DNA of 64,000 nt from Lacinutrix sp. C3R15 (GCF_018860825.1 NZ_JAHKPZ010000012.1:62001-126000); one strand, 5' to 3'; counted from the first letter of the stretch, positions 1-64,000 are shown. Translations and numbers: made by a program. The notes: a model not told the origin generated them from the sequence alone.

Positions 1-1716
1 GAACATGAAGTTTTTCCTGTATATGAACCAGATTTATTTTCTAAAAAGAAACGTTTTCCTAGTTTTAGAAATATTGTAAAGAAAAGACATAAAGAATTTT
101 TAGATCATGGATTAGACACTAACCTACCTAATTATTTTGTTAGAACGGCTTTATGTGCAGAAATAAGAGAAGGTAAATTGTATTTGTTTTTACCTCCTTT
201 AGAAGCTGCTGAAAACTTTCTAGATTTAATTGCAGCCATCGAGTTTACCGCTAAAGAACTTAACGTACCTGTTATTATGGAAGGTTATGATCCTCCAAAA
301 GATAACAGACTAGAATCTCTAAAAATCACTCCAGATCCTGGAGTTATAGAAGTAAATGTACAACCAGTTAATAACTGGAAAGACCTATGTAACAATACTT
401 TTACTTATTATGAGCAAGCAAAACTATCTAGATTAGGTACAGAAAAATTTATGCTAGATGGTAAACATACAGGAACAGGTGGAGGAAATCATGTTACTTT
501 AGGAGGAACAAGTCCTGCAGATAGTCCGTTATTACGTAAACCAAGCCTGTTACGAAGTTTACTAACATTCTGGCAACACCATCCAGGATTAACCTATTTG
601 TTTTCTGGTTCTTTTGTTGGCCCAACAAGTCAAGCTCCAAGAATAGACGAAGCACGTTTAGATAATTTATATGAATTAGAAATTGCCTTTAGTCAAATTC
701 CAAAAGATGGCGAAGTTCCTTTTTGGTTAACAGACCGTTTGTTTAGGCATTTATTAACCGATTTAACAGGAAATACACACAGAGCAGAATTTTGTATTGA
801 TAAATTATATTCCCCAGATTCTTCAACAGGAAGATTAGGTATTTTAGAACTTCGTGGTTTTGATATGCCACCACATCCTAAAATGAGTTTGGTACAAATG
901 TTATTGGTTAGAACCTTAGTTTCTTGGTTCTGGAAAAAACCATACGAACATAATTTAGTACGTTGGGGAACTGAATTACATGATAAATTTTTAATAGAAC
1001 ATTATGTAAGAGAAGATATAAAAGATATTGTTTCGCAATTAAATAGAGCTGGTTATAAATTTGAAGAAGATTGGTTTAATCCGTTTTTTGAATTTAGATT
1101 TCCGTTACACGGAATGGTAGAAATTAACAATATTCATTTAGAATTACGTGCAGGAATAGAACCTTGGAATGTTTTAGGAGAAGAAATGACAGGCGGAGGA
1201 ACTGCAAGATATGTTGATTCTTCATTAGAAAGACTACAAGTAAAAGTTGCTAACTTTACCGAAGAAAGATTTGTATTAACCTGTAATGGTGTAAAAGTAC
1301 AATTGCAAAGTACCGGAGTAAAAGGCGAATATGTTGCAGGAATTCGTTATAAAGCTTGGGATCCATATTCTGCTTTACACCCAACTATTCCTGTAGATAC
1401 GCCTTTAGTTTTTGATATTGTAGATACCTGGAATAAGCGTTCTATTGGAGGTTGCACGTATTTTGTAGCGCATCCAGGAGGCCGTTCTTATGAAGAATAT
1501 CCTGTTAATAGCTATGAAGCAGAATCTAGAAGAATTAATCGTTTTTGGGAATTTGGCCATACACAAGGCGAAATTGACTCTATAGAAAATATCCATCCAG
1601 ACACAGAAGATATAACGAGAAATGTAGAAGAAAAAGGGAGTTCGAAAAAATTCTCTTATAAGGAATTACCTATTAATTTTGAATTTCCTTACACGTTAGA
1701 TTTACGTAAAAAATAA
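1..1716 (+). CDS. DUF2126 putative amidoligase, C-terminal part of a large transglutaminase-family protein (5' end outside window)
   Basis: The reading frame is open from base 1, so this is the C-terminal 571 codons of a longer protein. It carries the DUF2126 signature: TPDPGVIEVNV, then KFMLDGKHTGTGGGNHVTLG and FVGPTSQAPRIDEAR. DUF2126 is classed as a putative amidoligase of the glutamine-synthetase-like fold and usually follows an N-terminal transglutaminase domain in proteins of about 1100 residues. That N-terminal half would lie upstream of the window. The gene is followed after 20 bases by an ATP-grasp/alpha-E fusion and then a transglutaminase, the usual company of this family. The likely role is ATP-dependent amide or peptide bond formation on an unknown substrate. 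The family identity is firm; the substrate is unknown. Confidence 0.85.
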   Translation, partial: EHEVFPVYEPDLFSKKKRFPSFRNIVKKRHKEFLDHGLDTNLPNYFVRTALCAEIREGKLYLFLPPLEAAENFLDLIAAIEFTAKELNVPVIMEGYDPPKDNRLESLKITPDPGVIEVNVQPVNNWKDLCNNTFTYYEQAKLSRLGTEKFMLDGKHTGTGGGNHVTLGGTSPADSPLLRKPSLLRSLLTFWQHHPGLTYLFSGSFVGPTSQAPRIDEARLDNLYELEIAFSQIPKDGEVPFWLTDRLFRHLLTDLTGNTHRAEFCIDKLYSPDSSTGRLGILELRGFDMPPHPKMSLVQMLLVRTLVSWFWKKPYEHNLVRWGTELHDKFLIEHYVREDIKDIVSQLNRAGYKFEEDWFNPFFEFRFPLHGMVEINNIHLELRAGIEPWNVLGEEMTGGGTARYVDSSLERLQVKVANFTEERFVLTCNGVKVQLQSTGVKGEYVAGIRYKAWDPYSALHPTIPVDTPLVFDIVDTWNKRSIGGCTYFVAHPGGRSYEEYPVNSYEAESRRINRFWEFGHTQGEIDSIENIHPDTEDITRNVEEKGSSKKFSYKELPINFEFPYTLDLRKK

Positions 1717-1736
1717 AAAGTACCATTGTTTATTAT

Positions 1737-4292
1737 ATGATTACAAAAACAAAGACATTATTTGAAAAATATTTTTCAGAAACGCCCACTTATGATGAAT
1801 TGCTCTCTTCAAAAAAGAGCATTAATGATAATTGGAAAATATTGTCGCAAAATTTAACAAAAATTGGAGCTAAAAACCTCACTATAAAACAGGAAGAAAT
1901 TAATTGGTTATTAGCAGAAAACGGTGTTACTTATAATGTTTATAATGATCCTAAAGGGTTAAATAGGCCTTGGGATTTAAATATTGTTCCATATATCATT
2001 CACCAAAAAGAATGGGATCTTGTAGAAAAAGGAATACAGCAACGATCTGAGATTTTAAACCTTATTTTAAAAGATTTATACGGAAAAAGAGAACTTTTTA
2101 AAAATGGCATATTACCTCCAGAAGTTATTTATGCACATAGTGGTTTTTTACGTTCTTGTGATCAAATTCAATACAAAAACTCCAAACAACTTTTAATTTA
2201 CGCTGCTGATTTAGCTAGAGGTCCTGATGGGCAAATGTGGGTTGTAAACGATAGAACACAAGCTCCTTCAGGAATGGGTTATGCTTTAGAAAACAGATTT
2301 TCTACAAGTAAAGTTATTCCAGAATTATACACTAATATAAATGTAGAGCAACCCTCGCAATTTTTTAATGATTTTAACCAGTTATTAATAAATGCAGCAC
2401 CTACAAATACAGAAAATCCTATGGTGGTTATTTTAACACCAGGACCACATAACGAAACGTATTTTGAACATTCTTATTTATCGTCTTTTTTAGGATTTCC
2501 TCTTGTAAAAGGAAACGATTTAGTAGTACGAAATAGCAAAGTTTGGTTAAAATCTTTAAAAGGATTAAAGCAAGTAGATGTTATTTTAAGAAGAATTGAT
2601 GATAGTTTTGTTGACCCTTTAGAGTTACGAGAAGATTCGTATTTAGGTGTAGCAGGATTACTAGAAGTAGTGCGCTTACAAAATGTTGCCATTGTTAACC
2701 CAATAGGAAGTGGAGTATTAGAAAATCCTGCATTAGTTCCATTTATGGAAAACATTTGCAAGTATTTTTTAGACGAAAAATTAATCTTGCCGCAAATTGC
2801 TTCTTGGTGGTGCGGACAAGAAAAAGAAAGAGAACACGTGCTGGCAGATTTACCTTCTTTTGTTGTTAAAAGAATAGATAGGTCAAATAGAGAGCATATA
2901 TACTTCTGTGAGTTTTTAGATAAAAAAGCACTAGAAGCACTTAAAAAAGAAATCATTGAAAACCCATATAAATTTGTTGCTCAAGAAAAAATTACTTTTT
3001 CTACAGCTCCTAATTTTGTAAATCATAAATTAGAACCTCGTAAAATATTATGTCGTACGTTTTCTATCGCAAAAAATGAAGGCTATAGCGTCATGCCTGG
3101 AGGATTAGTGCGAGTTGCTGCAGAAAGAGAAAAATTATTTGTTTCTAATCAACGTGGTGGAACGAGTAAAGATTTTTGGGTTATTAATGACAATCCGCAA
3201 CCTAATCTACAAAATTATTCATGGAATAAAACAAATGCTACTCCATCTATAGATATCAACGATGTACCAAGTAATACTGCCGAAAATCTATTTTGGTCTG
3301 GTCGTTATTTAGGAAGAACTTTAGTTACTGCCAGATATTTGCGCATGGTGTTAAACCAAATGGCGCAAGTACAATATAATTATAGAAAATCTGACTCTGA
3401 AAACTTAAAAATTCTCTATAAATCTATTACTAAAATTACTTCTACATTTCCAGGTTTTACTGGCGAAAATGAAGAGGAAGCTTTAAAAAACCCGTTAAAA
3501 GAAATAGAAAGCCTTATTTTAGATGAAACCAGAATTGGTAGTTTTGCGCAATCTATGCAAAGTTTTAATAATTCGTATTTTTCATTACGCAATTTATGGT
3601 CTAAAGATATGTGGCGTGTTTTTGATGGTATACAGAAACATGTTAAAAAATTAAAAAAAGAAGAAAACCATTCTATTTATTCGCTAACTACTTTTTTCGA
3701 TAAAATCATTACTAGGCTTATTGCTTTTATGGCACTTACTGAAGAGAGCATTTTAGTAAGACAAGGACTTCTACTCTATTTTATTGGTTTAGAATTAGAA
3801 ATTAGTGCTATGTCTATTGAAAAATTTAGAGCCTTACTTATTGTAAATCACAATGAAGAACTAACCTATGAAGTTTTAGAATCTTTATTAAACAGTCATG
3901 AAAGCTTAAATATTTACAGATATAGCTATAAATCTTATTTAAGTATTGAAAACGTGGTAAACCTATTAATTTTAGATCCCGAATATTCTAGGTCTTTAAC
4001 GTATAAAATGCAACGTTTAAAAAAGGATATTAATAAATTACCTAATAACAATAAGAATAAAGAAATGACGATTTGTCAAGAAAACATTGAAGCTGTTATT
4101 ACTAAAATGGAACGTTTAAATTTACAAGAAATGTTACATATAGATCCTGTATCTAATATGCGAAAAAATCTAGATCACATACTTTCTGATTTAAGCAAAT
4201 TATTACATATTACTTCTTTGTCTATTTCAGATACTTATTTTAATCATTCACAACCACAAAAACAGTTGGTAAATAGAAACATCTCTAATTAA
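1737..4292 (+). CDS. Circularly permuted ATP-grasp / alpha-E domain fusion protein
   Basis: This 851-residue protein fuses two parts. Residues 1 to about 480 are a circularly permuted type 2 ATP-grasp domain (NDRTQAPSGMGYALENR, VVILTPGPHNETYFEHSYLS, DVILRRIDDSFVDPLEL, GGLVRVA). Residues about 515-830 are an alpha-E helical domain (AENLFWSGRYLGRTLVTARY). No signal peptide is visible, so it is probably cytoplasmic. In many bacteria the two domains are separate adjacent genes, and the window also has that split form on the opposite strand at 5261-7772. ATP-grasp enzymes activate a carboxylate with ATP to form an amide bond, and the alpha-E domain is an uncharacterised partner. It sits 1 base before a transglutaminase gene and 20 bases after DUF2126, so one operon is likely. 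Confidence 0.88.
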   Translation: MITKTKTLFEKYFSETPTYDELLSSKKSINDNWKILSQNLTKIGAKNLTIKQEEINWLLAENGVTYNVYNDPKGLNRPWDLNIVPYIIHQKEWDLVEKGIQQRSEILNLILKDLYGKRELFKNGILPPEVIYAHSGFLRSCDQIQYKNSKQLLIYAADLARGPDGQMWVVNDRTQAPSGMGYALENRFSTSKVIPELYTNINVEQPSQFFNDFNQLLINAAPTNTENPMVVILTPGPHNETYFEHSYLSSFLGFPLVKGNDLVVRNSKVWLKSLKGLKQVDVILRRIDDSFVDPLELREDSYLGVAGLLEVVRLQNVAIVNPIGSGVLENPALVPFMENICKYFLDEKLILPQIASWWCGQEKEREHVLADLPSFVVKRIDRSNREHIYFCEFLDKKALEALKKEIIENPYKFVAQEKITFSTAPNFVNHKLEPRKILCRTFSIAKNEGYSVMPGGLVRVAAEREKLFVSNQRGGTSKDFWVINDNPQPNLQNYSWNKTNATPSIDINDVPSNTAENLFWSGRYLGRTLVTARYLRMVLNQMAQVQYNYRKSDSENLKILYKSITKITSTFPGFTGENEEEALKNPLKEIESLILDETRIGSFAQSMQSFNNSYFSLRNLWSKDMWRVFDGIQKHVKKLKKEENHSIYSLTTFFDKIITRLIAFMALTEESILVRQGLLLYFIGLELEISAMSIEKFRALLIVNHNEELTYEVLESLLNSHESLNIYRYSYKSYLSIENVVNLLILDPEYSRSLTYKMQRLKKDINKLPNNNKNKEMTICQENIEAVITKMERLNLQEMLHIDPVSNMRKNLDHILSDLSKLLHITSLSISDTYFNHSQPQKQLVNRNISN

Positions 4293-4293
4293 T

Positions 4294-5250
4294 ATGGTTT
4301 TTGATCTTTGGCATAAAACAAAATACACATACGAAAATGGCGCATCCTTTTGTCATAATCTAACAACTTTAAAACCTAAAAATTTTCCAGGGCAAACCCT
4401 TTTAGAGTATCGTTTAGAGATAAGTCCTACTCCAACAGATGTTACCGAAAGACTAGATTTTTTTGGAAATTCGGTAACCCGTTTTTCTATTCAGCAACAT
4501 CATAAAGAACTTGTTGTAATTGCACGCAGTAAAGTGGCTAGAGATTACAATTTACAAATAGATGAAGCTACATTTTCTGAAGGAAAAAAAGTTACTATTG
4601 AAGAAAGTTTAAAGCATCTTAAAAAGACAAATGCAGAAATTATTGATGTGCGTCAATTTATATTAGCATCACCTCTTATATCTAATAGTAGTGAAGCAAT
4701 TAAAGCATACGCTGCACTTTCTTTTACACCTAACCGTTCTTTATATGAAGCTACTTATGAATTAATGCAACGTATTTTTACTGATTTTGATTTTGTTCCT
4801 GGCTTTACAAATATTGCGACACCACTTCATGAAGTTATGAAAGAAAAAAAAGGTGTTTGTCAAGATTTTGCTCAAATAGCAATTGCTTGTGTTCGCAGTA
4901 TGGGATTACCAGCAAGATATGTTAGTGGTTATATTGAAACTATTGCGCCAGAAGGTAAAGAAAAATTAATAGGAACAGATGCTTCTCATGCATGGTTTTC
5001 AGTTTACATACCAACGTATGGTTGGGTAGATTTTGACCCTACAAACAACCAAATTCCTAAAAACCAACACATTGTTGTTGCACACGGAAGAGATTATTTT
5101 GATGTACCTCCTTTAAAAGGTGTAATTTATAGTATGGGTAAAAACAAAATGAGTGTTGCTGTAGATTTAAGACCTTCTGCTTCACAAGAATTACCTAATA
5201 CATTTAACAGTATATCGCAATCACAATCACAATCACAATCACAAAGTTAG
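4294..5250 (+). CDS. Transglutaminase-family protein (bacterial transglutaminase-like N-terminal and core domains)
   Basis: The 318-residue protein has the bacterial transglutaminase-like N-terminal beta domain (start to about residue 85), then a transglutaminase/protease core. The catalytic triad is readable: Cys in KGVCQDFAQIAIACVRSMGL, His in DASHAWFSVYIPTYGWVDFD, and the Asp of the latter motif. No signal peptide is seen. It closes the plus-strand operon with the ATP-grasp/alpha-E fusion. Families with this gene set are predicted to make or trim a peptide-like product, with the transglutaminase acting as peptidase or amide hydrolase; this is inference. The C-terminus is an odd Ser-Gln tail encoded by a hexanucleotide repeat at 5215-5244. 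The stop codon lies 11 bases from the stop of the convergent alpha-E gene. Confidence 0.87.
   Translation: MVFDLWHKTKYTYENGASFCHNLTTLKPKNFPGQTLLEYRLEISPTPTDVTERLDFFGNSVTRFSIQQHHKELVVIARSKVARDYNLQIDEATFSEGKKVTIEESLKHLKKTNAEIIDVRQFILASPLISNSSEAIKAYAALSFTPNRSLYEATYELMQRIFTDFDFVPGFTNIATPLHEVMKEKKGVCQDFAQIAIACVRSMGLPARYVSGYIETIAPEGKEKLIGTDASHAWFSVYIPTYGWVDFDPTNNQIPKNQHIVVAHGRDYFDVPPLKGVIYSMGKNKMSVAVDLRPSASQELPNTFNSISQSQSQSQSQS
5215..5244 (+). repeat. Hexanucleotide tandem repeat encoding a Ser-Gln tail
   Basis: Five consecutive hexamers occur in frame, TCGCAA once and then TCACAA four times, giving (Ser-Gln)5 just before the final Ser and the stop of the transglutaminase gene. Unit-number change by slippage would lengthen or shorten the tail by two residues per unit without a frameshift. 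The convergent alpha-E protein also ends in a Gln/Ser/Thr run (TQSQTQ). Confidence 0.9.
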
Positions 5251-5260
5251 CTGCTATTAT

Positions 5261-6298
5261 TTATTGTGTTTGACTTTGAGTCTTTTTTTTGGAAGCTTTT
5301 TTTTTATCCGCTTTCACTTTTTCCTCTGCATTAAGCACTGTTGTTGCATCTTTAATATTAAAATAATTATCCTCTAATTTTATAGCAATCAAAACTAATT
5401 TTTCAATTAAATCTGCTATAAATTCTTCTAAATTATCATTAATATCTGAAATGAGTTTGTATTCAAATTCAGCTTTCATTTTACCTATTAAAAATGCTGC
5501 AGAATCATTGGCTATTACCTTATTTTTAGAAATTATGCAGATGTACTTATATATTTGCGACAAACAATTTTTTATAGATCTTGGGCATTTTTCATTTAAT
5601 ATTATAAACTCTAAAGTAGTTTCTCTAGATGGTGTTTTTTTATAATAACGACGCATCATATCATAGGTAGAAACACATTTTAAAAGTGTAGACCATTGAT
5701 AACTTCCTGCTGCTGCATCTCCAGTTTTTTCTTTTGAAGCTGCAACATCACTCATTTTAGAATTGATAATTCTAGAAACTTGTATTGCTCTTTCTAAATG
5801 CACACCTAGCATAATTATAGCATATACTTCGTCATGTAAAAGGGTGCTTTTTATTTTGCTTCTTGCTTCTGAGGTAGATTGGGTAACTATAGTTGTAAAA
5901 TCATACAAACCACTTTTTACAAATTGTTCTATAGGATATGCTTTAATAGTATGGTTAATTCTATTGATACATTCAAACAATTCTGTTGAAATTAAATCAC
6001 GAGAACTTCTGGCATTTTCATGTGCATTTATAAATGTACTTAATATAGAATACGGTTCTTCCTTATTTAAACCAACGTTAAATAAAACCGTTTCCTCTTC
6101 TAATGTAATATCTGCATCAATAATTTCGTTTGCAGACATATACATGATAGATCTTAAAACAAACTGTCTAGATTGTGATAATTCATCTGGTGCATCTAAA
6201 GAAGAAAAATAATTTACGCTTAAAAACCTTGCTAAGTGTTCTGAACGCTCAATATATCGTCCCATCCAAAAAAGGTTATTGGCTACTCTTGCTAACAT
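5261..6298 (-). CDS. Alpha-E domain-containing protein (stand-alone)
   Basis: The 345-residue protein begins with the alpha-E family signature NNLFWMGRYIERSEHLARFL and is otherwise alpha-helical. It corresponds to the C-terminal half of the fusion protein at 1737-4292. Alpha-E proteins have no proven biochemical role; they co-occur with circularly permuted ATP-grasp enzymes, and this one is encoded 7 bases downstream of such a gene. A Lys-rich linker (KADKKKASKKK) and the tail TQSQTQ form the C-terminus and are probably disordered. No signal peptide is present. The gene is convergent with the plus-strand island. The family call is secure and the function unknown. Confidence 0.85.
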   Translation of the reverse strand: MLARVANNLFWMGRYIERSEHLARFLSVNYFSSLDAPDELSQSRQFVLRSIMYMSANEIIDADITLEEETVLFNVGLNKEEPYSILSTFINAHENARSSRDLISTELFECINRINHTIKAYPIEQFVKSGLYDFTTIVTQSTSEARSKIKSTLLHDEVYAIIMLGVHLERAIQVSRIINSKMSDVAASKEKTGDAAAGSYQWSTLLKCVSTYDMMRRYYKKTPSRETTLEFIILNEKCPRSIKNCLSQIYKYICIISKNKVIANDSAAFLIGKMKAEFEYKLISDINDNLEEFIADLIEKLVLIAIKLEDNYFNIKDATTVLNAEEKVKADKKKASKKKTQSQTQ

Positions 6299-6305
6299 AT
6301 ATTCT

Positions 6306-7772
6306 TTATTTTTTTAAAACCCAAGTGTCTTTTGATCCACCACCTTGAGATGAGTTTACTACTAAATTTCCTTTTTTAAGAGCTACTCTTGTTAAGCCTC
6401 CTTTTAATACAAAATCTACATCTTTTCCTAGTAATGTAAAGGTTCTTAAATCTACATGTCTAGATTCAAAAGATTCATTTTCATCTATATATGTTGGGTG
6501 TGTAGAAAGTGACATTATAGGTTGAGCTATGTATTTTCGTGGTTCTGCAAGAATGGTTTTCTTAACGGTTTCTATTTCATCTTTTGTAAGTTTATTTCCA
6601 ATAGAAATTCCATAACCACCAGATTCATCTACTGGTTTAATCACCAGTTTGTCTATGTTTTCAACAACATATTTTAATTCCTCTTTTCTACTACAGTGGT
6701 AGGTATGTACGTTGCTTAAAATAGGTTCTTCATCTAAATAATACTTAATAATTTCTGGCATGTAGGTATATACTGCTTTATCATCTGCTACACCAGTTCC
6801 TGGAGCATTTACTAAGGTTACATTTCCTTTTAAATATACAGAAAACAAGCCAGGTACACCTAGCAATGAATCTTTTTTAAATACTAAGGGATCTATAAAT
6901 AAATCATCTACTCGTCTGTAAATAACATCTACTTTTTCTGGTCCGTAAATGGTTCTCATATACACAAAACCATTTTCTACAAACAAATCTCTTCCTTCTA
7001 CTAAAACAACACCCATTTGTTTAGCTAGAAAAGAATGCTCATAATAAGCAGAGTTGTAAACACCTGGTGTAATTATAACGCAAACAGGAGCATCTACTCC
7101 AGTGGGTTTAACAGACTCCATTGTTTCTAATAGTCTTGCGCCATAATCTACAACAGTATGTGTATTATATTGATTAAAAACGCCAAATAATGCGTGTTTT
7201 ACTGCATTTCTATTACCAACTACATAACTAACTCCTGAAGGACATCTAATATTATCTTCTAAAACATAATAGTTACCATCGGAATGCTTGATTAAATCTG
7301 TTCCTGAAATATGGTTATAAATACCACCTGGAGGATCTAAACCTATCATTTGTGGTAAAAAATTAACCGACGACTTAATTAAATCTATAGGAACAATACC
7401 TTGTTTTATTATCTTTTGATCATGATACAAATCCCAAAGAAAAAGATTTAATGCCTTACTACGTTGTAAAACACCTTTTTCAATAGTACACCATTCTTTA
7501 TTATTGATAATTCTAGGAAAGAGATCAAAGGGAAAAATTTGCTCTTTTACTTCTTTTTCTCCGTAAACCTGAAAGGTGATTCCTAAATTAAAAAAGGAGT
7601 CTTTTGCCTGTTTATTTAAACGTTCAAATTCATTAATAGAATAAGAACCAAAAATTTCAATCAAGGTTTTATAAATACTTCTTATTTCTTTATTGTCATC
7701 AAAAAGTTCATCATAAAACCTAGAATCTAAATCGTAAGTTGAAAACAGTGGTAGTGTGTTGGTTTTTTTCAA
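6306..7772 (-). CDS. Circularly permuted type 2 ATP-grasp protein (stand-alone)
   Basis: The 488-residue protein matches the N-terminal half of the fusion at 1737-4292 in length and motifs: LEDNIRCPSGVSYVVGNR, CVIITPGVYNSAYYEHSFLA, DVIYRRVDDLFIDPL and GGLTRVALKKGNLVVNSSQG. It is the first gene of a two-gene minus-strand operon with the alpha-E gene. The window therefore holds two complete ATP-grasp/alpha-E sets, one fused and one split, in convergent orientation. The reaction is expected to be ATP-dependent ligation of a carboxylate to an amine on an unknown substrate. The start at 7772 gives the family-typical length; the 429-base gap upstream must hold the promoter. Confidence 0.87.
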   Translation of the reverse strand: MKKTNTLPLFSTYDLDSRFYDELFDDNKEIRSIYKTLIEIFGSYSINEFERLNKQAKDSFFNLGITFQVYGEKEVKEQIFPFDLFPRIINNKEWCTIEKGVLQRSKALNLFLWDLYHDQKIIKQGIVPIDLIKSSVNFLPQMIGLDPPGGIYNHISGTDLIKHSDGNYYVLEDNIRCPSGVSYVVGNRNAVKHALFGVFNQYNTHTVVDYGARLLETMESVKPTGVDAPVCVIITPGVYNSAYYEHSFLAKQMGVVLVEGRDLFVENGFVYMRTIYGPEKVDVIYRRVDDLFIDPLVFKKDSLLGVPGLFSVYLKGNVTLVNAPGTGVADDKAVYTYMPEIIKYYLDEEPILSNVHTYHCSRKEELKYVVENIDKLVIKPVDESGGYGISIGNKLTKDEIETVKKTILAEPRKYIAQPIMSLSTHPTYIDENESFESRHVDLRTFTLLGKDVDFVLKGGLTRVALKKGNLVVNSSQGGGSKDTWVLKK

Positions 7773-8150
7773 ATTCTAAATTTTAGTAAATGTGAAATTA
7801 TATTCACTAAAATATAAAGATTTTATTAAAAATAATTGCTTTTAATCAAACATTTAACCATTAATTAAACTTTTATTACATTATTTAATAATTCTTTAAA
7901 TTATTGTAGTTTTGATAAAAGGAAGGCTAAAAAGGTTCCTTTATTTTTCAAATCGAAAGAAAAATCTTTATTTGGAGACTGTCTTTTATTTCTATAGTGT
8001 TCATTTAATATATATTGCATAAAACTAAGTGAACAAAATACCAATTACATTTTTTATGTTGCTTTATTAAGGTGGTTTAAAATTCACCTTTATGTTTTTA
8101 AAATAGAGCTACCTCCTTTAGCTTTTAATAATACATAGCATTATAAAATA
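7773..8150. other. Non-coding gap with several inverted repeats
   Basis: No gene is seen here. The stretch holds a GTGAA-N6-TTCAC inverted repeat at 7792-7807 just upstream of the ATP-grasp start (possible operator or promoter element). On the plus strand a -7-like TAGTTTTG at 7907-7914 is followed by AAAGGAA-N11-TTCCTTT at 7918-7942. A further AAGGTG-N10-CACCTT hairpin lies at 8069-8090. A short plus-strand RNA ending at the terminator at 8151-8180 is possible but unproven. Confidence 0.4.
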
Positions 8151-8180
8151 AAAAAGCCCATCTCGAGAGATAGGCTTTTT
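8151..8180 (-). terminator. Rho-independent terminator of the cold-shock gene
   Basis: A 14-base stem (AAAAAGCC, one C/A mismatch, ATCTC) with a two-base loop is flanked by A and T runs. It lies 21 bases after the cold-shock gene stop and can also work on the plus strand. Confidence 0.85.
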
Positions 8181-8201
8181 GAAAATGTTTGAATATATAT
8201 C

Positions 8202-8393
8202 TTAGATAACTTTTACGTTTACTGCGTTTAATCCTTTTTTTCCGTCTTGTAAATCAAATTCAACATCATCACCTTCTCTAATCTCATCGATTAGTCCAGA
8301 AATGTGTACAAAATGATCTTTGTCTACTCCTTCTTCAGTTATAAAACCAAATCCTTTTGTGTCGTTGAAAAATTTTACTGTTCCTTTACTCAT
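8202..8393 (-). CDS. Cold-shock domain protein (CspA family)
   Basis: The 63-residue protein is a single cold-shock domain. RNP1 is KGFGFI and RNP2 is HFVHIS, both in the expected places after the MSKGTVKFFNDTKGFGFI start. These proteins bind single-stranded RNA/DNA and act as RNA chaperones in the cytoplasm. The gene is monocistronic: a strong terminator follows, and a Bacteroidota-type promoter lies upstream at 8431-8460. It neighbours two DEAD-box helicases, which fits a role in RNA handling at low temperature. It is slightly shorter than E. coli CspA, as is usual for flavobacterial versions. Confidence 0.95.
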   Translation of the reverse strand: MSKGTVKFFNDTKGFGFITEEGVDKDHFVHISGLIDEIREGDDVEFDLQDGKKGLNAVNVKVI

Positions 8394-8430
8394 TGTAATG
8401 TAATTTATTATATTTATACTTAATAATATG

Positions 8431-8460
8431 CAAGTATAGTGCCATTAATTAGAAGTTCAA
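8431..8460 (-). promoter_or_regulatory. Bacteroidota-type promoter of the cold-shock gene
   Basis: On the minus strand TTG is followed after exactly 19 bases by TATACTTG, close to the Bacteroidota consensus (TTTG, about 19 bases, TAnnTTTG). The predicted start is near 8424, giving a leader of about 30 bases. Confidence 0.6.
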
Positions 8461-8521
8461 TTTTTTTTTTGGTTTTTATTTTAATTTTAGTGAAAATAAA
8501 TTTACAAACACCTCATTATCT

Positions 8522-9790
8522 TTAATCTAAATCCTCGTCATAGCCTGGTAACTCTAGTGCTTTTACAGATTGTATGGCATTTCCTGCTATTCCTTTTATA
8601 GAACCATACATATCAATGGTATTAGTAACTACTTTTTCAATTTGTTTTTCTCTTTGTTTCCAGATTCTTTGCATAGAACGTTTTTCGCTTTCTAAATCTG
8701 ATTTCATTTGTGTAAATCCTTCAACAATAGCTTCTATTTGCATTCTAAAGGTATTACTAGTAAGGTAATCATACAATAAATCCATTTTATCACCTTTATT
8801 TTCTTGGCTTACTATTGCATTATTTACTTGTAAAATTCCTTCCCTTAACACAGCGCAAAGTCCTTTAAACTCTTCGTAATTACAAATCCAAATACCATCT
8901 CTTAAGCCCATTCTATCCATATCAGAAGGCATGACTTCTGTTACTAGAACACCAATATTTGCTCCTTTATCTCTTATATCTGCCTTAAATTTTTCAATCC
9001 ACGTAGGTTGAAAATCTTTAGTTCTTTTACTTTCGTAATAAATGGTACCACAATTTTGCTCTGTTCTTGAATGTACAATTTGAATACAATCTCCTCCTCT
9101 TGCTCCTTTTTTAATTTCTTGAATAGTATCTAACGGAAACTGCGTAGCTAGCCACTCTTCTATTGCTAATTCCTGAACTTCACCTTGCAATTGCATAGAA
9201 CCTTGCTCCTGCTTACGCTTCATTTCTTCGGTAAGCTTTTTTTGATCTTCTAACTGCTTTTGCATTTCTTTAAAACGGAGTTCGTTTTTATCTTCCTCTA
9301 ATTTTTTAATTTTTTCTTTTTCGGCAATTAAAATTTCATTTAGCTTTTTCTGTGCTTCCGCCTCTGCTGCTTCTTTTAATTCACTTTTTTCTCTTTTAAG
9401 CTTTTCTATTTCGGCTTTTGAGCGATTTAATTCTTTTACTTGTGCAGATTTTTCGTTTAGCTCTTTTTGTAATGCTTCAAACTGATCAGACTGTTCTTCT
9501 TTTAATTTAAGCTTTAGTTTGGCTTCAATCTCTTTTTTGTCAGCTTTAAGCTGGTTTTCTAAACGTATTTGAAAGAGTTCATTTTCTTTCTTTTTCTTTT
9601 GTTCAAAATCCAGTTTTTCTTGTTTTAATCGTTCTTGCTGACTTTCATATTTTCTTTTTTCATCTGCAATTTGCGACTGGTATTTTTGTTTTATTTCTTC
9701 TTCTAATTGATGCGATAAAATGTCTTGTACATCTATTGAGGTACCACAGTTTGGACATTTTATTTGTGTTTCGTTTTTCATTGACTTCAT
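8522..9790 (-). CDS. DUF2130 domain protein with zinc ribbon and long coiled coil
   Basis: The 422-residue protein has three parts. An N-terminal half zinc ribbon (CPNCGTSIDV, near residue 12) comes first. A Glu/Lys/Gln-rich coiled coil follows, about residues 30-205. The C-terminal DUF2130 domain contains YYESKRTKDFQPTWIEKFK and a conserved GVLVTEVMP stretch. DUF2130 has a restriction-endonuclease-like layout (the E-x-K in YESKRTKDF fits a PD-(D/E)XK core), but no enzymatic role is established. There is no signal peptide. MKSMKNE offers two close starts, 9790 or 9781. The gene stands alone between a cold-shock gene and a helicase. The identity is certain and the function is not. Confidence 0.85.
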   Translation of the reverse strand: MKSMKNETQIKCPNCGTSIDVQDILSHQLEEEIKQKYQSQIADEKRKYESQQERLKQEKLDFEQKKKKENELFQIRLENQLKADKKEIEAKLKLKLKEEQSDQFEALQKELNEKSAQVKELNRSKAEIEKLKREKSELKEAAEAEAQKKLNEILIAEKEKIKKLEEDKNELRFKEMQKQLEDQKKLTEEMKRKQEQGSMQLQGEVQELAIEEWLATQFPLDTIQEIKKGARGGDCIQIVHSRTEQNCGTIYYESKRTKDFQPTWIEKFKADIRDKGANIGVLVTEVMPSDMDRMGLRDGIWICNYEEFKGLCAVLREGILQVNNAIVSQENKGDKMDLLYDYLTSNTFRMQIEAIVEGFTQMKSDLESEKRSMQRIWKQREKQIEKVVTNTIDMYGSIKGIAGNAIQSVKALELPGYDEDLD

Positions 9791-9884
9791 TTTTACGCAA
9801 TAGTAAATGATATACTTATGCTACATTTTTACTGCTTTTTAAAGGTGTTTTATAGCAAGTGTATTTTTTTAGAATATAAATATA

Positions 9885-9910
9885 CATAAGTCCTTAATTA
9901 AGAACTTATG
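9885..9910. repeat. 26-bp near-perfect palindrome upstream of the DUF2130 gene
   Basis: CATAAGT-C-CTTAA meets TTAAG-A-ACTTATG with a single mismatch. It lies about 95 bases before the DUF2130 start and 110 bases after the helicase stop. It is AT-rich and lacks a clean T tract in either direction, so an operator is at least as likely as a terminator. Confidence 0.5.
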
Positions 9911-9958
9911 GTTTTCCTTTTTTTACAAAAGAAATAAATTTCTGTTATAGTTATAACA

Positions 9959-9989
9959 AAAAAGACCAAGCATCACTACTTAGTCTTTT
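9959..9989 (-). terminator. Terminator after the DbpA-like helicase
   Basis: The stem AAAAGACTAAG pairs with CTTGGTCTTTT (one T-G wobble) around an 8-base loop, followed on the minus strand by a T run. It lies 33 bases beyond the helicase stop. Confidence 0.7.
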
Positions 9990-10021
9990 ATATTGTAATA
10001 CAATATTCCTTTTAAAAAAAT

Positions 10022-11332
10022 TTAAATAGTATAGGTACGTACTTTTCTCTTTTTAATTTTAATATTGTTTGTCTTGTCTATTATTTGCTGGACTTTTGCT
10101 TTAGGTATAGCAACAAAAGCACAATCTTGTTTAAGTTCTATAACGCCAATTTCAGACTTTTCTAGATTACATTGTTTAAAAAGCAAACCTGCAATATCTC
10201 CTTTTGAGATTTTATCTTTTCTTCCTCCTGAAATAAATAAAGTGCTCCATTTGGTTTGCATTTGCACCACTTTTCCGTTTGGTGTAATTACCTCTGTGGT
10301 ATCAATAAAATCTGGTGTTTTTTCTTTTTCCCATTGTAGTACGTACGCGGTTCCTTCAGCATTCATACGAGCGGTTCTACCATTTCTGTGTGTAAATTCT
10401 TCTGCTTTTAGTGGTAATTGATAATGAATAATATAGTTTAGTTCTGGAATATCTAATCCACGAGCAGCCAAATCTGTAGCAATAATAATTTGATGGGTTC
10501 CGTTTCTAAATTTTATTAAAGCACGTTCTCTGTCTATTTGTTCCATTCCGCCTTGAAAACAGCCATGTGCAATATTATTTTCGTTTAAAAAGGTACTTAC
10601 ATATTGAATAGTATCTTTAAAATTACAGAAAATAATTCCTGGTTTATTACCAATATCATGTAACAAATCTACTAAAGTTTGCAGCTTATTTTTATCTGGA
10701 GAAAGTACTTTTTTTATTTCTAGATTAGATTCTTGAGTACCTAAATAATCGATAACCAATTCGTTTTTTAATCCTACAAAACGAGGAATTTGCATGTCTT
10801 GGGTAGCAGAGGTTAAAATGCGGTTTTTTATATTTGGAAGACTACTTATAATCTCTTTCATTTCTTTTTCAAAACCTACTTCTAAAGATTTATCAAACTC
10901 ATCTAAAACCAATGTTTTAATGTCTTCTACTAAAAAGGTTTCCCTGCGTAAGTGATCTGCAACACGCCCAGGAGTACCAACTATTATTGCAGGTGTGTGT
11001 GCTAAATCTATTTTATCTTTACTAAATGGTCTTCCTCCATAAATAGCATTGGCTTTAAAACCAGATCCCATAGTGCGTATTACTTGCTCAATTTGAATAG
11101 CCAACTCTCTAGATGGCACTAAAATTAGCAACTGTACGTTTTGGCAATTTGTATTTAAATCTGCTATAGTAGGCAATAAAAATGCAACTGTTTTACCTGT
11201 TCCTGTTGGCGATAGTAGTACTGTATTTGCAGTACTTGTAATAGACAATAAGGCTTCTTCCTGCATAGCATTTAGCGCCTTTATTTTTAACTTATCTAAA
11301 ATATCTTGTTGTACTTTTAAATAATTTCCCAT
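10022..11332 (-). CDS. DEAD-box-type RNA helicase with DbpA-like RNA-binding domain; DEFD in motif II
   Basis: The 436-residue protein has a full helicase core: SPTGTGKT (residues 41-48), PSRELA, TPGRVAD, SAT, and HRNGRTAR (motif VI). Motif II reads D144-E-F-D147 instead of DEAD; the D-E pair needed for Mg-ATP is kept. The C-terminal 75 residues (start WSTLFISGGRKDKISKGDIA, end near basic KIKKRKVR) match the DbpA RNA-binding domain, which in E. coli DbpA recognises 23S rRNA hairpin 92. The likely role is ribosome large-subunit maturation. It starts 2 bases after the stop of the helicase at 11335-12675, so the two are co-transcribed. Family assignment is firm; exact rRNA specificity is inferred. 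Confidence 0.9.
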   Translation of the reverse strand: MGNYLKVQQDILDKLKIKALNAMQEEALLSITSTANTVLLSPTGTGKTVAFLLPTIADLNTNCQNVQLLILVPSRELAIQIEQVIRTMGSGFKANAIYGGRPFSKDKIDLAHTPAIIVGTPGRVADHLRRETFLVEDIKTLVLDEFDKSLEVGFEKEMKEIISSLPNIKNRILTSATQDMQIPRFVGLKNELVIDYLGTQESNLEIKKVLSPDKNKLQTLVDLLHDIGNKPGIIFCNFKDTIQYVSTFLNENNIAHGCFQGGMEQIDRERALIKFRNGTHQIIIATDLAARGLDIPELNYIIHYQLPLKAEEFTHRNGRTARMNAEGTAYVLQWEKEKTPDFIDTTEVITPNGKVVQMQTKWSTLFISGGRKDKISKGDIAGLLFKQCNLEKSEIGVIELKQDCAFVAIPKAKVQQIIDKTNNIKIKKRKVRTYTI

Positions 11333-11334
11333 TG

Positions 11335-12675
11335 TTATTTTTTCTTTTTCTTTTTGACAACTTCTTGTTTTTCAACAATGGTTTTATTTTCTGCTATATA
11401 ATTAGATAAAATTTTATCTACTAATTCTTCTTTTGTTAAATGGTGAAAGATAGTTTTTACTTTTGCTTTAAAATCTTCAGGTATATCACGATTGACCTTT
11501 GTTTTAAATATCTTTCTTGCCCAAAGTAATCCGTTATTTTCTTCTATACTTTGTGCATCTGCTTTTTGGTGTTCCTTAAAAACAATACCTAATTCATCTT
11601 CAAATTCAGGAATATCTTGTACTTCGTCTTCCTGTATTATGCTTAATGCTAAACCTGTTGCTCCTGCTCTAGCAGTACGACCAGACCTATGTACATAAGC
11701 ATCATAAGTATCTGGTAAATGGTAATTAACTACAAAAGCCAGATCTTTAACATCTATACCTCTAGCTGCTAAATCTGTAGCTACTAAAATATTTATATGT
11801 CCTTCACGAAATTGGCCCATGATACGATCACGAATTCCTTGTGATAAACTACCATGAATGGCACCAGAAGAAAATTTATTGATAGCTAGGTTTTTTGCTA
11901 ATTTGTTTACTGCTGCTTTGGTTTTACAGAAAATAATTCCTCTTTGTCCTTCCTTAGTATTTAAAAAATGCATTAATACATTTAATTTTTCTATAGGTGC
12001 AACAACCACATATTGATGGTCTATAGCTTGGTGACCCACCGTTTGCATATCAGCCTCTATAGTTATTACTTTTTTAGACAAGCTATTTTGTACCAACTGC
12101 TTTATTGTGCCTGGCATTGTTGCGGTAAACAAAAGCGTTCTTCTATTTTTTGGCAACATTTTAATTACAGCATCTACTCCTTCTTTGTGAGCGCTTATCA
12201 TCTCGTCGGCTTCATCTAAAACAAAATAAGTGATGTGCTTAACGTTAATAGCGTTTCTTTCCATTAAATCAACCAAACGTCCTGGTGTGGCAACGACAAT
12301 ATGTGTGGTTTCTTTTAGCCTTTCAATTTGAGATTTTATAGGAATTCCTCCAAAAACACCAGCAATAGAAACTTGCGAAGCTTTGGTATTAAAGGATTCT
12401 AAATTATTAAAAATTTGTTGTCCTAGTTCTCTAGTTGGAGCCAGTATTACAACCTGAATTTTATTGCTTTCAATATCTATAAGTTGTAGTAAAGGTAACC
12501 CGAAAGCCGCTGTTTTTCCAGTTCCTGTTTTTGCTATTGCAACAACATCTTCTTTTTTATTAAGTATTACAGGTATTACTTTTTTTTGAATATCTGTAGG
12601 TACAGTAATGTTTAAGTCTGTTAAACTACGTTGCAAATCTGCGTGAATACCTAAACTAGAAAAGGTTTGTGACAT
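11335..12675 (-). CDS. DEAD-box RNA helicase
   Basis: The frame is open from 12693, but the start at 12675 (MSQTFSSLGIHADLQ, 446 residues) is preferred because a -7 box (TATCTTTG on the minus strand, 12691-12698) overlaps the upstream ATG. The core motifs are complete: AKTGTGKT, PTRELG, TPGRLVD, DEAD (VLDEADEM), SAT, and HRSGRTARAG. The C-terminal extension of about 80 residues ends in a basic run KKKKKK. It is cytoplasmic and unwinds structured RNA. It leads a two-gene operon with the DbpA-like helicase. Together with the cold-shock gene this forms an RNA-remodelling neighbourhood. Confidence 0.92.
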   Translation of the reverse strand: MSQTFSSLGIHADLQRSLTDLNITVPTDIQKKVIPVILNKKEDVVAIAKTGTGKTAAFGLPLLQLIDIESNKIQVVILAPTRELGQQIFNNLESFNTKASQVSIAGVFGGIPIKSQIERLKETTHIVVATPGRLVDLMERNAINVKHITYFVLDEADEMISAHKEGVDAVIKMLPKNRRTLLFTATMPGTIKQLVQNSLSKKVITIEADMQTVGHQAIDHQYVVVAPIEKLNVLMHFLNTKEGQRGIIFCKTKAAVNKLAKNLAINKFSSGAIHGSLSQGIRDRIMGQFREGHINILVATDLAARGIDVKDLAFVVNYHLPDTYDAYVHRSGRTARAGATGLALSIIQEDEVQDIPEFEDELGIVFKEHQKADAQSIEENNGLLWARKIFKTKVNRDIPEDFKAKVKTIFHHLTKEELVDKILSNYIAENKTIVEKQEVVKKKKKK

Positions 12676-12690
12676 AAATTTTATTTTGTG

Positions 12691-12698
12691 CAAAGATA
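12691..12698 (-). promoter_or_regulatory. -7 box of the helicase operon
   Basis: TATCTTTG on the minus strand matches TAnnTTTG exactly. It sits about 16 bases before the preferred ATG at 12675 and implies a start near 12684. No clear -33 element is visible. Confidence 0.45.
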
Positions 12699-12744
12699 AA
12701 AGAGTTTTGCTGGTATTGGTAATTAATTAGCTTGGTTTTAAAAC

Positions 12745-12775
12745 AAAGAAACAGCACTGCTGTACTGTTTCTTTT
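12745..12775 (-). terminator. Terminator after the Mpo1-like gene
   Basis: AAAGAAACAG and CTGTTTCTTT form a perfect 10-bp stem around a 10-base loop, 26 bases after the stop of the gene at 12801-13286. Confidence 0.75.
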
Positions 12776-12800
12776 GTTAATTAAAATTACTATTAAAGGT

Positions 12801-13286
12801 TTAATATTTTATGCTTAACGCTTCAAACAAATGGCTCATGGTCCAAGCAGGACCTATCATTAAAAATTGTAAGTCTTTTAAAAACGAAGGTTTTTTACCT
12901 TCATGATTATGACCAATAAATTGCCCAATCCAAGCTAAAACAAAAATAATAGTCATGATTAGCCAAAGTGGAGCTACATTTAATTGTGCTATTTGATGAA
13001 TACCAAACAATACTATTACCGAAAATAAAAGCATACCAATAAAAAGTATTAAAGAAAGTCTTAAATAATAAATTAACCCCAAAAGTATCACTAAAGTTCC
13101 TAAATGCGCATAAGGTAATACACTCATTGGTACTGTATTTGTTATTATTTCTGGCATAGATATACTAGCCAATAAACCAATTAAGCTAAAGAAAATTAGA
13201 GGTACACAAATATAGTGTATGGCAATATTAAGTTTTGTTTGGTGACTTTCTGCATATTCAGTTAAAAGGGAATCTATAACTCTCAT
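12801..13286 (-). CDS. Mpo1-like (DUF962) membrane protein
   Basis: The 161-residue protein matches the DUF962/Mpo1 family: start RVIDSLLTEYAESHQTKLNI, then HYICVPLIFFSLIGLL, four predicted membrane segments, and a conserved HNHEGKKPSF stretch. Yeast Mpo1 is an Fe-dependent dioxygenase for alpha-oxidation of 2-hydroxy fatty acids; the conserved histidines (H-x4-N-x3-H type near residue 20, HNHEGKKP near residue 125) are present. Function in bacteria is not established. It is monocistronic, with its own terminator. Confidence 0.82.
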   Translation of the reverse strand: MRVIDSLLTEYAESHQTKLNIAIHYICVPLIFFSLIGLLASISMPEIITNTVPMSVLPYAHLGTLVILLGLIYYLRLSLILFIGMLLFSVIVLFGIHQIAQLNVAPLWLIMTIIFVLAWIGQFIGHNHEGKKPSFLKDLQFLMIGPAWTMSHLFEALSIKY

Positions 13287-13406
13287 GTGTTTTATTTATT
13301 AATTGTTTGGTGTTTGTTTTTGACTTTAAATATAGACAAGAATAAAGTTAAAACATATTAAGTTTATTAAAATAACAATATTCTTTAATAAAACCACTAA
13401 AAATGT

Positions 13407-13437
13407 AAAAAGCTCTATGAAAAATTCATAAAGCTTT
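13407..13437 (-). terminator. Terminator of the polyol operon
   Basis: AAAGCTTTATGAA pairs with TTCATAGAGCTTT (one mismatch) on the minus strand and is followed by T residues. It lies 30 bases after the PfkB-kinase stop, at the end of the eight-gene polyol operon. Confidence 0.7.
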
Positions 13438-13466
13438 AAACTGCTATTAATCAAAATCTATTTAAA

Positions 13467-14345
13467 TTAGGAAATAAAATGGTTAATGTCTTCTTCTTTA
13501 ATTATTGGGTTTGCTCCTTCACTACCAGCAACTAATGCACCAACTGCACATGCATAATCAATAGCTTCTTGCGGATTATCTTTATTAAGTAATTTACTAA
13601 TTAATGTTGCTAAAAAAGAATCTCCAGCTCCAACAGTATCTATAACTTTAATAGTATAACCAGTATTACTATAAAATGTACCATTATAATATAAAACAGC
13701 ACCTTTACTACCTTTGGTTACACAAATAGATTTTGTATTTGTTTGCTCTGCTATATAGGATATATTTTCTTCAATTACCTTGGAATGAAAGTTTAAACTT
13801 TGGCAAATTTCAAAAATTTCATCATCATTAAATTTTATAAAATCTGCTTCTTGCATTAAACTATTTAAAACATCTATAGTATAATAAGGTTCTCTTAGGT
13901 TTACATCAAAAATTTTATATTTTGCTATTTTTAAAAGGGTATATAGTGTATTTCTTGTAATACTATTTCTAGCAGCTAAACTTCCGTAAATAAAAGCATC
14001 GGCATTTTCTGTTACTTTTTTGTTGCTTTCACTTAATTTAATATTATCCCAAGCACGAGGAAGTTTTATATTATACGAAGCAGAACCTTTTTGATTTAAT
14101 ATTACTTGTACTATACCTGTTTTAAGTTTTTTATCTACTTGCAGGTTTTCTACATGTATACCTTGTTCTACTATATAATCTTTAATTTTTTCACCATCTT
14201 CATCGTCTCCAATGCTACTAATAATAGATACATTATTGTTTAACAATTGTAAACGTAAAGCAACATTTAAAGGCGCTCCTCCTATTTTTTTATGCGAAGG
14301 AAAAACATCCCATAGTACTTCTCCGAAACAAACTATATTTTTCAT
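13467..14345 (-). CDS. PfkB-family carbohydrate kinase (probable fructokinase)
   Basis: The 292-residue protein has the PfkB family pattern. The N-terminus reads GEVLWDVFPSHKKIGGAPLN, with the Gly-Gly substrate site. The C-terminal signature is DTVGAGDSFLATLIS, whose Asp is the catalytic base, and the length is typical of fructokinases. It would phosphorylate a free ketose with ATP. As the last gene of an operon with a mannitol 2-dehydrogenase, the simplest substrate is fructose, giving fructose 6-phosphate for glycolysis. Known marine flavobacterial mannitol operons (e.g. Zobellia) use the same pair of enzymes. Ribokinase or another ketokinase activity cannot be excluded. It starts 12 bases after the SDR gene. 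Confidence 0.85.
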   Translation of the reverse strand: MKNIVCFGEVLWDVFPSHKKIGGAPLNVALRLQLLNNNVSIISSIGDDEDGEKIKDYIVEQGIHVENLQVDKKLKTGIVQVILNQKGSASYNIKLPRAWDNIKLSESNKKVTENADAFIYGSLAARNSITRNTLYTLLKIAKYKIFDVNLREPYYTIDVLNSLMQEADFIKFNDDEIFEICQSLNFHSKVIEENISYIAEQTNTKSICVTKGSKGAVLYYNGTFYSNTGYTIKVIDTVGAGDSFLATLISKLLNKDNPQEAIDYACAVGALVAGSEGANPIIKEEDINHFIS

Positions 14346-14357
14346 AACAATTACTCT

Positions 14358-15128
14358 TTAATAACAAGTAAACCCACCATCAATCAATACAACAGAACCA
14401 GTCATAAGACTAGAAGCAGGACTTGCTAAAAACAAGGATGCACTTGCAACTTCTTCAGGAAAACCCATTCTTCCCATTGGTGTGCCATCCATCCATTGGT
14501 CGTACATTTCTGTATCTTCTTTTATATACTGTATCATTGGTGTTTCAATATATGTTGGAGCCAAAGCATTAACACGAACTCCTTTTTTAGCCCATTCTGC
14601 TGCTAACGATTTTGTTAGGTGATGCACAGCTGCTTTAGAAGCGTTGTAATAACTTTGAAATTGTGGTTTATTCACAATAAAACCAGACATAGAACCTATG
14701 TTAACAATATTACCTTCACCACGCGCAATCATGTATTTTGCAAAAGATTTGTTACAAGCAAAAAGCCCATTTACGTTTACATCCATTACACTTTTAAACA
14801 ATTCTTCACTAACATCCTCAGCTGCAGTTCCAGATCTATCAATACCTGCAGAACAAACTAAAATATCAATGTGCGTTTTTTCGTTTAACTCTTTTGCCAC
14901 AGCATCTACACGATCAAAATCGGTGACGTTTACTTCTACAAAATGTGCTTCGTATCCTTTTTCTTTCAATTTAACAACCGCTTCTTCTCCTACTTTTACA
15001 TTATAATCTAATATATAAATAGCAGCTCCAGCTTCTGCTAAAGCTTCTGCGCAAGCGTACCCAATAGATTGTCCTCCACCAGTTATAGCTGCATTTTTTC
15101 CTTCTAAATTATATTTTTCTAAATACAT
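14358..15128 (-). CDS. SDR-family polyol/sugar dehydrogenase
   Basis: The 256-residue classical short-chain dehydrogenase has a cofactor loop AAITGGGQSIG, an acidic Asp at the end of beta-2 (IYILDYN) pointing to NAD, the catalytic Ser (NIGSMSG) and YNASK. It resembles SDRs acting on sugar alcohols (arabinitol, threitol, sorbitol types). It is in the polyol operon between the broken epimerase gene and the kinase. I infer oxidation of a second polyol or of a ketose/aldose intermediate; the substrate is not readable from sequence. A Gly-Gly-Gly rather than Gly-x-x-x-Gly-x-Gly pattern is a small variation only. Confidence 0.87.
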   Translation of the reverse strand: MYLEKYNLEGKNAAITGGGQSIGYACAEALAEAGAAIYILDYNVKVGEEAVVKLKEKGYEAHFVEVNVTDFDRVDAVAKELNEKTHIDILVCSAGIDRSGTAAEDVSEELFKSVMDVNVNGLFACNKSFAKYMIARGEGNIVNIGSMSGFIVNKPQFQSYYNASKAAVHHLTKSLAAEWAKKGVRVNALAPTYIETPMIQYIKEDTEMYDQWMDGTPMGRMGFPEEVASASLFLASPASSLMTGSVVLIDGGFTCY

Positions 15129-15150
15129 TTTTTTAACTTTTAATTTGATG

Positions 15151-16002
15151 TTATTCTCCTAAACCGTAGGCTTTCATTTTACCTTTAATAAACGTAATTC
15201 CTTCTCTAACCAGCGTATCTCCATCTGGAGCTAATTGTCTCCAAACCCAAGTGTTCATATTATCTGTAGCATCTACAAAACTTTCTAAAGCGGCATAACC
15301 TTTATAGTTTATTTCACTTAAGCCTTTAAAAACACCATCCCAATCTACAGTTCCTGTACCAGGAATTCCTCTATCATTTTCACAAAGGTGGAAGTGTATT
15401 AAATCGTCTCCTGCATTTACGGTTGCAGTGTAAAAATCTTTCTCTTCAATATTCATGTGATATGTGTCTAGATGCACTTTGATGTTATCTAAACCTATCA
15501 TTTCTTTCAATTTAAGGGCTTGTGCTCCTGTGTTAATTAAATAGGTTTCATATCTATTTACAGGCTCAATACCTACATTTATATTAAGTGTAGCTGCATA
15601 TTCACCAACTTCTCTTAATGCTTCTGCACTATAGTTCCAATCTTTTTCTGTTGGTCTGTGCGGTAAACTTTTTACGTGTTTTGAATAAATAACACCCGAG
15701 AAATTGGTAGCTCCAATATCGCTAGTTGCTTTTACACAAGCTTTTAAATAGTCTATACCTTTACGTCTAATTTCTGGATCGTCGCTAGTAATATCTGTAT
15801 CGTTTAACAATACTGTTGAAGTACAAGCTTCAATTCCTACTTCCTGCAATCTTTTAGAAACTGCTTTCGTGTCAAAAGATTCTAAAGCCATTAATGGCTA
15901 CTCAATAAAATCTAAACCTAAGTTTTTAACTCTATCAATTAAGTCTAATGTGTCGTTGCTCCATTCTGAGCACCAAGCGTATGCGTGAATTCCTAGTTTC
16001 AT
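15151..16002 (-). pseudogene. Sugar phosphate isomerase/epimerase (TIM barrel) interrupted by an in-frame TAG
   Basis: Read from the ATG at 16000-16002, the frame gives MKLGIHAYAWCSEWSNDTLD, continues through RVKNLGLDFIE, then meets TAG at 15898-15900, and resumes without a shift as PLMALESFDTK to the stop at 15151. Without the TAG this is a normal 283-residue member of the xylose-isomerase-like TIM-barrel family (D-tagatose 3-epimerase type; later metal-site segments EPVNRYET, HLDTYHMNIEE and HFHLCEN are intact). The expected motif is IE-I/V-PLM. The upstream ATG overlaps the mannitol-dehydrogenase stop (TAATG), showing it is the true start. The ATG at 15889-15891 would give a 246-residue protein lacking the first beta strand. 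It is a nonsense mutation, a sequencing error or readthrough; I favour one of the first two. Confidence 0.8.
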
Positions 16003-17498
16003 TAGTATGTGTTTTTTAATGTATTATTTATGACGATTAAATTTGCTTCTATGTTATTATTTGTAATGTTTTTATAGGCGTTTACATATGCCTCAGAAAA
16101 CTGTTTATTCTGTTGTAATTTTCCAAAAACAGTATCTATTTCTAAAAAGGCTGTAGGATTCTGTTTTGCTTCTATTGCTTTTTCGTTTAACTGAACTTTT
16201 AAGGCATCTTTTATATTTAAAGTTTCCCCATTTTCATTAGTTCCTAAACTGTAAATAGCCCAAGCAGCAGTTACAAACGCAGCTAACTGTATGGAACCAT
16301 TATTTTTTAATTGCGAATACACTGTTGGTAAAATAAAAATTGGAAATTTTGCTGAAGTTTCTGAACAAATACGATCAATTTGATCTTTAATATTGATGTT
16401 TCCGAAGCGTTCTAATAACGACTGCTTATAATCGTTTAGATTAATGCCTTCTAATTCGCCTAAGGTTGGAGTGACTTCGACATCCATATAGTGGGTTAAA
16501 AAGGTTCTGATATTTGGATTATTTACAGCTTGGTCAATAGTGTTATATCCCATTAAAGCACCAAGTAATCCTAATACAGAATGTCCTGCATTTAGTAAAC
16601 TTAGTTTCATTTTTTCGTAAGGCACAACATCTTCAACAAATTGTGCTCCAACCGTTTCCCAGGCTGGTCTTCCTGCTATAAAATTATCTTCAATAACCCA
16701 TTGTTTAAAAGGCTCGCAAACTACAGGCCATGCATCATCAATGCCAGAAGTTGTTTTTAAATGTGTTATATCTTCTGCGGCTGTAACAGGTGTAATTCTA
16801 TCTACCATAGCGTTTGGAAAAGAGACATTCTCATGAATCCAATCTACTAAACCTGGTGCTGCTTTAGCCACATAAGTCAATAACATATTTTGTGTCATGT
16901 GACCATTACCTTGAATGTTATCACAGGACTGTATTGTAATTCCTTTTAAACCACGTTCTTGTCGCAATTTTAAAGCTTGTGTTATATAACCAAATATGGT
17001 TTTTGGTGTGTTAGGATTTTCTAAATCGTGGATAATTAACGGATTTGTAAAATCGAATTTTTTAGTTGCTTCGTTATAATTATAACCTCCTTCTGTAATA
17101 GTTAAAGTGATGATTTTAACTTCTGGGCTAGCCATTTTATCGATGACCTTTGTAGGGTTTTCTGGAGCAAATAAACATTCGGTTATAGAACCAATAACAC
17201 GCTTGGTATGAGTACCATCTAACTCTTTAACAATTAAAGTATACAAGCCATCTTGCTCCTTTAGTGTGTTGTATATTTTGGTGTCAAAATCTAATAAAGC
17301 TACACCACAAATTCCCCAATCTTTTACAGACTCATCCTGTAACAACTCATCGGTATACAAGGCTTCGTGTGCTCTATGAAAACCACCAATACCTACATGT
17401 ACAATACCTGTTTTAATAGTTGCTCTATCATACTTAGGTGTTGCAACTCTTTCTGAAATAGCAGAAAGATTTTTATTATTTAATTTTAAATTTTCCAT
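16002..17498 (-). CDS. Mannitol 2-dehydrogenase-family polyol dehydrogenase
   Basis: The 498-residue protein belongs to the long-chain mannitol dehydrogenase family. The N-terminal NAD site is HVGIGGFHRAHEALYTDELL, and the catalytic residues K298, N303 and H306 (KLSLLNAGH) match the family's Lys-x4-Asn-x2-His triad. The length fits the mannitol 2-dehydrogenase branch, NAD-dependent oxidation of D-mannitol to fructose; arabinitol or fructuronate activity are alternatives within the family. The operon adds an ABC importer upstream and a PfkB kinase downstream, supporting mannitol to fructose to fructose 6-phosphate. It starts 15 bases after the permease stop and overlaps the epimerase start by one base. 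Confidence 0.9.
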   Translation of the reverse strand: MENLKLNNKNLSAISERVATPKYDRATIKTGIVHVGIGGFHRAHEALYTDELLQDESVKDWGICGVALLDFDTKIYNTLKEQDGLYTLIVKELDGTHTKRVIGSITECLFAPENPTKVIDKMASPEVKIITLTITEGGYNYNEATKKFDFTNPLIIHDLENPNTPKTIFGYITQALKLRQERGLKGITIQSCDNIQGNGHMTQNMLLTYVAKAAPGLVDWIHENVSFPNAMVDRITPVTAAEDITHLKTTSGIDDAWPVVCEPFKQWVIEDNFIAGRPAWETVGAQFVEDVVPYEKMKLSLLNAGHSVLGLLGALMGYNTIDQAVNNPNIRTFLTHYMDVEVTPTLGELEGINLNDYKQSLLERFGNINIKDQIDRICSETSAKFPIFILPTVYSQLKNNGSIQLAAFVTAAWAIYSLGTNENGETLNIKDALKVQLNEKAIEAKQNPTAFLEIDTVFGKLQQNKQFSEAYVNAYKNITNNNIEANLIVINNTLKNTY

Positions 17499-17512
17499 TA
17501 CAGAATATATGT

Positions 17513-18481
17513 TTATTTACTTTCAAATCTTTGTAACAAAACTGCAAAAATGATAATTGCACCTTTAACTACTTGTTGCGGATAAGAAGGAACATTTAGT
17601 AAGTTTAAAATGTTTCCTATTAGCCCTAAAATAAGAACACCCATTAATGTATTTATTGCTGTTCCTTTACCTCCATTTAAACTTGCGCCACCAATTACTA
17701 CTGCAGCAATAGCATCTAACTCCCAAGCCATTCCCATATTTGGAGACCCTAAATTGGTTCTAGAAGCAACAATAATTGCAGCAGTTGCTGCTAAGGCACC
17801 AGAAATAGCATATACTAAAAACTTGTATTTATTGACTTTTATTCCCGATAAACGAGACGCTTCTTCATTACTACCAATAGCGATAATTAATCGTCCAAAA
17901 ACGTTGTAACGTAGCATTACCATGGTACAGATTACGATGATAAAAAACACAATAGCAATGTTTGGAATACCTAAAGTAGCGTTATTTGCAAAGTTAGACA
18001 TGTACTGTCCTCCAACCGTTGTAAAGGTAACAGGAGAACCTTTAGAATAGATAAAACTAAGTCCTCTAGCAATAGTCATTAATGCCAAAGTAGCTACAAA
18101 GGGAGCCATTTTTTGATAAGCAACGAGGTAGCCAGAAACACTTCCTAATCCAAAACCTATAACAATAGTCATTAAAATAGCCAATGGTAAAGCAAAAATA
18201 TTGACTAAAATAGCAAAAGTAACAGCCAATAATGCTACCATGGAACCTACAGATAAATCAATACCACCAGTTAGAATTACAATGAGCATACCAATACTAA
18301 TAATACCAATACCTGAAACTTGTTTTAATAAGTTTGAAAGATTAACAGATGTAAAAAACACATCGGATATTAGTGCTGAAAAAATCACTAATAATATAAA
18401 AATGAATATAGTATTATACTTTACTAAAAACTTAAGTATACCTCCAGGGCTACTAAGTTGTTCTTTTATTGTTAAAGCCAT
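17513..18481 (-). CDS. Ribose-type ABC transporter permease (RbsC-like)
   Basis: The 322-residue hydrophobic protein has about nine to ten membrane segments and the RbsC/XylH family motif region GGIDLSVGSMVAL and GGASLNGGKGTAINTLMGV. It forms the inner-membrane channel with the ATPase at 18502 and receives cargo from the binding lipoprotein at 20042. ABC sugar importers of this type are uncommon in Bacteroidota, which normally use SusCD and MFS systems; its presence with a mannitol dehydrogenase suggests polyol uptake. It starts 21 bases after the ATPase stop. Confidence 0.92.
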   Translation of the reverse strand: MALTIKEQLSSPGGILKFLVKYNTIFIFILLVIFSALISDVFFTSVNLSNLLKQVSGIGIISIGMLIVILTGGIDLSVGSMVALLAVTFAILVNIFALPLAILMTIVIGFGLGSVSGYLVAYQKMAPFVATLALMTIARGLSFIYSKGSPVTFTTVGGQYMSNFANNATLGIPNIAIVFFIIVICTMVMLRYNVFGRLIIAIGSNEEASRLSGIKVNKYKFLVYAISGALAATAAIIVASRTNLGSPNMGMAWELDAIAAVVIGGASLNGGKGTAINTLMGVLILGLIGNILNLLNVPSYPQQVVKGAIIIFAVLLQRFESK

Positions 18482-18501
18482 AATATGAATGTTTAATTAG
18501 T

Positions 18502-20025
18502 TTAATTATATTGTTTTAATGGTTCTCCTATAGAGTAACGCAAAATGTTTTCTTCTGAAAATTGTTCTTTTTGTAACTCGCCATAAAAAGTACCTTCGTG
18601 CATTACAAGAATACGGTCTGAAATACCCATAATTTCTGGCATATCTGATGATATTACAACTACTCCAACCCCTTTTTTAGCGACTTCATTAATAAGGTTA
18701 TAAATTTCAATTTTTGCACCTACATCTACGCCACGTGTTGGTTCATCAATAAAAATAACTTTACTATCAATACTTAACCATTTAGCTAAAGCTACTTTTT
18801 GCTGATTTCCACCACTAAGATTTTTTACATTAACCTCAGAACTTGGTGTTTTAATGTTTAATTTTTCAATGAGACCTAATACTTTTTTATATTCATTTTC
18901 AACATTAATAAATCCTAGTTTACTAGAAATAGCATCAAAACTTGTCACACTAATATTACGTCTAATAGATAATGGTAAAAAGACACCTTCTTCTTTTCTA
19001 TCTTCAGAAACAAAACCAATTTGATAACCAGCAGCATCAACAGGAGAGTTTGTTTTAATTTCTTTGCCTTCTAAGATTAAGGTACCCGATTTCTTTTTAT
19101 CTGCACCAAAAATAAGTTTTGCCGTTTCTGTTCTTCCGCTTCCACCCAAACCAGCAATACCTAAAACTTCACCTGGTTTTACATGAAAAGACACATTATG
19201 AACCATGGTATCTTTAGCTGTTAAATTTTTGACTTCAAAAATAGGAACCTCTCCAATTTTAATGTTTCTGGCTGGATATAAGTCTTTTAGCTCTCTACCA
19301 ATCATTAAATGGATTACTCCATCTTTATCTGTATCTGCAATAGCCATACTACCTGTATCTACACCATCTCTAAGTACAGTAACCGAGTCTGCAATACTAA
19401 AAATCTCATCTAAATGATGGGATATGTATATAATAGATATACCTTTTTCTTTAAGCTTAAAAAGAATATTAAAAAGTTTTTTTACGTCTTTAGGATCAAA
19501 AACAGTAGTTGGCTCATCTAATACTAATACTTTGGTATCTTCAGATATTGCTTTTGCAATTTCTACCACTTGTTTTTGTACAATACTTAAGTTTTTAACT
19601 TTGGCAGAAGCATCTATTTTAAAACCTAAAGAGTCTAATAATTCTTGTGCATCTTGAATTAAGCCTTTCCAATTCATCCAGGTTTTATTAGCACCTAGTT
19701 TGTGCAAATAAATATTTTCTGCAACCGATAAATCATTGACTAAAGATAGTTCCTGATATACCACGTTTATGCCTAAAATTTGACCTTCATGGGTGTTTTT
19801 AGGATTAACTTCTTGTCCATCTAAAACAACCGTTCCTGCATCTTTTTGATGTACACCACTAAGTATTTTAATTAACGTAGATTTCCCTGCTCCATTCTCG
19901 CCTAACAAGGCATGAATTTCTGCTGGTTTTACTTTAAGGTTTACATTTTTAAGTACCGAAACAACACCAAAACTTTTTGATATTCCTGTCATTTCTAGAC
20001 GATATTCATTTTCTGAATTTTTCAT
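18502..20025 (-). CDS. Sugar ABC transporter ATPase with two ABC domains (RbsA/MglA-like)
   Basis: The 507-residue protein contains two ABC cassettes. The N-terminal one has Walker A GENGAGKST, signature NLSIVQKQ and Walker B VLVLDEPT. The C-terminal one has a degenerate Walker A (GLGGSGRTET), an intact signature LSGGNQQK and Walker B IDEPTRGVD. The degenerate second Walker A is typical of RbsA/MglA and means one main hydrolysis site. It energises import with the RbsC-like permease and the binding lipoprotein. Order in the operon (binding protein, ATPase, permease) is as in related clusters. Confidence 0.93.
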   Translation of the reverse strand: MKNSENEYRLEMTGISKSFGVVSVLKNVNLKVKPAEIHALLGENGAGKSTLIKILSGVHQKDAGTVVLDGQEVNPKNTHEGQILGINVVYQELSLVNDLSVAENIYLHKLGANKTWMNWKGLIQDAQELLDSLGFKIDASAKVKNLSIVQKQVVEIAKAISEDTKVLVLDEPTTVFDPKDVKKLFNILFKLKEKGISIIYISHHLDEIFSIADSVTVLRDGVDTGSMAIADTDKDGVIHLMIGRELKDLYPARNIKIGEVPIFEVKNLTAKDTMVHNVSFHVKPGEVLGIAGLGGSGRTETAKLIFGADKKKSGTLILEGKEIKTNSPVDAAGYQIGFVSEDRKEEGVFLPLSIRRNISVTSFDAISSKLGFINVENEYKKVLGLIEKLNIKTPSSEVNVKNLSGGNQQKVALAKWLSIDSKVIFIDEPTRGVDVGAKIEIYNLINEVAKKGVGVVVISSDMPEIMGISDRILVMHEGTFYGELQKEQFSEENILRYSIGEPLKQYN

Positions 20026-20041
20026 ACCAAATATTTAAATA

Positions 20042-21100
20042 TTAAAAAATAGCATTTGGGTTGTAATATTTGGCAGCGTTATCTTTGGTAATCAACAAAG
20101 GAGCAGTGTATGATTTTTTATCAAAATCTTTTCTACCATTCATATATTCTACAGCATACTGTACAGCATTTTTACCAATTTGCACAGGGCTGTTCATTGC
20201 AGTACAACCATAAAAATCGGTTTCCATGATATATTTAATAGCTTCTTTTTGTCCGTCAGCACCAGCAACAATTAAAATATCATCTGTTTTACCCGCTTGT
20301 GCAATGGCTTTAATAGCGCCAAGTACACAAACATCAGACTCTGTAATCACTACATTAATATCTGGATGTGCTACTAAAATATCTTCCATAGCTTTAAGTC
20401 CGCCAGCATAAGACCATTCTGTATACGCTTGTGTTTTTACATTTAAGTTAATTTTACCAAGCGTACGTAATTGTTCTTCTGTAATACCTTGTAATAAACC
20501 TTGTTTACGAGTTCTACCTACAGGGTTTCCTGCATTACCACTTAGTAGTGCAATATTCATTTGTTTGCTTCCAAATTTTTTAGCTAACCACTCACCTGCT
20601 AACTCTCCATTAGCTAAGTTGTTAGATTGAATAGTTGTAACAAAGTCTGCTGAAGGATTTATAGAACTATCAATTATAAAAACAGGTATTCCTGCAGCTT
20701 TAGCTACTTTAGTTACACCAACTAAAGCATCTGGATCTTTAGGATTTAAAAGTAAAGCATCTACACCTTTTGTAATAAGATCTTCAACAGCAGCAATTTG
20801 TTTGGTAATATCATCTTGACCATCAGCAGATAAAAACTGCATTCCATTTTTTTCTGTTGTAGATTTTATACTTTGCCACAATGCTTGATAATAAGGAGCA
20901 TTTAGCGAAGGGGAACAATACCCTATTTTTTTACCAGTAAGATCTATTTTACTATCAATAATATCACCTATGTTTTCTGCGGAATTATCTGTTTTTTCCG
21001 AATTATTAAGTTGTTCTGCACAACCCGTTAAAAACAATAATAGCGCAAGCATAGGAAACACCAATCTTATCATATTTACTTTAGTAGTTTTTGTTTTCAT
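20042..21100 (-). CDS. Sugar/polyol ABC transporter substrate-binding lipoprotein (RbsB-like)
   Basis: The frame opens at 21112, but MKTKTTKVNMIRLVFPMLAL from 21100 gives a proper lipoprotein signal with lipobox LTGC (Cys27), so this start is preferred. The mature part is a periplasmic-binding-protein type 1 fold: KKIGYCSPSLNAPYYQALWQ at the start, then GVDALLLNPKDPDALVGVTK and IPVFIIDSSI. It should capture the sugar alcohol in the periplasm, anchored to the inner membrane, and deliver it to the RbsC-like permease. Specificity is not readable; operon context points to mannitol or a similar polyol. It is 16 bases upstream of the ATPase gene. Confidence 0.9.
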   Translation of the reverse strand: MKTKTTKVNMIRLVFPMLALLLFLTGCAEQLNNSEKTDNSAENIGDIIDSKIDLTGKKIGYCSPSLNAPYYQALWQSIKSTTEKNGMQFLSADGQDDITKQIAAVEDLITKGVDALLLNPKDPDALVGVTKVAKAAGIPVFIIDSSINPSADFVTTIQSNNLANGELAGEWLAKKFGSKQMNIALLSGNAGNPVGRTRKQGLLQGITEEQLRTLGKINLNVKTQAYTEWSYAGGLKAMEDILVAHPDINVVITESDVCVLGAIKAIAQAGKTDDILIVAGADGQKEAIKYIMETDFYGCTAMNSPVQIGKNAVQYAVEYMNGRKDFDKKSYTAPLLITKDNAAKYYNPNAIF

Positions 21101-21156
21101 AATTAGTATCATTTACAATCTTAACACATTTAAAGTTAAGGGTTTATGTTTATAAA

Positions 21157-22041
21157 TTAAAATAAAGCAACGTCTAATTGTATTACTGTTTTTTCTTGTT
21201 CTGGATTCCACATAAGTGTTACATCTACAGGTATTGTGTGTTTTAAAACTGTAAATTGTTTATTGTAAGTAGCTCCTACATTAATAATATTTCCAGCTCC
21301 TTCTGTATAAAACGTTTTATCTGTAATAAAAGACCAGGCACCACCTGTAAATAGGGATAAACTAGAATTTTTATTTTGCCAAACTTTACTTGAAACTTCA
21401 AAATAATGGGTCCAAGAGTTCTTTAAATCACCATTGTCTTGTACTTCATAATCTCCAGAACCACCACCAATAATAGTAGCAAAATATAATAAGGTATTAG
21501 GTGTTACATTATAACCAAAATTTAGATCTACAAAATTGTATCCCTGTGTTTTATCATAGCTCCAATATTCTAATTTATCTCCTCTTTCTTCTACTCCTGT
21601 ATAATTATTATGTGAAACTGCTTCTATAAAGAATTTATCTGAAAAACGATATTTAGTATATATAGATACTTCTTTATAATACGCACTTTCATTTTCTGCA
21701 GTATTTATATTTTTTACATCCACAGAAGAAAAACTAGCACCTCCCCAAAATCCAAAAGTAAATTTTTCATTTTTAGAGTTATACTCAATATTTGAAGCAA
21801 TCACAGCTCCAGGATGCACAACAAATCCGTGCCATGTATGCATGTTTTTTAAATGAGCACCAATACTAAAGGGCTTGTATGTATCTAAAACTTGTTCAGC
21901 AACAACATCATTTTCTTGAGCTGATACAATACTGCAAGTAAAAAACATTACAATACTTGCCAATATTAAAATATTTTTTGTTTCTCTATTACACTGTCCA
22001 TTCAAGTTATTGTTTACAATAATTTTTACAAATCTTTTCAT
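21157..22041 (-). CDS. Putative outer-membrane beta-barrel protein, first gene of the polyol operon
   Basis: The 294-residue protein has a positively charged leader, a hydrophobic signal segment (ILILASIVMFFTCSIVSAQ) and then alternating aromatic strands (WGGASFSSVDV, YTKYRFSDKFFIEAVSHNNY), ending in the outer-membrane-typical Phe (QLDVALF). These traits suggest a 12- to 14-strand barrel. I do not recognise a named family. Lying 57 bases before the start of the binding lipoprotein, it is probably the outer-membrane entry pore for the polyol. A perfect inverted repeat at 22072-22094 sits 30 bases before its start. The function is inferred from position. Confidence 0.65.
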   Translation of the reverse strand: MKRFVKIIVNNNLNGQCNRETKNILILASIVMFFTCSIVSAQENDVVAEQVLDTYKPFSIGAHLKNMHTWHGFVVHPGAVIASNIEYNSKNEKFTFGFWGGASFSSVDVKNINTAENESAYYKEVSIYTKYRFSDKFFIEAVSHNNYTGVEERGDKLEYWSYDKTQGYNFVDLNFGYNVTPNTLLYFATIIGGGSGDYEVQDNGDLKNSWTHYFEVSSKVWQNKNSSLSLFTGGAWSFITDKTFYTEGAGNIINVGATYNKQFTVLKHTIPVDVTLMWNPEQEKTVIQLDVALF

Positions 22042-22071
22042 GGTCTATATTATTATTATTTTAACTTATTT

Positions 22072-22094
22072 ACAAACGTCATTTTTACGTTTGT
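22072..22094. promoter_or_regulatory. Perfect inverted repeat, candidate operator of the polyol operon
   Basis: ACAAACGT, 7 bases, ACGTTTGT is a perfect 8-bp inverted repeat. It lies 30 bases upstream of the first gene of the polyol operon in the 265-base gap shared with the divergent Nudix regulator. It has no T tract, so it looks more like a dimer-binding site than a terminator. A 5' leader hairpin is the alternative. Confidence 0.5.
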
Positions 22095-22186
22095 TTTTCA
22101 AATGTATTACAATTAAATGCATAAATCCTAATTTTTCTTTAAAAAAATATGTTATTTTAACTTTTATATATACTATATTGACAATA

Positions 22187-22207
22187 TAATTGTTTATTTT
22201 ACAATTA
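22187..22207. promoter_or_regulatory. Second inverted repeat in the divergent regulatory gap
   Basis: TAATTGT, 7 bases, ACAATTA is a perfect 7-bp inverted repeat with the same 7-base spacer as the repeat at 22072-22094. An overlapping ACAAT-ATA-ATTGT palindrome lies at 22181-22193. AT-rich sequence makes chance matches easier, so confidence is low. Confidence 0.3.
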
Positions 22208-22283
22208 AGAGCATCTATTTTTATAATGTATTAATGACGTTTATTAAATTTTATATATATTAGTAACAAATAAAACAAATAGT

Positions 22284-22291
22284 TATTTTTG
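22284..22291 (+). promoter_or_regulatory. -7 box of the Nudix-type regulator gene
   Basis: TATTTTTG matches TAnnTTTG and lies 15 bases before the ATG at 22307, predicting a very short leader. No TTTG element at -33 is evident. Confidence 0.4.
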
Positions 22292-22306
22292 TAATCAATT
22301 AAACTT

Positions 22307-23044
22307 ATGGAACCGGAAAAAATATTAAATATATCTGTTGATTGTGTAGTTTTTGGATACGATATAAATACCAAATCTTTAAATGTTTTATTAATAAATC
22401 GCTTTTTAGAATCTGAGGATAAAAAAGAAGTTTTGGTTAATGATTATGTTTTAACAGGATATCACGTATACAAAAATGAAACTTTAGATGAAACTGCAAC
22501 TAGAGTTTTAAAAGAACTAACAGGATTAACAAATCAATACAAAAAACAGTTTAAAGCTTTTGGTAATCCAGATCGATTAATGAATCCTAAAGATATTATT
22601 TGGATAAAAAACGAAGCTTTCAATTTAAGAACTACCACTATAGCTTATTATTTTTTATTAAAAACTGAAGATGTAGATTTAAAAAACAATAAAAATAAGG
22701 CAAAATGGTTTCCTGTTAATAATCTACCAGAAGTAGGATTTGATCATGAGCAAATAATACTTGAAGCTTATGAAGATTTAAAAGTAAAATGCCTATCTAA
22801 ACCTATTATATTTAAATTACTTCCAGACAAGTTTACTATTAATGATGTACAAGATTTATATCAATCTATTTTAGGTATAGAAATAGATAATAGAAATTTT
22901 AGAAGAAAATTAATAAACAAAAAATATATTATCGCATTAGACGAAAAGCAAGTAGGTGTCTCTAAAAAGCCTGCTCAGCTATATATGTTTAGCAAAGATA
23001 TTTATGACAAAATGTTTCAGAAAAATTACCTTATAAGTATCTAA
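22307..23044 (+). CDS. Nudix-related transcriptional regulator (NrtR/AraR-like) of the polyol operon
   Basis: The 245-residue protein has an N-terminal Nudix fold (about residues 8-150) and a C-terminal winged helix (about 160-235: LPDKFTINDVQDLYQSILG, then NRNFRRKLINKKYI). The Nudix box region is degenerate (ETATRVLKELTGL in place of the REUxEExGU core), so hydrolysis is unlikely and the domain probably senses a ligand. This layout is that of NrtR-family regulators; in Bacteroides a member (AraR) controls arabinose genes. Divergent placement next to the polyol operon suggests it regulates that operon, sensing a sugar or polyol derivative. The family is well supported; the target is inferred from position and from the inverted repeats in the gap. 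Confidence 0.85.
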   Translation: MEPEKILNISVDCVVFGYDINTKSLNVLLINRFLESEDKKEVLVNDYVLTGYHVYKNETLDETATRVLKELTGLTNQYKKQFKAFGNPDRLMNPKDIIWIKNEAFNLRTTTIAYYFLLKTEDVDLKNNKNKAKWFPVNNLPEVGFDHEQIILEAYEDLKVKCLSKPIIFKLLPDKFTINDVQDLYQSILGIEIDNRNFRRKLINKKYIIALDEKQVGVSKKPAQLYMFSKDIYDKMFQKNYLISI

Positions 23045-23208
23045 TTTTTTAGTTGTTTTTAATTCATTCAAGGTCTGTTATTTCTTTTTATAAAGCTTCT
23101 GCTTTTAATTTTAGCATACTTTATTAATAACCCTTTCTAAAATGGTTTGGTTTAATTAGTTAAAAAACACACTATTGAGAAATACTAAACTCAATAATTG
23201 TAAATACA

Positions 23209-23832
23209 CTACGCTGTTATTAAGTTAAAAGATAGTTTAATTCCTTGAATAACCATACCTGTTCCAATTATAGCAATGATTAAACCCATAATTTTTCCTA
23301 TTACAGAAATCACGTTATGCCCAACTATATTAACAATTAAGTCACTTAATCTAAAAGTAAAAAAGGTTAGCAAACTCATGGAGCCAAATATAAGGATAAC
23401 TAAAATTATGTGTATAGCTTCTGCGTTAGACACAAAGTTCATAGCAGTAACAATTGTTCCTGGTCCTGCCAAGATTGGAATAGCTAAAGGGGAAACAGCA
23501 ATGTTTTCATCAATATGAACATTCTTAATGTTTTTTACGTTCGATTTTTTAGATTGTAGCATCTCAAAACCAATATAAAAAATAAGTATTCCTCCAGTAA
23601 TCTTAAAGGCCGGAATACTGATGTTAAATAATTCAAAAATATATTTTCCTAAGAGAACAAAAATAGTAACAATAGCAAAAGCTATTAAATTAGATCGTTT
23701 ATTTATATCTCTTTTTGTTTTTACATCTGCTCCTTCTGTTAAAGACACAAAAACCGTCATATTTGATATAGGGTTTGTTATAGCAAAAAAGGCTGTAAAC
23801 ACTGTGATTGAAAAGGTAATTAGATTATCCAT
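23209..23832 (-). CDS. MarC family integral membrane protein
   Basis: The 207-residue protein has six predicted membrane segments and the MarC/UPF0056 signature NPISNMTVFVSLT near the start, plus PLAIPILAGPGTIVTAM in the middle. The family was once linked to multiple antibiotic resistance, but that link was not upheld; the transported substrate is unknown. The gene is isolated: 164 bases from the regulator stop on one side and 280 bases from the protease cluster on the other. Confidence 0.9.
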   Translation of the reverse strand: MDNLITFSITVFTAFFAITNPISNMTVFVSLTEGADVKTKRDINKRSNLIAFAIVTIFVLLGKYIFELFNISIPAFKITGGILIFYIGFEMLQSKKSNVKNIKNVHIDENIAVSPLAIPILAGPGTIVTAMNFVSNAEAIHIILVILIFGSMSLLTFFTFRLSDLIVNIVGHNVISVIGKIMGLIIAIIGTGMVIQGIKLSFNLITA

Positions 23833-24112
23833 TTTAATAAAAATTTAATCGTGCAAGAAATTGAATTACTTATTTATACACAAGTAATTTAGCTTTTTTT
23901 ATAAAAATAAAATTAAGAAATAAAATTCACCATTGTGCTTCTAATTTTTCATCATTATTATAAAGGAAACCTTTAATGACTAATAACTGATTTTAAAACA
24001 ATTAAATAAATTTCTTATTTATAATTTGCTGTATTTCAATTGTAATAGAAAATAGTATATTTAACCTATATTTTTTATTATCGTTTTTTCTATTGTATAA
24101 CAAATCTTAAAC

Positions 24113-25591
24113 ATGAATGTAAAGGTAAAATTTTTTAAATGTTTTTTTATTGTACTTTTATTAAGCTCCTTCTACCTACAAGCTCAAGAAATAAAAATGT
24201 GTGGCTATCAAGGCTACCAAACTGTAGAAGAAGTAGCGTCTGCCTGTGAATTACAAGGAGCTACTACATCTAGTACAAGCACAGAAAGTGCCACATTAGT
24301 AGTAGATAACATTCTTGACAAAGTAGGCTTATTTAGAAACTTTTTAATAGAACAATGTGATGATATTAATAATGCCTTAGCTGTTACAATGCCTCTTGAA
24401 GGCGGAGACTTGGAGCGTTACATATTATATGATCAAGACTTTTTTAGTAAAGTTTCTGCTTCTACAGGAACAGATTGGGGAAACACAAGTATTCTTGCTC
24501 ATGAAGTTGGCCATCATTTAAATGGCCATACCTTAAAAAGTGGTGGTAGTAATCATAAAATAGAGCTACAAGCAGATGAATTTTCTGGTTTTGTATTAGC
24601 AAGAATGCAATGCTCACTAGAAGATGCACAAAGTGCTGTAAGTAAATTGTTACCAGATGAAGGTTCTGCGACACATCCAGCTAAAGCAGATAGATTACAT
24701 GCTATAAAAAAAGGTTGGTATCGTGGTAACGGAAAAACAATTCCTACTAGAAAAATAGAAGATGTTAAAAAAGAAATTGAAAACATTAAAGAAGTTGAAA
24801 ATGATATAGAAATTAATGATGAAAAGGAAGTAGAAGAAATCATTGCTAACACCGAAGAAGAATTAATACAAGCAATACTTGGTCGTTATATTGAAGCTAT
24901 TGGAGGTCAAGAAAAGGTATCTCAAATAAAAACCTTTTATCAAGAACGCAAAATTATTTCAAATATGAAGATAAATGGTGAAGAAATGAAATCTGAATTA
25001 ACGAGCAAACTACACTTTTTAAAACCTTCACAATTGTACCAAGAAATGACAACCAAAACAAAAGAAAATGAATCTGCATTTGAGATTTTAATTGTTGATG
25101 GCAAAACTTACATTAAAATGAATTTAAATAAAGATTGGGTTTATCAAAAGGATAGCCAATCTACTTTTACAAAAAATAGTACAAGTTATGTCATAGAATA
25201 TTCGCAACTAATAAATAATGCTAAAGCAACATATCTGGGAATTAAAGAAATTAACAATATTAAATGTCATGTCGTAAAATTCGATAAAATAGAATTAGCA
25301 ACAAATATGGAAATGATTTCTACCAAATATTTTAATACAGAAAGCGGCTTATTGCTATTTGAAGACCAGATTGTGTTAATGAAAAATGCATCTTTTACAA
25401 CCGAAACAATATCAAAAACAACATACAAAGATTATAAAGAAGTTGATGGTATTCTTTTTTCGCTTAGACAAGAACTAGAAATGGAAACAAAAACAGATAA
25501 GCAAACTTTTAAGTCTAAGGCCACTACTCTATTTAGCGAGATACAAATAAACCCAACAATAAATACTTCAAAATTTAAAATAGATGATTAA
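24113..25591 (+). CDS. Secreted M48-like zinc metalloprotease with LolA-like C-terminal domain (paralog 1)
   Basis: The 492-residue protein has a signal peptide (FFIVLLLSSFYLQAQ) and then the protease module shared by the next three genes: VDNILDKVGLFRNF, ERYILYDQDFF, ILAHEVGHHLNGH (zinc ligands H130 and H134, catalytic E131), then IELQADEFSG with the likely third ligand E151, and THPAKADRLHAI. A charged linker follows (residues about 215-250). The C-terminal domain (about 255-492: ILGRYIEAIGGQEKVSQIKT onward) looks like a LolA/LppX-type lipid-binding half-barrel. It is the most diverged of the four. The next gene starts inside its end (8-base overlap). Zinc-protease identity is strong; the C-terminal fold is inferred. 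Confidence 0.8.
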   Translation: MNVKVKFFKCFFIVLLLSSFYLQAQEIKMCGYQGYQTVEEVASACELQGATTSSTSTESATLVVDNILDKVGLFRNFLIEQCDDINNALAVTMPLEGGDLERYILYDQDFFSKVSASTGTDWGNTSILAHEVGHHLNGHTLKSGGSNHKIELQADEFSGFVLARMQCSLEDAQSAVSKLLPDEGSATHPAKADRLHAIKKGWYRGNGKTIPTRKIEDVKKEIENIKEVENDIEINDEKEVEEIIANTEEELIQAILGRYIEAIGGQEKVSQIKTFYQERKIISNMKINGEEMKSELTSKLHFLKPSQLYQEMTTKTKENESAFEILIVDGKTYIKMNLNKDWVYQKDSQSTFTKNSTSYVIEYSQLINNAKATYLGIKEINNIKCHVVKFDKIELATNMEMISTKYFNTESGLLLFEDQIVLMKNASFTTETISKTTYKDYKEVDGILFSLRQELEMETKTDKQTFKSKATTLFSEIQINPTINTSKFKIDD

Positions 25592-26600
25592 AAAATTAAC
25601 ACTAATAGGCTTATTTTTTACCAGTATTGCGTTTTCACAAAACTACCAAACCACAGAAGAAATAGACAATGCTTGTGCACAATTAGGATTTATGGCAGAT
25701 GAAGAAGCTGAAATTGCTGTTGATAGAATTTTAGAGCAAATTGGTTTGTTTAGAAACTTCGTTCTACAACAATGTCCTGATATAAATAATGCAGTAGCTA
25801 AAAACATTAAAACATCAACGGGTGATGTTATGCGCTACATTTTATATGATAATGATTTTTTTAACCGTATCAATGACAAAGCAGCTAACGATTGGGCAGC
25901 AATAAGTATTTTAGCACATGAAATTGGACATCACTTAAACGGACATTCACTTAACAATAAAGGTAGTAACCATAAATACGAGTTAGAAGCAGATTATTTT
26001 AGCGGTTTATCTCTTGCCAAAATGGGAGCTACTTTAGAACAGGCTCAAAGTGCAATTAACACTTTAAAATACGAAAAAGCTACACGAACACATCCTGCTA
26101 AAAAAGACCGATTATTACAAATAGAAAAAGGTTGGAGCTTTGCAAATGATATTGAAAATCAAGAGGAAGAAGAAGAAGTGGTTTCTAAAAATATAATTGA
26201 AGATTTCCCTGTATATCCAGGATGTACAGGAACCAATTCTGAATTAAAAAAATGCTTTAATTTAAGCCTTAGAAATCATTTAGTTAGTAATTTCAACGCA
26301 GGTATAGCAAATGAAATTGGTTTAACATCTAGATGCATTAAAAAAGAAAAAAAATACAATGAAACCACCAATGAATATACCGAAAAATGTACTAAATATC
26401 AACCCATAAAAATTCATAGTATGTTTAAGGTTTCTAAAAATGGCGACGTTGTATTTATTGGAGCAAGAGCTCCACATACAGAATTGCAAAATGAAGCAGA
26501 GCGAATTATTAATTTATTACCAAAGATGATTCCAGGAAAACTAAAAGGTAAAAACGTTAGTGTTCCTTTTTCTTTACCCATCGCATTTATAGTTCAATAA
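25584..26600 (+). CDS. Secreted M48-like zinc metalloprotease fused to a TonB C-terminal domain (paralog 2)
   Basis: The 338-residue protein has a signal peptide ending near AFSQN. The shared protease module has HEIGH at 112-116 and ELEAD with E133. After a short acidic linker, residues about 205-338 match the Bacteroidota TonB C-terminal domain: FPVYPGC, then FKVSKNGDVVFIGARAPHTE, AERIINLLPKM and VPFSLPIAF. Normal TonB proteins have an N-terminal membrane helix and Pro-rich linker; here a protease replaces both, so classic energy transduction is unlikely. The TonB domain may dock on an outer-membrane receptor or serve as a recognition domain. The gene overlaps paralog 1 by 8 bases and precedes paralog 3 by 8 bases. 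Confidence 0.85.
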   Translation: MIKKLTLIGLFFTSIAFSQNYQTTEEIDNACAQLGFMADEEAEIAVDRILEQIGLFRNFVLQQCPDINNAVAKNIKTSTGDVMRYILYDNDFFNRINDKAANDWAAISILAHEIGHHLNGHSLNNKGSNHKYELEADYFSGLSLAKMGATLEQAQSAINTLKYEKATRTHPAKKDRLLQIEKGWSFANDIENQEEEEEVVSKNIIEDFPVYPGCTGTNSELKKCFNLSLRNHLVSNFNAGIANEIGLTSRCIKKEKKYNETTNEYTEKCTKYQPIKIHSMFKVSKNGDVVFIGARAPHTELQNEAERIINLLPKMIPGKLKGKNVSVPFSLPIAFIVQ

Positions 26601-26608
26601 TTAGAAAT

Positions 26609-28057
26609 ATGAAACTAAAATTATTTTTTTTTCTGCTTCTTTGTACACAAATTACTATTTCCCAAAACTACCAAACCATCGAAGAAATAGACGATGCTTG
26701 TGCACAACTTGGCTTTAGCAGTAATGAGGAAGCAGAAATAACAGTCGATAAAATATTAGATGCTGTTGGATTGTTTAGAAATTTTATCATTCAAGAATGT
26801 CCCGATATTAATAATGCAGTAGCGAAAGTTATTGAAATATCTGAAGGATATAAAGAACGCTACATTTTATATGATAATGGCTTTTTCAACAAAATTGATA
26901 ATACAGCCAAAACAGATTGGGCTTCCATTAGTATTTTAGCGCACGAAATTGGGCATCACTTAAACGGTCACTCTTTAAACAATGAAGGCTCTAATCATAA
27001 ATTTGAATTAGAAGCAGATTACTTTAGTGGCTCTGCTCTAGCAAAAATGGGTGCAAGTTTAATAGAAGCGCAAAGTGCCATTGCAACCTTAAGATATGAA
27101 AAAGCAACACGTACACATCCTGCTAAAAAAGATCGTTTAATTGCCATTGAAAATGGTTGGAAAAAAGCAAACCATATAAAAAAGGTTGTAGTTAATACTA
27201 AAGAAAACGATAACATTATTGTTTTTGATTTAAACAAAGATTTACAAGAAAAAAATCTCAAAAAAGGTTTAGATTTATATAATTTAAGCCAATATATTAG
27301 TGCTGCAGAACACTTTGTAAAAGCATTTCAATATAGTAATGGTAAAGAAACAATATACTTATATTATGCAGCTTCGGCATATGTTTCTGAAAAAAATTAC
27401 GATCAAGCACTTAAGTACTATTTAACTATTTTAAGAACTGGAATAGAAACATTAGATGCTGAAAAACAAAATTTAGTATATAAAAATATAGGTTTAATTT
27501 ATAGTATTCAAAATCGTAATGATGAAGCATTAAAATTCTTTGATTTTGTATTGCGAAAAAATCCAAATGATGTTATTATTCTTCAAAATAAAGCTAATGT
27601 ATATTATAATTCTGGTGACCTTGTAACCTTTGAAAAGGAGCTAAAAAAAATAGAACGTATCACTCCTGAAAATATAAATGTTATATATAATCTTGGTGTA
27701 CTGTCTATGGAAAAAAAGAACATAAACGATGCCATTACATATTATAAAAAGGCACTAAAAATTAACCCAGAACACAAAAACTCCCTATTAAATATTTCTG
27801 CCGCTATTTTATCTCAAGAATTGCCAATTGTTGAAGAAATGAATAACCTAGGTACTACTCCTGCCGAAAACAAACGTTATGACAAATTAACAGTAAAGCG
27901 CATAGCGCTATATAAAGAGGCAACAGTGTATTTAGAGCGCTATATTGCTGTTGATAGCAGTAATATAGAAGTATTAAACACCACATTAAACGTGTATAAA
28001 ACAATTGGAGATCAAAAAAACATAAAACGCATAATAAATTTGCAAAATCAACAATAA
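26609..28057 (+). CDS. Secreted M48-like zinc metalloprotease with TPR C-terminal region (paralog 3)
   Basis: The 482-residue protein has a signal peptide (FFFLLLCTQITISQ). The protease module has HEIGH at 112-116, E133 and THPAKKDRLIAIENGWKKA. About 270 residues of tetratricopeptide repeats follow (for example QYISAAEHFVKAFQYSNG, NRNDEALKFFDFVLRKNPND, NINDAITYYKKALKINPEH). TPRs bind peptides or partner proteins, so the C-terminus may select substrates. Its N-terminal 190 residues are closely similar to paralogs 2 and 4, showing recent duplication or concerted change of the protease part only. It is separated by 8 bases and 1 base from its neighbours, clearly in one operon. Confidence 0.87.
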   Translation: MKLKLFFFLLLCTQITISQNYQTIEEIDDACAQLGFSSNEEAEITVDKILDAVGLFRNFIIQECPDINNAVAKVIEISEGYKERYILYDNGFFNKIDNTAKTDWASISILAHEIGHHLNGHSLNNEGSNHKFELEADYFSGSALAKMGASLIEAQSAIATLRYEKATRTHPAKKDRLIAIENGWKKANHIKKVVVNTKENDNIIVFDLNKDLQEKNLKKGLDLYNLSQYISAAEHFVKAFQYSNGKETIYLYYAASAYVSEKNYDQALKYYLTILRTGIETLDAEKQNLVYKNIGLIYSIQNRNDEALKFFDFVLRKNPNDVIILQNKANVYYNSGDLVTFEKELKKIERITPENINVIYNLGVLSMEKKNINDAITYYKKALKINPEHKNSLLNISAAILSQELPIVEEMNNLGTTPAENKRYDKLTVKRIALYKEATVYLERYIAVDSSNIEVLNTTLNVYKTIGDQKNIKRIINLQNQQ

Positions 28058-28058
28058 T

Positions 28059-30239
28059 ATGAATGTTACGCATCAATTAAAACTATTTCTTTTTATCAGT
28101 ATCCTATCTAGTACTAGCATTGCTTATTCACAAAATTACCAAACTATTGAAGAAGTAAACGATGCTTGTTCTCAACTAGGTTTTAATAGTGATGAAGATG
28201 CAGAAATTGCTGTAGATCGCATTTTAGATGAAATCGGTTTATTTCGAAATTTCACCATTCAAGAATGCCCTAATATTAATAACGCAGTAGCTAAAAACAT
28301 TGAAATATCTCCAGGTCAGAAAGAACGTTATATCTTATACGATGCAAACTTTTTTGACAGAATTGAAGAAAAAGCAAACAATCGTTGGGCAGCAATAAGT
28401 GTTTTAGCACATGAAATTGGGCATCATTTAAATGGGCATTCTTTAAATAATGAAGGTTCTAATCATAAGTTTGAATTAGAAGCCGATTATTTTAGCGGAC
28501 TAGCTTTAGCTAAAATGGGTGCCTCTAAAGAAGAAGCACAAAGTGCTATTATGACGATAAAATACGAAAAAGCTACAAGTACGCATCCTGCTAAGAAAGA
28601 TAGGTTAATAGCTATAGAAAACGGATGGAACAAAGCAAAAGGTATTACCAATGTAAAAACGGTAGAAGAAGAAAACGAAGACATTGCATTTGATTTGTAT
28701 AGAAAAGGTGAAAAATCATTTGAAAACCATGATTTTAGTAAAGCCTTACAGTTTTTTGATAAAGCGAAATCATTAGGCTATAAAGATGCGTATTATTATT
28801 TATCACATATCTATTATACAGGATTATCTGTAAAAGTAGACTATAAAAAAGCATATACCTATGCAAAAGAAGGCTACGATTTAGGTTCTATTCCTGCAAC
28901 CTATCAGCTAGGTAAGTATTTAGCAAACGGAACAGGTGTTACTAAAAATAAAACTGAAGCAAATCGCTTGTTTCAAAAAGAATATCAAATAAAATGGTTT
29001 AAAGATCAATACAGTAAATACAAAACACCTTTTCATGCCTATGCTATTGGTTATATGTATTCTGAAGGATATGGAGGTGTACAAAAAGATGAAGAAATTG
29101 CCGTAATGTGGTATAAACATGCAGCTGTTAGTGGTAGTCTTACTGCTATTGGTAATTTAGGAGTATTATATGAAGAAGGTAATGGAATATCAAAAGATAT
29201 AATCGAAGCTGTAAAATACTATAGAAAAGCAGCAGAACTGGGACATGTTAACTCCATGACTAATTTAGGCTCTAAATATAGAGCTGGCGAAGGAGTTACA
29301 AAAAATATAGAAACTTGTATTTATTGGTATGAAAAAGCGCTAGAAAATGGAAGCCCAGAAGCCATGGTGAAATTAGGTAGTATGTATATTAAAGGAGAAG
29401 AAATAGAACAAGATATAACATTGGGACTCTCCTATTATGAAATGGGATTAGCTTATAAAACATCTTTATATGGCGATATTGGAAATTATTATTTTAATAA
29501 CTTTAATAGACAAAAAGCTTATGAATATTATAAACTTGGTGCAGATCTAAATGACGTGACAAGTATGTCTAATTTAGGATTGTGTTATGATGGAGGTTAC
29601 GGAACAGAAACCAATTGGGAGAAAGCTGTTTATTACTATAAAAAAGCAGCAGCGCAAGGTAGTGCTTTTTCCATGCGAAACTTAGGCGAGTTTTATTACT
29701 TTGGTGTAGGTGGTTTATCTCAAGACACCTATAAAGCTAAACGCTTGTTTCAAGAAGCTGCCGATTTAGGTAATGATTTGGCAAAAACCTATCTTAAGGT
29801 TATTAAACATATAGAAAATAGAGATTACGTGATGGTTTCTAATTCTAATTATGATAATCGTTTATATATTACTGAAGAAGAAATTGCAGAAGAATACCCA
29901 GCTTATCCGTATGTTTATGATAACTATTATGGCAATTGGGTTCTTAAAGTAAATTACCAATTTGGTAGTAATACGCGAGCGGTTCAAATTTTTCCAATTA
30001 CGCAAGAAACAGAAGATAATGATGAATTATATTTTAAAAATTATTCTCCTTGCGCTCCTTTATATAAACCAAATGGATCGCATGATGTTTCTATTAGAAA
30101 TGTAGATAGCAATGGATATAGAGCAATAAAATATCTTTATTATCAAGGAATATTTCATCTAGATTCTGGTAAAGATAAAGTAATGATAAAAGCACCTGTT
30201 GCCTTATGTTGGGTACCTAAAGAAAAGACTATAGACTAA
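28059..30239 (+). CDS. Secreted M48-like zinc metalloprotease with Sel1-like repeats (paralog 4)
   Basis: The 726-residue protein has a signal peptide (LFISILSSTSIAYSQ). The protease module has HEIGH at 118-122, E139 and THPAKKDRLIAIENGW. A run of about ten Sel1-like repeats occupies about 215-580 (for example AAVSGSLTAIGNLGVLYEEG, KAAELGHVNSMTNLGSKYRA). A C-terminal region of about 130 residues, rich in Tyr and without a recognised family, starts near NYDNRLYITEEEIAEEYP. Sel1 repeats are protein-interaction solenoids. It is the last gene of the four-gene cluster; a weak hairpin follows at 30278-30308. Confidence 0.87.
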   Translation: MNVTHQLKLFLFISILSSTSIAYSQNYQTIEEVNDACSQLGFNSDEDAEIAVDRILDEIGLFRNFTIQECPNINNAVAKNIEISPGQKERYILYDANFFDRIEEKANNRWAAISVLAHEIGHHLNGHSLNNEGSNHKFELEADYFSGLALAKMGASKEEAQSAIMTIKYEKATSTHPAKKDRLIAIENGWNKAKGITNVKTVEEENEDIAFDLYRKGEKSFENHDFSKALQFFDKAKSLGYKDAYYYLSHIYYTGLSVKVDYKKAYTYAKEGYDLGSIPATYQLGKYLANGTGVTKNKTEANRLFQKEYQIKWFKDQYSKYKTPFHAYAIGYMYSEGYGGVQKDEEIAVMWYKHAAVSGSLTAIGNLGVLYEEGNGISKDIIEAVKYYRKAAELGHVNSMTNLGSKYRAGEGVTKNIETCIYWYEKALENGSPEAMVKLGSMYIKGEEIEQDITLGLSYYEMGLAYKTSLYGDIGNYYFNNFNRQKAYEYYKLGADLNDVTSMSNLGLCYDGGYGTETNWEKAVYYYKKAAAQGSAFSMRNLGEFYYFGVGGLSQDTYKAKRLFQEAADLGNDLAKTYLKVIKHIENRDYVMVSNSNYDNRLYITEEEIAEEYPAYPYVYDNYYGNWVLKVNYQFGSNTRAVQIFPITQETEDNDELYFKNYSPCAPLYKPNGSHDVSIRNVDSNGYRAIKYLYYQGIFHLDSGKDKVMIKAPVALCWVPKEKTID

Positions 30240-30453
30240 TGAAGATTTCTAAAACCAGAAAACTACATATTTAGGACACGATACAAAACCAAAGTTGGTG
30301 TCGTTTTTAGAACTAACAATGTGGTTTTATTAGACCCCTTTAATAGTGTAAAATTATATCCTTAGGAAACAAAAGAAATACTTGTAGCTATTGCAAATGT
30401 ACTGTTAATTAAAAGCACTACACTTCTAGTTATATTCTTTTGTTTCCTAAGTA
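30240..30453. other. Gap after the protease cluster: weak hairpin and possible gene remnant
   Basis: No intact gene is seen. ACCAA-AG-TTGGT with outer ACGA/TCGT pairs and a T run at 30278-30308 could terminate the protease operon. The plus-strand frame from 30276 reads TRYKTKVGVVFRTNNVVLLD onward, hits TAG at 30363-30365 and continues EETKEILVAIAN-like, which faintly resembles a decayed PH-domain protein. Evidence for the remnant is weak. Confidence 0.3.
30361..30451. repeat. 91-bp element bounded by a perfect 17-bp inverted repeat
   Basis: CTTAGGAAACAAAAGAA at 30361-30377 is repeated as its exact reverse complement at 30435-30451, with 57 bases between. The right arm ends 2 bases before the stop codon of the minus-strand gene at 30454. 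It may be an mRNA 3' stem for that gene or a small non-autonomous insertion. No second copy was seen in the window. Confidence 0.7.
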
Positions 30454-33400
30454 TTAAAACCCAAAGCCAAGTTTAAAAGCCAATCGCAAACCATCATCAC
30501 TATTAAAAGCAGAAACATTTGCGGTAAACATATCTATCATAGTTACAAAAACACCACCTCCAAAAGAGGTGTTCCAGCTATCACTATTATAAGCAGAATT
30601 TGCAACTAAAGCATCATCTACCCAAATACGTCCATAATCTGCACCTCCATAAACTCCAATTCCTATAGGAATTAAATTTGTTTTTAGATTTAAAAATTTA
30701 AGTCGTAAATCGGTACTTTGCACCAATGCACTTTTACCAGTGAAACGTTCATTTCTATACCCACGTAAACCTGTATTTGCTCCTAAAGTAGCTGCTTGAT
30801 AAAACTCAAAGTTATCTCCTAAATTAAAATGTCCAGAAAAATTAGTGGCTAAAACTAATTTACCACTTGGTATTAATTTATAATCAAAACCTAGTTCTGG
30901 TATAATATAACCAAAGCCTTTACCAGAGTCTACATTATTTTTAAAACCTATTTGTAATCCAAATTGCATACCTAAAGTAGGAAATGCTTCATTATCTTTA
31001 TTTTGAAAAGAATATGTAGCATCTGCTCCATAAAACGCATCACTAACTTCGTTTCCTTCACCTATAAATTGATTTATAAACCTTCCGTTAGTTCGTTCTA
31101 CTTCATTAGATTCATACAGAATACCAGCTTTAAAATAACCACCTAATTGTCCGCGCCATATTAAAGAAGGGTTTACACCAAAGGATCTTATTTTAACACG
31201 ATTATAATCCATACTAACTAGATCATCTGCTTCAAAATTAGGAGTAGAATTACCATAATCAAAAAAGTTGATTGCATAATTTGGGCTATTAAAATGTACA
31301 TCTAAACCAAAGTTTAATCCTTTAAAAACGTTAGCGAATTCTCCTTTGTAATTTAATTCAAAACCATTGGTAGCAAAATAATACGCTGCAGAAATGGTAT
31401 GCTGTGAAGTAAACGGGTTTCGTTCAAAACCATAAACAGTGTAGGTGTTTGAAACTCCTAATTTTAATCCATCATCTGGATTAGAACCAATAGTTGGCAA
31501 AAGTTCATTTACATTATTTTTTAATTTTTTGTAATTATATACATTGGTTTCATAATCATCTGTAAATTTTTGATGCCCATTTTTAGTTAGTATCGTATTC
31601 TTTTTAGACTTATAATCGTAAAAAGTAACTTTCTTTCCTTGTTCTATATGGTAAACATCATTGTTTTGCCCACCAATGAATCGTACTCGCATTTGGTTTT
31701 TAGCATCTTTTCCAAATACATGAAACGTATCCTCATCATCTAAACCATAAACCCAAATTTCTTTAGTTGTCTCGCTGTTATACGTACGCTCATGAAAAAT
31801 GTCTGCCTTTTCACCTCCTTTAATTCTATAGGCTGTAACTTTTGTTTTTCCATCAGGTAAACGTTCTACATCAAACCAATCGTCTTTATTGGTTCCTTTT
31901 ATAACTGCATATTTATTTACTAAATTGTAATATCTATCTGCTATTTTTTGAAGGTTAGCACGACGTGCTTTTAAGGTTTCTTTAATTTTATTGGTTACTT
32001 CGCCTCTAACTTCTTCTGGAAAATTTAAAAATGCTTTATCAATCACTTCATCTGTAATTCCTTCTTGAATGGTTTTTACTTGTGCATTCCATACCTCTTT
32101 ATCAGACTGCATAATAAATTCCATATCTAAAGGATAAGGCTCAACGTTAACCCCTTTTACATCTACCAAATCGTCATCATATTTTCTTAATAATCTAGCC
32201 ATTGGCATTATGGCAACTGCAGAAGTAAGCATTGCTCCGTCTGACATGATAGAAAAAACCTGATCTCTATCTCTAGGCAACGGTCTGTACACTTTTTTAT
32301 CATTTTCTTTAAACTCTAACCAACGCCATTGGTCTTGGTGTCTATCCCAATCTCCAATTAGCATATCAAATAATCGCGCTTTAATATAAGCTGCTTCATC
32401 CATTACTAAGTCTTCATCTTTGTGCAGTTTATCCATAACATCTGAAGTACTTAAAACCGTATTAGAAAACCCAAAACTAGCTTGATCTCCATGACCATCA
32501 GACGCATGCTCTTCAATCATATATAGTTCATCACCAAAATGTGTATTAAAATCTCCTAAAGCATTTTGTTTTGGCACATAATATAATTTGGGGTTTAAAT
32601 GATACACACCAATAGCATCCGACAAATCACCAACCGTAAGAAGTGCATAAGGATGTGATCCTGTAAATACATCTAGAATTAAATCTTCGGCAGCAGTATC
32701 ATCAAAATTTCCATCTAAATACTGGTCTTTAAAAAAAGCGGCTTGTAAATACTGTGTACCTTGTTTTCGTACAGCACGCATTACGTATTGTTTTTTACCA
32801 TCTTTTGTAATTAAACGAAGGGATTTAGACTGTGTTCCACCTCCACGCCTACCAACAGTTACACCTCCAAAAAGCGTATCTAAATTTACTGTTGGAGCAG
32901 CAACATTGGTACTATAAGTATCTCTATATCGTTTTCCCCAAAGAAACTTAGTAATACCAGATTTAGTGGTTTCTTCTGCGGTATAAATAGAAGCTGTTTT
33001 TTCTTTCGGAAAAGTTTCTGGGTAGGTTGTATCTATAGTATTAACATCAGACTCTAGTACTTGGGTTTTAAATACTATTTTATTGTCTGCAACCGAATAA
33101 AAACGCACATACGAAGAACCATCTTTAAACACATCAAGTCTTGCATAACCAGGAGTTCCGTAAGAGAATTGTCCGCCTCCAACATTTCTGGTTGGTGTTA
33201 CCTTAGAGCCAGAACCACTAACAATTTGACGCATATTATCCTGCTCTAGATACTGCAAGTTATGCTCATGACCAGAAACAAAAATAACTTTTCTGTTTTC
33301 TTGCGAAATAGTTATAAGTCTTTTTCTTAGTTCGTTATATCTTTTGTTTTGTATATCTGCATTAGAAACACCTGTAGTAATACGTAAAAGGTTTTTAAGA

Positions 33401-34143
33401 GTACCTAAAACAGGAATAGGTTTCATATGGCTTTTAAAATCGTATTGTCCACCATGCAAACCATTAGTATATAAAGGATGATGTAATGCTACAATAGTAG
33501 TTTTACCTCTTGCTTTTTTTATCAAGCTACTGTATTCGTTAAAAAAAAGTTCTCTGGTTTTTATCTCACAATCATCATTTATGGTAGGATGCTTATTCCA
33601 ATTGGTTACAAACCATTGCGTGTCTATTACAATTAATTCTACATCGTCTGATATATGTACTTTTTCAATAGGACAACCGTTTTCTGGTAAAAAAGTATTT
33701 TTACCTAAAGCTTTTTCAATAAACTTTTCTTGACGTTTTAATCCTTTAAGACCATCACTATACCAATCGTGATTACCTGGAATAAAAAGCGTATTCCCTT
33801 TAAAATTTGATGTTGTTTCTGTTTGAACATCTAATTGATGCTCTGCAAACTCTCGGTCTTTATGGCCTTTATCTGGTAACCCTTTTGGGTAAATATTGTC
33901 TCCAAGAAAAATGGCAGTACTATTCTTTGAAGCTTTAGATAACTCGTCTTTAAATACTTGAAGTGTTTTAGAAGATTCTCCTAAGGGAGAGTTACCACCA
34001 TCACCAATTAAATAAAAAGAATGCGCAATTTCTTTATCTGGAAAAGTAGTTTTTGTTATTGTAGTATCATATTGAGGTTTAAAAGTAGCACAAGAACTAA
34101 TAAACAAAAAAAGGAGGAATATATAAGGGGATTTTTTAACCAT
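30454..34143 (-). CDS. Surface lipoprotein: metallophosphatase, kinase-like middle segment, Omp85-type beta-barrel
   Basis: The 1229-residue protein begins with a lipoprotein signal (SSC, Cys18). Residues about 40-350 are a calcineurin-like metallophosphatase with the full motif set: GDGG (47-50), GDNIY (81-85), GNHDW (123-127), HH (221-222) and GHEHN (291-295). The C-terminal about 340 residues are a surface-antigen/BamA-type barrel (TGLRGYRNERF, final GFGF). The middle holds a Gly-rich stretch VGRRGGGTQSK (430-440) before KKQYVMRAVRK, then LIGDWDRHQDQWRW (595-608) and PLPRDRDQVF (621-630). This order resembles the CotH/Fam20/HipA kinase-like fold, which is my inference. The phosphatase part is likely held at the cell surface or in the periplasm by the barrel. 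Confidence 0.85.
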   Translation of the reverse strand: MVKKSPYIFLLFLFISSCATFKPQYDTTITKTTFPDKEIAHSFYLIGDGGNSPLGESSKTLQVFKDELSKASKNSTAIFLGDNIYPKGLPDKGHKDREFAEHQLDVQTETTSNFKGNTLFIPGNHDWYSDGLKGLKRQEKFIEKALGKNTFLPENGCPIEKVHISDDVELIVIDTQWFVTNWNKHPTINDDCEIKTRELFFNEYSSLIKKARGKTTIVALHHPLYTNGLHGGQYDFKSHMKPIPVLGTLKNLLRITTGVSNADIQNKRYNELRKRLITISQENRKVIFVSGHEHNLQYLEQDNMRQIVSGSGSKVTPTRNVGGGQFSYGTPGYARLDVFKDGSSYVRFYSVADNKIVFKTQVLESDVNTIDTTYPETFPKEKTASIYTAEETTKSGITKFLWGKRYRDTYSTNVAAPTVNLDTLFGGVTVGRRGGGTQSKSLRLITKDGKKQYVMRAVRKQGTQYLQAAFFKDQYLDGNFDDTAAEDLILDVFTGSHPYALLTVGDLSDAIGVYHLNPKLYYVPKQNALGDFNTHFGDELYMIEEHASDGHGDQASFGFSNTVLSTSDVMDKLHKDEDLVMDEAAYIKARLFDMLIGDWDRHQDQWRWLEFKENDKKVYRPLPRDRDQVFSIMSDGAMLTSAVAIMPMARLLRKYDDDLVDVKGVNVEPYPLDMEFIMQSDKEVWNAQVKTIQEGITDEVIDKAFLNFPEEVRGEVTNKIKETLKARRANLQKIADRYYNLVNKYAVIKGTNKDDWFDVERLPDGKTKVTAYRIKGGEKADIFHERTYNSETTKEIWVYGLDDEDTFHVFGKDAKNQMRVRFIGGQNNDVYHIEQGKKVTFYDYKSKKNTILTKNGHQKFTDDYETNVYNYKKLKNNVNELLPTIGSNPDDGLKLGVSNTYTVYGFERNPFTSQHTISAAYYFATNGFELNYKGEFANVFKGLNFGLDVHFNSPNYAINFFDYGNSTPNFEADDLVSMDYNRVKIRSFGVNPSLIWRGQLGGYFKAGILYESNEVERTNGRFINQFIGEGNEVSDAFYGADATYSFQNKDNEAFPTLGMQFGLQIGFKNNVDSGKGFGYIIPELGFDYKLIPSGKLVLATNFSGHFNLGDNFEFYQAATLGANTGLRGYRNERFTGKSALVQSTDLRLKFLNLKTNLIPIGIGVYGGADYGRIWVDDALVANSAYNSDSWNTSFGGGVFVTMIDMFTANVSAFNSDDGLRLAFKLGFGF

Positions 34144-34217
34144 TTATCTATAAAATTTAATTCTCTAAGATAAAAATTAGTCGGCTTTTAAAAATGTAAT
34201 TACAGATTAATTAGCTT

Positions 34218-34886
34218 TTATTCGGTTTTTAGCGATTTAATATCTGTAATTAATTGTGCCACAGAAGCTCTGTTTAAGCCATTATAGATACCTCGAATAT
34301 GTTTATTCTTATCTATTAATAAAAAGTTTTCGGTATGCAGAAAATCATCTATATTTTTTGGTTCTCCCAAATCATTTTCTACAAAATACTGTTCTCTACC
34401 TAAGCTATAAATTTCATTTTTATCACCTGTAACCAAATGCCATTTGTGGTCTATAACCTTATGGTTTTTAGCATATGTTTTTAAAACCGACACAGAATCT
34501 GTGGTTGGCATTACCGAATGCGATAGTAACAATACGTCATCATCTTCTTTAAATACCTCTTGTACCTTAGCCATGTTTCCTGTCATTTTTGGGCATATTC
34601 CTGGGCAGCTAGTAAAAAAGAAATCTGTAATATAAATCTTATTTTCAAAGGTTTTTTGCGTAACCTTTTCTCCTAATTGATTGGTTAATGAAAAGTCTGG
34701 AATTTTATGAAATGCTTTTTCTTCTGCTGTATTAGGCGTTATCCATTTTGGCGTAAAAGATTCGTCGTTATAATATGGTAGGTACGCTACTCTACTGTTT
34801 TCTTCTACTTTTATATTTTCTTTTTTAACTTCTTTATTACAGCTAAAAAAAACCAGCACTAAAAGAATAGATAGGTATTTCATCAT
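34218..34886 (-). CDS. SCO1/SenC family copper-binding lipoprotein
   Basis: The 222-residue protein has lipobox FFSC (Cys16) and a thioredoxin-like SCO domain. The copper ligands are readable: Cys94 and Cys98 in FTSCPGICPK and His184 in DDFLHTENF. SCO proteins deliver copper to, or reduce, the CuA site of cytochrome c oxidase. Here the gene is not near oxidase genes; it is the third gene of an operon (YHYH protein, MORN-repeat protein, SCO) driven by the ECF-type promoter at 36420-36449. A more general copper-handling or thiol role in the envelope stress regulon is therefore possible. It starts 1 base after the upstream stop. Confidence 0.92.
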   Translation of the reverse strand: MMKYLSILLVLVFFSCNKEVKKENIKVEENSRVAYLPYYNDESFTPKWITPNTAEEKAFHKIPDFSLTNQLGEKVTQKTFENKIYITDFFFTSCPGICPKMTGNMAKVQEVFKEDDDVLLLSHSVMPTTDSVSVLKTYAKNHKVIDHKWHLVTGDKNEIYSLGREQYFVENDLGEPKNIDDFLHTENFLLIDKNKHIRGIYNGLNRASVAQLITDIKSLKTE

Positions 34887-34887
34887 A

Positions 34888-35505
34888 TTATTTCTTTTTT
34901 CTAATTACCACTTCATCTTTTAATTGGTAGCAAGAGTTTGCTCGTCGCATACCAAAGATACGACCATTTTTAGCTTCGTAGTTTACGTAAAGTTTTCCGT
35001 TTTCTAACCAAGCTTGTTGCAAGCCATCTTCTTTATCATTTAACAAGTTTCTTTTTTTAGAAAGTTTTCCACTATAAAACCACTTGCGTTCTACACCTTG
35101 TTTTTTTCCGTTTACATAATTAGACTCTGACGCTAAATTACCATTATTCCAATACGCTTTATAACTTCCTTGTAATACATTTTGGTTGTAGAATGATTGT
35201 AATTTAAGCACACCTGTTTCATACCAAACACGATATACTCCTTCTTTTTTTCCGTTATAAAAACCTGTTTTCTCTTTTAGGGTATTGTTGTTATGATATT
35301 TAACAGCATAACCATTAAACGGTTTTTTATTATAATACCAAATACCCTTATTTCCATTTAAAACCAAACTATCTTTATGTACAATATTAGCCTCTATTTC
35401 TATGGTATTTATAGAAACAGCACTCTCCTTTTTTGTTTTCGTTTTAGAATTACAACCAATACAAAGCAGAAAACTTATACATAAAAATAGTTTAATAATT
35501 TTCAT
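34888..35505 (-). CDS. MORN-repeat / YwqK-like exported lipoprotein
   Basis: The 205-residue protein has a lipoprotein signal (FLLCIGC, Cys18). A run of about five MORN-like repeats with the YwqK pattern follows (GVYRVWYETGVLKLQSFYNQ, GSYKAYWNNGNLASESNYVN, GVERKWFYSGKLSKKRNLLN). Such proteins are often annotated as YwqK-family antitoxins, but no toxin gene is adjacent and the protein is exported, so that label should not be taken literally. A structural or binding role in the envelope is more likely. It directly abuts the YHYH gene (stop and start adjacent) and the SCO gene. Confidence 0.8.
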   Translation of the reverse strand: MKIIKLFLCISFLLCIGCNSKTKTKKESAVSINTIEIEANIVHKDSLVLNGNKGIWYYNKKPFNGYAVKYHNNNTLKEKTGFYNGKKEGVYRVWYETGVLKLQSFYNQNVLQGSYKAYWNNGNLASESNYVNGKKQGVERKWFYSGKLSKKRNLLNDKEDGLQQAWLENGKLYVNYEAKNGRIFGMRRANSCYQLKDEVVIRKKK

Positions 35506-36396
35506 CTAGTAACCTTGGTAAGGTCCTGCAAATGCTATATACGAACCTGTATTAGAGTATAATTCATTAATAATATGGTAGTGGTATTCTTCTTCGCCAT
35601 CGGTGTATTGCGTAGCACTTGTATGTCCTCCTGAAGCATCTAAATCTGTAGGATATGTTCCTGTTGAAATACATTTTCTTCCGTAAAGAAAAACGCCATC
35701 TAACAATACACCAACTAAGTTATCATCGTCATCTGAAAATGCAACAGGTTCTAAGTGATAGTGATATACACCAGGACCAATATGAGCACCTGTCCAATCT
35801 AAACTAGCAGCAGCAGCATCTAATGCACCACCACCTTCTTGATCATTAAATATAGAAGCACCACTTACAGCAATACCAATGGTATCAAAATTTGTACTAA
35901 CAGTATTACCTGTTAAATCTGGAGTTGCATCTACAGTAATTGTTACTGCATTGTTGTTACTTGACATAACAGAAGGTGTTAAATCTACATCTGGTTCTTC
36001 TCTATATAATTCATGACCAACTCCCCAATATACCGTTTCATGATCTGGTAAACCTGTAGTTTCAATAACAACAGATGCACCATCATTAGATAGGTAAATA
36101 TCTGTTGCTTCTGTATTAAAAGCACCATATGCAGCGTGTAAAGTTGCTGTTACTCCTGATTCTGAATTGGCATCAGTATCATCAGAATCTGAATTATTAC
36201 TCACATAACCATCTGGTTGTGTTGCAGAAGAAACAGAAACGTCTGGATTACCAAAACCATCGCCATCTAAATCTTGATACCAAGTAAATTCTTCTGTTGC
36301 CTCTTCTTCACTAGTGTTATTATCATCACTTGAACAGGCAATAAATCCTGTTGTTAAAAAGGACGCTAGAAGTGTAATTTTAAATAGGTTTTTCAT
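35506..36396 (-). CDS. YHYH-domain exported lipoprotein with Asp-rich segment
   Basis: The 296-residue protein has a lipoprotein signal ([11 protein letters not shown], Cys about 21). An Asp-rich calcium-site-like stretch follows ([16 protein letters not shown], residues about 39-54). The C-terminal YHYH domain has [24 protein letters not shown] and [16 protein letters not shown] proteins are of unknown function; the conserved His/Tyr clusters suggest metal binding. It has its own ECF-type promoter 24 bases upstream (36420-36449) and heads the operon with the MORN and SCO1 genes. It is one of four YHYH genes in 6 kb. Confidence 0.85.
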
Positions 36397-36419
36397 ATTG
36401 TAAATTTTAGTGTTTTATT

Positions 36420-36449
36420 TTTAGATGCATAAATTAAAAATAACTTGCG
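36420..36449 (-). promoter_or_regulatory. ECF-type promoter, copy 1 (YHYH-MORN-SCO1 operon)
   Basis: On the minus strand CGCAAGTT, 14 bases, CATCTAAA. The -10 element ends 24 bases before the ATG at 36396, giving a predicted leader of about 17 bases. The two boxes and the 14-base spacing are identical to copies 2 and 4. Confidence 0.8.
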
Positions 36450-36486
36450 AAACTTTATTAATTCCTTCTTTTTTGTGTTTCTCTCC

Positions 36487-37632
36487 TTATGGTCTTTGCT
36501 TTTTTTCTCTGGATAGGTTTTCTAATTCTTCTTTAGATATATAATTATCGTTGTTTGTATCTATTTTATCAAAATCCTGTTTTAACGGTCCTTTTATTTC
36601 TGCAGCTGTTAGTTTTCCGTCTTTATTGGTGTCCATTTTTTGCATCACTTGTGAAGCGTTAGGTTTTCCGTCAGATTGATTTCCTCTTGGACCTCCTTGA
36701 CCGTTTGATGGTGGAGGCCCTTGTTGGTCTTGCTCTACTTCACCCATTACACAGCGACCAACATATGGAAATTCGTTAGTTACTAAATACATATAATTAC
36801 CATCTATTTCTATTCCGTTGCATTCGTCTAAATCCCCATAGCCTTCTATATATTCATAATCAGAACCATAAGTACCATCATGATGGCCTTTTACTTCTAT
36901 ATCAATGGTTATGTGTGTTGTATAAGTACAATCTTCACCTTCTCTATCTCCTTCTAAAAGTTTAAAACTTGGTTTGTATTTTCCACTTTTTGAATAATAC
37001 ATAGGAAAACCATCATGAGCAAAACCAATATGTACTAAATCATTTCCTGTATCAAATGTTTCAATCATTGAAGTTGGTGTACCATGATAATGATACTCAC
37101 CTGTTGGTTGTACATGTGCATGATTAAGATCTAAACCTAAGTCTATTACATTTTGTATTGCTTCTACTCTGTAATTTTCTCCTGTTTCACATACAACAAC
37201 CTCTGCGGTTTGAGGTTCAAATTTCACGCCGTTTAAGGCAATTCCTGGTTCACGCATCCATTGTGATTTACCTGTATATTTAGGATTTACGGGAAAACTA
37301 TACGTTTTATTTTGTTCTGAAATGGTATTTGGATTACCTGGATTTGGAAACTGACCGGTTTTATGATTAGGTAATGAATTGGTTATCATTACACGTTGAT
37401 TGCCAATAATAGTAACTTTTGTTTTTGTACCATATGCACTGTCTTCTATTTCATAATCCCCAAAATAATCTGAAACCTTAATCGTTTTAGAATCGTGATT
37501 ATGATTGTTATTATCATGAGTGTGATATTCTAGTCCGTCATGAGTATGCGAGCTATTATTATTATTATAATTTTTACAACCAATAAAAACACTCATTAAA
37601 ATGATGCCTGTTATTATTTTTAGGTTTTTCAT
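36487..37632 (-). CDS. YHYH-domain lipoprotein with His-rich N-terminus and two C-terminal EF-hands
   Basis: The 381-residue protein combines three metal-binding traits. First, a lipoprotein signal (MSVFIGC) is followed by a His-rich stretch (SSHTHDGLEYHTHDNNNHNH, residues about 27-46). Second, a YHYH domain has GEYHYHGTPTSMIE, HIGFAHDGFPMYYS and a Cys-bearing end GRCVMGE. Third, two EF-hands lie near the C-terminus (DTNKDGKLTAAEI and DTNNDNYISKEEL). The His-rich part would favour Cu, Zn or Ni, the EF-hands Ca. It is the last gene of the operon running from 41419, 19 bases after the four-EF-hand gene. The identity of the domains is clear; the function is unknown. Confidence 0.87.
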   Translation of the reverse strand: MKNLKIITGIILMSVFIGCKNYNNNNSSHTHDGLEYHTHDNNNHNHDSKTIKVSDYFGDYEIEDSAYGTKTKVTIIGNQRVMITNSLPNHKTGQFPNPGNPNTISEQNKTYSFPVNPKYTGKSQWMREPGIALNGVKFEPQTAEVVVCETGENYRVEAIQNVIDLGLDLNHAHVQPTGEYHYHGTPTSMIETFDTGNDLVHIGFAHDGFPMYYSKSGKYKPSFKLLEGDREGEDCTYTTHITIDIEVKGHHDGTYGSDYEYIEGYGDLDECNGIEIDGNYMYLVTNEFPYVGRCVMGEVEQDQQGPPPSNGQGGPRGNQSDGKPNASQVMQKMDTNKDGKLTAAEIKGPLKQDFDKIDTNNDNYISKEELENLSREKKQRP

Positions 37633-37651
37633 TTTTAAAATACTAATTCAA

Positions 37652-38188
37652 TTAATCTCTTTCTTTACGCTTAGATTTTCTGTCCTTTTCCTCGGTCATA
37701 TTATTTTCAAAGAAAAATTTTAATTCATCTACATCTAATTCTGCATCTTCATTAGTGTCTATTTCAGTAAAGTTGTTAGATAATTCTTTTTTTCCTTTTG
37801 CTGCAACTTCCAATTCGTTTAGTTTGCCATTTCCATCATCATCAATCTGTTGGATTAGTTTTTCAGGATCTATTTTTTTAGGCTTTTTTCTATCGTTTAA
37901 AGCATCTTTCAATTCTTCTAAATCAATAAATGTGTCACTATTTGTATCTATTTCATCAAAGTGTTCTGCTATTTTACCACGTTTATCTGCTGCAGCTTCG
38001 TCAATATCTATAAGATCATCTTTGTTAGTATCTAGTTTAGACAGAATTTCGGATGCATCTGGTTTACCTTTTTCTTCTTGTCCTCTTCCTCCTCCTTGAC
38101 CACCACCTGGAGGACCTTGAGCAAAAACACCTATGGTAAGTAGTACTGTAAAAAGGGTAAATGTTATTTTTAAGTTGTTAGCTTTCAT
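37652..38188 (-). CDS. Exported four-EF-hand protein
   Basis: The 178-residue protein has a signal peptide (ITFTLFTVLLTIGVFAQ) and a Gly-rich linker. Four EF-hand loops follow in two pairs: DTNKDDLIDIDE, DTNSDTFIDLEE, DDDGNGKLNELE and DTNEDAELDVDE. The last loop is less canonical (Ala/Leu in place of Gly/x). The tail is strongly basic (EEKDRKSKRKERD). It probably binds Ca in the periplasm or at the surface. It overlaps the preceding gene by 11 bases and precedes a YHYH/EF-hand gene, so both are co-expressed. Confidence 0.88.
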   Translation of the reverse strand: MKANNLKITFTLFTVLLTIGVFAQGPPGGGQGGGRGQEEKGKPDASEILSKLDTNKDDLIDIDEAAADKRGKIAEHFDEIDTNSDTFIDLEELKDALNDRKKPKKIDPEKLIQQIDDDGNGKLNELEVAAKGKKELSNNFTEIDTNEDAELDVDELKFFFENNMTEEKDRKSKRKERD

Positions 38189-38786
38189 CTTTTAATTTTT
38201 TAGTTATTTTTTTTCCAAATAGAAATATAGGTATTATGAAAATAGACCATAAATAGTTTTTATTAAATGGCTTAGTTGCTTTAATCATTTTATTATTTTT
38301 AAAAATCAATGCGGATTTATAGTTATTGGTTTCATTTAAAATTACTTTACTAGTATTTTCATTGAATAATAACGAAAAAATAGTTTGATGGTGATTATTT
38401 TCTATAAATGCTTTTACCTCTACGTTTAGACTTTTAAAATTTTTAGGGAGTTCTGAAAGTATAAACTTTGCATCTGTTTGGTGATTTCCTAATTTTATTC
38501 CTCCTTCTAAAAGCGCTACAGATTTACTATTAATATGTAAATTAAAGTTTTCTTTTAAATATTTTACAGCTAATTGCTTGTACTCTACCGTAGGTAGTGT
38601 TTCAAAATCTATATTAGAATAATGTTTTTTTAAAGCTTCGTCTAATCCATTTTGAGCTAAACTAATGTTTAGAATACTAACATTTTCTTTAACTTCTAAG
38701 TAATACATTGCAGACAAAGGGTTGTGTGCAAGTATAGTTTGCATAGACGCAAACACAACCAAAAGAACAATTATTAATTTCTTCAT
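38178..38786 (-). CDS. Exported single-span membrane-anchored protein, paralog of 39769-40374
   Basis: The 202-residue protein has a signal peptide (LIIVLLVVFASMQTILA) followed by His-Asn, a soluble region of about 150 residues, one C-terminal membrane helix (NYLWSIFIIPIFLFG) and a Lys-rich tail. The layout and several motifs (HKxNF-like, GGIKLGNHQTDAKF against SGIVKLGHETKVVF) match the protein at 39769-40374, so the two are paralogs. The exported part loosely recalls DUF6702 or the N-terminal region of HupE-type metal permeases; this is weak. It lies between two YHYH-related genes in the ECF-controlled operon. Confidence 0.7.
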   Translation of the reverse strand: MKKLIIVLLVVFASMQTILAHNPLSAMYYLEVKENVSILNISLAQNGLDEALKKHYSNIDFETLPTVEYKQLAVKYLKENFNLHINSKSVALLEGGIKLGNHQTDAKFILSELPKNFKSLNVEVKAFIENNHHQTIFSLLFNENTSKVILNETNNYKSALIFKNNKMIKATKPFNKNYLWSIFIIPIFLFGKKITKKLKDES

Positions 38787-38788
38787 TT

Positions 38789-39766
38789 TTATTGAAATCT
38801 AAAGTTATTTGTTGCTGCAACACCTTTTAAGCATTTTGGAACATTTGGTGCTTCTGTATTACTAGCAACATAGTGATAAATGCCATCAGGAAACTCTGTT
38901 GTACTTGCTGTAATACCACCACATTCATCTACATTAGCAGGTTCTTCTTGATACGCATATATAGGAAAACCATCTTTGGCAAAACCTATTAGTTTACTTC
39001 CAGAAACTTGATTTACTAATGTACATGTTACATCATTTATGCCGTTAGCTTCTAAAACCTGATTCATTGTTTCTGCAACAAAATGCCAGTGATAATATCC
39101 TGCTGGATCATGATGCCCACCACAAGGGTCTAAAGAAGGAATATTTCCTGCAACTTCATTACCTGGATTAGCAACAGAAGGAGGATCTCCATTAATTGGT
39201 ACACCATCTACAGAAACACCAATTAACTCTACAGAATCTATAGTATTATTACTAGAAGCAAATACTGGCGTTGCTGGAATTAAAAATACTAACAGTAAAT
39301 TATTATCAGGAGCAGCTTCTAGGCAATACGAATAATCTTGATTTACAGGCCCTGAATTAAAATCATCAATATAAATGTTACCAGCATCATCTACAATGTC
39401 ATATCCATCTGCTTCCATAGCATTGAACAGACTAGCTTTCATTACTTGAAAACCCGGATTTGTAGCACCATCATAAATACCTAATCCACCAACATCATTA
39501 ATGGTTGTTGGGCAATATGGTCCGTTATCTACAGGGTTACTAGTAAAGACTAGTTGGTAACAATCTCCTGCAGACCCGTCTTCTAAGGTGCAGTCTATTT
39601 TTTCAAAAGAGACTAATGATGTAGAATTAAAATACGATTCTTGTATAATATCATCTGACAAGTCTACATCATAACTATTTATACCATCATCTTCACTAGT
39701 GCAACCTGTATAACTAAAAACAGATAACAGCATAGTAGCACACCATATTATTTTTTTTGAACTCAT
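38789..39766 (-). CDS. YHYH-domain exported lipoprotein
   Basis: The 325-residue protein has a lipoprotein signal (SVFSYTGC, Cys about 22). It has an N-terminal region shared with the protein at 40412-41419: both have SxxSF/YF-type starts, a C-T/S-L-x-DG segment followed by DCYQL/V, and GPYCP or GPWCP. The C-terminal YHYH domain has GGHHDPAGYYHWHFVAE, LIGFAKDGFPIYAY and DGIYHYVAS. One YHYH copy reads YHWH. Four conserved cysteines suggest disulfides outside the cytoplasm. It is 2 bases from each neighbour, in the operon from 41419. Confidence 0.85.
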   Translation of the reverse strand: MSSKKIIWCATMLLSVFSYTGCTSEDDGINSYDVDLSDDIIQESYFNSTSLVSFEKIDCTLEDGSAGDCYQLVFTSNPVDNGPYCPTTINDVGGLGIYDGATNPGFQVMKASLFNAMEADGYDIVDDAGNIYIDDFNSGPVNQDYSYCLEAAPDNNLLLVFLIPATPVFASSNNTIDSVELIGVSVDGVPINGDPPSVANPGNEVAGNIPSLDPCGGHHDPAGYYHWHFVAETMNQVLEANGINDVTCTLVNQVSGSKLIGFAKDGFPIYAYQEEPANVDECGGITASTTEFPDGIYHYVASNTEAPNVPKCLKGVAATNNFRFQ

Positions 39767-39768
39767 AA

Positions 39769-40374
39769 TTATAATTTTCTAAAAATTAACAGTTTAAATA
39801 ACAAAGCAACACTTAATATACCCAACAAAACAAATAGCCTTTTAGTTGAAAAGAAGTTAGCCTCTTTTATTGTTTTAACAACAAAATTATTTTGATTTGC
39901 TACTAGTTTTAAAGTGTGATTATTTTTATTATTTAGAACAAAATGTTCTTTTTTAAAACCATTTTTTAATAATACCAATGCACTTTTATTGTTAAAAACA
40001 TCTTTAAAAGTACTGTTTTTAACAGATACGTTTTTAATTTCTGAAGGCACTCCTAACACTTCAAAAACAACTTTTGTTTCATGACCTAATTTTACAATTC
40101 CAGAGCTTAACTCTATATTTTGATTGTTATTAATTATAATTTCTATATTATTTTTAACGTGTTCTATAACCATTTGCTTAAACTCTTCTGGTGTATTATA
40201 CTCTGGAAAAAGTGTTTTAATTTCTTGTTGAAAAGCTGTTAATGATGCACTAATTTGAAGTATCCATGTATTATTTTCTTTTTCAACCAACATGGTTGTA
40301 GATGTTTCTGGCTGATGTGCAAAAGCAGAAATATTTATAAATAAAAAAACAAATACTATTATTTTATTAAACAT
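39769..40374 (-). CDS. Exported single-span membrane-anchored protein, paralog of 38178-38786
   Basis: The 201-residue protein has a signal peptide (IIVFVFLFINISAFAHQ), a soluble domain with mature N-terminal His, one C-terminal membrane segment (LFVLLGILSVALLFKLLIF) and a short basic end. Each of the two paralogs stands next to a YHYH lipoprotein, as a repeated gene pair (YHYH plus this protein). That pairing suggests a physical partnership at the inner membrane. No firm family assignment; a distant relation to DUF6702 or HupE N-terminal regions is possible. Confidence 0.7.
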   Translation of the reverse strand: MFNKIIVFVFLFINISAFAHQPETSTTMLVEKENNTWILQISASLTAFQQEIKTLFPEYNTPEEFKQMVIEHVKNNIEIIINNNQNIELSSGIVKLGHETKVVFEVLGVPSEIKNVSVKNSTFKDVFNNKSALVLLKNGFKKEHFVLNNKNNHTLKLVANQNNFVVKTIKEANFFSTKRLFVLLGILSVALLFKLLIFRKL

Positions 40375-40411
40375 AATTAAAGATTTTAAAAAAGATGAAA
40401 CAATATGGTTT

Positions 40412-41419
40412 TTAGTTTATGGCGTAAGCCCCTTTTAAACCATTAATAAAATTGTTGTTACCAGCTTGGTCAACATGATAATGATAACCACGAGTATCAT
40501 CTGTATGACCTCTTAGCACATCTAAATCTGTTGGAGAATTCCCATCTTCATCTTCTAATTCATAAATACCATTTCCATCTAAAGCGTAACCAATTAAAGC
40601 TGCATGCCCATCTGTTTGTTCTATTTTAGTACTAAAACCAGTTGCAGCATGATAATGATACCCTTGATTTACATTAATATGTCCACCTGCATCATCAAAA
40701 GGAGCAATAGTATATGCACCAAGAATATTATCTACAGGAGCAGGTGCAGAAAACTCTATACCATTTAAAGCTATACCACGAGTGGAAGGAGCTGTATTAC
40801 CTGGTCCTCCAACTCCTGTTGCAAAAAAAGTATTTGTATCTTGAAGTACTGGATTTATAGGAATTAGCCATGTTTGCGTTAAATTTGCGATATAAGAAGG
40901 TAAACATTCTACACAAAAATTCTCATATTCTTCACTTACATTTGGATTAGCGGCATTAATACAATCGTCTTCTGTTTCGGTAATATAAATATCACCATTA
41001 CTATCATACATCATCCAATTATTATCATTATAAAAAGTAGCCAGGTTTTCTATAAAAGCACCATCTACATCATAAACCTCACCTCCATCTAGCCAAATAC
41101 CTCCTGCTGAAGCATCATCTGCAATATTATCAGGACACCATGGACCCATTTCGTGATCTGAAGGAGCACTACTTGTTACTACTTGGTAGCAATCTGTTGT
41201 TGTACCATCTGATAATGTACAAGGCACTGTAGTTATAGTTACAGATCCATCTGCTGTTGTAAAATAAGATGAATTTACAGAAACTACTACATTATCTGTA
41301 TTTGTATCATCTTCTAAATCTGATACACTATTACTGTCATCACTACTACAAGATATAGTACTTGTTATAAGTATTAATGCAATTGCTAATAATGAATTTT
41401 TTAAAAATATCTTTCTCAT
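40412..41419 (-). CDS. YHYH-domain exported lipoprotein, first gene of the ECF-controlled operon
   Basis: The frame is open from 41476, but the ECF-type promoter at 41444-41473 overlaps that ATG, so the start at 41419 (MRKIFLKNSLLAIALILITS) is preferred; it gives a lipoprotein signal ending STISC. The 335-residue product has a Cys-bearing middle region and a C-terminal YHYH domain with two motif copies: NQGYHYHAATGFS and TRGYHYHVDQAG, with GYALDGNGIYE between them. It heads a six-gene operon (YHYH, membrane protein, YHYH, membrane protein, EF-hand, YHYH/EF-hand). Probable role: envelope metal binding. Confidence 0.85.
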   Translation of the reverse strand: MRKIFLKNSLLAIALILITSTISCSSDDSNSVSDLEDDTNTDNVVVSVNSSYFTTADGSVTITTVPCTLSDGTTTDCYQVVTSSAPSDHEMGPWCPDNIADDASAGGIWLDGGEVYDVDGAFIENLATFYNDNNWMMYDSNGDIYITETEDDCINAANPNVSEEYENFCVECLPSYIANLTQTWLIPINPVLQDTNTFFATGVGGPGNTAPSTRGIALNGIEFSAPAPVDNILGAYTIAPFDDAGGHINVNQGYHYHAATGFSTKIEQTDGHAALIGYALDGNGIYELEDEDGNSPTDLDVLRGHTDDTRGYHYHVDQAGNNNFINGLKGAYAIN

Positions 41420-41443
41420 AATTTCCGTTTTTAAGTGTTTATA

Positions 41444-41473
41444 TTTAGATGAACTATAAAAAAAAAACTTGCG
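41444..41473 (-). promoter_or_regulatory. ECF-type promoter, copy 2 (six-gene YHYH/EF-hand operon)
   Basis: CGCAAGTT, 14 bases, CATCTAAA on the minus strand. The -10 ends 25 bases before the ATG at 41419. It overlaps the alternative upstream ATG, which settles the start choice. Confidence 0.8.
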
Positions 41474-41491
41474 CATGCCATTCGTTTTTTT

Positions 41492-42244
41492 TTAAAAATT
41501 ACTTAATTCTTTATTTAATTTAAAGGCTATAGTTTCGGTTTTAATTTTTAAAACTTTACTATTCAATAATTGTTTTTCTGTTTGCAAAAGCCTATCTACC
41601 AAAGCATTTTGATACTCTCTGCTATTTAAAAGTGATAAATAATTAGATTGCTGTGTAAAAGATTTTGCTTTTTTAAAATCTATTCCGCGTTTAGAAATAA
41701 GATCTATTAAAGAAACATGCAGTTCTATTGCAGGCTGTAGACGGTTAACAATAATATTTTCAATTTTATTTTCCTGACTTTCAAAACTATCTAACTCGTT
41801 AGGATAAGAAGCAATAAGGTCTTTTAATATAACACTTTCTATAAATTCAAATTTATTGGTACTATTTACAGAGTTTATTGCTCCGTTATGCAATTGGGTT
41901 GGTTTATAGTTTAGCTTGATGATTCCTTCTTTTATTTTGTCTGTTAAATCCTCCTCATCTAATCCAATACTCTTAATTGTTGTATTTATTATTTCTAAGT
42001 CTTCTGTATATCTTGAAATGGAGGAATCTAATAGCATTAAATTAGAATTTAACTCTTCATTTAAAGATTGATAAATTTTAATTTCTACAATTTTATTTTT
42101 TCTTATTTCATTTAAGTTATTGATTTTCCATGCGATTAAAATACCAATAACGATTAGTACAATTTCACCTAAGGCATAAACCATGTAACTTTTTGCTTTA
42201 CCAGAGATCAAGAGGGTACGTCTAATTTTTCTAAAAATTTTCAT
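41492..42244 (-). CDS. DUF6090-like single-span membrane protein
   Basis: The 250-residue protein begins with the pattern typical of this Bacteroidota family: a short basic N-terminus (MKIFRKIRRTLLISGK), then one membrane helix YALGEIVLIVIGILIAWKIN, then a helical periplasmic region. No enzyme motif is present. It has no copy of the ECF-type promoter and lies after the EF-hand gene terminator, so it may be transcribed separately, although it sits between two sigma-controlled units. The function is unknown. Confidence 0.72.
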   Translation of the reverse strand: MKIFRKIRRTLLISGKAKSYMVYALGEIVLIVIGILIAWKINNLNEIRKNKIVEIKIYQSLNEELNSNLMLLDSSISRYTEDLEIINTTIKSIGLDEEDLTDKIKEGIIKLNYKPTQLHNGAINSVNSTNKFEFIESVILKDLIASYPNELDSFESQENKIENIIVNRLQPAIELHVSLIDLISKRGIDFKKAKSFTQQSNYLSLLNSREYQNALVDRLLQTEKQLLNSKVLKIKTETIAFKLNKELSNF

Positions 42245-42281
42245 ATTTACAACTCTTATTAAATTATGTTATAGGTGTAAA

Positions 42282-42311
42282 AAAGGCTTCATATTTACGT
42301 ATGAAGCCTTT
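42282..42311 (-). terminator. Terminator after the small EF-hand gene
   Basis: AAAGGCTTCATA and TATGAAGCCTTT form a perfect 12-bp stem with a 6-base loop, followed on the minus strand by T residues, 30 bases after the stop at 42341. Confidence 0.88.
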
Positions 42312-42340
42312 AATTAACTATCTAAAAACTATACACTATT

Positions 42341-42625
42341 TTATCTTTTTCCTCTTCCCTTTGGTTTAGGAGCTTCCTCTAATTCTTCTTCTGAAATAAA
42401 ACCATCTTCATCTGTATCAATTGTAGAAAACTCATCTTTTAAAGGCCCTTTTACTTCATCTTCAGAAAGTTTACCGTCTTCATCGGCATCCATTTCTTCT
42501 AACATTTCACTAAATGTTGGAGGTGTTTTTTGTTGTCTGTCTTGTGATTGTGCAAAACTTGAATTAGTCATACATACTGTTAATGTAAAAACGAATACTA
42601 TTGTTTTAAATGTGTTACTTTTCAT
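42341..42625 (-). CDS. Small exported EF-hand protein
   Basis: The 94-residue protein has a signal peptide (TIVFVFTLTVCMTNSSFAQ) and one pair of EF-hands, DADEDGKLSEDEV and DTDEDGFISEEEL, with a basic tail (KPKGRGKR). The loops are fully canonical for calcium. It is monocistronic, with its own ECF-type promoter (42653-42682) and strong terminator, immediately downstream of the sigma-factor operon. It could act as a Ca buffer or sensor in the periplasm. Confidence 0.9.
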   Translation of the reverse strand: MKSNTFKTIVFVFTLTVCMTNSSFAQSQDRQQKTPPTFSEMLEEMDADEDGKLSEDEVKGPLKDEFSTIDTDEDGFISEEELEEAPKPKGRGKR

Positions 42626-42652
42626 AATTAAAATATTTTATTGTTATGTACT

Positions 42653-42682
42653 TTTAGATGCTAGTAAATGATTTTACTTGTG
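42653..42682 (-). promoter_or_regulatory. ECF-type promoter, copy 3 (small EF-hand gene)
   Basis: On the minus strand CACAAGTA, 14 bases, CATCTAAA. The -10 is identical to the other copies and the spacing is the same; the -35 is degenerate (CACAAGTA for CGCAAGTT). The -10 ends 28 bases before the ATG. Confidence 0.7.
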
Positions 42683-42710
42683 GCGTAATTTGTTAAATAA
42701 AAGCCAAAAA

Positions 42711-42737
42711 AAAAGCACCTTATTAAAAAGTGCTTTT
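42711..42737 (-). terminator. Terminator of the sigma-factor operon
   Basis: AAAAGCAC and GTGCTTTT form an 8-bp stem with an 11-base loop followed by a long T run on the minus strand, 11 bases after the stop of the CpxP-like gene. Confidence 0.8.
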
Positions 42738-42747
42738 GCTGTTTGTA

Positions 42748-43272
42748 TTAAAAATCATTAGGAGGTGGAGGTCTATGTCCATTTTCACCTTCTGGAGGAC
42801 CTTGTTGTCCGTTTGGATGAGGAGGTCTATCTTCATTTTCTCCTCTTCTTAAGGCATCTTTTAATATGTTCTTTAATTTTTCTTTTTGCTTATCATTACA
42901 TAAGTCTTGAATACTTTTAAAATGGTAAAATATTTCTGTTTCAATAACTTTTTGCTTATTACCTATTAACGATGTTAAAGAATCTACGGTTTTTTCATTT
43001 ACAGAATCACTAGATAAATTATTAAAAAGAGCATCTTTTAACTCTTTTAAAGCATCATTAATTTGCATCATGTTTGCATGATGTTTATTATTTAATTTTT
43101 CAAAACTTTGAGATTGTGATTCGGTAAAATTTAATTGTTGTTTTATAAAACTAACAGGTTTTTTACCTTCATTTCTTTTATTATTTTGATTATTAAAAGA
43201 ATTCACGAGGTAATAGCCATTTACTACAATTAAAAAAGCTAAAAAAACGTATAAAATTGTGTTCTTTTTCAT
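42748..43272 (-). CDS. CpxP/CnrX-like periplasmic metal or stress sensor
   Basis: The 174-residue protein has an N-terminal membrane anchor (ILYVFLAFLIVVNGYYLV) and a helical periplasmic part of about 110 residues with a FTESQSQSFEKLNNKHHANM segment, the place where Spy/CpxP/CnrX proteins carry LTxxQ. A Pro/Gly/His-rich tail follows (GQQGPPEGENGHRPPPPNDF). Periplasmic heavy-metal sensors of this kind (CnrX) relay Ni or Co binding to an anti-sigma factor. The gene is third in the operon after the sigma factor and a small membrane protein, matching the Cnr three-part layout. Several His and Met residues (HHANMM, YHF) could bind metal. The call is by architecture and context. Confidence 0.72.
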   Translation of the reverse strand: MKKNTILYVFLAFLIVVNGYYLVNSFNNQNNKRNEGKKPVSFIKQQLNFTESQSQSFEKLNNKHHANMMQINDALKELKDALFNNLSSDSVNEKTVDSLTSLIGNKQKVIETEIFYHFKSIQDLCNDKQKEKLKNILKDALRRGENEDRPPHPNGQQGPPEGENGHRPPPPNDF

Positions 43273-43277
43273 TTACA

Positions 43278-43589
43278 TTAGTTTAATAAAGTATTAGTAT
43301 CACTGGCAGAAAACCCATAAGACTCTGCAAGTTGATTAATATTTTCATCATAACTCGTTTTATTAAGTTGCTTAAACGCTACTACATTTAAAACAATAAC
43401 GCAAGCCAAAGTAGCAAGTTGTAACTTTGGTGTAAACCATGACCAAGCAACTTTTTCTTCTTCTTTTTTAGAAAACATACGTTGCATGGTTTTATCTTTA
43501 AAAAAAGGAGAAACAGGCACTTGTTTAATTGCTTCTGCAGCTTTAAACGTATTTTCTATTTTTTCTTGAATATTATTATTTGCTTTCAT
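43278..43589 (-). CDS. Small single-span membrane protein, candidate anti-sigma factor
   Basis: The 103-residue protein has a cytoplasmic N-terminal part of about 45 residues, helical and charged (IQEKIENTFKAAEAIKQV), one membrane helix (LQLATLACVIVLNVVAFKQL) and a short outer end. Topology and position, 36 bases after the ECF sigma gene and 5 bases before the CpxP-like gene, fit a minimal anti-sigma like CnrY. No zinc-binding (ZAS) motif is seen. An ECF-type promoter ends only 5 bases before its ATG, so an mRNA from that promoter would be leaderless or nearly so. The function is inferred. Confidence 0.65.
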   Translation of the reverse strand: MKANNNIQEKIENTFKAAEAIKQVPVSPFFKDKTMQRMFSKKEEEKVAWSWFTPKLQLATLACVIVLNVVAFKQLNKTSYDENINQLAESYGFSASDTNTLLN

Positions 43590-43594
43590 GTATA

Positions 43595-43624
43595 TTTAGA
43601 TGCATAAAGTTTTAAAAACTTGCG
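43595..43624 (-). promoter_or_regulatory. ECF-type promoter, copy 4 (between the sigma factor and the candidate anti-sigma)
   Basis: CGCAAGTT, 14 bases, CATCTAAA lies in the 36-base gap right after the sigma-gene stop. It would raise expression of the candidate anti-sigma and sensor without the sigma factor, a negative-feedback arrangement. The -10 ends 5 bases before the ATG at 43589. Confidence 0.78.
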
Positions 43625-43625
43625 T

Positions 43626-44204
43626 TTAATTTTCATTTTTATAAAAGTGTTCTAGTGATTTTTGTAAATTCTTTTTAGCTCTAAATAAAAGGGATTCTAT
43701 AGAACTAATACTTTTTTCTGTAATTTCACTTATTTCCTTGTAACTTTTATCATCAATTTTATTTAATGTAAATACTAATCTTTGTGCTTCTGGCAACTGG
43801 TTAATAGCTAAAAATAAAGTTTTACTTGTTTCTTTTTGTTCTAAAACAATACCTGGATGGTTTATTTCTGTGAAATAATTTGTTTTATCTATTTCAAAAT
43901 CATTTCCTGTAAGCGATTGTAAAAAAGCAAATCGTTTTTTGGTATTCTTTTTTCTTATAAACTCTAGACACTTATTGGTGGTAATTCTATAAATCCATGT
44001 AGATAATTTAGAGTTTCCTTTAAATTTATGAATAGAATTAAAAACTTCAACAAAAACATCTTGTGCTATGTCTTCAGCATCTTCTTTATTTGGCACAAAG
44101 GAGATACAAGTAGCAAAAACCTTTTGTTGAAAAAGGTCTATTAGCTTTGCATAGGCAAATTGCTTTCCTGCTTTTAAATCATTTATAAAACCCTGCTCTT
44201 CCAA
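43626..44204 (-). CDS. ECF-family RNA polymerase sigma factor
   Basis: The 192-residue protein has sigma region 2 (EDAEDIAQDVFVEVFNSIHK, LSTWIYRITTNKCLEFIRKK) and region 4 (LPEAQRLVFTLNKIDDKSYK, EISEITEKSISSIESLLFRA), with no region 1 or 3. It directs RNA polymerase to alternative promoters. Four local promoters with one shared motif are the likely targets. The next genes are a small membrane protein and a CpxP/CnrX-like sensor, so activity is probably held at the membrane until an envelope signal, perhaps metal, is sensed. The gene itself has no copy of the motif upstream. Confidence 0.93.
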   Translation of the reverse strand: MEEQGFINDLKAGKQFAYAKLIDLFQQKVFATCISFVPNKEDAEDIAQDVFVEVFNSIHKFKGNSKLSTWIYRITTNKCLEFIRKKNTKKRFAFLQSLTGNDFEIDKTNYFTEINHPGIVLEQKETSKTLFLAINQLPEAQRLVFTLNKIDDKSYKEISEITEKSISSIESLLFRAKKNLQKSLEHFYKNEN

Positions 44205-44241
44205 AAACTTATTTTAAAATGTGTAAAGTATAAAAAATAAC

Positions 44242-45360
44242 TTAAACTGTTTTCTGATTTATTTTAATTCCTAGTGCTTTTTCAATTTGTTGTACTCTAG
44301 AAACCTCATTAGATAGTATTAAAGCTATAGATTCTCCTTTTTTTCCAGCTCTAGCAGTTCTACCAGATCTGTGTGTATAGTATTCTAAATGTTCTGGTAA
44401 CTGATAATGGATTACAAAGCCTAGATTATTTACATCTATACCTCTTGCAGATACATCTGTAGAAATTAGTATTTGTAAACTTGTATTTTTAAAAGCACGC
44501 ATTACTTTTTCACGATCTCTTTGTTGCATGTCTCCTTCTAAAGCGCCTACATTAAAACCTTCTTGCTGCAGTTGGTGTGTTAATGCTTGTGTTCCTGCTT
44601 TTGTTTTACAAAAAATAATACCTCGTTCTGTATCTCTTTCTTCTAAAAGAGCAACTAATACATTTACTTTATTTTGTATTGTTGTTTCTACAAATGCATG
44701 CGAAATATTAGCATTTACCAGACTATTTCTGTTTATTTCAAGTTTAATAGCATTTGGTTTTATATAGCGTTTTACAATATCTTTTAAAGCTTCTGGCATG
44801 GTTGCCGAAAAAAGCCAAGTATTTTTAGATGCTTTTGTAGTTTTTAAAATAGTTGTTAAATCTTCTTTAAAACCCATACTTAGCATTTCATCTGCTTCAT
44901 CTAAAACTAAGGTTTCTACATTTTTTAAATCTATTACATCTCTACTAATTAAATCTACTAAACGTCCTGGAGTTGCTACAATAATATGTGTAGTACGTTT
45001 TAGATTTTTTATTTGAATATCTATTTTTTCACCACCATAAACCGCTTCACAAAATATTTTAGCATCATTATATTTAGTGAATTTAAAGAGCTGCTTTTTA
45101 ATTTGTTGTACAAGCTCACGAGTTGGTGATAAAATTAAGGCTTGAATTTCTGCTTTATTCGTATTAATTCTGTGTAAAACAGGTAAACCGTAAGCGGCTG
45201 TTTTTCCTGTTCCTGTTTGTGCTAAACCAATTAAATCTTTTTTAGATTGTAATAAAAGAGGAATTGCTTGTTGTTGAATTTCTGTAGGTACTTTAATTCC
45301 TAATTCTTTTAAAGACTTTACATAGTTTTTATGTAAACCTAATGCTGAAAATGATGCCAT
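44242..45360 (-). CDS. DEAD-box RNA helicase
   Basis: The 372-residue protein is a compact helicase core without a long C-terminal extension: AQTGTGKT, PTRELV, TPGRLVD, VLDEADEM, SAT, and HRSGRTARAG. It is the third RNA helicase of the window and is distinct from those at 10022-12675. It lies 37 bases upstream of the sigma gene in the same direction, so some readthrough into the sigma operon is possible. Role: unwinding of structured RNA, probably ribosome assembly or mRNA turnover. Confidence 0.93.
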   Translation of the reverse strand: MASFSALGLHKNYVKSLKELGIKVPTEIQQQAIPLLLQSKKDLIGLAQTGTGKTAAYGLPVLHRINTNKAEIQALILSPTRELVQQIKKQLFKFTKYNDAKIFCEAVYGGEKIDIQIKNLKRTTHIIVATPGRLVDLISRDVIDLKNVETLVLDEADEMLSMGFKEDLTTILKTTKASKNTWLFSATMPEALKDIVKRYIKPNAIKLEINRNSLVNANISHAFVETTIQNKVNVLVALLEERDTERGIIFCKTKAGTQALTHQLQQEGFNVGALEGDMQQRDREKVMRAFKNTSLQILISTDVSARGIDVNNLGFVIHYQLPEHLEYYTHRSGRTARAGKKGESIALILSNEVSRVQQIEKALGIKINQKTV

Positions 45361-45432
45361 ATATTGTTTTTGTTTATAATAGATTATCTAGTTAATTTAT
45401 ACATAGATATATTAACCTAATAGATTTGTTTT

Positions 45433-45969
45433 TTATTCTAGTACTATGCTTTCTATTTCTAATTGAAAAGCTTCTTTTGTTTTATTGCCTATTAAAAATG
45501 CAATTTCTTCCATTTTCTTTGCTGAATAATTTGGCATATCTAAGATTCTTCCTCTAAAACTAGGGTAAAACTCAGATAGTGCTATTTTAATGGTTTCCCA
45601 TTTTCCAGAAGTTGCAAACCTTGTAATATAAGAGTGACGTTGCTCTTGACTTTCTTTAATTCTAAATTGATAGTCTTTACCATCTCCTTTAATTTTTAAA
45701 ACTACGTGAGTAAATTTAGATACCTCTTTAGTATTAAAAGCATAACGAACCGAAGCAAAACCTCCATTGTTTTCTGTAGTAACGTAACCTTTAAATAAGG
45801 CTTTACCTTCTGCATTAATTTCTATAGTACTTTCTGAAAGTCCTCCCATAACACCATCATTAAGAACATACCAATTATTGGTGTTCTGTTCTGTTTTAAA
45901 ATGGTAAATTATAGCGTTATTATCTTGGTGTATCATAAGTATAACAAAAAGCAAATAAACAATTTTCAT
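45433..45969 (-). CDS. CIA30-family protein
   Basis: The 178-residue protein matches the complex I intermediate-associated protein 30 family: NTNNWYVLNDGVMGGLSEST, then ENNGGFASVRYAFNTKEVSK, and a galactose-binding-like beta-sandwich. A short signal-like N-terminus (IVYLLFVILMIHQ) suggests export. In mitochondria CIA30 helps assemble NADH dehydrogenase; the bacterial role is not known. It lies alone between a helicase and a methyltransferase gene. Confidence 0.85.
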   Translation of the reverse strand: MKIVYLLFVILMIHQDNNAIIYHFKTEQNTNNWYVLNDGVMGGLSESTIEINAEGKALFKGYVTTENNGGFASVRYAFNTKEVSKFTHVVLKIKGDGKDYQFRIKESQEQRHSYITRFATSGKWETIKIALSEFYPSFRGRILDMPNYSAKKMEEIAFLIGNKTKEAFQLEIESIVLE

Positions 45970-46048
45970 TTTTTATCTTAAAGATAAGACTTGAAACTTA
46001 TATTTCATACACATTTTCATTCTGTTTCAGGTTTCTGAACGTTTACAT

Positions 46049-47275
46049 TTATTGGTCTAACCTATAATAAGCACATTTTAAATAAGCACCTTCAGGAAAA
46101 CCAACAGGATGGTCTGTATCATGTTGTGTTTTTAAAATAATATTATAGTTTCTATTAGAAGCTCTTAAAACTTGTGCATTTATGTCAAAAAAAGTTTGTG
46201 CAAGCACTCTACTAGAACAGGAAGCTAAAACTAATAAGCCCTTTTTTGCTGTTAATTGCAAGCCTAAAGTAGCTAATTGTGCATATTTTTTCTTGGCTAA
46301 GTCTATTTCACTTTGTTGCTTAGCAAAACTAGGAGGATCAATAACTACCACATCAAAAGTAACCTTATCCTTTATTAATTGTTTCATAGCAGCAAAAGCA
46401 TCACCTGCAATAGTTTTATGCACACCAGAATAGGAATTTAATTTCCCGTTAGCAACAGCTATTTCTAAAGCTTGCTTGCTTATATCTAAACTAGTAACTT
46501 CTTTAGCTTGGTTTGCTAATGCATGTACTGAAAAGCCTCCAGCGTAACTAAACACATCTAAAACCGTTTTACCAGAACTCCACTTTCCTACTTGTTTACG
46601 GTTTAATCTATGGTCTAAAAAATAGCCTGTTTTATGTCCATGAATTACATTGGCAGAAAAGTGTACACCATGTTCTACAAACTGTACTACTTCGTTTTTT
46701 AAAATACCATAAACTACTTCTCCATCTTTTAAATCATGCGCCTTGCTTTGTGCTAAACTTCTGCTTAAGCGTATAACAACTGTTTTACAATTACTAACTT
46801 TTATTAAAGATTCCAGAATACTCTGTAAGTTAGGTAGCCAAATTTCTGAATACAATTTCACTACCAAAACCGTATCATACACGTCTGCGATTAAACCTGG
46901 AAACCCATCGTTTTCCCCAAAAAGCAATCGGTAACTATTAGTATTTGTTTTTAATAAAGAACTTCTTTTATTAAAAGCTTCTTTAATTTTCTGATTAAAA
47001 AAACTAGCATCAATGGCAATAGCCTCACCATGATGAATCATTTTAATTCTAATAGGCGAAGCTAAATCAAACAAACCAAAACCAATTATTTTGTTTTTAT
47101 TCTTTCCAAAAACAATAGCCAGATCTCCTGTTTGTGGATCTTTATTTGTTTTTATAATGCTATCTGAAAAAACCCAAGGGTGTTTTTGTATTACAGACCT
47201 CTCTCCTTTTGCGTTTAGTTTAACAGCAATACGTTGCCTAGTATTTATAGTAGAAAAAGTTCTTGTAAAATGCAT
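46049..47275 (-). CDS. Class I SAM-dependent rRNA methyltransferase (RlmI-like)
   Basis: The 408-residue protein has an N-terminal PUA-like domain (VKLNAKGERSVIQKHPWVFS) and a C-terminal Rossmann methyltransferase: VLDVFSYAGGFSVHALAN binds SAM, and VVIDPPSFA is motif IV, followed by a SCSS motif (LVLASCSS). RlmI methylates C1962 of 23S rRNA (5-methylcytosine); length and domain order agree. It stands alone, with a -7-like box at 47289-47296 upstream. Confidence 0.9.
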   Translation of the reverse strand: MHFTRTFSTINTRQRIAVKLNAKGERSVIQKHPWVFSDSIIKTNKDPQTGDLAIVFGKNKNKIIGFGLFDLASPIRIKMIHHGEAIAIDASFFNQKIKEAFNKRSSLLKTNTNSYRLLFGENDGFPGLIADVYDTVLVVKLYSEIWLPNLQSILESLIKVSNCKTVVIRLSRSLAQSKAHDLKDGEVVYGILKNEVVQFVEHGVHFSANVIHGHKTGYFLDHRLNRKQVGKWSSGKTVLDVFSYAGGFSVHALANQAKEVTSLDISKQALEIAVANGKLNSYSGVHKTIAGDAFAAMKQLIKDKVTFDVVVIDPPSFAKQQSEIDLAKKKYAQLATLGLQLTAKKGLLVLASCSSRVLAQTFFDINAQVLRASNRNYNIILKTQHDTDHPVGFPEGAYLKCAYYRLDQ

Positions 47276-47288
47276 AAAAATATTTTTG

Positions 47289-47296
47289 CAAAAGTA
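47289..47296 (-). promoter_or_regulatory. -7 box of the RlmI-like gene
   Basis: TACTTTTG on the minus strand matches TAnnTTTG, 13 bases before the ATG. No -33 TTG was found at the usual distance. Confidence 0.35.
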
Positions 47297-47419
47297 TGAA
47301 ATATGCTGCTAGTGTTAGCTTGTAATTAGAAATAGATTTTAATTTAAAATTACCATTTTTATATAAGTCTAAAGATTGTGAAAAAACGTATATTAATTAA
47401 TAATTTTAAAACATAAGAT

Positions 47420-47722
47420 ATGAAAACGCTATTAATTGCCTTTTTTGCGCTAAGTACTTTTATTAGTATTCAAGACACCGAAACTATTTATGCAACCTTT
47501 GATGGAATGGAAAACGAAGTTTATTATTTTAGTGATGAAGCAGATACCACACATGTTTTTGATGCAATTGCTGATGAAGCAGCAAAGAAATTTGATTTAA
47601 CTAATGAAAGATTTAATGGAAAAACATTTAAAATCACCTACTCTACAGAAACTATTATGGATGAAATGGATGACCAAATTGAAGTTTTAACCATTGAAAA
47701 TTTAGAAATTTTATCAAAATAA
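47420..47722 (+). CDS. Small exported hypothetical protein
   Basis: The 100-residue protein has a short signal-like start (MKTLLIAFFALSTFISIQ) and an acidic body (YFSDEADTTHVFDAIADEAA). I do not recognise a family. It is monocistronic with a strong terminator at 47744-47777, and it has a normal codon and base make-up for the window, so it is probably a real gene. Confidence 0.7.
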   Translation: MKTLLIAFFALSTFISIQDTETIYATFDGMENEVYYFSDEADTTHVFDAIADEAAKKFDLTNERFNGKTFKITYSTETIMDEMDDQIEVLTIENLEILSK

Positions 47723-47743
47723 ATTATGATTTCAAACATTTGA

Positions 47744-47777
47744 AACGCAGTCTTTTACTTAGACTGCGTTTTTTTTT
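47744..47777 (+). terminator. Terminator after the small exported protein
   Basis: AACGCAGTCT and AGACTGCGTT form a perfect 10-bp stem with a 7-base loop followed by a long T run, 21 bases after the stop. Confidence 0.92.
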
Positions 47778-47856
47778 GCTTTAAAAAAACGCAATTAAGA
47801 AAAACCATTATTGCATTTTGTGCGTAGATAAGGAAAACAAAAACTATAAATTTATT

Positions 47857-48711
47857 ATGAAAAAATTTTCAGGACTATTACTTGTTATTATTGTTTTAAC
47901 CTCATGTGTATCTAAAAAGAAATACCTTGCTTTAGAGAATGAAAACGGAGAAATTAAAAGTGAATTAACAAAGACTAGAGTAGAAAAAGAAGATCTTGAA
48001 GGAAAATTTGCTGCAATTCAAGAACGTGTAGACCAATACAATACTAAAATTAACACATTAGCATCTTTAAATACTTCTTTAAACGAAGAAAATAACACCA
48101 AAATGGAAAATGTTGCTGGTGTTGCAGTAATTTCTAACAATACAAAAACTAAGATGCGTGAAACTTTAGCTAAAGTAGATCCTGCTTTAGTTAGTGAAGC
48201 AAAAACTTTAAAAGATTCTATGGACTTAGCAGTTTCATATAATTTAAAGAAAAAAATGGATACTTCTACTTTTAACGAAGATGATGATATTGCTGTTAGT
48301 ATTGATGAAACAGTTGTAATGATTTCTATTTCAGACAAAATGTTATTTAACACAGGAAGCTATAGAGTAAGCAATAAAGCAGATCATATTTTACAAAAAT
48401 TAGCAGATGTAATAAACTCTGAATCTAGTATTGATGTAATGGTTGAAGGGCATACAGATGCAAGAAGTATTAATACAGATAAAATACAAGACAACTGGGA
48501 TTTAAGTGTATTACGTGCAACTTCTGTTGTTAGAAAGTTACAACACCAATACCATGTAGCACCAGAAAAACTAATTGCTTCAGGGCGTAGTAGCTATCAA
48601 CCTTTAGTAGGTAATGAAACTAGTGAAGATAGAGCTAGAAACAGAAGAACTAGAATTATTATTTTACCAAATATTGACAAGTTCTTTGCTTTAATGTCTG
48701 CAGATAATTAA
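47857..48711 (+). CDS. OmpA-family lipoprotein with coiled coil
   Basis: The frame opens at 47818, but MKKFSGLLLVIIVLTSC from 47857 is a clear lipoprotein signal (lipobox LTSC, Cys17), so this start is used; the product is 284 residues. A coiled coil follows (about 25-75), then an OmpA-like peptidoglycan-binding domain near the C-terminus (VMVEGHTDARSINTDKIQDN, LSVLRATSVVRKLQ, ASGRSSYQPLVGN, SEDRARNRRTRIII). It anchors the envelope to peptidoglycan. Confidence 0.9.
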   Translation: MKKFSGLLLVIIVLTSCVSKKKYLALENENGEIKSELTKTRVEKEDLEGKFAAIQERVDQYNTKINTLASLNTSLNEENNTKMENVAGVAVISNNTKTKMRETLAKVDPALVSEAKTLKDSMDLAVSYNLKKKMDTSTFNEDDDIAVSIDETVVMISISDKMLFNTGSYRVSNKADHILQKLADVINSESSIDVMVEGHTDARSINTDKIQDNWDLSVLRATSVVRKLQHQYHVAPEKLIASGRSSYQPLVGNETSEDRARNRRTRIIILPNIDKFFALMSADN

Positions 48712-48732
48712 AAACTTTTAATTATAACAAAT

Positions 48733-48769
48733 AAAAACGCAACCTAGTTTATAATTAGGTTGCGTTTTT
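48733..48769. terminator. Bidirectional terminator between convergent genes
   Basis: AAAAACGCAACCTA and TAGGTTGCGTTTTT form a 14-bp stem with a 9-base loop, flanked by A and T runs. It serves both the OmpA gene (plus) and the M16 protease gene (minus). Confidence 0.9.
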
Positions 48770-48784
48770 TTATAAATTTTAAAT

Positions 48785-51628
48785 TTAATATAAAGAAGGT
48801 GTTTCTATTACATTGCCATAAATATCAAGCTCTACAATAGGCTTTCCTAATTTTTCAAGTTCAGGTAATAGTAATTTTTTATCACCAACAACTACATAAA
48901 TCATTTCCTCTTCATTTAAATAATTATTAATAGTGGTTTTATAATCGTTTAAAGTCATTTTTACTAATGCATCTTGTGTATCAACAATATAAGTGTCTGG
49001 CATATTATATTTACTTATATTTTTTAATACGTTTAATTGTGCTCCTAAACTCTCAAAAGCCCTAGTATTGCTTTTTAAAATTTTATTTTTTGTTAATTTT
49101 ACTTCGGCATTTGTAAAGCTAGACTGGTAATTTTCCAGCATTTGCTTAATGATTTCTAATGATTTTAGAGTTGCATTTGCTCTAACGCTTGTTCTTACAG
49201 TAAAAGGTGCTACTTCATTAGTTTTTGAAAATCCAGAATATGCACCATAGGTATATCCTTTTTCAATACGTAAGGTTTGAAACAATCTACCACTAGAGCC
49301 ACCTCCTAAAATTTCATTAGCAAATTCTAATTTATTAGCATTTTCATCTTTAGCAGAAACCGCTAATTTACCAATATAAATTACGGATTGTTTAGCATCT
49401 GGAACATCAATAAAATATAGGTTTTCTTTACTATTAGTAATAGGTAAGTTATAATGAGGAACAGCAATTTTATAGCCATTCCACATATTTAATACACCAA
49501 CGATATGTTCTGTTTGTTCTTTAGTAATTGCACCAACAATATGAAAATCAGCTTCTTTTGGAGAAAGGTTATTGTAATACGATTTTAAATCTTTTATAGC
49601 TATGTTTTTAATGCTTTCTAGCGTACCTGAGCCAGGTGTACCAAAACGATGATTTTCGCCATATATTAATTTATTAAATGCATTAGCACCTATAGCATTA
49701 GGGTTTGACTCTCTGTCTTTTAAAGTAGTTTTTAAGGCTAATTTTAAACGTTCAAACTCTTTAAAATCCCAACGAGGCTCTAATATTATTTCTTTTACCA
49801 AAGCCATTGTACCTTCAAAATTTTTGGTTAAACAAGAACCTGTAATATGAAAATCTTCTTTATCACTATACATACGTACAGTGGCTCCTAATAAACCTAA
49901 GGCTTCTTCTAACTCTGCTGGTGTTTTAGTTGCTGTACCCTCTAACATTAAATTACTTAATAAGTTAGAAACGCCTTCTTTTCCTATTGGATCAAGTAAT
50001 TGTCCGCCAGGAATACTAATATCAAATTGCACTAAGGGTACTTCGTTGTTTTCTATACCATACAAACGTAAACCGTTCTCTAGTTCTCCTTTCCATATCA
50101 CTGGTGCTTTAAATAAAGGCAATTCGCCAAATGCAGGCTCACTTCTATCGTGTTTAGCAGGTGTTTTTTCATAAACAGCTTCTGCTCCTTGACCTACTTC
50201 TTCATTTGCTACATTATAACGTACTTTTTCTTGCCAAACCGTTGCAGGAATAGCGTTTGTAACAGCTAAATTTAATTGCCCTTTTGGTACTACGCTAGTC
50301 ATTACGTAATTTTTATCTTTAAGATATTGGTTATACACACGCATAACATCTGCTGCAGTTACTGCCTCTGTTAGTTTTGCTCTTTTTACAATAAAACCAG
50401 GATCACCATTAAATTCATTATCCTGTACTAACTGAAAAGCTTTGTTTAAAACAGTACTAACGCCTTGATATAAATCTGTTTCTAATTCTGCTTTAATACG
50501 TTTTAAATCATTTTCATTTACGCCATTGGTTTCAAACTTAGTAAGTCCTTTTTCAATAGCTATTTTTACACTATCTAAATCTATTCCTGCATTGGCACGA
50601 ATTCTAAAAACAAACTCTCCTGCTAATTCATTACTTGATTGATATGTACTTACATTTGGCGCTAATTTTTGTTCTTGAACAATTACATTGTATAAAGGAG
50701 CATTTTTACTTCCGCTTAAAAGTTGCCCTAAAATTTCTAGTGCATACACATCTTGATGATACTCTTCAACAGTTGGAAATACCATTCTCATTTCAGGTAG
50801 TTTTGCAAAATTATCTTCAAAATATAAAGACTTTGTTTCATCAAGCACCACAGGATCTACCTGTAACTTTTCTACTTCTGGTCCGCTTGGTATTTCTCCA
50901 AACCATTTTTCAACTAAGGCTTTGGTTTCTTCAATATGTATATCACCAGCAATTACTAAAGAGGCATTGCTAGCTCCATAATATTGGTTATAAAACTCTT
51001 TAACATCTTCAATGGTTGCTGCTTGTAAATCTGGAAGCGCTCCTATAACTGTCCAGCTATAAGGATGTCCTTCTGGATATAAATATTTTCTAATAATCTC
51101 ATCGGTATAACCATAAGCAGCGTTATCTACTCGTTGTCTTTTTTCGTTTTTTACTACTTGTTTTTCACGTTCTAAGGCTTCTTTGGTAACGGTATTTATC
51201 ATGTAGCCAAAGCGATCAGAATCTATCCATAGTATTTTTTCAAAGGCATCTTTAGGTACTACTTCATAATACACTGTACCATCACTCCAGGTTCCTCCGT
51301 TTCTGCTTCCTCCCCATTCTGGAATCATTTTTCGGTTTGCACCAACAGGTACGTTTTCAGAATCATTAAAACTCATATGTTCAAAAAAATGGGCAAATCC
51401 AGTTTTACCTGGTTTTTCTCTGTTAGAACCAACATGCATCATGGTTGCTACTGCAACAATAGGATCGCTATGGTCTTCATGTAAAATAACTTCTAAACCA
51501 TTATCTAAAACAAATTTCTCATAATCTATTTTAAATTCTGTGGTTTCTTGTACAATTGGTTCTGTTTTTTTTTTACAAGAATTGTAAGTAAGTGCAAAAA
51601 GCACTATAATTAGTGAAGGAACTTTCAT
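48785..51628 (-). CDS. M16-family zinc metalloprotease, two tandem M16 units, lipoprotein
   Basis: The 947-residue protein has a lipoprotein-like signal (LFALTYNSCKKK) and two M16 halves. The first is active: HFFEHMSF carries the inverted HxxEH zinc site, with the third ligand in EREKQVVKNE. The second half (from about residue 510) lacks HxxEH, as usual in pitrilysin-like two-unit proteins. It probably degrades peptides in the periplasm. It lies alone, convergent with the OmpA gene. Confidence 0.92.
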   Translation of the reverse strand: MKVPSLIIVLFALTYNSCKKKTEPIVQETTEFKIDYEKFVLDNGLEVILHEDHSDPIVAVATMMHVGSNREKPGKTGFAHFFEHMSFNDSENVPVGANRKMIPEWGGSRNGGTWSDGTVYYEVVPKDAFEKILWIDSDRFGYMINTVTKEALEREKQVVKNEKRQRVDNAAYGYTDEIIRKYLYPEGHPYSWTVIGALPDLQAATIEDVKEFYNQYYGASNASLVIAGDIHIEETKALVEKWFGEIPSGPEVEKLQVDPVVLDETKSLYFEDNFAKLPEMRMVFPTVEEYHQDVYALEILGQLLSGSKNAPLYNVIVQEQKLAPNVSTYQSSNELAGEFVFRIRANAGIDLDSVKIAIEKGLTKFETNGVNENDLKRIKAELETDLYQGVSTVLNKAFQLVQDNEFNGDPGFIVKRAKLTEAVTAADVMRVYNQYLKDKNYVMTSVVPKGQLNLAVTNAIPATVWQEKVRYNVANEEVGQGAEAVYEKTPAKHDRSEPAFGELPLFKAPVIWKGELENGLRLYGIENNEVPLVQFDISIPGGQLLDPIGKEGVSNLLSNLMLEGTATKTPAELEEALGLLGATVRMYSDKEDFHITGSCLTKNFEGTMALVKEIILEPRWDFKEFERLKLALKTTLKDRESNPNAIGANAFNKLIYGENHRFGTPGSGTLESIKNIAIKDLKSYYNNLSPKEADFHIVGAITKEQTEHIVGVLNMWNGYKIAVPHYNLPITNSKENLYFIDVPDAKQSVIYIGKLAVSAKDENANKLEFANEILGGGSSGRLFQTLRIEKGYTYGAYSGFSKTNEVAPFTVRTSVRANATLKSLEIIKQMLENYQSSFTNAEVKLTKNKILKSNTRAFESLGAQLNVLKNISKYNMPDTYIVDTQDALVKMTLNDYKTTINNYLNEEEMIYVVVGDKKLLLPELEKLGKPIVELDIYGNVIETPSLY

Positions 51629-51683
51629 TTGTAATTGGTTTGATTAATAACTTGTTTTTTAAAGATACGTTAAAAACTATAAT

Positions 51684-51691
51684 TATATTTG
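51684..51691 (+). promoter_or_regulatory. -7 box of the DUF3817 gene
   Basis: TATATTTG matches TAnnTTTG exactly, 19 bases before the ATG at 51711; no good -33 element. Confidence 0.4.
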
Positions 51692-51710
51692 CATCTTAAT
51701 ATTAAAATAT

Positions 51711-51998
51711 ATGTTTTCTTTAAAAAATATTTTCCGTTTAGTAGCATTATTAGAAGGGGTTTCTTACTTATTATTGATGGCTGCTGCTATCTATAAACGT
51801 GCACCAAATGGTAGTGATTATTTTGTAAAGCTATTAGGTATGCCTCATGGATTACTATTTGTTGCTTATGTAGCTTTAGCAATTATAGTTGGTATGGAGA
51901 AGAAATGGAACACAAAAACAATGGCTATTGTACTTGTTGCTTCTATATTACCTTTTGCTACTTTTTATGTAGAAAAAAAATATCTAAAAAATATTTAG
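51711..51998 (+). CDS. DUF3817 small membrane protein
   Basis: The 95-residue protein has three predicted membrane segments and the DUF3817 pattern (FRLVALLEGVSYLLLM, then LLGMPHGLLFVAYVALAI). This domain is found alone in many bacteria and its function is unknown. It lies 27 bases upstream of the TlpA-type lipoprotein gene and may be co-transcribed with it. Confidence 0.88.
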   Translation: MFSLKNIFRLVALLEGVSYLLLMAAAIYKRAPNGSDYFVKLLGMPHGLLFVAYVALAIIVGMEKKWNTKTMAIVLVASILPFATFYVEKKYLKNI

Positions 51999-52025
51999 TA
52001 TTTTAATAGTTCAATAATCTATAAA

Positions 52026-53198
52026 ATGCGAAATAAATTCCCTCACTTTCTAGTTCTTTCTTTTATTTTAATTGGCTTAACAAGCTGCACAAAGGAAAAA
52101 AGTATTAAAGTTAATGAAAACACTAAAGTCTCTGAGGCATTAGTAGAGAATGAATTTATTGTACGCGGAACCACCTTTAATACTAATTTAAATACAGCAT
52201 ATATCTATAAAGTAGAGAGCGATACACTTACTTTACTGGATACTATTTACATTAAAGAAAAAACCTTTACATACAAAGGGGTTGCTAAAAACCCCGTATT
52301 TTATGCTATTAAAATAGATGAAAGTGATGTAATGTATAAATTTCTTGTAGATGCATCAGAAATTAATATGTTTTTACATAGTAATTTATTTCTTTCTTCT
52401 ACTTCATCAAACTCTGAAACACAAAAAGTGTACATTGATTATAAATCTAAAATGGATGCTTTTGATTATAAAGAGCGTGAATTATTTTTAAAATATAAAT
52501 CTCCACAAACAGCAAGCAAAAGAGCGTCTCTTTTAAATACAGATTTGGAAAATTTACAGATTGAAAAAATTGCTTTTGTAAAACAGTTTATTGAATCTAA
52601 TAACAACTCAAACTTTATTCCTTTTGTATTTAAAGAAAACTACCATAGTTTTTCTACTAAAAGCTTAAGAAAACTCCACGATACATTAACCGCTAACGTA
52701 AAAAAAATACCTGCTGTTAAATTACTTGATAAAGATATTGCTAATCTAGAAGAAAAAGAAGCGCAGCAAAGTATAAAACCAATAGAATACAGACCTATGG
52801 CTTATGCTTTAAGCGGACCAAATACTAACGGACAAACCATAACATTAGCTAGCTTAAAAGGAAAAGTTGTACTTATAGACTTTTGGGCAAGTTGGTGTGC
52901 ACCTTGTAGAGCTACAAATCCTAATTTAGTACAATTGTATAAGCAATATAAAAATGAGGAATTTGTTATTTTAAGTATTAGCGAAGATAAAGCAGAACCA
53001 GAATGGTTAAGCGCAATTGAAACAGATAATTTAAGTTGGAATACGCATATTTTAGACAAAAATAAATCTATAGCTTTTAGGTATGGTGTAGCATCTATAC
53101 CATACAAAATATTGATAGATAAACAAGGAAGAATTGCAAGTGACAAAATTTCTGGTACGAAATTAGACAATAGAATAAAAGTATTACTTAAAGAGTAG
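52026..53198 (+). CDS. TlpA-type thioredoxin lipoprotein with DUF4369-like N-terminal domain
   Basis: The 390-residue protein has lipobox LTSC (Cys21). An N-terminal DUF4369-like beta domain (about 40-135) and a helical linker come next. The C-terminal thioredoxin domain has WASWCAPCR (CxxC) and a cis-Pro loop VASIPYKILIDKQG. It works as a periplasmic thiol reductase, probably in cytochrome c maturation or repair. The stop is 2 bases from that of the convergent LRR gene. Confidence 0.9.
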   Translation: MRNKFPHFLVLSFILIGLTSCTKEKSIKVNENTKVSEALVENEFIVRGTTFNTNLNTAYIYKVESDTLTLLDTIYIKEKTFTYKGVAKNPVFYAIKIDESDVMYKFLVDASEINMFLHSNLFLSSTSSNSETQKVYIDYKSKMDAFDYKERELFLKYKSPQTASKRASLLNTDLENLQIEKIAFVKQFIESNNNSNFIPFVFKENYHSFSTKSLRKLHDTLTANVKKIPAVKLLDKDIANLEEKEAQQSIKPIEYRPMAYALSGPNTNGQTITLASLKGKVVLIDFWASWCAPCRATNPNLVQLYKQYKNEEFVILSISEDKAEPEWLSAIETDNLSWNTHILDKNKSIAFRYGVASIPYKILIDKQGRIASDKISGTKLDNRIKVLLKE

Positions 53199-53200
53199 CT

Positions 53201-54565
53201 TTATTGTATTATTAATTTTTTGGTAACTGTAGTATCCTCTGTTTTTATTGCTGCAATATATAATCCTGTACTTAATCTAGATATATCTAAGGTATTGTTT
53301 CCTTGCTCTAATGGTTTTTTTAAAAGAAACTGGCCTCTTACAGTGTATAAAGAAATAGTAGCTGCAGGAGTATTTAAATTTACAGTTACTTGAGAAGAAC
53401 TTGCTGGATTGGGATACATTGCAAAATCTACATTTAAAAAATCCTGTGAAGTTAAGGTTTGACATTCACTTTCATCTGCAACAAAATTACAAGAACTCCC
53501 TACCTCCCAATTATTTAAATAACTAGCAGCAGTATTATCTACAAAAACACAATTTAAGTTTTCATTATTTGTTACAACAAATTCATTTATACGATGGTTA
53601 TTTCCGTTTCTAACATCTATAGTATTAAGCAAATTATATTCTGCTCTTACATATTTTAAATCAGGATTATTAGAAATATCTATTTCTTGAATTTGATTGT
53701 TTTGTGTATAAAACAAGAACAAATCACTTAAATTATTTACTGCTAAACTAGTAAGGTTATTATTATTACAAAGTAAATACCTCATACTTGAATTAGTAGA
53801 AAGGTTTAAATTACTTAAATTATTATTAGAACAACTAAAATAACGTAAGTTAACATTGTTTGATAAATCTATATTATTTAAGCTATTATTATCACATGTA
53901 ATTGTTTTTAAAGCTGTATTTGCTGATAAATCTAAAGAAGTTAAGTTGTTTTGTGCTATAAACAGATATTCTAAATTAGTATTAGTAGAAATATCTATAT
54001 TCGATAAATTATTATCATAACATCTTACATCTTTTAAAGCTGTATTTACAGAAAGATCTAAAGCATTAAGATTGTTAAGATTACAAGATAGATATTCTAA
54101 TTGCAGATTATTACTTACATCTAAACTATTTAAATTATTATTACTTAAATAAACACTTTTTAAATCTGTATTTACGTTAAGATTTAAAGAAGATAAATTA
54201 TTGTTATCTAAATCTAGAATTTCTAAATAAGGGTTAAAACTTAAATCAATAGAAATTAACTGGTTATTATAAGCAAATAAATTTACTAAGTTTTTAAAAG
54301 CTTCAATACCTGATAAATCATTTACACCAATATTACCAATAAATAAGGTAGTTACAGCAATAGCATCTGTGTTTAAAATATTACCATTTAACCCATTAGT
54401 ATCTATATTTAAAGATATAAGGGCTTGCTCAAAATTTGAGTCTGGTATTAAAGTGGTCTGAGAATGTAGGTTTGTACTATTTATTAAAATAAGCACTAAA
54501 ATTGTGTGGAGCTTACAACTAAAAAAATAGTTAAACACTACATTACGAAAAGGGATTAATAGCAT
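53201..54565 (-). CDS. Leucine-rich-repeat protein with T9SS sorting domain
   Basis: The 454-residue protein has a signal peptide (HTILVLILINSTNLHSQ). About eleven 21-residue leucine-rich repeats (for example DLDNNNLSSLNLNVNTDLKS, YLSNNNLNSLDVSNNLQLEY) span about 85-330. The C-terminal type A sorting tail (MYPNPASSSQVTVNL near 383-397, ending TTVTKKLIIQ) targets it to the type IX secretion system, a Bacteroidota trait. It is likely exposed on or released from the cell and used for binding. Confidence 0.92.
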   Translation of the reverse strand: MLLIPFRNVVFNYFFSCKLHTILVLILINSTNLHSQTTLIPDSNFEQALISLNIDTNGLNGNILNTDAIAVTTLFIGNIGVNDLSGIEAFKNLVNLFAYNNQLISIDLSFNPYLEILDLDNNNLSSLNLNVNTDLKSVYLSNNNLNSLDVSNNLQLEYLSCNLNNLNALDLSVNTALKDVRCYDNNLSNIDISTNTNLEYLFIAQNNLTSLDLSANTALKTITCDNNSLNNIDLSNNVNLRYFSCSNNNLSNLNLSTNSSMRYLLCNNNNLTSLAVNNLSDLFLFYTQNNQIQEIDISNNPDLKYVRAEYNLLNTIDVRNGNNHRINEFVVTNNENLNCVFVDNTAASYLNNWEVGSSCNFVADESECQTLTSQDFLNVDFAMYPNPASSSQVTVNLNTPAATISLYTVRGQFLLKKPLEQGNNTLDISRLSTGLYIAAIKTEDTTVTKKLIIQ

Positions 54566-54686
54566 ATTTTTTCTTTCTTTACGTATTGATAGTGTATTAC
54601 TAACAACTTATATATACTACAATATCACAACAATTTCTGTAACTACCTCTTATTATCGTTATTATGTTTTTTTACTCGTTTAATTA

Positions 54687-55076
54687 CTAGGCGTTTAATC
54701 TATCTCCTACAAATTCAACCTTTGTTTTATTATGTGGTACAGCATTTCCTTCTTTGTCTAAATTGACCATTACAATCTTTTCAATAGTAATTATAGTTTC
54801 TCTGGTCATCATGTTTCTAACTTCGCAACGTAAGGTTAAAGAAGACTTACCAAACTTTTCAGCATCAATACCAATTTCTATAATATCTCCTTGGCTAGCA
54901 GAGCTTTTAAAATCAATTTCTGTCATTAATTTTGTTACTACATGCTGGTTTTCTAATTGTACCACTGCGTAAAGCGCAGCTTCTTCATCTATCCATTCTA
55001 AAAGTCTACCTCCAAATAAAGTTCCGTTTGGGTTTAAATCTTCTGGTTTTATCCATTTTCTTGTGTGAAATCTCAT
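54687..55076 (-). CDS. Acyl-CoA thioesterase, hotdog fold (YciA-like)
   Basis: The 129-residue protein has the hotdog thioesterase motif LNPNGTLFGGRLLEWIDEEA at the start, where the Asp/Glu of the helix is the usual catalytic region. The family hydrolyses acyl-CoA to free acid and CoA in the cytoplasm. It starts 3 bases before the DUF72 gene end in the same direction, so the DUF72 gene and this one form an operon. Confidence 0.88.
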   Translation of the reverse strand: MRFHTRKWIKPEDLNPNGTLFGGRLLEWIDEEAALYAVVQLENQHVVTKLMTEIDFKSSASQGDIIEIGIDAEKFGKSSLTLRCEVRNMMTRETIITIEKIVMVNLDKEGNAVPHNKTKVEFVGDRLNA

Positions 55077-55079
55077 ATA

Positions 55080-55967
55080 TTATAATAATTTTTGTTGTAA
55101 ATCTTGATTTGGTATTTTAAGATTACTGTTTAATACTTTGTTTAATTTTTCAATAAAATAAGCAGAAAGTAATGGCGATTCTTTTTCTATATTTTGATGA
55201 ATAAAAAAATCTATTTCTTTTACACCTTGGTCGTTCCATACTTTTAACCTTTCAATCCAATCGTCTAATCTTGCATAATCACTTTCGTGGTTAGCACCAA
55301 CATAACGCACAAATGCGGTACTATTTGTAAGTCGCATATGCATTAAATCTCTTCTTCCTGCGGTATCTACAATAACGTTAGAAATATTATTTTCTTCTAA
55401 TAATTGATAAAGGTCTTCTGCAACTATAGCGTCATTATACCAATTAGTATGTCTAAACTCTATAGCTAGCGGGATTTCTTTGGGCCATGACTCTACAAAC
55501 TGGACTACTCTATTAAAATCTTTTGGAGCAAAATTACTATGCATTTGTAAAAAAATGGTTCCTAATTTTTCTTTAAGATTAACAGCGTTATTAAGATAAT
55601 TATTAACCACCTCTCCTACTTCATTTAAACGTTTCCAATGACTAATTTCTTGGTTAAGTTTCGGAAAAAATTTAAATCCGCTAGGTGTTTTATCATACCA
55701 AGTAGCAAATTGTTCTGCAGAAAAAATTCTGTAAAAAGTAGCATTAAGTTCTATGGCATTAAATTGACTGGAATAATACACCAATTCATCTTTAGTACCT
55801 CTAGGATAAAACCCTTTCAAGTCAGCTCGGTTCCACTTAGCACAACCAACAAAAATTTCAGGATTTGCTTTACTCTTTTTAGATTGTAAAAAACGAAACG
55901 TATCTTCATGATCTTGCGGTAAAGTAAAGTCTATTAATTCTGGATGTGTAACGTTACCAAACTTCAT
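55080..55967 (-). CDS. DUF72 family protein
   Basis: The 295-residue protein is a TIM-barrel DUF72 member: FVGCAKWNRADLKGFYPRGT near residue 40, NATFYRIFSAEQFATWYDKT, then PLAIEFRHTNWYND and a terminal region with YARLDDWIERLKVW. The function is unknown; a nuclease-like role has been suggested for some members. It lies upstream of the thioesterase gene with a 3-base gap. Confidence 0.9.
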   Translation of the reverse strand: MKFGNVTHPELIDFTLPQDHEDTFRFLQSKKSKANPEIFVGCAKWNRADLKGFYPRGTKDELVYYSSQFNAIELNATFYRIFSAEQFATWYDKTPSGFKFFPKLNQEISHWKRLNEVGEVVNNYLNNAVNLKEKLGTIFLQMHSNFAPKDFNRVVQFVESWPKEIPLAIEFRHTNWYNDAIVAEDLYQLLEENNISNVIVDTAGRRDLMHMRLTNSTAFVRYVGANHESDYARLDDWIERLKVWNDQGVKEIDFFIHQNIEKESPLLSAYFIEKLNKVLNSNLKIPNQDLQQKLL

Positions 55968-56097
55968 TTTATTTATATTGAAAAACTTTAAGGTAAAGAT
56001 ACCAAAATATCACTTGTTAATAAACTCGTTAACAAGTAAAATGAGCTTACTATTATCTGTTTTAAATAATCTCTAATTTTATTAAAAACTTATAATC

Positions 56098-56514
56098 ATG
56101 AATACTAGAGACTTAAACTTAAAGCAAGCACGACCTGAAATTGCATCTATTATTATTAATGATGATATGACAGCAGACGAACGTTTTCAAAACCTTGTAC
56201 TTAGACCTATTGCTAAGTTACAAGTTCCTTTGTTTATTGAAGTTTTTAAAAATTATGCTAAAAAGCATAAAAGTGTTTTTTATGAATTATCTATAGAAAA
56301 ACGCATATGCTATATTGAAAATGCTTTGCAAAAAGACATGAAACTTAGAAACTCTTATAAAGGGATGGTTATAGGTTTATTTACTACTGAAGAATATCTT
56401 GTTTACATTAAAAATTCTTCGGCTTTAAACAAACGCATGATGTCTATTGTAAAAGACCAATTGCTTGGAAACATACAATTATTAGAAAAACCAGAATTTC
56501 TAGCTGCTGTTTAA
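56098..56514 (+). CDS. Conserved hypothetical protein, Bacteroidota-type (often mislabelled glyoxalase)
   Basis: The 138-residue protein is helical and hydrophilic (TADERFQNLVLRPIAKLQVP, LFIEVFKNYAKKHKSVFYEL, MVIGLFTTEEYLVYIKNSSA). Similar flavobacterial proteins are often annotated as glyoxalase, but no glyoxalase metal site is visible, so I do not adopt that name. It is convergent with the DUF2461 gene; the stops are 1 base apart. Confidence 0.75.
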   Translation: MNTRDLNLKQARPEIASIIINDDMTADERFQNLVLRPIAKLQVPLFIEVFKNYAKKHKSVFYELSIEKRICYIENALQKDMKLRNSYKGMVIGLFTTEEYLVYIKNSSALNKRMMSIVKDQLLGNIQLLEKPEFLAAV

Positions 56515-56515
56515 G

Positions 56516-57193
56516 TTATATTAATGAAACCCCATTTAAATCAGTGGTTAACACATCAGACATGTAATTAAAATAAGGTCTAATAGCTATAAAAGCAGCA
56601 TCTACTTTATTTAAAAAATCTGGTGAGGCTACTTCTTTGTCTGTATATTTTTTGGTGAATATAAATTGTTTTTTCTTAATTAAATCAATGGCTTTGTGTT
56701 CTTTATCAAAACCTCTTGGTGCTGTTTTTACTTGGTCACCAACCAATTCTCCCCAAATATTTTTAAACTTTTTATTATTTATTATTTCACGAATTTCTTC
56801 ATCATCTTGTTCAAATTCTTTTCTAATTCGCAATAAGTCTTCTTTATTAGGCTCCCAAAAACCAGTTGCTATAAAACTTTCTTTGTTTGGTTGAATATGT
56901 AAATAATAACCTCCTCTTAAGCTAGGTTTTACTCTGCTAAAAGATCCTCCAAAATGGGTTTTATATGGTAATTTGTTTTTTGAAAAACGCACATCTCTAT
57001 AAATGCGAAATAGCTTCATTTTATCTATTTCATCATGCACACTAAGCATATCAAAAAGTTGTGTATATACTTGCTTGACCTCTTTTTCAATTTCTTTAAA
57101 TTCTTTTTTATTTTCATTAAACCAATCGCGATTGTTATTTTTTTCTAATCGTTTAAAAAAATCAAAAGCTTCTTGTGGTACTGTTTTGTTCAT
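56516..57193 (-). CDS. DUF2461 domain protein
   Basis: The 225-residue protein matches DUF2461 (TIGR02453): FFKRLEKNNNRDWFNENKKE at the start, then FRIYRDVRFSKNKLPYKTHF, GYYLHIQPNKESFIATGFWE and LNKVDAAFIAIRPYFNYMSD. The function is not known. It is cytoplasmic, with no membrane or signal segment. Terminator-like sequence at 57225-57251 separates it from the upstream gene. Confidence 0.9.
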   Translation of the reverse strand: MNKTVPQEAFDFFKRLEKNNNRDWFNENKKEFKEIEKEVKQVYTQLFDMLSVHDEIDKMKLFRIYRDVRFSKNKLPYKTHFGGSFSRVKPSLRGGYYLHIQPNKESFIATGFWEPNKEDLLRIRKEFEQDDEEIREIINNKKFKNIWGELVGDQVKTAPRGFDKEHKAIDLIKKKQFIFTKKYTDKEVASPDFLNKVDAAFIAIRPYFNYMSDVLTTDLNGVSLI

Positions 57194-57224
57194 GATACAA
57201 ATTTTAAATAGGTTTAAAAGTACA

Positions 57225-57251
57225 AAAAGCCTCGGTTTTACCGAGGCTTTT
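57225..57251 (-). terminator. Terminator after the exported protein at 57306-57857
   Basis: AAAAGCCTCGG and CCGAGGCTTTT form a perfect 11-bp stem with a 5-base loop, flanked by A and T runs and able to work in both directions. Confidence 0.88.
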
Positions 57252-57305
57252 CTGCTATTAATAAGTAGTACAATACTCTTTAAATTGTACTTTTAACTAT
57301 CTTAA

Positions 57306-57857
57306 TTATTTCGCTATTTTAAATTCTTTAGTTACTAATCCGTCACTTTTACCATCAAAATACTCAATTACAAAAGTTTTATTTTTATCAAAATAACCAA
57401 CTCCAGTATAAGTATCTGTAGTAAAAATATAACTCATATTTCTAGCAGAGTATCTGGCTTTACCAAAAGTTACATCTTTTTCTCCATCTTTTACAGATAC
57501 TATAAAACCTTGCTCATCAGGAGTAAAAGAATAATCTTTATCATTAAATTTATAGTATACAACTTTTGTTTTAGTATCGTACGCTACATCATTATCTGTA
57601 TCTACTTGTATGGTTTTTGTTACTTTAACAGGTGTATCCATACGGTTTCCGTTAAGGTCATATCTATCTTTAGGATCTATTTTAACCTCTTGGGTTTGTA
57701 GTGTTTTTACTTTAATTTTTTTCTCTACTATTTTTCCGTTTACTTTTTCTTTAACGGTTTTTACCGTAGTTTCTTCAGTAACATCAACAGGATTATTGTT
57801 TTGTGCATAAGCACCTAACCCCATTAATAAACTAAATATATATATTAAATTTTTCAT
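57306..57857 (-). CDS. Exported hypothetical protein
   Basis: The 183-residue protein has a signal peptide (LIYIFSLLMGLGAYAQ) and a beta-rich, Lys- and Val-rich mature part (KVKTLQTQEVKIDPKDRYDL, KVTKTIQVDTDNDVAYDTKT). I do not recognise a family. It is preceded by a small acidic lipoprotein gene in the same direction and followed by its own terminator. Confidence 0.75.
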   Translation of the reverse strand: MKNLIYIFSLLMGLGAYAQNNNPVDVTEETTVKTVKEKVNGKIVEKKIKVKTLQTQEVKIDPKDRYDLNGNRMDTPVKVTKTIQVDTDNDVAYDTKTKVVYYKFNDKDYSFTPDEQGFIVSVKDGEKDVTFGKARYSARNMSYIFTTDTYTGVGYFDKNKTFVIEYFDGKSDGLVTKEFKIAK

Positions 57858-57909
57858 TTTTATTTTATAATTTTTTGGTTAAACATTTTTTTTGACGTTT
57901 GTATGAATA

Positions 57910-58110
57910 TTATTTCACTTCATCTTCTATTTCGTCTGTAACATCTTCTATTTCATCACCTACATCATCTGCAGCATCTTCAATAGCATCTCCTGTATTA
58001 TCTACAGCTTCTTCTATTTTTTCTCCTGGTGTTTTCTTTTCTTCTCTACAGCTTGTAAATACTGTTGAAATAGAAAATATAAGTACTAATGCGATTATTA
58101 ATTTTTTCAT
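57910..58110 (-). CDS. Small acidic lipoprotein with heptad-like helix
   Basis: The 66-residue protein has a signal peptide ending in lipobox FTSC (Cys20) and a strongly acidic helical rest (KIEEAVDNTGDAIEDAADDV, then GDEIEDVTDEIEDEV). The repeating ID/ED pattern suggests an amphipathic helix like those of bacterial stress lipoproteins. It is an envelope protein of unknown role, 55 bases downstream of a DUF1328 gene. Confidence 0.78.
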   Translation of the reverse strand: MKKLIIALVLIFSISTVFTSCREEKKTPGEKIEEAVDNTGDAIEDAADDVGDEIEDVTDEIEDEVK

Positions 58111-58165
58111 GATTATTTTATTTAAATGGTTAATAGTTATAATTGTGTTTGTGTTAGTGTTTTTT

Positions 58166-58330
58166 TTAAGCTTTGCGAATTATATCTCTTATAAGTGATA
58201 GTATAAATAACACTATGAAGATAAAGAACAGTATTTTAGCTATTCCTGCTGATGCTCCTGCAATACCACTAAATCCTAGGATTGCGGCAATAAATGCAAT
58301 TATTATAAATGTGATTGTCCAACGTAACAT
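58166..58330 (-). CDS. DUF1328 small membrane protein (YtjA-like)
   Basis: A 54-residue gene encodes [20 protein letters not shown], then [20 protein letters not shown] and a basic end LIRDIIRKA. It has two membrane segments around a Gly/Ala-rich turn, the DUF1328 pattern. The family is linked to general stress in several bacteria, and its function is unknown. It sits between the small acidic lipoprotein and an MscS channel, in line with envelope-stress context. Confidence 0.9.
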
Positions 58331-58390
58331 ATCTTTTGTATTTTAAATTAAATGTAATAGACTATACTTTTGAAAGTGTATACCCTTACT

Positions 58391-59296
58391 CTAGTTATTA
58401 GAGAATTCTTCTTGAAATGTATCTGCATTTTGAACAGATAGTTTTGAATCAAATTGAAGTGTTCTGATAGGAAATGGAATGTTTATTCCTTCTTTATCAT
58501 ATGCTTTTTTAATTTCAATGATTGCTCTACTTTTAGATTTTAGTTTTTCTAATGCATTTTCTGCATCTATCCAGAATCTACATAAATAGTTAATAGAGCT
58601 TCCGCCAAACTCGGTATAATAAAATTCTACATCGTTTGGTCCTTTTACTTGATTAAATGTATTTGCTATGGTTTGTTTGGTAAGTTGTTCTACTTTTTCT
58701 AAATCAGACTCATAACCAACACCGCATTCTAGCATAACTCGCATTTTTGTAGTTAACGAGTAGTTTTTTAACGGATTTTCTAATATGGTTTTATTTGGAA
58801 TTATAACCATATTATTATCGGCTTCTTTTAGTGTAAAATCTTTTAAATTAATATCTATAACTTCACCAGAAAACCCCATGGTTTCTACCCAATTACCGAT
58901 TTCAATTTTCTTTTTAAAAGAAAGTACTAAACCTGCAAAAGTATTAGATAATGTGCCTTGTAATGCTAAACCTACGGCTAAACCTACAACACCAGCACCT
59001 GCCAATAAAGAGGTTAATGTTTTACCAAGATTTAAAATTCCTAATGCTAAAAATAATCCTGCAGCTACAACAGCAATTGCAGCAACTTTACCAATAATAA
59101 TGCTAATGGAGTCTTGTGTGATTTTTTTTGAAGCTATTTTAGTAACAAATTTTCTTACATATTTTGCAGTAAAATAGGCTACTAACATTACCAAAATTGC
59201 AAGTAATAAATTTGGTATCATTTCTACTGTTGTAGTAAACCATCCTTCTAGTTTTTCTATAAGAGATTCTACAGCAGCTTGTAATTGCGCTTTCAT
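58391..59296 (-). CDS. Mechanosensitive ion channel of the MscS family
   Basis: The 301-residue protein has three membrane segments in the first 130 residues. The pore helix is GAGVVGLAVGLALQGTLSNT, and the cytoplasmic vestibule starts FKKKIEIGNWVETMGFSGEV and IDINLKDFTLKEADNNMVIIP. It opens under membrane tension to release solutes after osmotic downshift. The length is typical of small-conductance MscS. It is close to Dps and CorA genes, all minus strand. Confidence 0.93.
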   Translation of the reverse strand: MKAQLQAAVESLIEKLEGWFTTTVEMIPNLLLAILVMLVAYFTAKYVRKFVTKIASKKITQDSISIIIGKVAAIAVVAAGLFLALGILNLGKTLTSLLAGAGVVGLAVGLALQGTLSNTFAGLVLSFKKKIEIGNWVETMGFSGEVIDINLKDFTLKEADNNMVIIPNKTILENPLKNYSLTTKMRVMLECGVGYESDLEKVEQLTKQTIANTFNQVKGPNDVEFYYTEFGGSSINYLCRFWIDAENALEKLKSKSRAIIEIKKAYDKEGINIPFPIRTLQFDSKLSVQNADTFQEEFSNN

Positions 59297-59355
59297 TTTT
59301 TATAAGTTTTTAGAGTTTATACATTGATTTTTTGTTTTAGTAAAAAACTAAAAAC

Positions 59356-59856
59356 TTAATCAACCATAATACTCTGCAACTTATCCGAAGTTTTTTTAGT
59401 CCAAGATTCTAACATCCAGCTTGCTTTTTCTAACTGACGTATATAGCTACCAATAAGATCTATGGTACCTTCATCTGAGGCTTCTTCTGCTTTATCAATT
59501 ATAGCAGACATTTGTTTTAATATAATTTTGTGGTCTTTTAAAATTTCTGAAACCATGTATTTATCAGATTTTAAAGACTTTCCTTCTTCTACCGAAGCTA
59601 TTTTTAAATAGTTACTATATTTACTCATGGGATGAAATCTTAGTGTAAGAATACGTTCTGCAATTTCATCAATTTTAAGTTGTGCATCTTTGTACAACTC
59701 TTCAAATTTATTGTGAAGGTCAAAGAAATTTTCTCCTAGAATGTTCCAGTGAAAGTTTCTTAGTTTTTGGTAATAAATGTGGTAATCTGCAAGTAGTGTA
59801 TTTAATTCTACAACTACAGGTAATAATTTTTCATCTTTCATATTCAAATAACTCAT
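59356..59856 (-). CDS. Dps/ferritin-like DNA-binding protein from starved cells
   Basis: The 166-residue protein has the Dps ferroxidase motif RNFHWNILGENFFDLHNKFE, in which His and Asp/Glu make the intersubunit iron site. It assembles as a 12-mer that oxidises and stores iron and protects DNA. Two Met starts close together (MSYLNMKDEK) are possible; the longer one is kept. It is separated by 59 bases from the MscS gene. Confidence 0.92.
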   Translation of the reverse strand: MSYLNMKDEKLLPVVVELNTLLADYHIYYQKLRNFHWNILGENFFDLHNKFEELYKDAQLKIDEIAERILTLRFHPMSKYSNYLKIASVEEGKSLKSDKYMVSEILKDHKIILKQMSAIIDKAEEASDEGTIDLIGSYIRQLEKASWMLESWTKKTSDKLQSIMVD

Positions 59857-59979
59857 AATTATATTTTTGTGTTAAACGGTTTGTTTGTTCGAACACTATA
59901 TAATTTAGGAGAAATCTCACTTTTGTCAAGTCCTTTAACAGGTTTTAACGGTTTTAAGTTTTAATTAACATAATTTATG

Positions 59980-61065
59980 TTAAAGCCACTTCTTTCTTCT
60001 AAAATAAATTAACATAATAATGAGTATCACAATCATTACTGCCCAAACTATATAATAGCCATAAGGGTTAGTAAGTTCTGGCATATTAGAAAAATTCATT
60101 CCGTAAATTCCAGCAATAAAGGTTAGCGGAATAAATATAGTAGCAATTATAGTTAGTACTTTCATGACCTCATTCATTTTATTACTAATATTGGTCATGT
60201 ACAAATCCATAAGTCCCCAAATCATTTCACGATATAAATCTATACTTTCATTAACCTGTATCATGTGGTCATATAAATTGCGTAGGTAGTTTTTAGTTTT
60301 ATCTTCAATAAAATAAATTTCAGATTTTTCAAGTTTGTTTACTACTTCACGAAAAGGAAAAACGGTTCTGCGTATTTTTAAAATTTCTCTTTTTTGTGTT
60401 TGAATGCTAGTTGTTGTGGTATTTCTATTAGATTCTTCAATAAAAAGTGTTTCTTCTAGATCTTCAATTTTATCGCCTTCTGCTTCAATAACCGTAAAAT
60501 AATTATCTACAACAGCATCTAAAAGAATGTACATTAAATAATCTGATTTGTTATTTCTTACTCTTCCTTTGGCATTTTTTATTCTATCTCTTAAATCATC
60601 AAAAACATCACCATCTGCTTCTTGAAAAGTAAGTACGTAATTTGCGCCAACTACCATGCTCATATGCTCATAAACAATTTCTACTTCATTTTTAAAATGT
60701 AGCATTTTAAAAACGATAAATAAATAATCTTCATACTCTTCTATTTTTGCTCGCTGGTTTGTAGTTACAATATCTTCAAGTACTAATGGATGCAAATTAT
60801 AATGCGATCCTAATTTTTCAATTTCAGTAGTATTGTTTAAACCGTTAATATTAATCCAGGTAACATGCTCTTGCCCTTTAAAATTAAAAGCGTCTTCTAC
60901 TTTATTAGATTTTTTAAAGTCACAGCTTTCTTTATTGTAATTTACAATATCTACTTTAGTTTCAAGAGATTGCTTTTCTCCTACATACGCTACTGTTCCA
61001 GGAGCTGTATTTACTGTTTTATACGTTTTTTTACGCTTGGTACTTTTACGATTTTTTTGAGCCAT
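59980..61065 (-). CDS. CorA-family magnesium/cobalt transporter
   Basis: The 361-residue protein has a long cytoplasmic domain and two C-terminal membrane helices. The first ends in the signature GIYGMNF (GMN motif), with a lower-charge loop before the second helix and a basic end (YFRRKKWL). The N-terminus is basic (AQKNRKSTKRKKTYKT). It takes up Mg2+ or other divalent ions as a pentamer. It lies 33 bases from the TruA gene on the same strand. Confidence 0.93.
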   Translation of the reverse strand: MAQKNRKSTKRKKTYKTVNTAPGTVAYVGEKQSLETKVDIVNYNKESCDFKKSNKVEDAFNFKGQEHVTWININGLNNTTEIEKLGSHYNLHPLVLEDIVTTNQRAKIEEYEDYLFIVFKMLHFKNEVEIVYEHMSMVVGANYVLTFQEADGDVFDDLRDRIKNAKGRVRNNKSDYLMYILLDAVVDNYFTVIEAEGDKIEDLEETLFIEESNRNTTTTSIQTQKREILKIRRTVFPFREVVNKLEKSEIYFIEDKTKNYLRNLYDHMIQVNESIDLYREMIWGLMDLYMTNISNKMNEVMKVLTIIATIFIPLTFIAGIYGMNFSNMPELTNPYGYYIVWAVMIVILIIMLIYFRRKKWL

Positions 61066-61098
61066 GTAGTTTTTATATATGTATAAAAATACTAAAGT

Positions 61099-61881
61099 TT
61101 ATTCAAATTCAATGCTATTCAATATTAAACCAGAAGCTGGTGCAATATAATCCATAACCTCCTTACTTTCTGGAAGTAAAGTAGTTTTAATATAATCTAA
61201 AGTAATATCTCCTCTGCCTAATTTTATAAGAGCTCCCATCATTAAACGAATTTGATTTCTGCCAAACCCTTTTCCTTTAACGCGAAGCATATATGTTTTT
61301 TCTGGGAAGAAATTTGCACTAAAAACCGTGTTTTCTACAAGCTCACAAGTAGACACTTCTCTGGTATACAAACCTTCATCTGAAGCCTTATAGCAATAAG
61401 TTTTAAAGTTATGTGTACCTTGAAAAAGCGCTGCTCCTTCTTTCATAATTTCTATATCTAATGTATCTAGAATAGTTGTTAAAATTGGAGCGCAAAAAGG
61501 GTGACATTTTTCGCTATGTGTAAAAAGATATAAATATTCTTTTGTTTTAGAATGCTGTATAACATTAAATGTAGCATCTACTTCTTTTATTGCTAAAGCC
61601 CTAATATCTTGTGGTAAATTGTGATTAAAAAGCGCTAGAAAAGCATCTTTGTCTTCAATAGGCTCATATAAAAACAACTCAAAAGCAGATGCATTGGCAG
61701 AAACCATAGCGTCTGTTCTACCAGAAGCTAAGGTTTTAAAACGCTTTCCTTCTAAAATAAATTTAAAGGTTCTATCAATCATTAAGTGTACTGTTTTCAC
61801 TTTTGGTTGTTTTTGCCAACCATGAAACCTATATCCTAAATATTGAATAGTAATTAGATAATAATAACGTTTATTAAACAT
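61099..61881 (-). CDS. truA: tRNA pseudouridine synthase A
   Basis: The 260-residue protein has the TruA pattern: YRFHGWQKQP near the start, and the catalytic Asp in ASGRTDAMVSA. The later FKTYCYKASDEGLYTREVST and GKGFGRNQIRLMMGAL stretches match RNA-binding parts of the family. It isomerises uridines 38-40 in tRNA anticodon stems. It is slightly divergent (family members usually read GRTDAGVHA), so another TruA-like activity is possible. Confidence 0.85.
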   Translation of the reverse strand: MFNKRYYYLITIQYLGYRFHGWQKQPKVKTVHLMIDRTFKFILEGKRFKTLASGRTDAMVSANASAFELFLYEPIEDKDAFLALFNHNLPQDIRALAIKEVDATFNVIQHSKTKEYLYLFTHSEKCHPFCAPILTTILDTLDIEIMKEGAALFQGTHNFKTYCYKASDEGLYTREVSTCELVENTVFSANFFPEKTYMLRVKGKGFGRNQIRLMMGALIKLGRGDITLDYIKTTLLPESKEVMDYIAPASGLILNSIEFE

Positions 61882-61979
61882 GTTTTTTTAAGTATTAGAG
61901 CTAGCAAGTAACCTATTTTAATGCTTCTAACAAAATTTTTATAAATTGTATTATCTTAACTAAGAAAAAAACTATAACT

Positions 61980-62396
61980 ATGAATACAATTACAACAAAC
62001 AAACCTCCTATTTGGTTTTGGATTATAAATATTCTTGCGCTAATCTGGAATCTTTTAGGTGTTGCGGCATATCTATCACAAGTTTATATGGATGAGGAGA
62101 CGCATGCTGCTTTAACAGAAGCCGAACTTAAAATGTATGAAAACCTACCTGTATGGTATACTGCTATTTTTGCTATTGCAGTCTTTTCTGGCACTTTGGG
62201 ATGTATTGCTTTACTATTACGAAAAAAATGGGCTTATCCAGTGTTTTTAGTTGGAGCCATTGCTGTTTGTATACAAATGGCTTACGTAGCATTTTCTTTA
62301 AAAATGGCAAATGTTATGACAATACTAATTATTATTGTGGCTTTTGCTTTAGTTTGGTATACAAAACAAGCAAATAAAAAAGGTTGGCTACAGTAG
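61980..62396 (+). CDS. Four-span hypothetical membrane protein
   Basis: The 138-residue protein has four predicted membrane segments (WFWIINILALIWNLLGVAAY, WYTAIFAIAVFSGTLGCIAL, YPVFLVGAIAVCIQMAYVAF, NVMTILIIIVAFALVWYTKQ) with a short acidic loop after the first. No family is recognised with certainty; similar flavobacterial proteins occur singly. It has its own terminator (62421-62451). Confidence 0.78.
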   Translation: MNTITTNKPPIWFWIINILALIWNLLGVAAYLSQVYMDEETHAALTEAELKMYENLPVWYTAIFAIAVFSGTLGCIALLLRKKWAYPVFLVGAIAVCIQMAYVAFSLKMANVMTILIIIVAFALVWYTKQANKKGWLQ

Positions 62397-62420
62397 TTTA
62401 AAAGCATGCGTATTAAAACA

Positions 62421-62451
62421 AAAAAGGTATCTAAATAATAGATACCTTTTT
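62421..62451. terminator. Bidirectional terminator between convergent genes
   Basis: AAAAAGGTATCT and AGATACCTTTTT form a perfect 12-bp stem with a 7-base loop. It lies between the membrane-protein gene (plus) and the prohibitin-like gene (minus) and can serve both. Confidence 0.88.
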
Positions 62452-62471
62452 TAATAATGTATTGTACTATT

Positions 62472-63284
62472 TTATTGATTTCCTAAAATAATAGGCATTC
62501 CAGAATCTCCAGAACCAATAACAATTACTTTACTATTTGAAGATTCAGATAATTTAATTGTAGCTTCAATTCCTTTATCCTGTAAAATTTTATCTGTAAG
62601 TGATGCACTTAAAATTTTATTAGCATCTGCTTTACCTTGTGCTTCAATACGTTGTTTTTGCGCTTCTTTATCTGCTGTTACTAAACGAAACTCATACTCT
62701 AATGATTCTTGTTCTTGTTTTAGTTTACGCTCAATAGCATCTTTAATTGTTGCTGGTAGTTTTACATCTTCAACCAACACTTTTTTAACCGTTAAATATT
62801 GACCATCTAATAAATTGGTAACTTCTTCTAAAATTTCTTGTTCAATTACATCTCTTTTACTAGAGTATAGTTGTTCTGGAGTATAACGTCCTACTACACT
62901 TCTTGCTGCTGCATTAACAGCAGGATCTAGAAGTTCTCTTTCATAATCTGCTCCTTTAGTTTTAATAAGTTTACCAAGGTTAGAAAACTCAGGCTCGTAC
63001 CAAATGGTTCCGTTTACTTTTACTTCTAACCCATTTACTGAAAGTACATTCATTTCATCTGAAACAGATTGCTGACGCACTCTATGCACCAACATATCAT
63101 TCCAAGGTGCTACTATATGAAAACCTTCACCATAAGTATGTTCTGTATTAATACCGTCTCCAAAGCGCTCAAATAATACACCTCCTTCACCAGGACCAAT
63201 AGTCACTGCTGATTTAGAAATTAAAATAATTAAGAATACTAGTGTAATAATAAAAGGCACTGCTATTTTAGGTAATTTATCCAT
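62472..63284 (-). CDS. Prohibitin-like SPFH-domain membrane protein
   Basis: The 270-residue protein has an N-terminal membrane helix (AVPFIITLVFLIILISKSAV), then an SPFH domain (VTIGPGEGGVLFERFGDGIN, GFHIVAPWNDML, AARSVVGRYTPEQLY) and a helical C-terminal part. SPFH proteins form ring-shaped assemblies that organise membranes and regulate FtsH-type proteases. It lies 9 bases downstream of the membrane-protein gene that runs off the window, so they may be co-transcribed. Confidence 0.92.
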   Translation of the reverse strand: MDKLPKIAVPFIITLVFLIILISKSAVTIGPGEGGVLFERFGDGINTEHTYGEGFHIVAPWNDMLVHRVRQQSVSDEMNVLSVNGLEVKVNGTIWYEPEFSNLGKLIKTKGADYERELLDPAVNAAARSVVGRYTPEQLYSSKRDVIEQEILEEVTNLLDGQYLTVKKVLVEDVKLPATIKDAIERKLKQEQESLEYEFRLVTADKEAQKQRIEAQGKADANKILSASLTDKILQDKGIEATIKLSESSNSKVIVIGSGDSGMPIILGNQ

Positions 63285-63293
63285 ATTTGTTTT

Positions 63294-64000
63294 TTATATT
63301 AATCCGTTATATTTTCTTATAAACCATTCTATTGCCAAGCTTAAAACCAGTAAAGCAAGCAAGTATTTAAAATCAATTAAAGGTACAACATTTTTACTGC
63401 TTTTTTGTATGCTAACAAAGCGTTCATCATTTAACAGTTTGCTAAATAAAACATCTGTATTTGCAATAAAATAACTGTTTGCATTTGTATTAGTAGCAAC
63501 TTGCTGTAGTTTTGTTACATTAGCATTTAAAAATTGTTGCTCCATATTATATTCTAAAATTTGAAAAACTCCAGATTTAGATATGTTTTCATTGCTAGCT
63601 TTAACCGTAAAACTGTAGTCTCCAGCAACTAGACTACTTAAATCTACTTGATAATTATTTCCTTTTAAAATAAACGGAAATGTATTAGAAACTTTTGTTT
63701 CTTTATTTTGTACCACAATATTTAGCGACTCTTTTGCATCAAACTCATAATTTTTATTAAAAAATTGCGCTTTAATAACAACATTAGCATTGCCAGAATA
63801 AAAAGACTCATAGTCTACATTTAATCTGTCTTTTCTTTTATTAGAAGCTAGATATTGTATCAATTTGCCCATAAAGTTATCAAAACTATTAAAGGACTTT
63901 TTGTTTAAAAAGCTTTGCGCTCGCCATTTCCAGATATTTTCACCAAAAAGCACCGCTTCTCTCCTGCTATTAGTTTCAAAAGTAGCAAGTAAAGGTTGTT
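63294..64000 (-). CDS. C-terminal part of a BatA/VWA-type membrane protein (cut by window end)
   Basis: The frame is open to the last base, so the gene begins outside the window; the GTG at 63951-63953 is not a start. The visible 235 residues include GENIWKWRAQSFLNKKSF, an Ig-like beta domain (KVSNTFPFILKGNNYQVDLS, VAGDYSFTVKASNENISKSG) and a C-terminal membrane helix (FKYLLALLVLSLAIEWFIRK). Such proteins in Bacteroidota carry an N-terminal BatA-like or VWA domain with two more membrane helices. It is 9 bases upstream of the prohibitin-like gene. Confidence 0.7.
   Translation of the reverse strand, partial: QPLLATFETNSRREAVLFGENIWKWRAQSFLNKKSFNSFDNFMGKLIQYLASNKRKDRLNVDYESFYSGNANVVIKAQFFNKNYEFDAKESLNIVVQNKETKVSNTFPFILKGNNYQVDLSSLVAGDYSFTVKASNENISKSGVFQILEYNMEQQFLNANVTKLQQVATNTNANSYFIANTDVLFSKLLNDERFVSIQKSSKNVVPLIDFKYLLALLVLSLAIEWFIRKYNGLI

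Follow-up and report, generated by a model that had tools for sequence, protein, structure and literature searches.

In Cupriavidus metallidurans, the CnrYXH system consists of the ECF sigma factor CnrH, the class II anti-sigma factor CnrY and CnrX, a periplasmic sensor of nickel and cobalt. Among promoters of ECF sigma factors, the RpoE consensus has two boxes. Promoter motifs of ECF groups have been inferred from autoregulation (Staron 2009, as cited by Rhodius et al. 2013, PMC3817407). Here we analyze a stretch of 64,000 nucleotides from Lacinutrix sp. C3R15 (GCF_018860825.1 NZ_JAHKPZ010000012.1:62001-126000; hereafter, the window), in which an ECF sigma gene is followed by genes for a probable anti-sigma factor and a predicted periplasmic sensor, and in which copies of one two-box motif precede these and neighboring genes. 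The first-pass annotation of this DNA had described four such copies on the minus strand, with 14 bases between the boxes in each, and all four were located as claimed:

36420-36449, minus strand: promoter of the YHYH-MORN-SCO1 operon; CGCAAGTT-N14-CATCTAAA, exact; ATG 23 bases 3' of the end of the -10 box; in relatives, the same site stands before YHYH homologs
41444-41473, minus strand: promoter of the six-gene YHYH/DUF6702/EF-hand operon; both boxes exact; ATG 24 bases 3' of the end of the -10 box
42653-42682, minus strand: promoter of the small EF-hand gene; -35 box CACAAGTA instead of CGCAAGTT (two mismatches); ATG 27 bases downstream
43595-43624, minus strand: promoter between the sigma stop codon and the anti-sigma gene; 5 bases separate the end of the -10 box from the ATG

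Three of the copies are perfect, in keeping with the claim that three of four share the -35 box, and the distances from the end of the -10 box to the ATG (23, 24, 27 and 5 bases) fall within the 5 to 28 bases previously given; before EF-hand homologs in relatives, this distance is mostly 24-28 bases. When both boxes were sought in the window with up to three mismatches, 5 matches were found, compared with 1.0 expected from shuffled sequence. The -10 sequence CATCTAAA on its own occurs 25 times in the window, and only the four promoter sites have a -35 partner, as the first-pass annotation had it.

Across the 3.61 Mb host genome, the exact pattern CGCAAGTT-N14-CATCTAAA, with spacers of 12-16 allowed, occurs three times, always in the window, and the reversed control yields no occurrence. 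The more general pattern CRCAAGTT-N14-CATCTAAA with at most one mismatch gives 6 sites, 4 in the window and 2 outside (0 in the reversed control). With up to two mismatches, there were 18 matches compared to 13 in the reversed control, which is indistinguishable from chance; therefore, in this genome, which was scanned by pattern with up to two mismatches and not by PWM, only sites with at most one mismatch were counted. The two outside sites stand before a CotH gene (C35:455508) and before the gene of a 727 aa type IX-secretion protein (C3:74052), for which the homolog in one relative (G002) carries a CHU_C domain of type IX secretion; similar proteins follow sites in G001, G002, G003 and G005. 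The motif copies in the host genome are thus not scattered at random but precede genes, mostly beside the sigma gene. The suggestion that much of the regulon can be read from the window stands for the four local copies and falls short of the two near-exact sites elsewhere in the genome.

The genes next to the fourth promoter copy encode a candidate signaling module:

43626-44204, minus strand: ECF sigma factor with TTG start, 192 aa, regions 2 and 4 (Pfam PF04542 and PF08281 above cut-off)
43278-43589, minus strand: probable anti-sigma factor, 103 aa; cytosolic N-terminal part that contains the conserved SPFFKDKTMQRLF, then a single TM helix and a short tail in the periplasm
42748-43272, minus strand: membrane-anchored periplasmic sensor of predicted Spy/CnrX fold (AF2 model, PDB match, Spy profile match)
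42711-42737, minus strand: terminator-like hairpin closing the anti-sigma/sensor unit

The sigma factor scores above the TIGR02937 cut-off and has no region 3 domain. Apart from the general model of the ECF superfamily, no listed named sigma family has a curated cut-off that it reaches; its closest solved structures by sequence are SigW and RpoE, with CnrH more distant. Regions 2 and 4, combined with a promoter common to its own locus and its targets (as judged by co-occurrence and conservation), point to an ECF (group 4) system. A profile built from this protein detects no second sigma gene in the window, consistent with the earlier claim that it is the only one. The 103 aa protein, for which no database family was found, has homologs at 78 of 80 sigma loci (see below), and its position and topology make it a probable anti-sigma factor; CnrY is absent from its profile search of solved structures, a sequence-only comparison, up to E of 10.

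The AF2 model of the sensor (pLDDT 85) consists of a TM helix and a helical hairpin domain, and in a Foldseek search against PDB, CnrX ranks first (best E 0.009, probability 1.00, TM to target 0.78), followed at lower ranks by a VirG-like protein, NccX, CpxP, ZraP and Spy. A PDB sequence search with the single protein gave no match; a profile of 54 homologs matches Spy (E = 1e-5). Among the sensor residues, His64 is the only near-invariant one (98%), followed by Cys125 (85%) and Met68 (78%), and the CnrX ligands are unrecognisable as a set in the sequence. In its predicted fold and in its position, the sensor thus works like CnrX. Hence the candidate anti-sigma and sensor genes put forward in the first-pass annotation are backed by gene order, topology and the CnrX-like predicted fold.

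Orthologs of the sigma factor form a clear class, with 73 to 94% identity in 7 of 59 relatives and a next best match of 42%. Around each of these seven orthologs lie three to five copies of the motif, with a spacer of 14 throughout and all downstream of the sigma gene except for one upstream copy in G023. A sigma-protein similarity search in named genomes yielded 80 loci, 77 of them at 63 to 94% identity and the remaining 3, from Bacteroidales and Crocinitomicaceae, at 48 to 50%. Behind the sigma stop codon, the best match has a spacer of 14 in all 80 loci although 11 to 17 were allowed; the number of mismatches at these sites is zero in 38, one in 28, two in 9 and three in 5. Sites with at most one mismatch were found in 66 of the 80 loci, whereas windows drawn at random from these loci did as well in 2 of 400 cases and shuffled windows in 0 of 400; random windows typically have 5 to 7 mismatches, and the few good ones among the 400 are probably real sites met by chance. 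The consensus of the post-sigma sites is CRCAAGTTTTT, an A/T-rich stretch and RCATCTAAA. The motif is thus conserved in relatives at all 80 orthologous loci, with an invariant spacer.

Co-occurrence of the motif with the sigma gene was analyzed in 159 genomes of the family, each at least 90% complete and nearly all of different genera. Exact CR-form copies are present in 21 of the 22 genomes with a sigma ortholog and in none of the 137 without one (Fisher p about 3e-25, a value in which shared ancestry overstates independence); the reversed control gave zero in every one of the 159 genomes, and the picture in an earlier set of 60 genomes was unchanged. In one incomplete genome in which no sigma ortholog was found (G004), there is one site with one mismatch, on a contig that ends 91 bases downstream. 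The six other one-mismatch matches in sigma-negative genomes of the 60-genome set look like chance, because the reversed control yields a comparable number.

Because the motif is present at 80 of 80 sigma loci and missing in the sigma-less relatives, it is very probably the recognition signal of the adjacent sigma factor itself, as originally suggested. Co-occurrence alone cannot tell the sigma factor from a constant neighbor gene, and the motif could instead serve some other regulator that happens to travel with the cluster, as operator of a DNA-binding activator or as promoter of a different sigma factor. We consider this improbable: two boxes with a fixed spacer and an ATG about 25 bases on make up the geometry of a promoter, the remaining conserved neighbors (the small single-TM protein and the periplasmic sensor) lack a DNA-binding domain, and sites in trans, far from the cluster, likewise occur only where the sigma gene is present, save for the one-mismatch site in the incomplete genome. 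That the copies are a dispersed repeat of mobile or duplicated DNA, as might be suspected from the apparent tandem duplication of an EF-hand region including its promoter in G005, is next to impossible, given that the copies are restricted in their orientation and in how far they lie from start codons; a mobile or dispersed repeat was rejected since the copies have only the two boxes in common and differ in spacers and flanks.

Under the reading that the motif is the promoter of the sigma factor, the regulon in the window would include the following genes:

42341-42625, minus strand: small exported EF-hand protein, two EF hands (Pfam PF00036 and others)
40412-41419, minus strand: YHYH-domain lipoprotein, gene 1 of the six-gene operon (Pfam PF14240)
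39769-40374, minus strand: DUF6702-like exported protein (weak Pfam PF20420, under cutoff)
38789-39766, minus strand: YHYH-domain lipoprotein (Pfam PF14240)
38178-38786, minus strand: DUF6702-like exported protein (weak Pfam PF20420, under cutoff)
37652-38188, minus strand: exported EF-hand protein (Pfam PF13499, PF00036)
36487-37632, minus strand: His-rich YHYH protein with C-terminal EF hands (Pfam PF14240, PF13202)
35506-36396, minus strand: YHYH-type lipoprotein (two invariant motifs in the family alignment; no Pfam match above cutoff for the single sequence)
34888-35505, minus strand: MORN-repeat lipoprotein (Pfam PF07661)
34218-34886, minus strand: SCO1/SenC lipoprotein with CxxxC copper site (Pfam PF02630; CPGIC in the translation)

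In the family alignment of the YHYH-type lipoprotein at 35506-36396, Y211 H212 Y213 H214 and Y271 H272 Y273 H274 are invariant. The predicted model of a YHYH protein is of medium quality (pLDDT 68) and gave no believable match in PDB, nor did a PDB sequence search with the single protein find a match; no literature on YHYH function was found.

A two-box weight matrix applied to 1.54 Mb around sigma genes detected 257 sites compared to 1 in the reversed sequence, about 80 of the 257 not being independent because the matrix was trained on the post-sigma sites. With the window and extra loci removed, 250 of the 257 sites are on the sigma strand. Among the sites other than the two beside the sigma gene, 113 of 156 are followed by homologs of YHYH or EF-hand proteins, a count that relies on direct homology labels, the clustering of operon genes having merged families. 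Genes for MORN (38) and SCO1 (37) proteins lie further along the same units, a BNR-repeat protein family occurs in regulon units at 21 loci, and, in some species, other sites stand before genes for CotH, VTC with DUF4956, Cthe_2159, MauG, Lcl_C and sulfatase. Signal-like N-termini were predicted, by a crude method with a loose threshold, in 136 of 144 first genes compared with 66% of background ORFs, which is only supportive of exported targets. No heavy-metal efflux pump was found among the identified genes downstream of sites. By their sequences, the targets appear to be secreted, largely uncharacterised proteins of metal-binding type.

A promoter upstream of the sigma gene is present at 35 of the 80 loci, either strong or else absent. 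On the sigma tree, its distribution requires at least 7 changes, or 4 when only well-supported branches are counted, and the clade of the window is without it; there, the sigma gene starts 37 bases 3' of a DEAD-box helicase gene. Since the promoter between the sigma and anti-sigma genes is universal and the upstream one is not, negative feedback, in which the sigma factor induces its own inhibitor, appears to be the fixed part of the wiring and positive autoregulation the labile one. At over half of the loci, the anti-sigma reading frame has its first ATG 3 to 13 bases past the -10 box. Transcription would be expected to begin some 6 to 8 bases past a -10 box. An ATG this close to the -10 box suggests that the anti-sigma mRNA made from this promoter probably has little or no leader.

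We propose the following model. In the resting state, the short single-TM protein encoded beside the sigma gene would keep the sigma factor inactive, and the CnrX/Spy-fold protein encoded next in line would control this anti-sigma factor from the periplasm. The sigma factor would be freed once the CnrX/Spy-fold protein senses a signal in the periplasm, with a metal ion or an envelope state the most likely candidates, and would then guide RNA polymerase to CRCAAGTTTTT-N10-RCATCTAAA. Several units encoding exported YHYH, EF-hand, MORN and SCO1 proteins would be turned on, along with CotH and the type IX-secretion protein elsewhere in the host genome, and with the anti-sigma factor and sensor themselves, i.e. 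a built-in negative feedback. The motif, its fixed spacing, position and conservation, the co-occurrence with the sigma gene and the predicted sensor fold are supported by sequence; sigma binding to the motif, anti-sigma activity, the signal and the output physiology are what we infer. As a whole, i.e. a promoter read by the sigma factor, an anti-sigma factor that restrains it, a sensor that controls the anti-sigma factor, and exported targets with negative feedback, we regard the model as highly likely.

The nature of the signal is less clear-cut, and there is a considerable chance, if short of even, that misfolded envelope protein, and not metal, is what the CnrX-like protein responds to, as CpxP and Spy do, with the sigma factor still reading the motif. 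The profile search yields Spy, Foldseek also lists CpxP and Spy, and a complete CnrX ligand set is not recognisable in the sensor sequence; against this, CnrX is at the top of the fold search, CnrX and NccX are the proteins of the Spy/CnrX fold for which control of an ECF sigma factor is known, and the regulon is rich in potential metal binders (EF hands, the CxxxC of SCO1, His-rich YHYH). Copper, from the SCO1 and His-rich YHYH proteins, or calcium, from the EF hands, would be guesses as to the relevant metal. We put forward only tentatively the broader view that marine Flavobacteriaceae have a hitherto undescribed sigma regulon responsive to periplasmic metal, whose CnrX-like sensor would act on YHYH, EF-hand, SCO1, CotH and polyphosphate-type (VTC) proteins, with invariant self-inhibition and variable positive autoregulation. 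Literature on a CotH/VTC sigma regulon, or on such a sigma/anti-sigma/sensor module in Bacteroidota, was not found.

With one motif and one spacer in more than 20 named genera, promoter recognition by a sigma factor is unusually clear across a bacterial family here. The YHYH, DUF6702, small exported EF-hand, bacterial CotH and VTC/DUF4956 families would be tied to one signal and one sensor, which opens a direct experimental route to the role of these families of unknown function.

The system resembles CnrYXH in its three parts, an ECF sigma factor, a short single-TM probable anti-sigma factor and a single-TM-anchored sensor of the same predicted fold. It differs in the gene order, which here is sigma, anti-sigma, sensor; in an anti-sigma factor without detectable sequence relation to CnrY; in a sigma factor closer to SigW/RpoE than to CnrH; in a sensor sequence in which the CnrX ligand set is unrecognisable; and in its targets, which are YHYH/EF-hand and other exported proteins with no recognised metal efflux pump. 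As the sequence of the probable anti-sigma factor shows no detectable relation to CnrY and the search for an efflux pump came up empty, we do not claim membership in the CnrYXH family. Sigma factors of the RpoE/SigW type are the nearest solved relatives by sequence and have a similar two-box geometry, whereas the box sequences, the anti-sigma factor and the sensor are all different. As with the ECF groups of Staron 2009 (cited in PMC3817407), the motif was inferred from conserved sites beside sigma genes; unlike in that approach, the universal site here lies between the sigma and anti-sigma genes. Because the upstream site is present at only 35 of 80 loci, a scan upstream of the sigma gene alone would catch the motif in fewer than half of them, and motif searches restricted to that region would miss groups wired this way.

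In over half the loci, the −10 box of the two-box promoter ends only 3–13 bases before the start codon of the probable anti-sigma gene (window positions 43589–43602 and the homologous positions in the relatives' regions, L086–L165), a spacing from which a leaderless anti-sigma mRNA is predicted. The sigma gene itself has no copy of the motif upstream of it in the window and lies 37 bases downstream of a DEAD-box helicase gene (the gap being 44205–44241); thus, in the window's genus, sigma is probably transcribed from the helicase unit or from an internal promoter. Another window gene without a motif of its own is the following:

41492–42244, DUF6090 membrane protein gene, with the EF-hand gene on one side and the six-gene operon on the other

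Homologs of this gene are found inside motif-headed units in 11 loci.

In L052 (genome G005), two promoter copies (6573–6602 and 8846–8875) are identical to each other, and the EF-hand region behind them looks like a tandem duplication. In L149, a nearly identical motif pair (17982–18011 and 18125–18154) is spaced by 143 bases, with no evident gene downstream; it may mark a small RNA or a target that has decayed. In Flagellimonas and Allomuricauda (L143, L144 and L145), a motif copy on the sigma strand is located approximately 240–290 bases 5' of a candidate target gene that, by eye, appears Rieske-like.

In two loci with more remote sigma relatives (42% in L027, genome G040, and 37% in L029, genome G046), a short protein with a single TM helix is likewise encoded behind sigma, as is a CnrX-like sensor; the −10 boxes, directly 5' of the anti-sigma start, are CGTCTAA- or CGTCAAA-like. 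The sigma/anti-sigma/sensor architecture may be older than the present motif, the promoter having perhaps diverged together with sigma.
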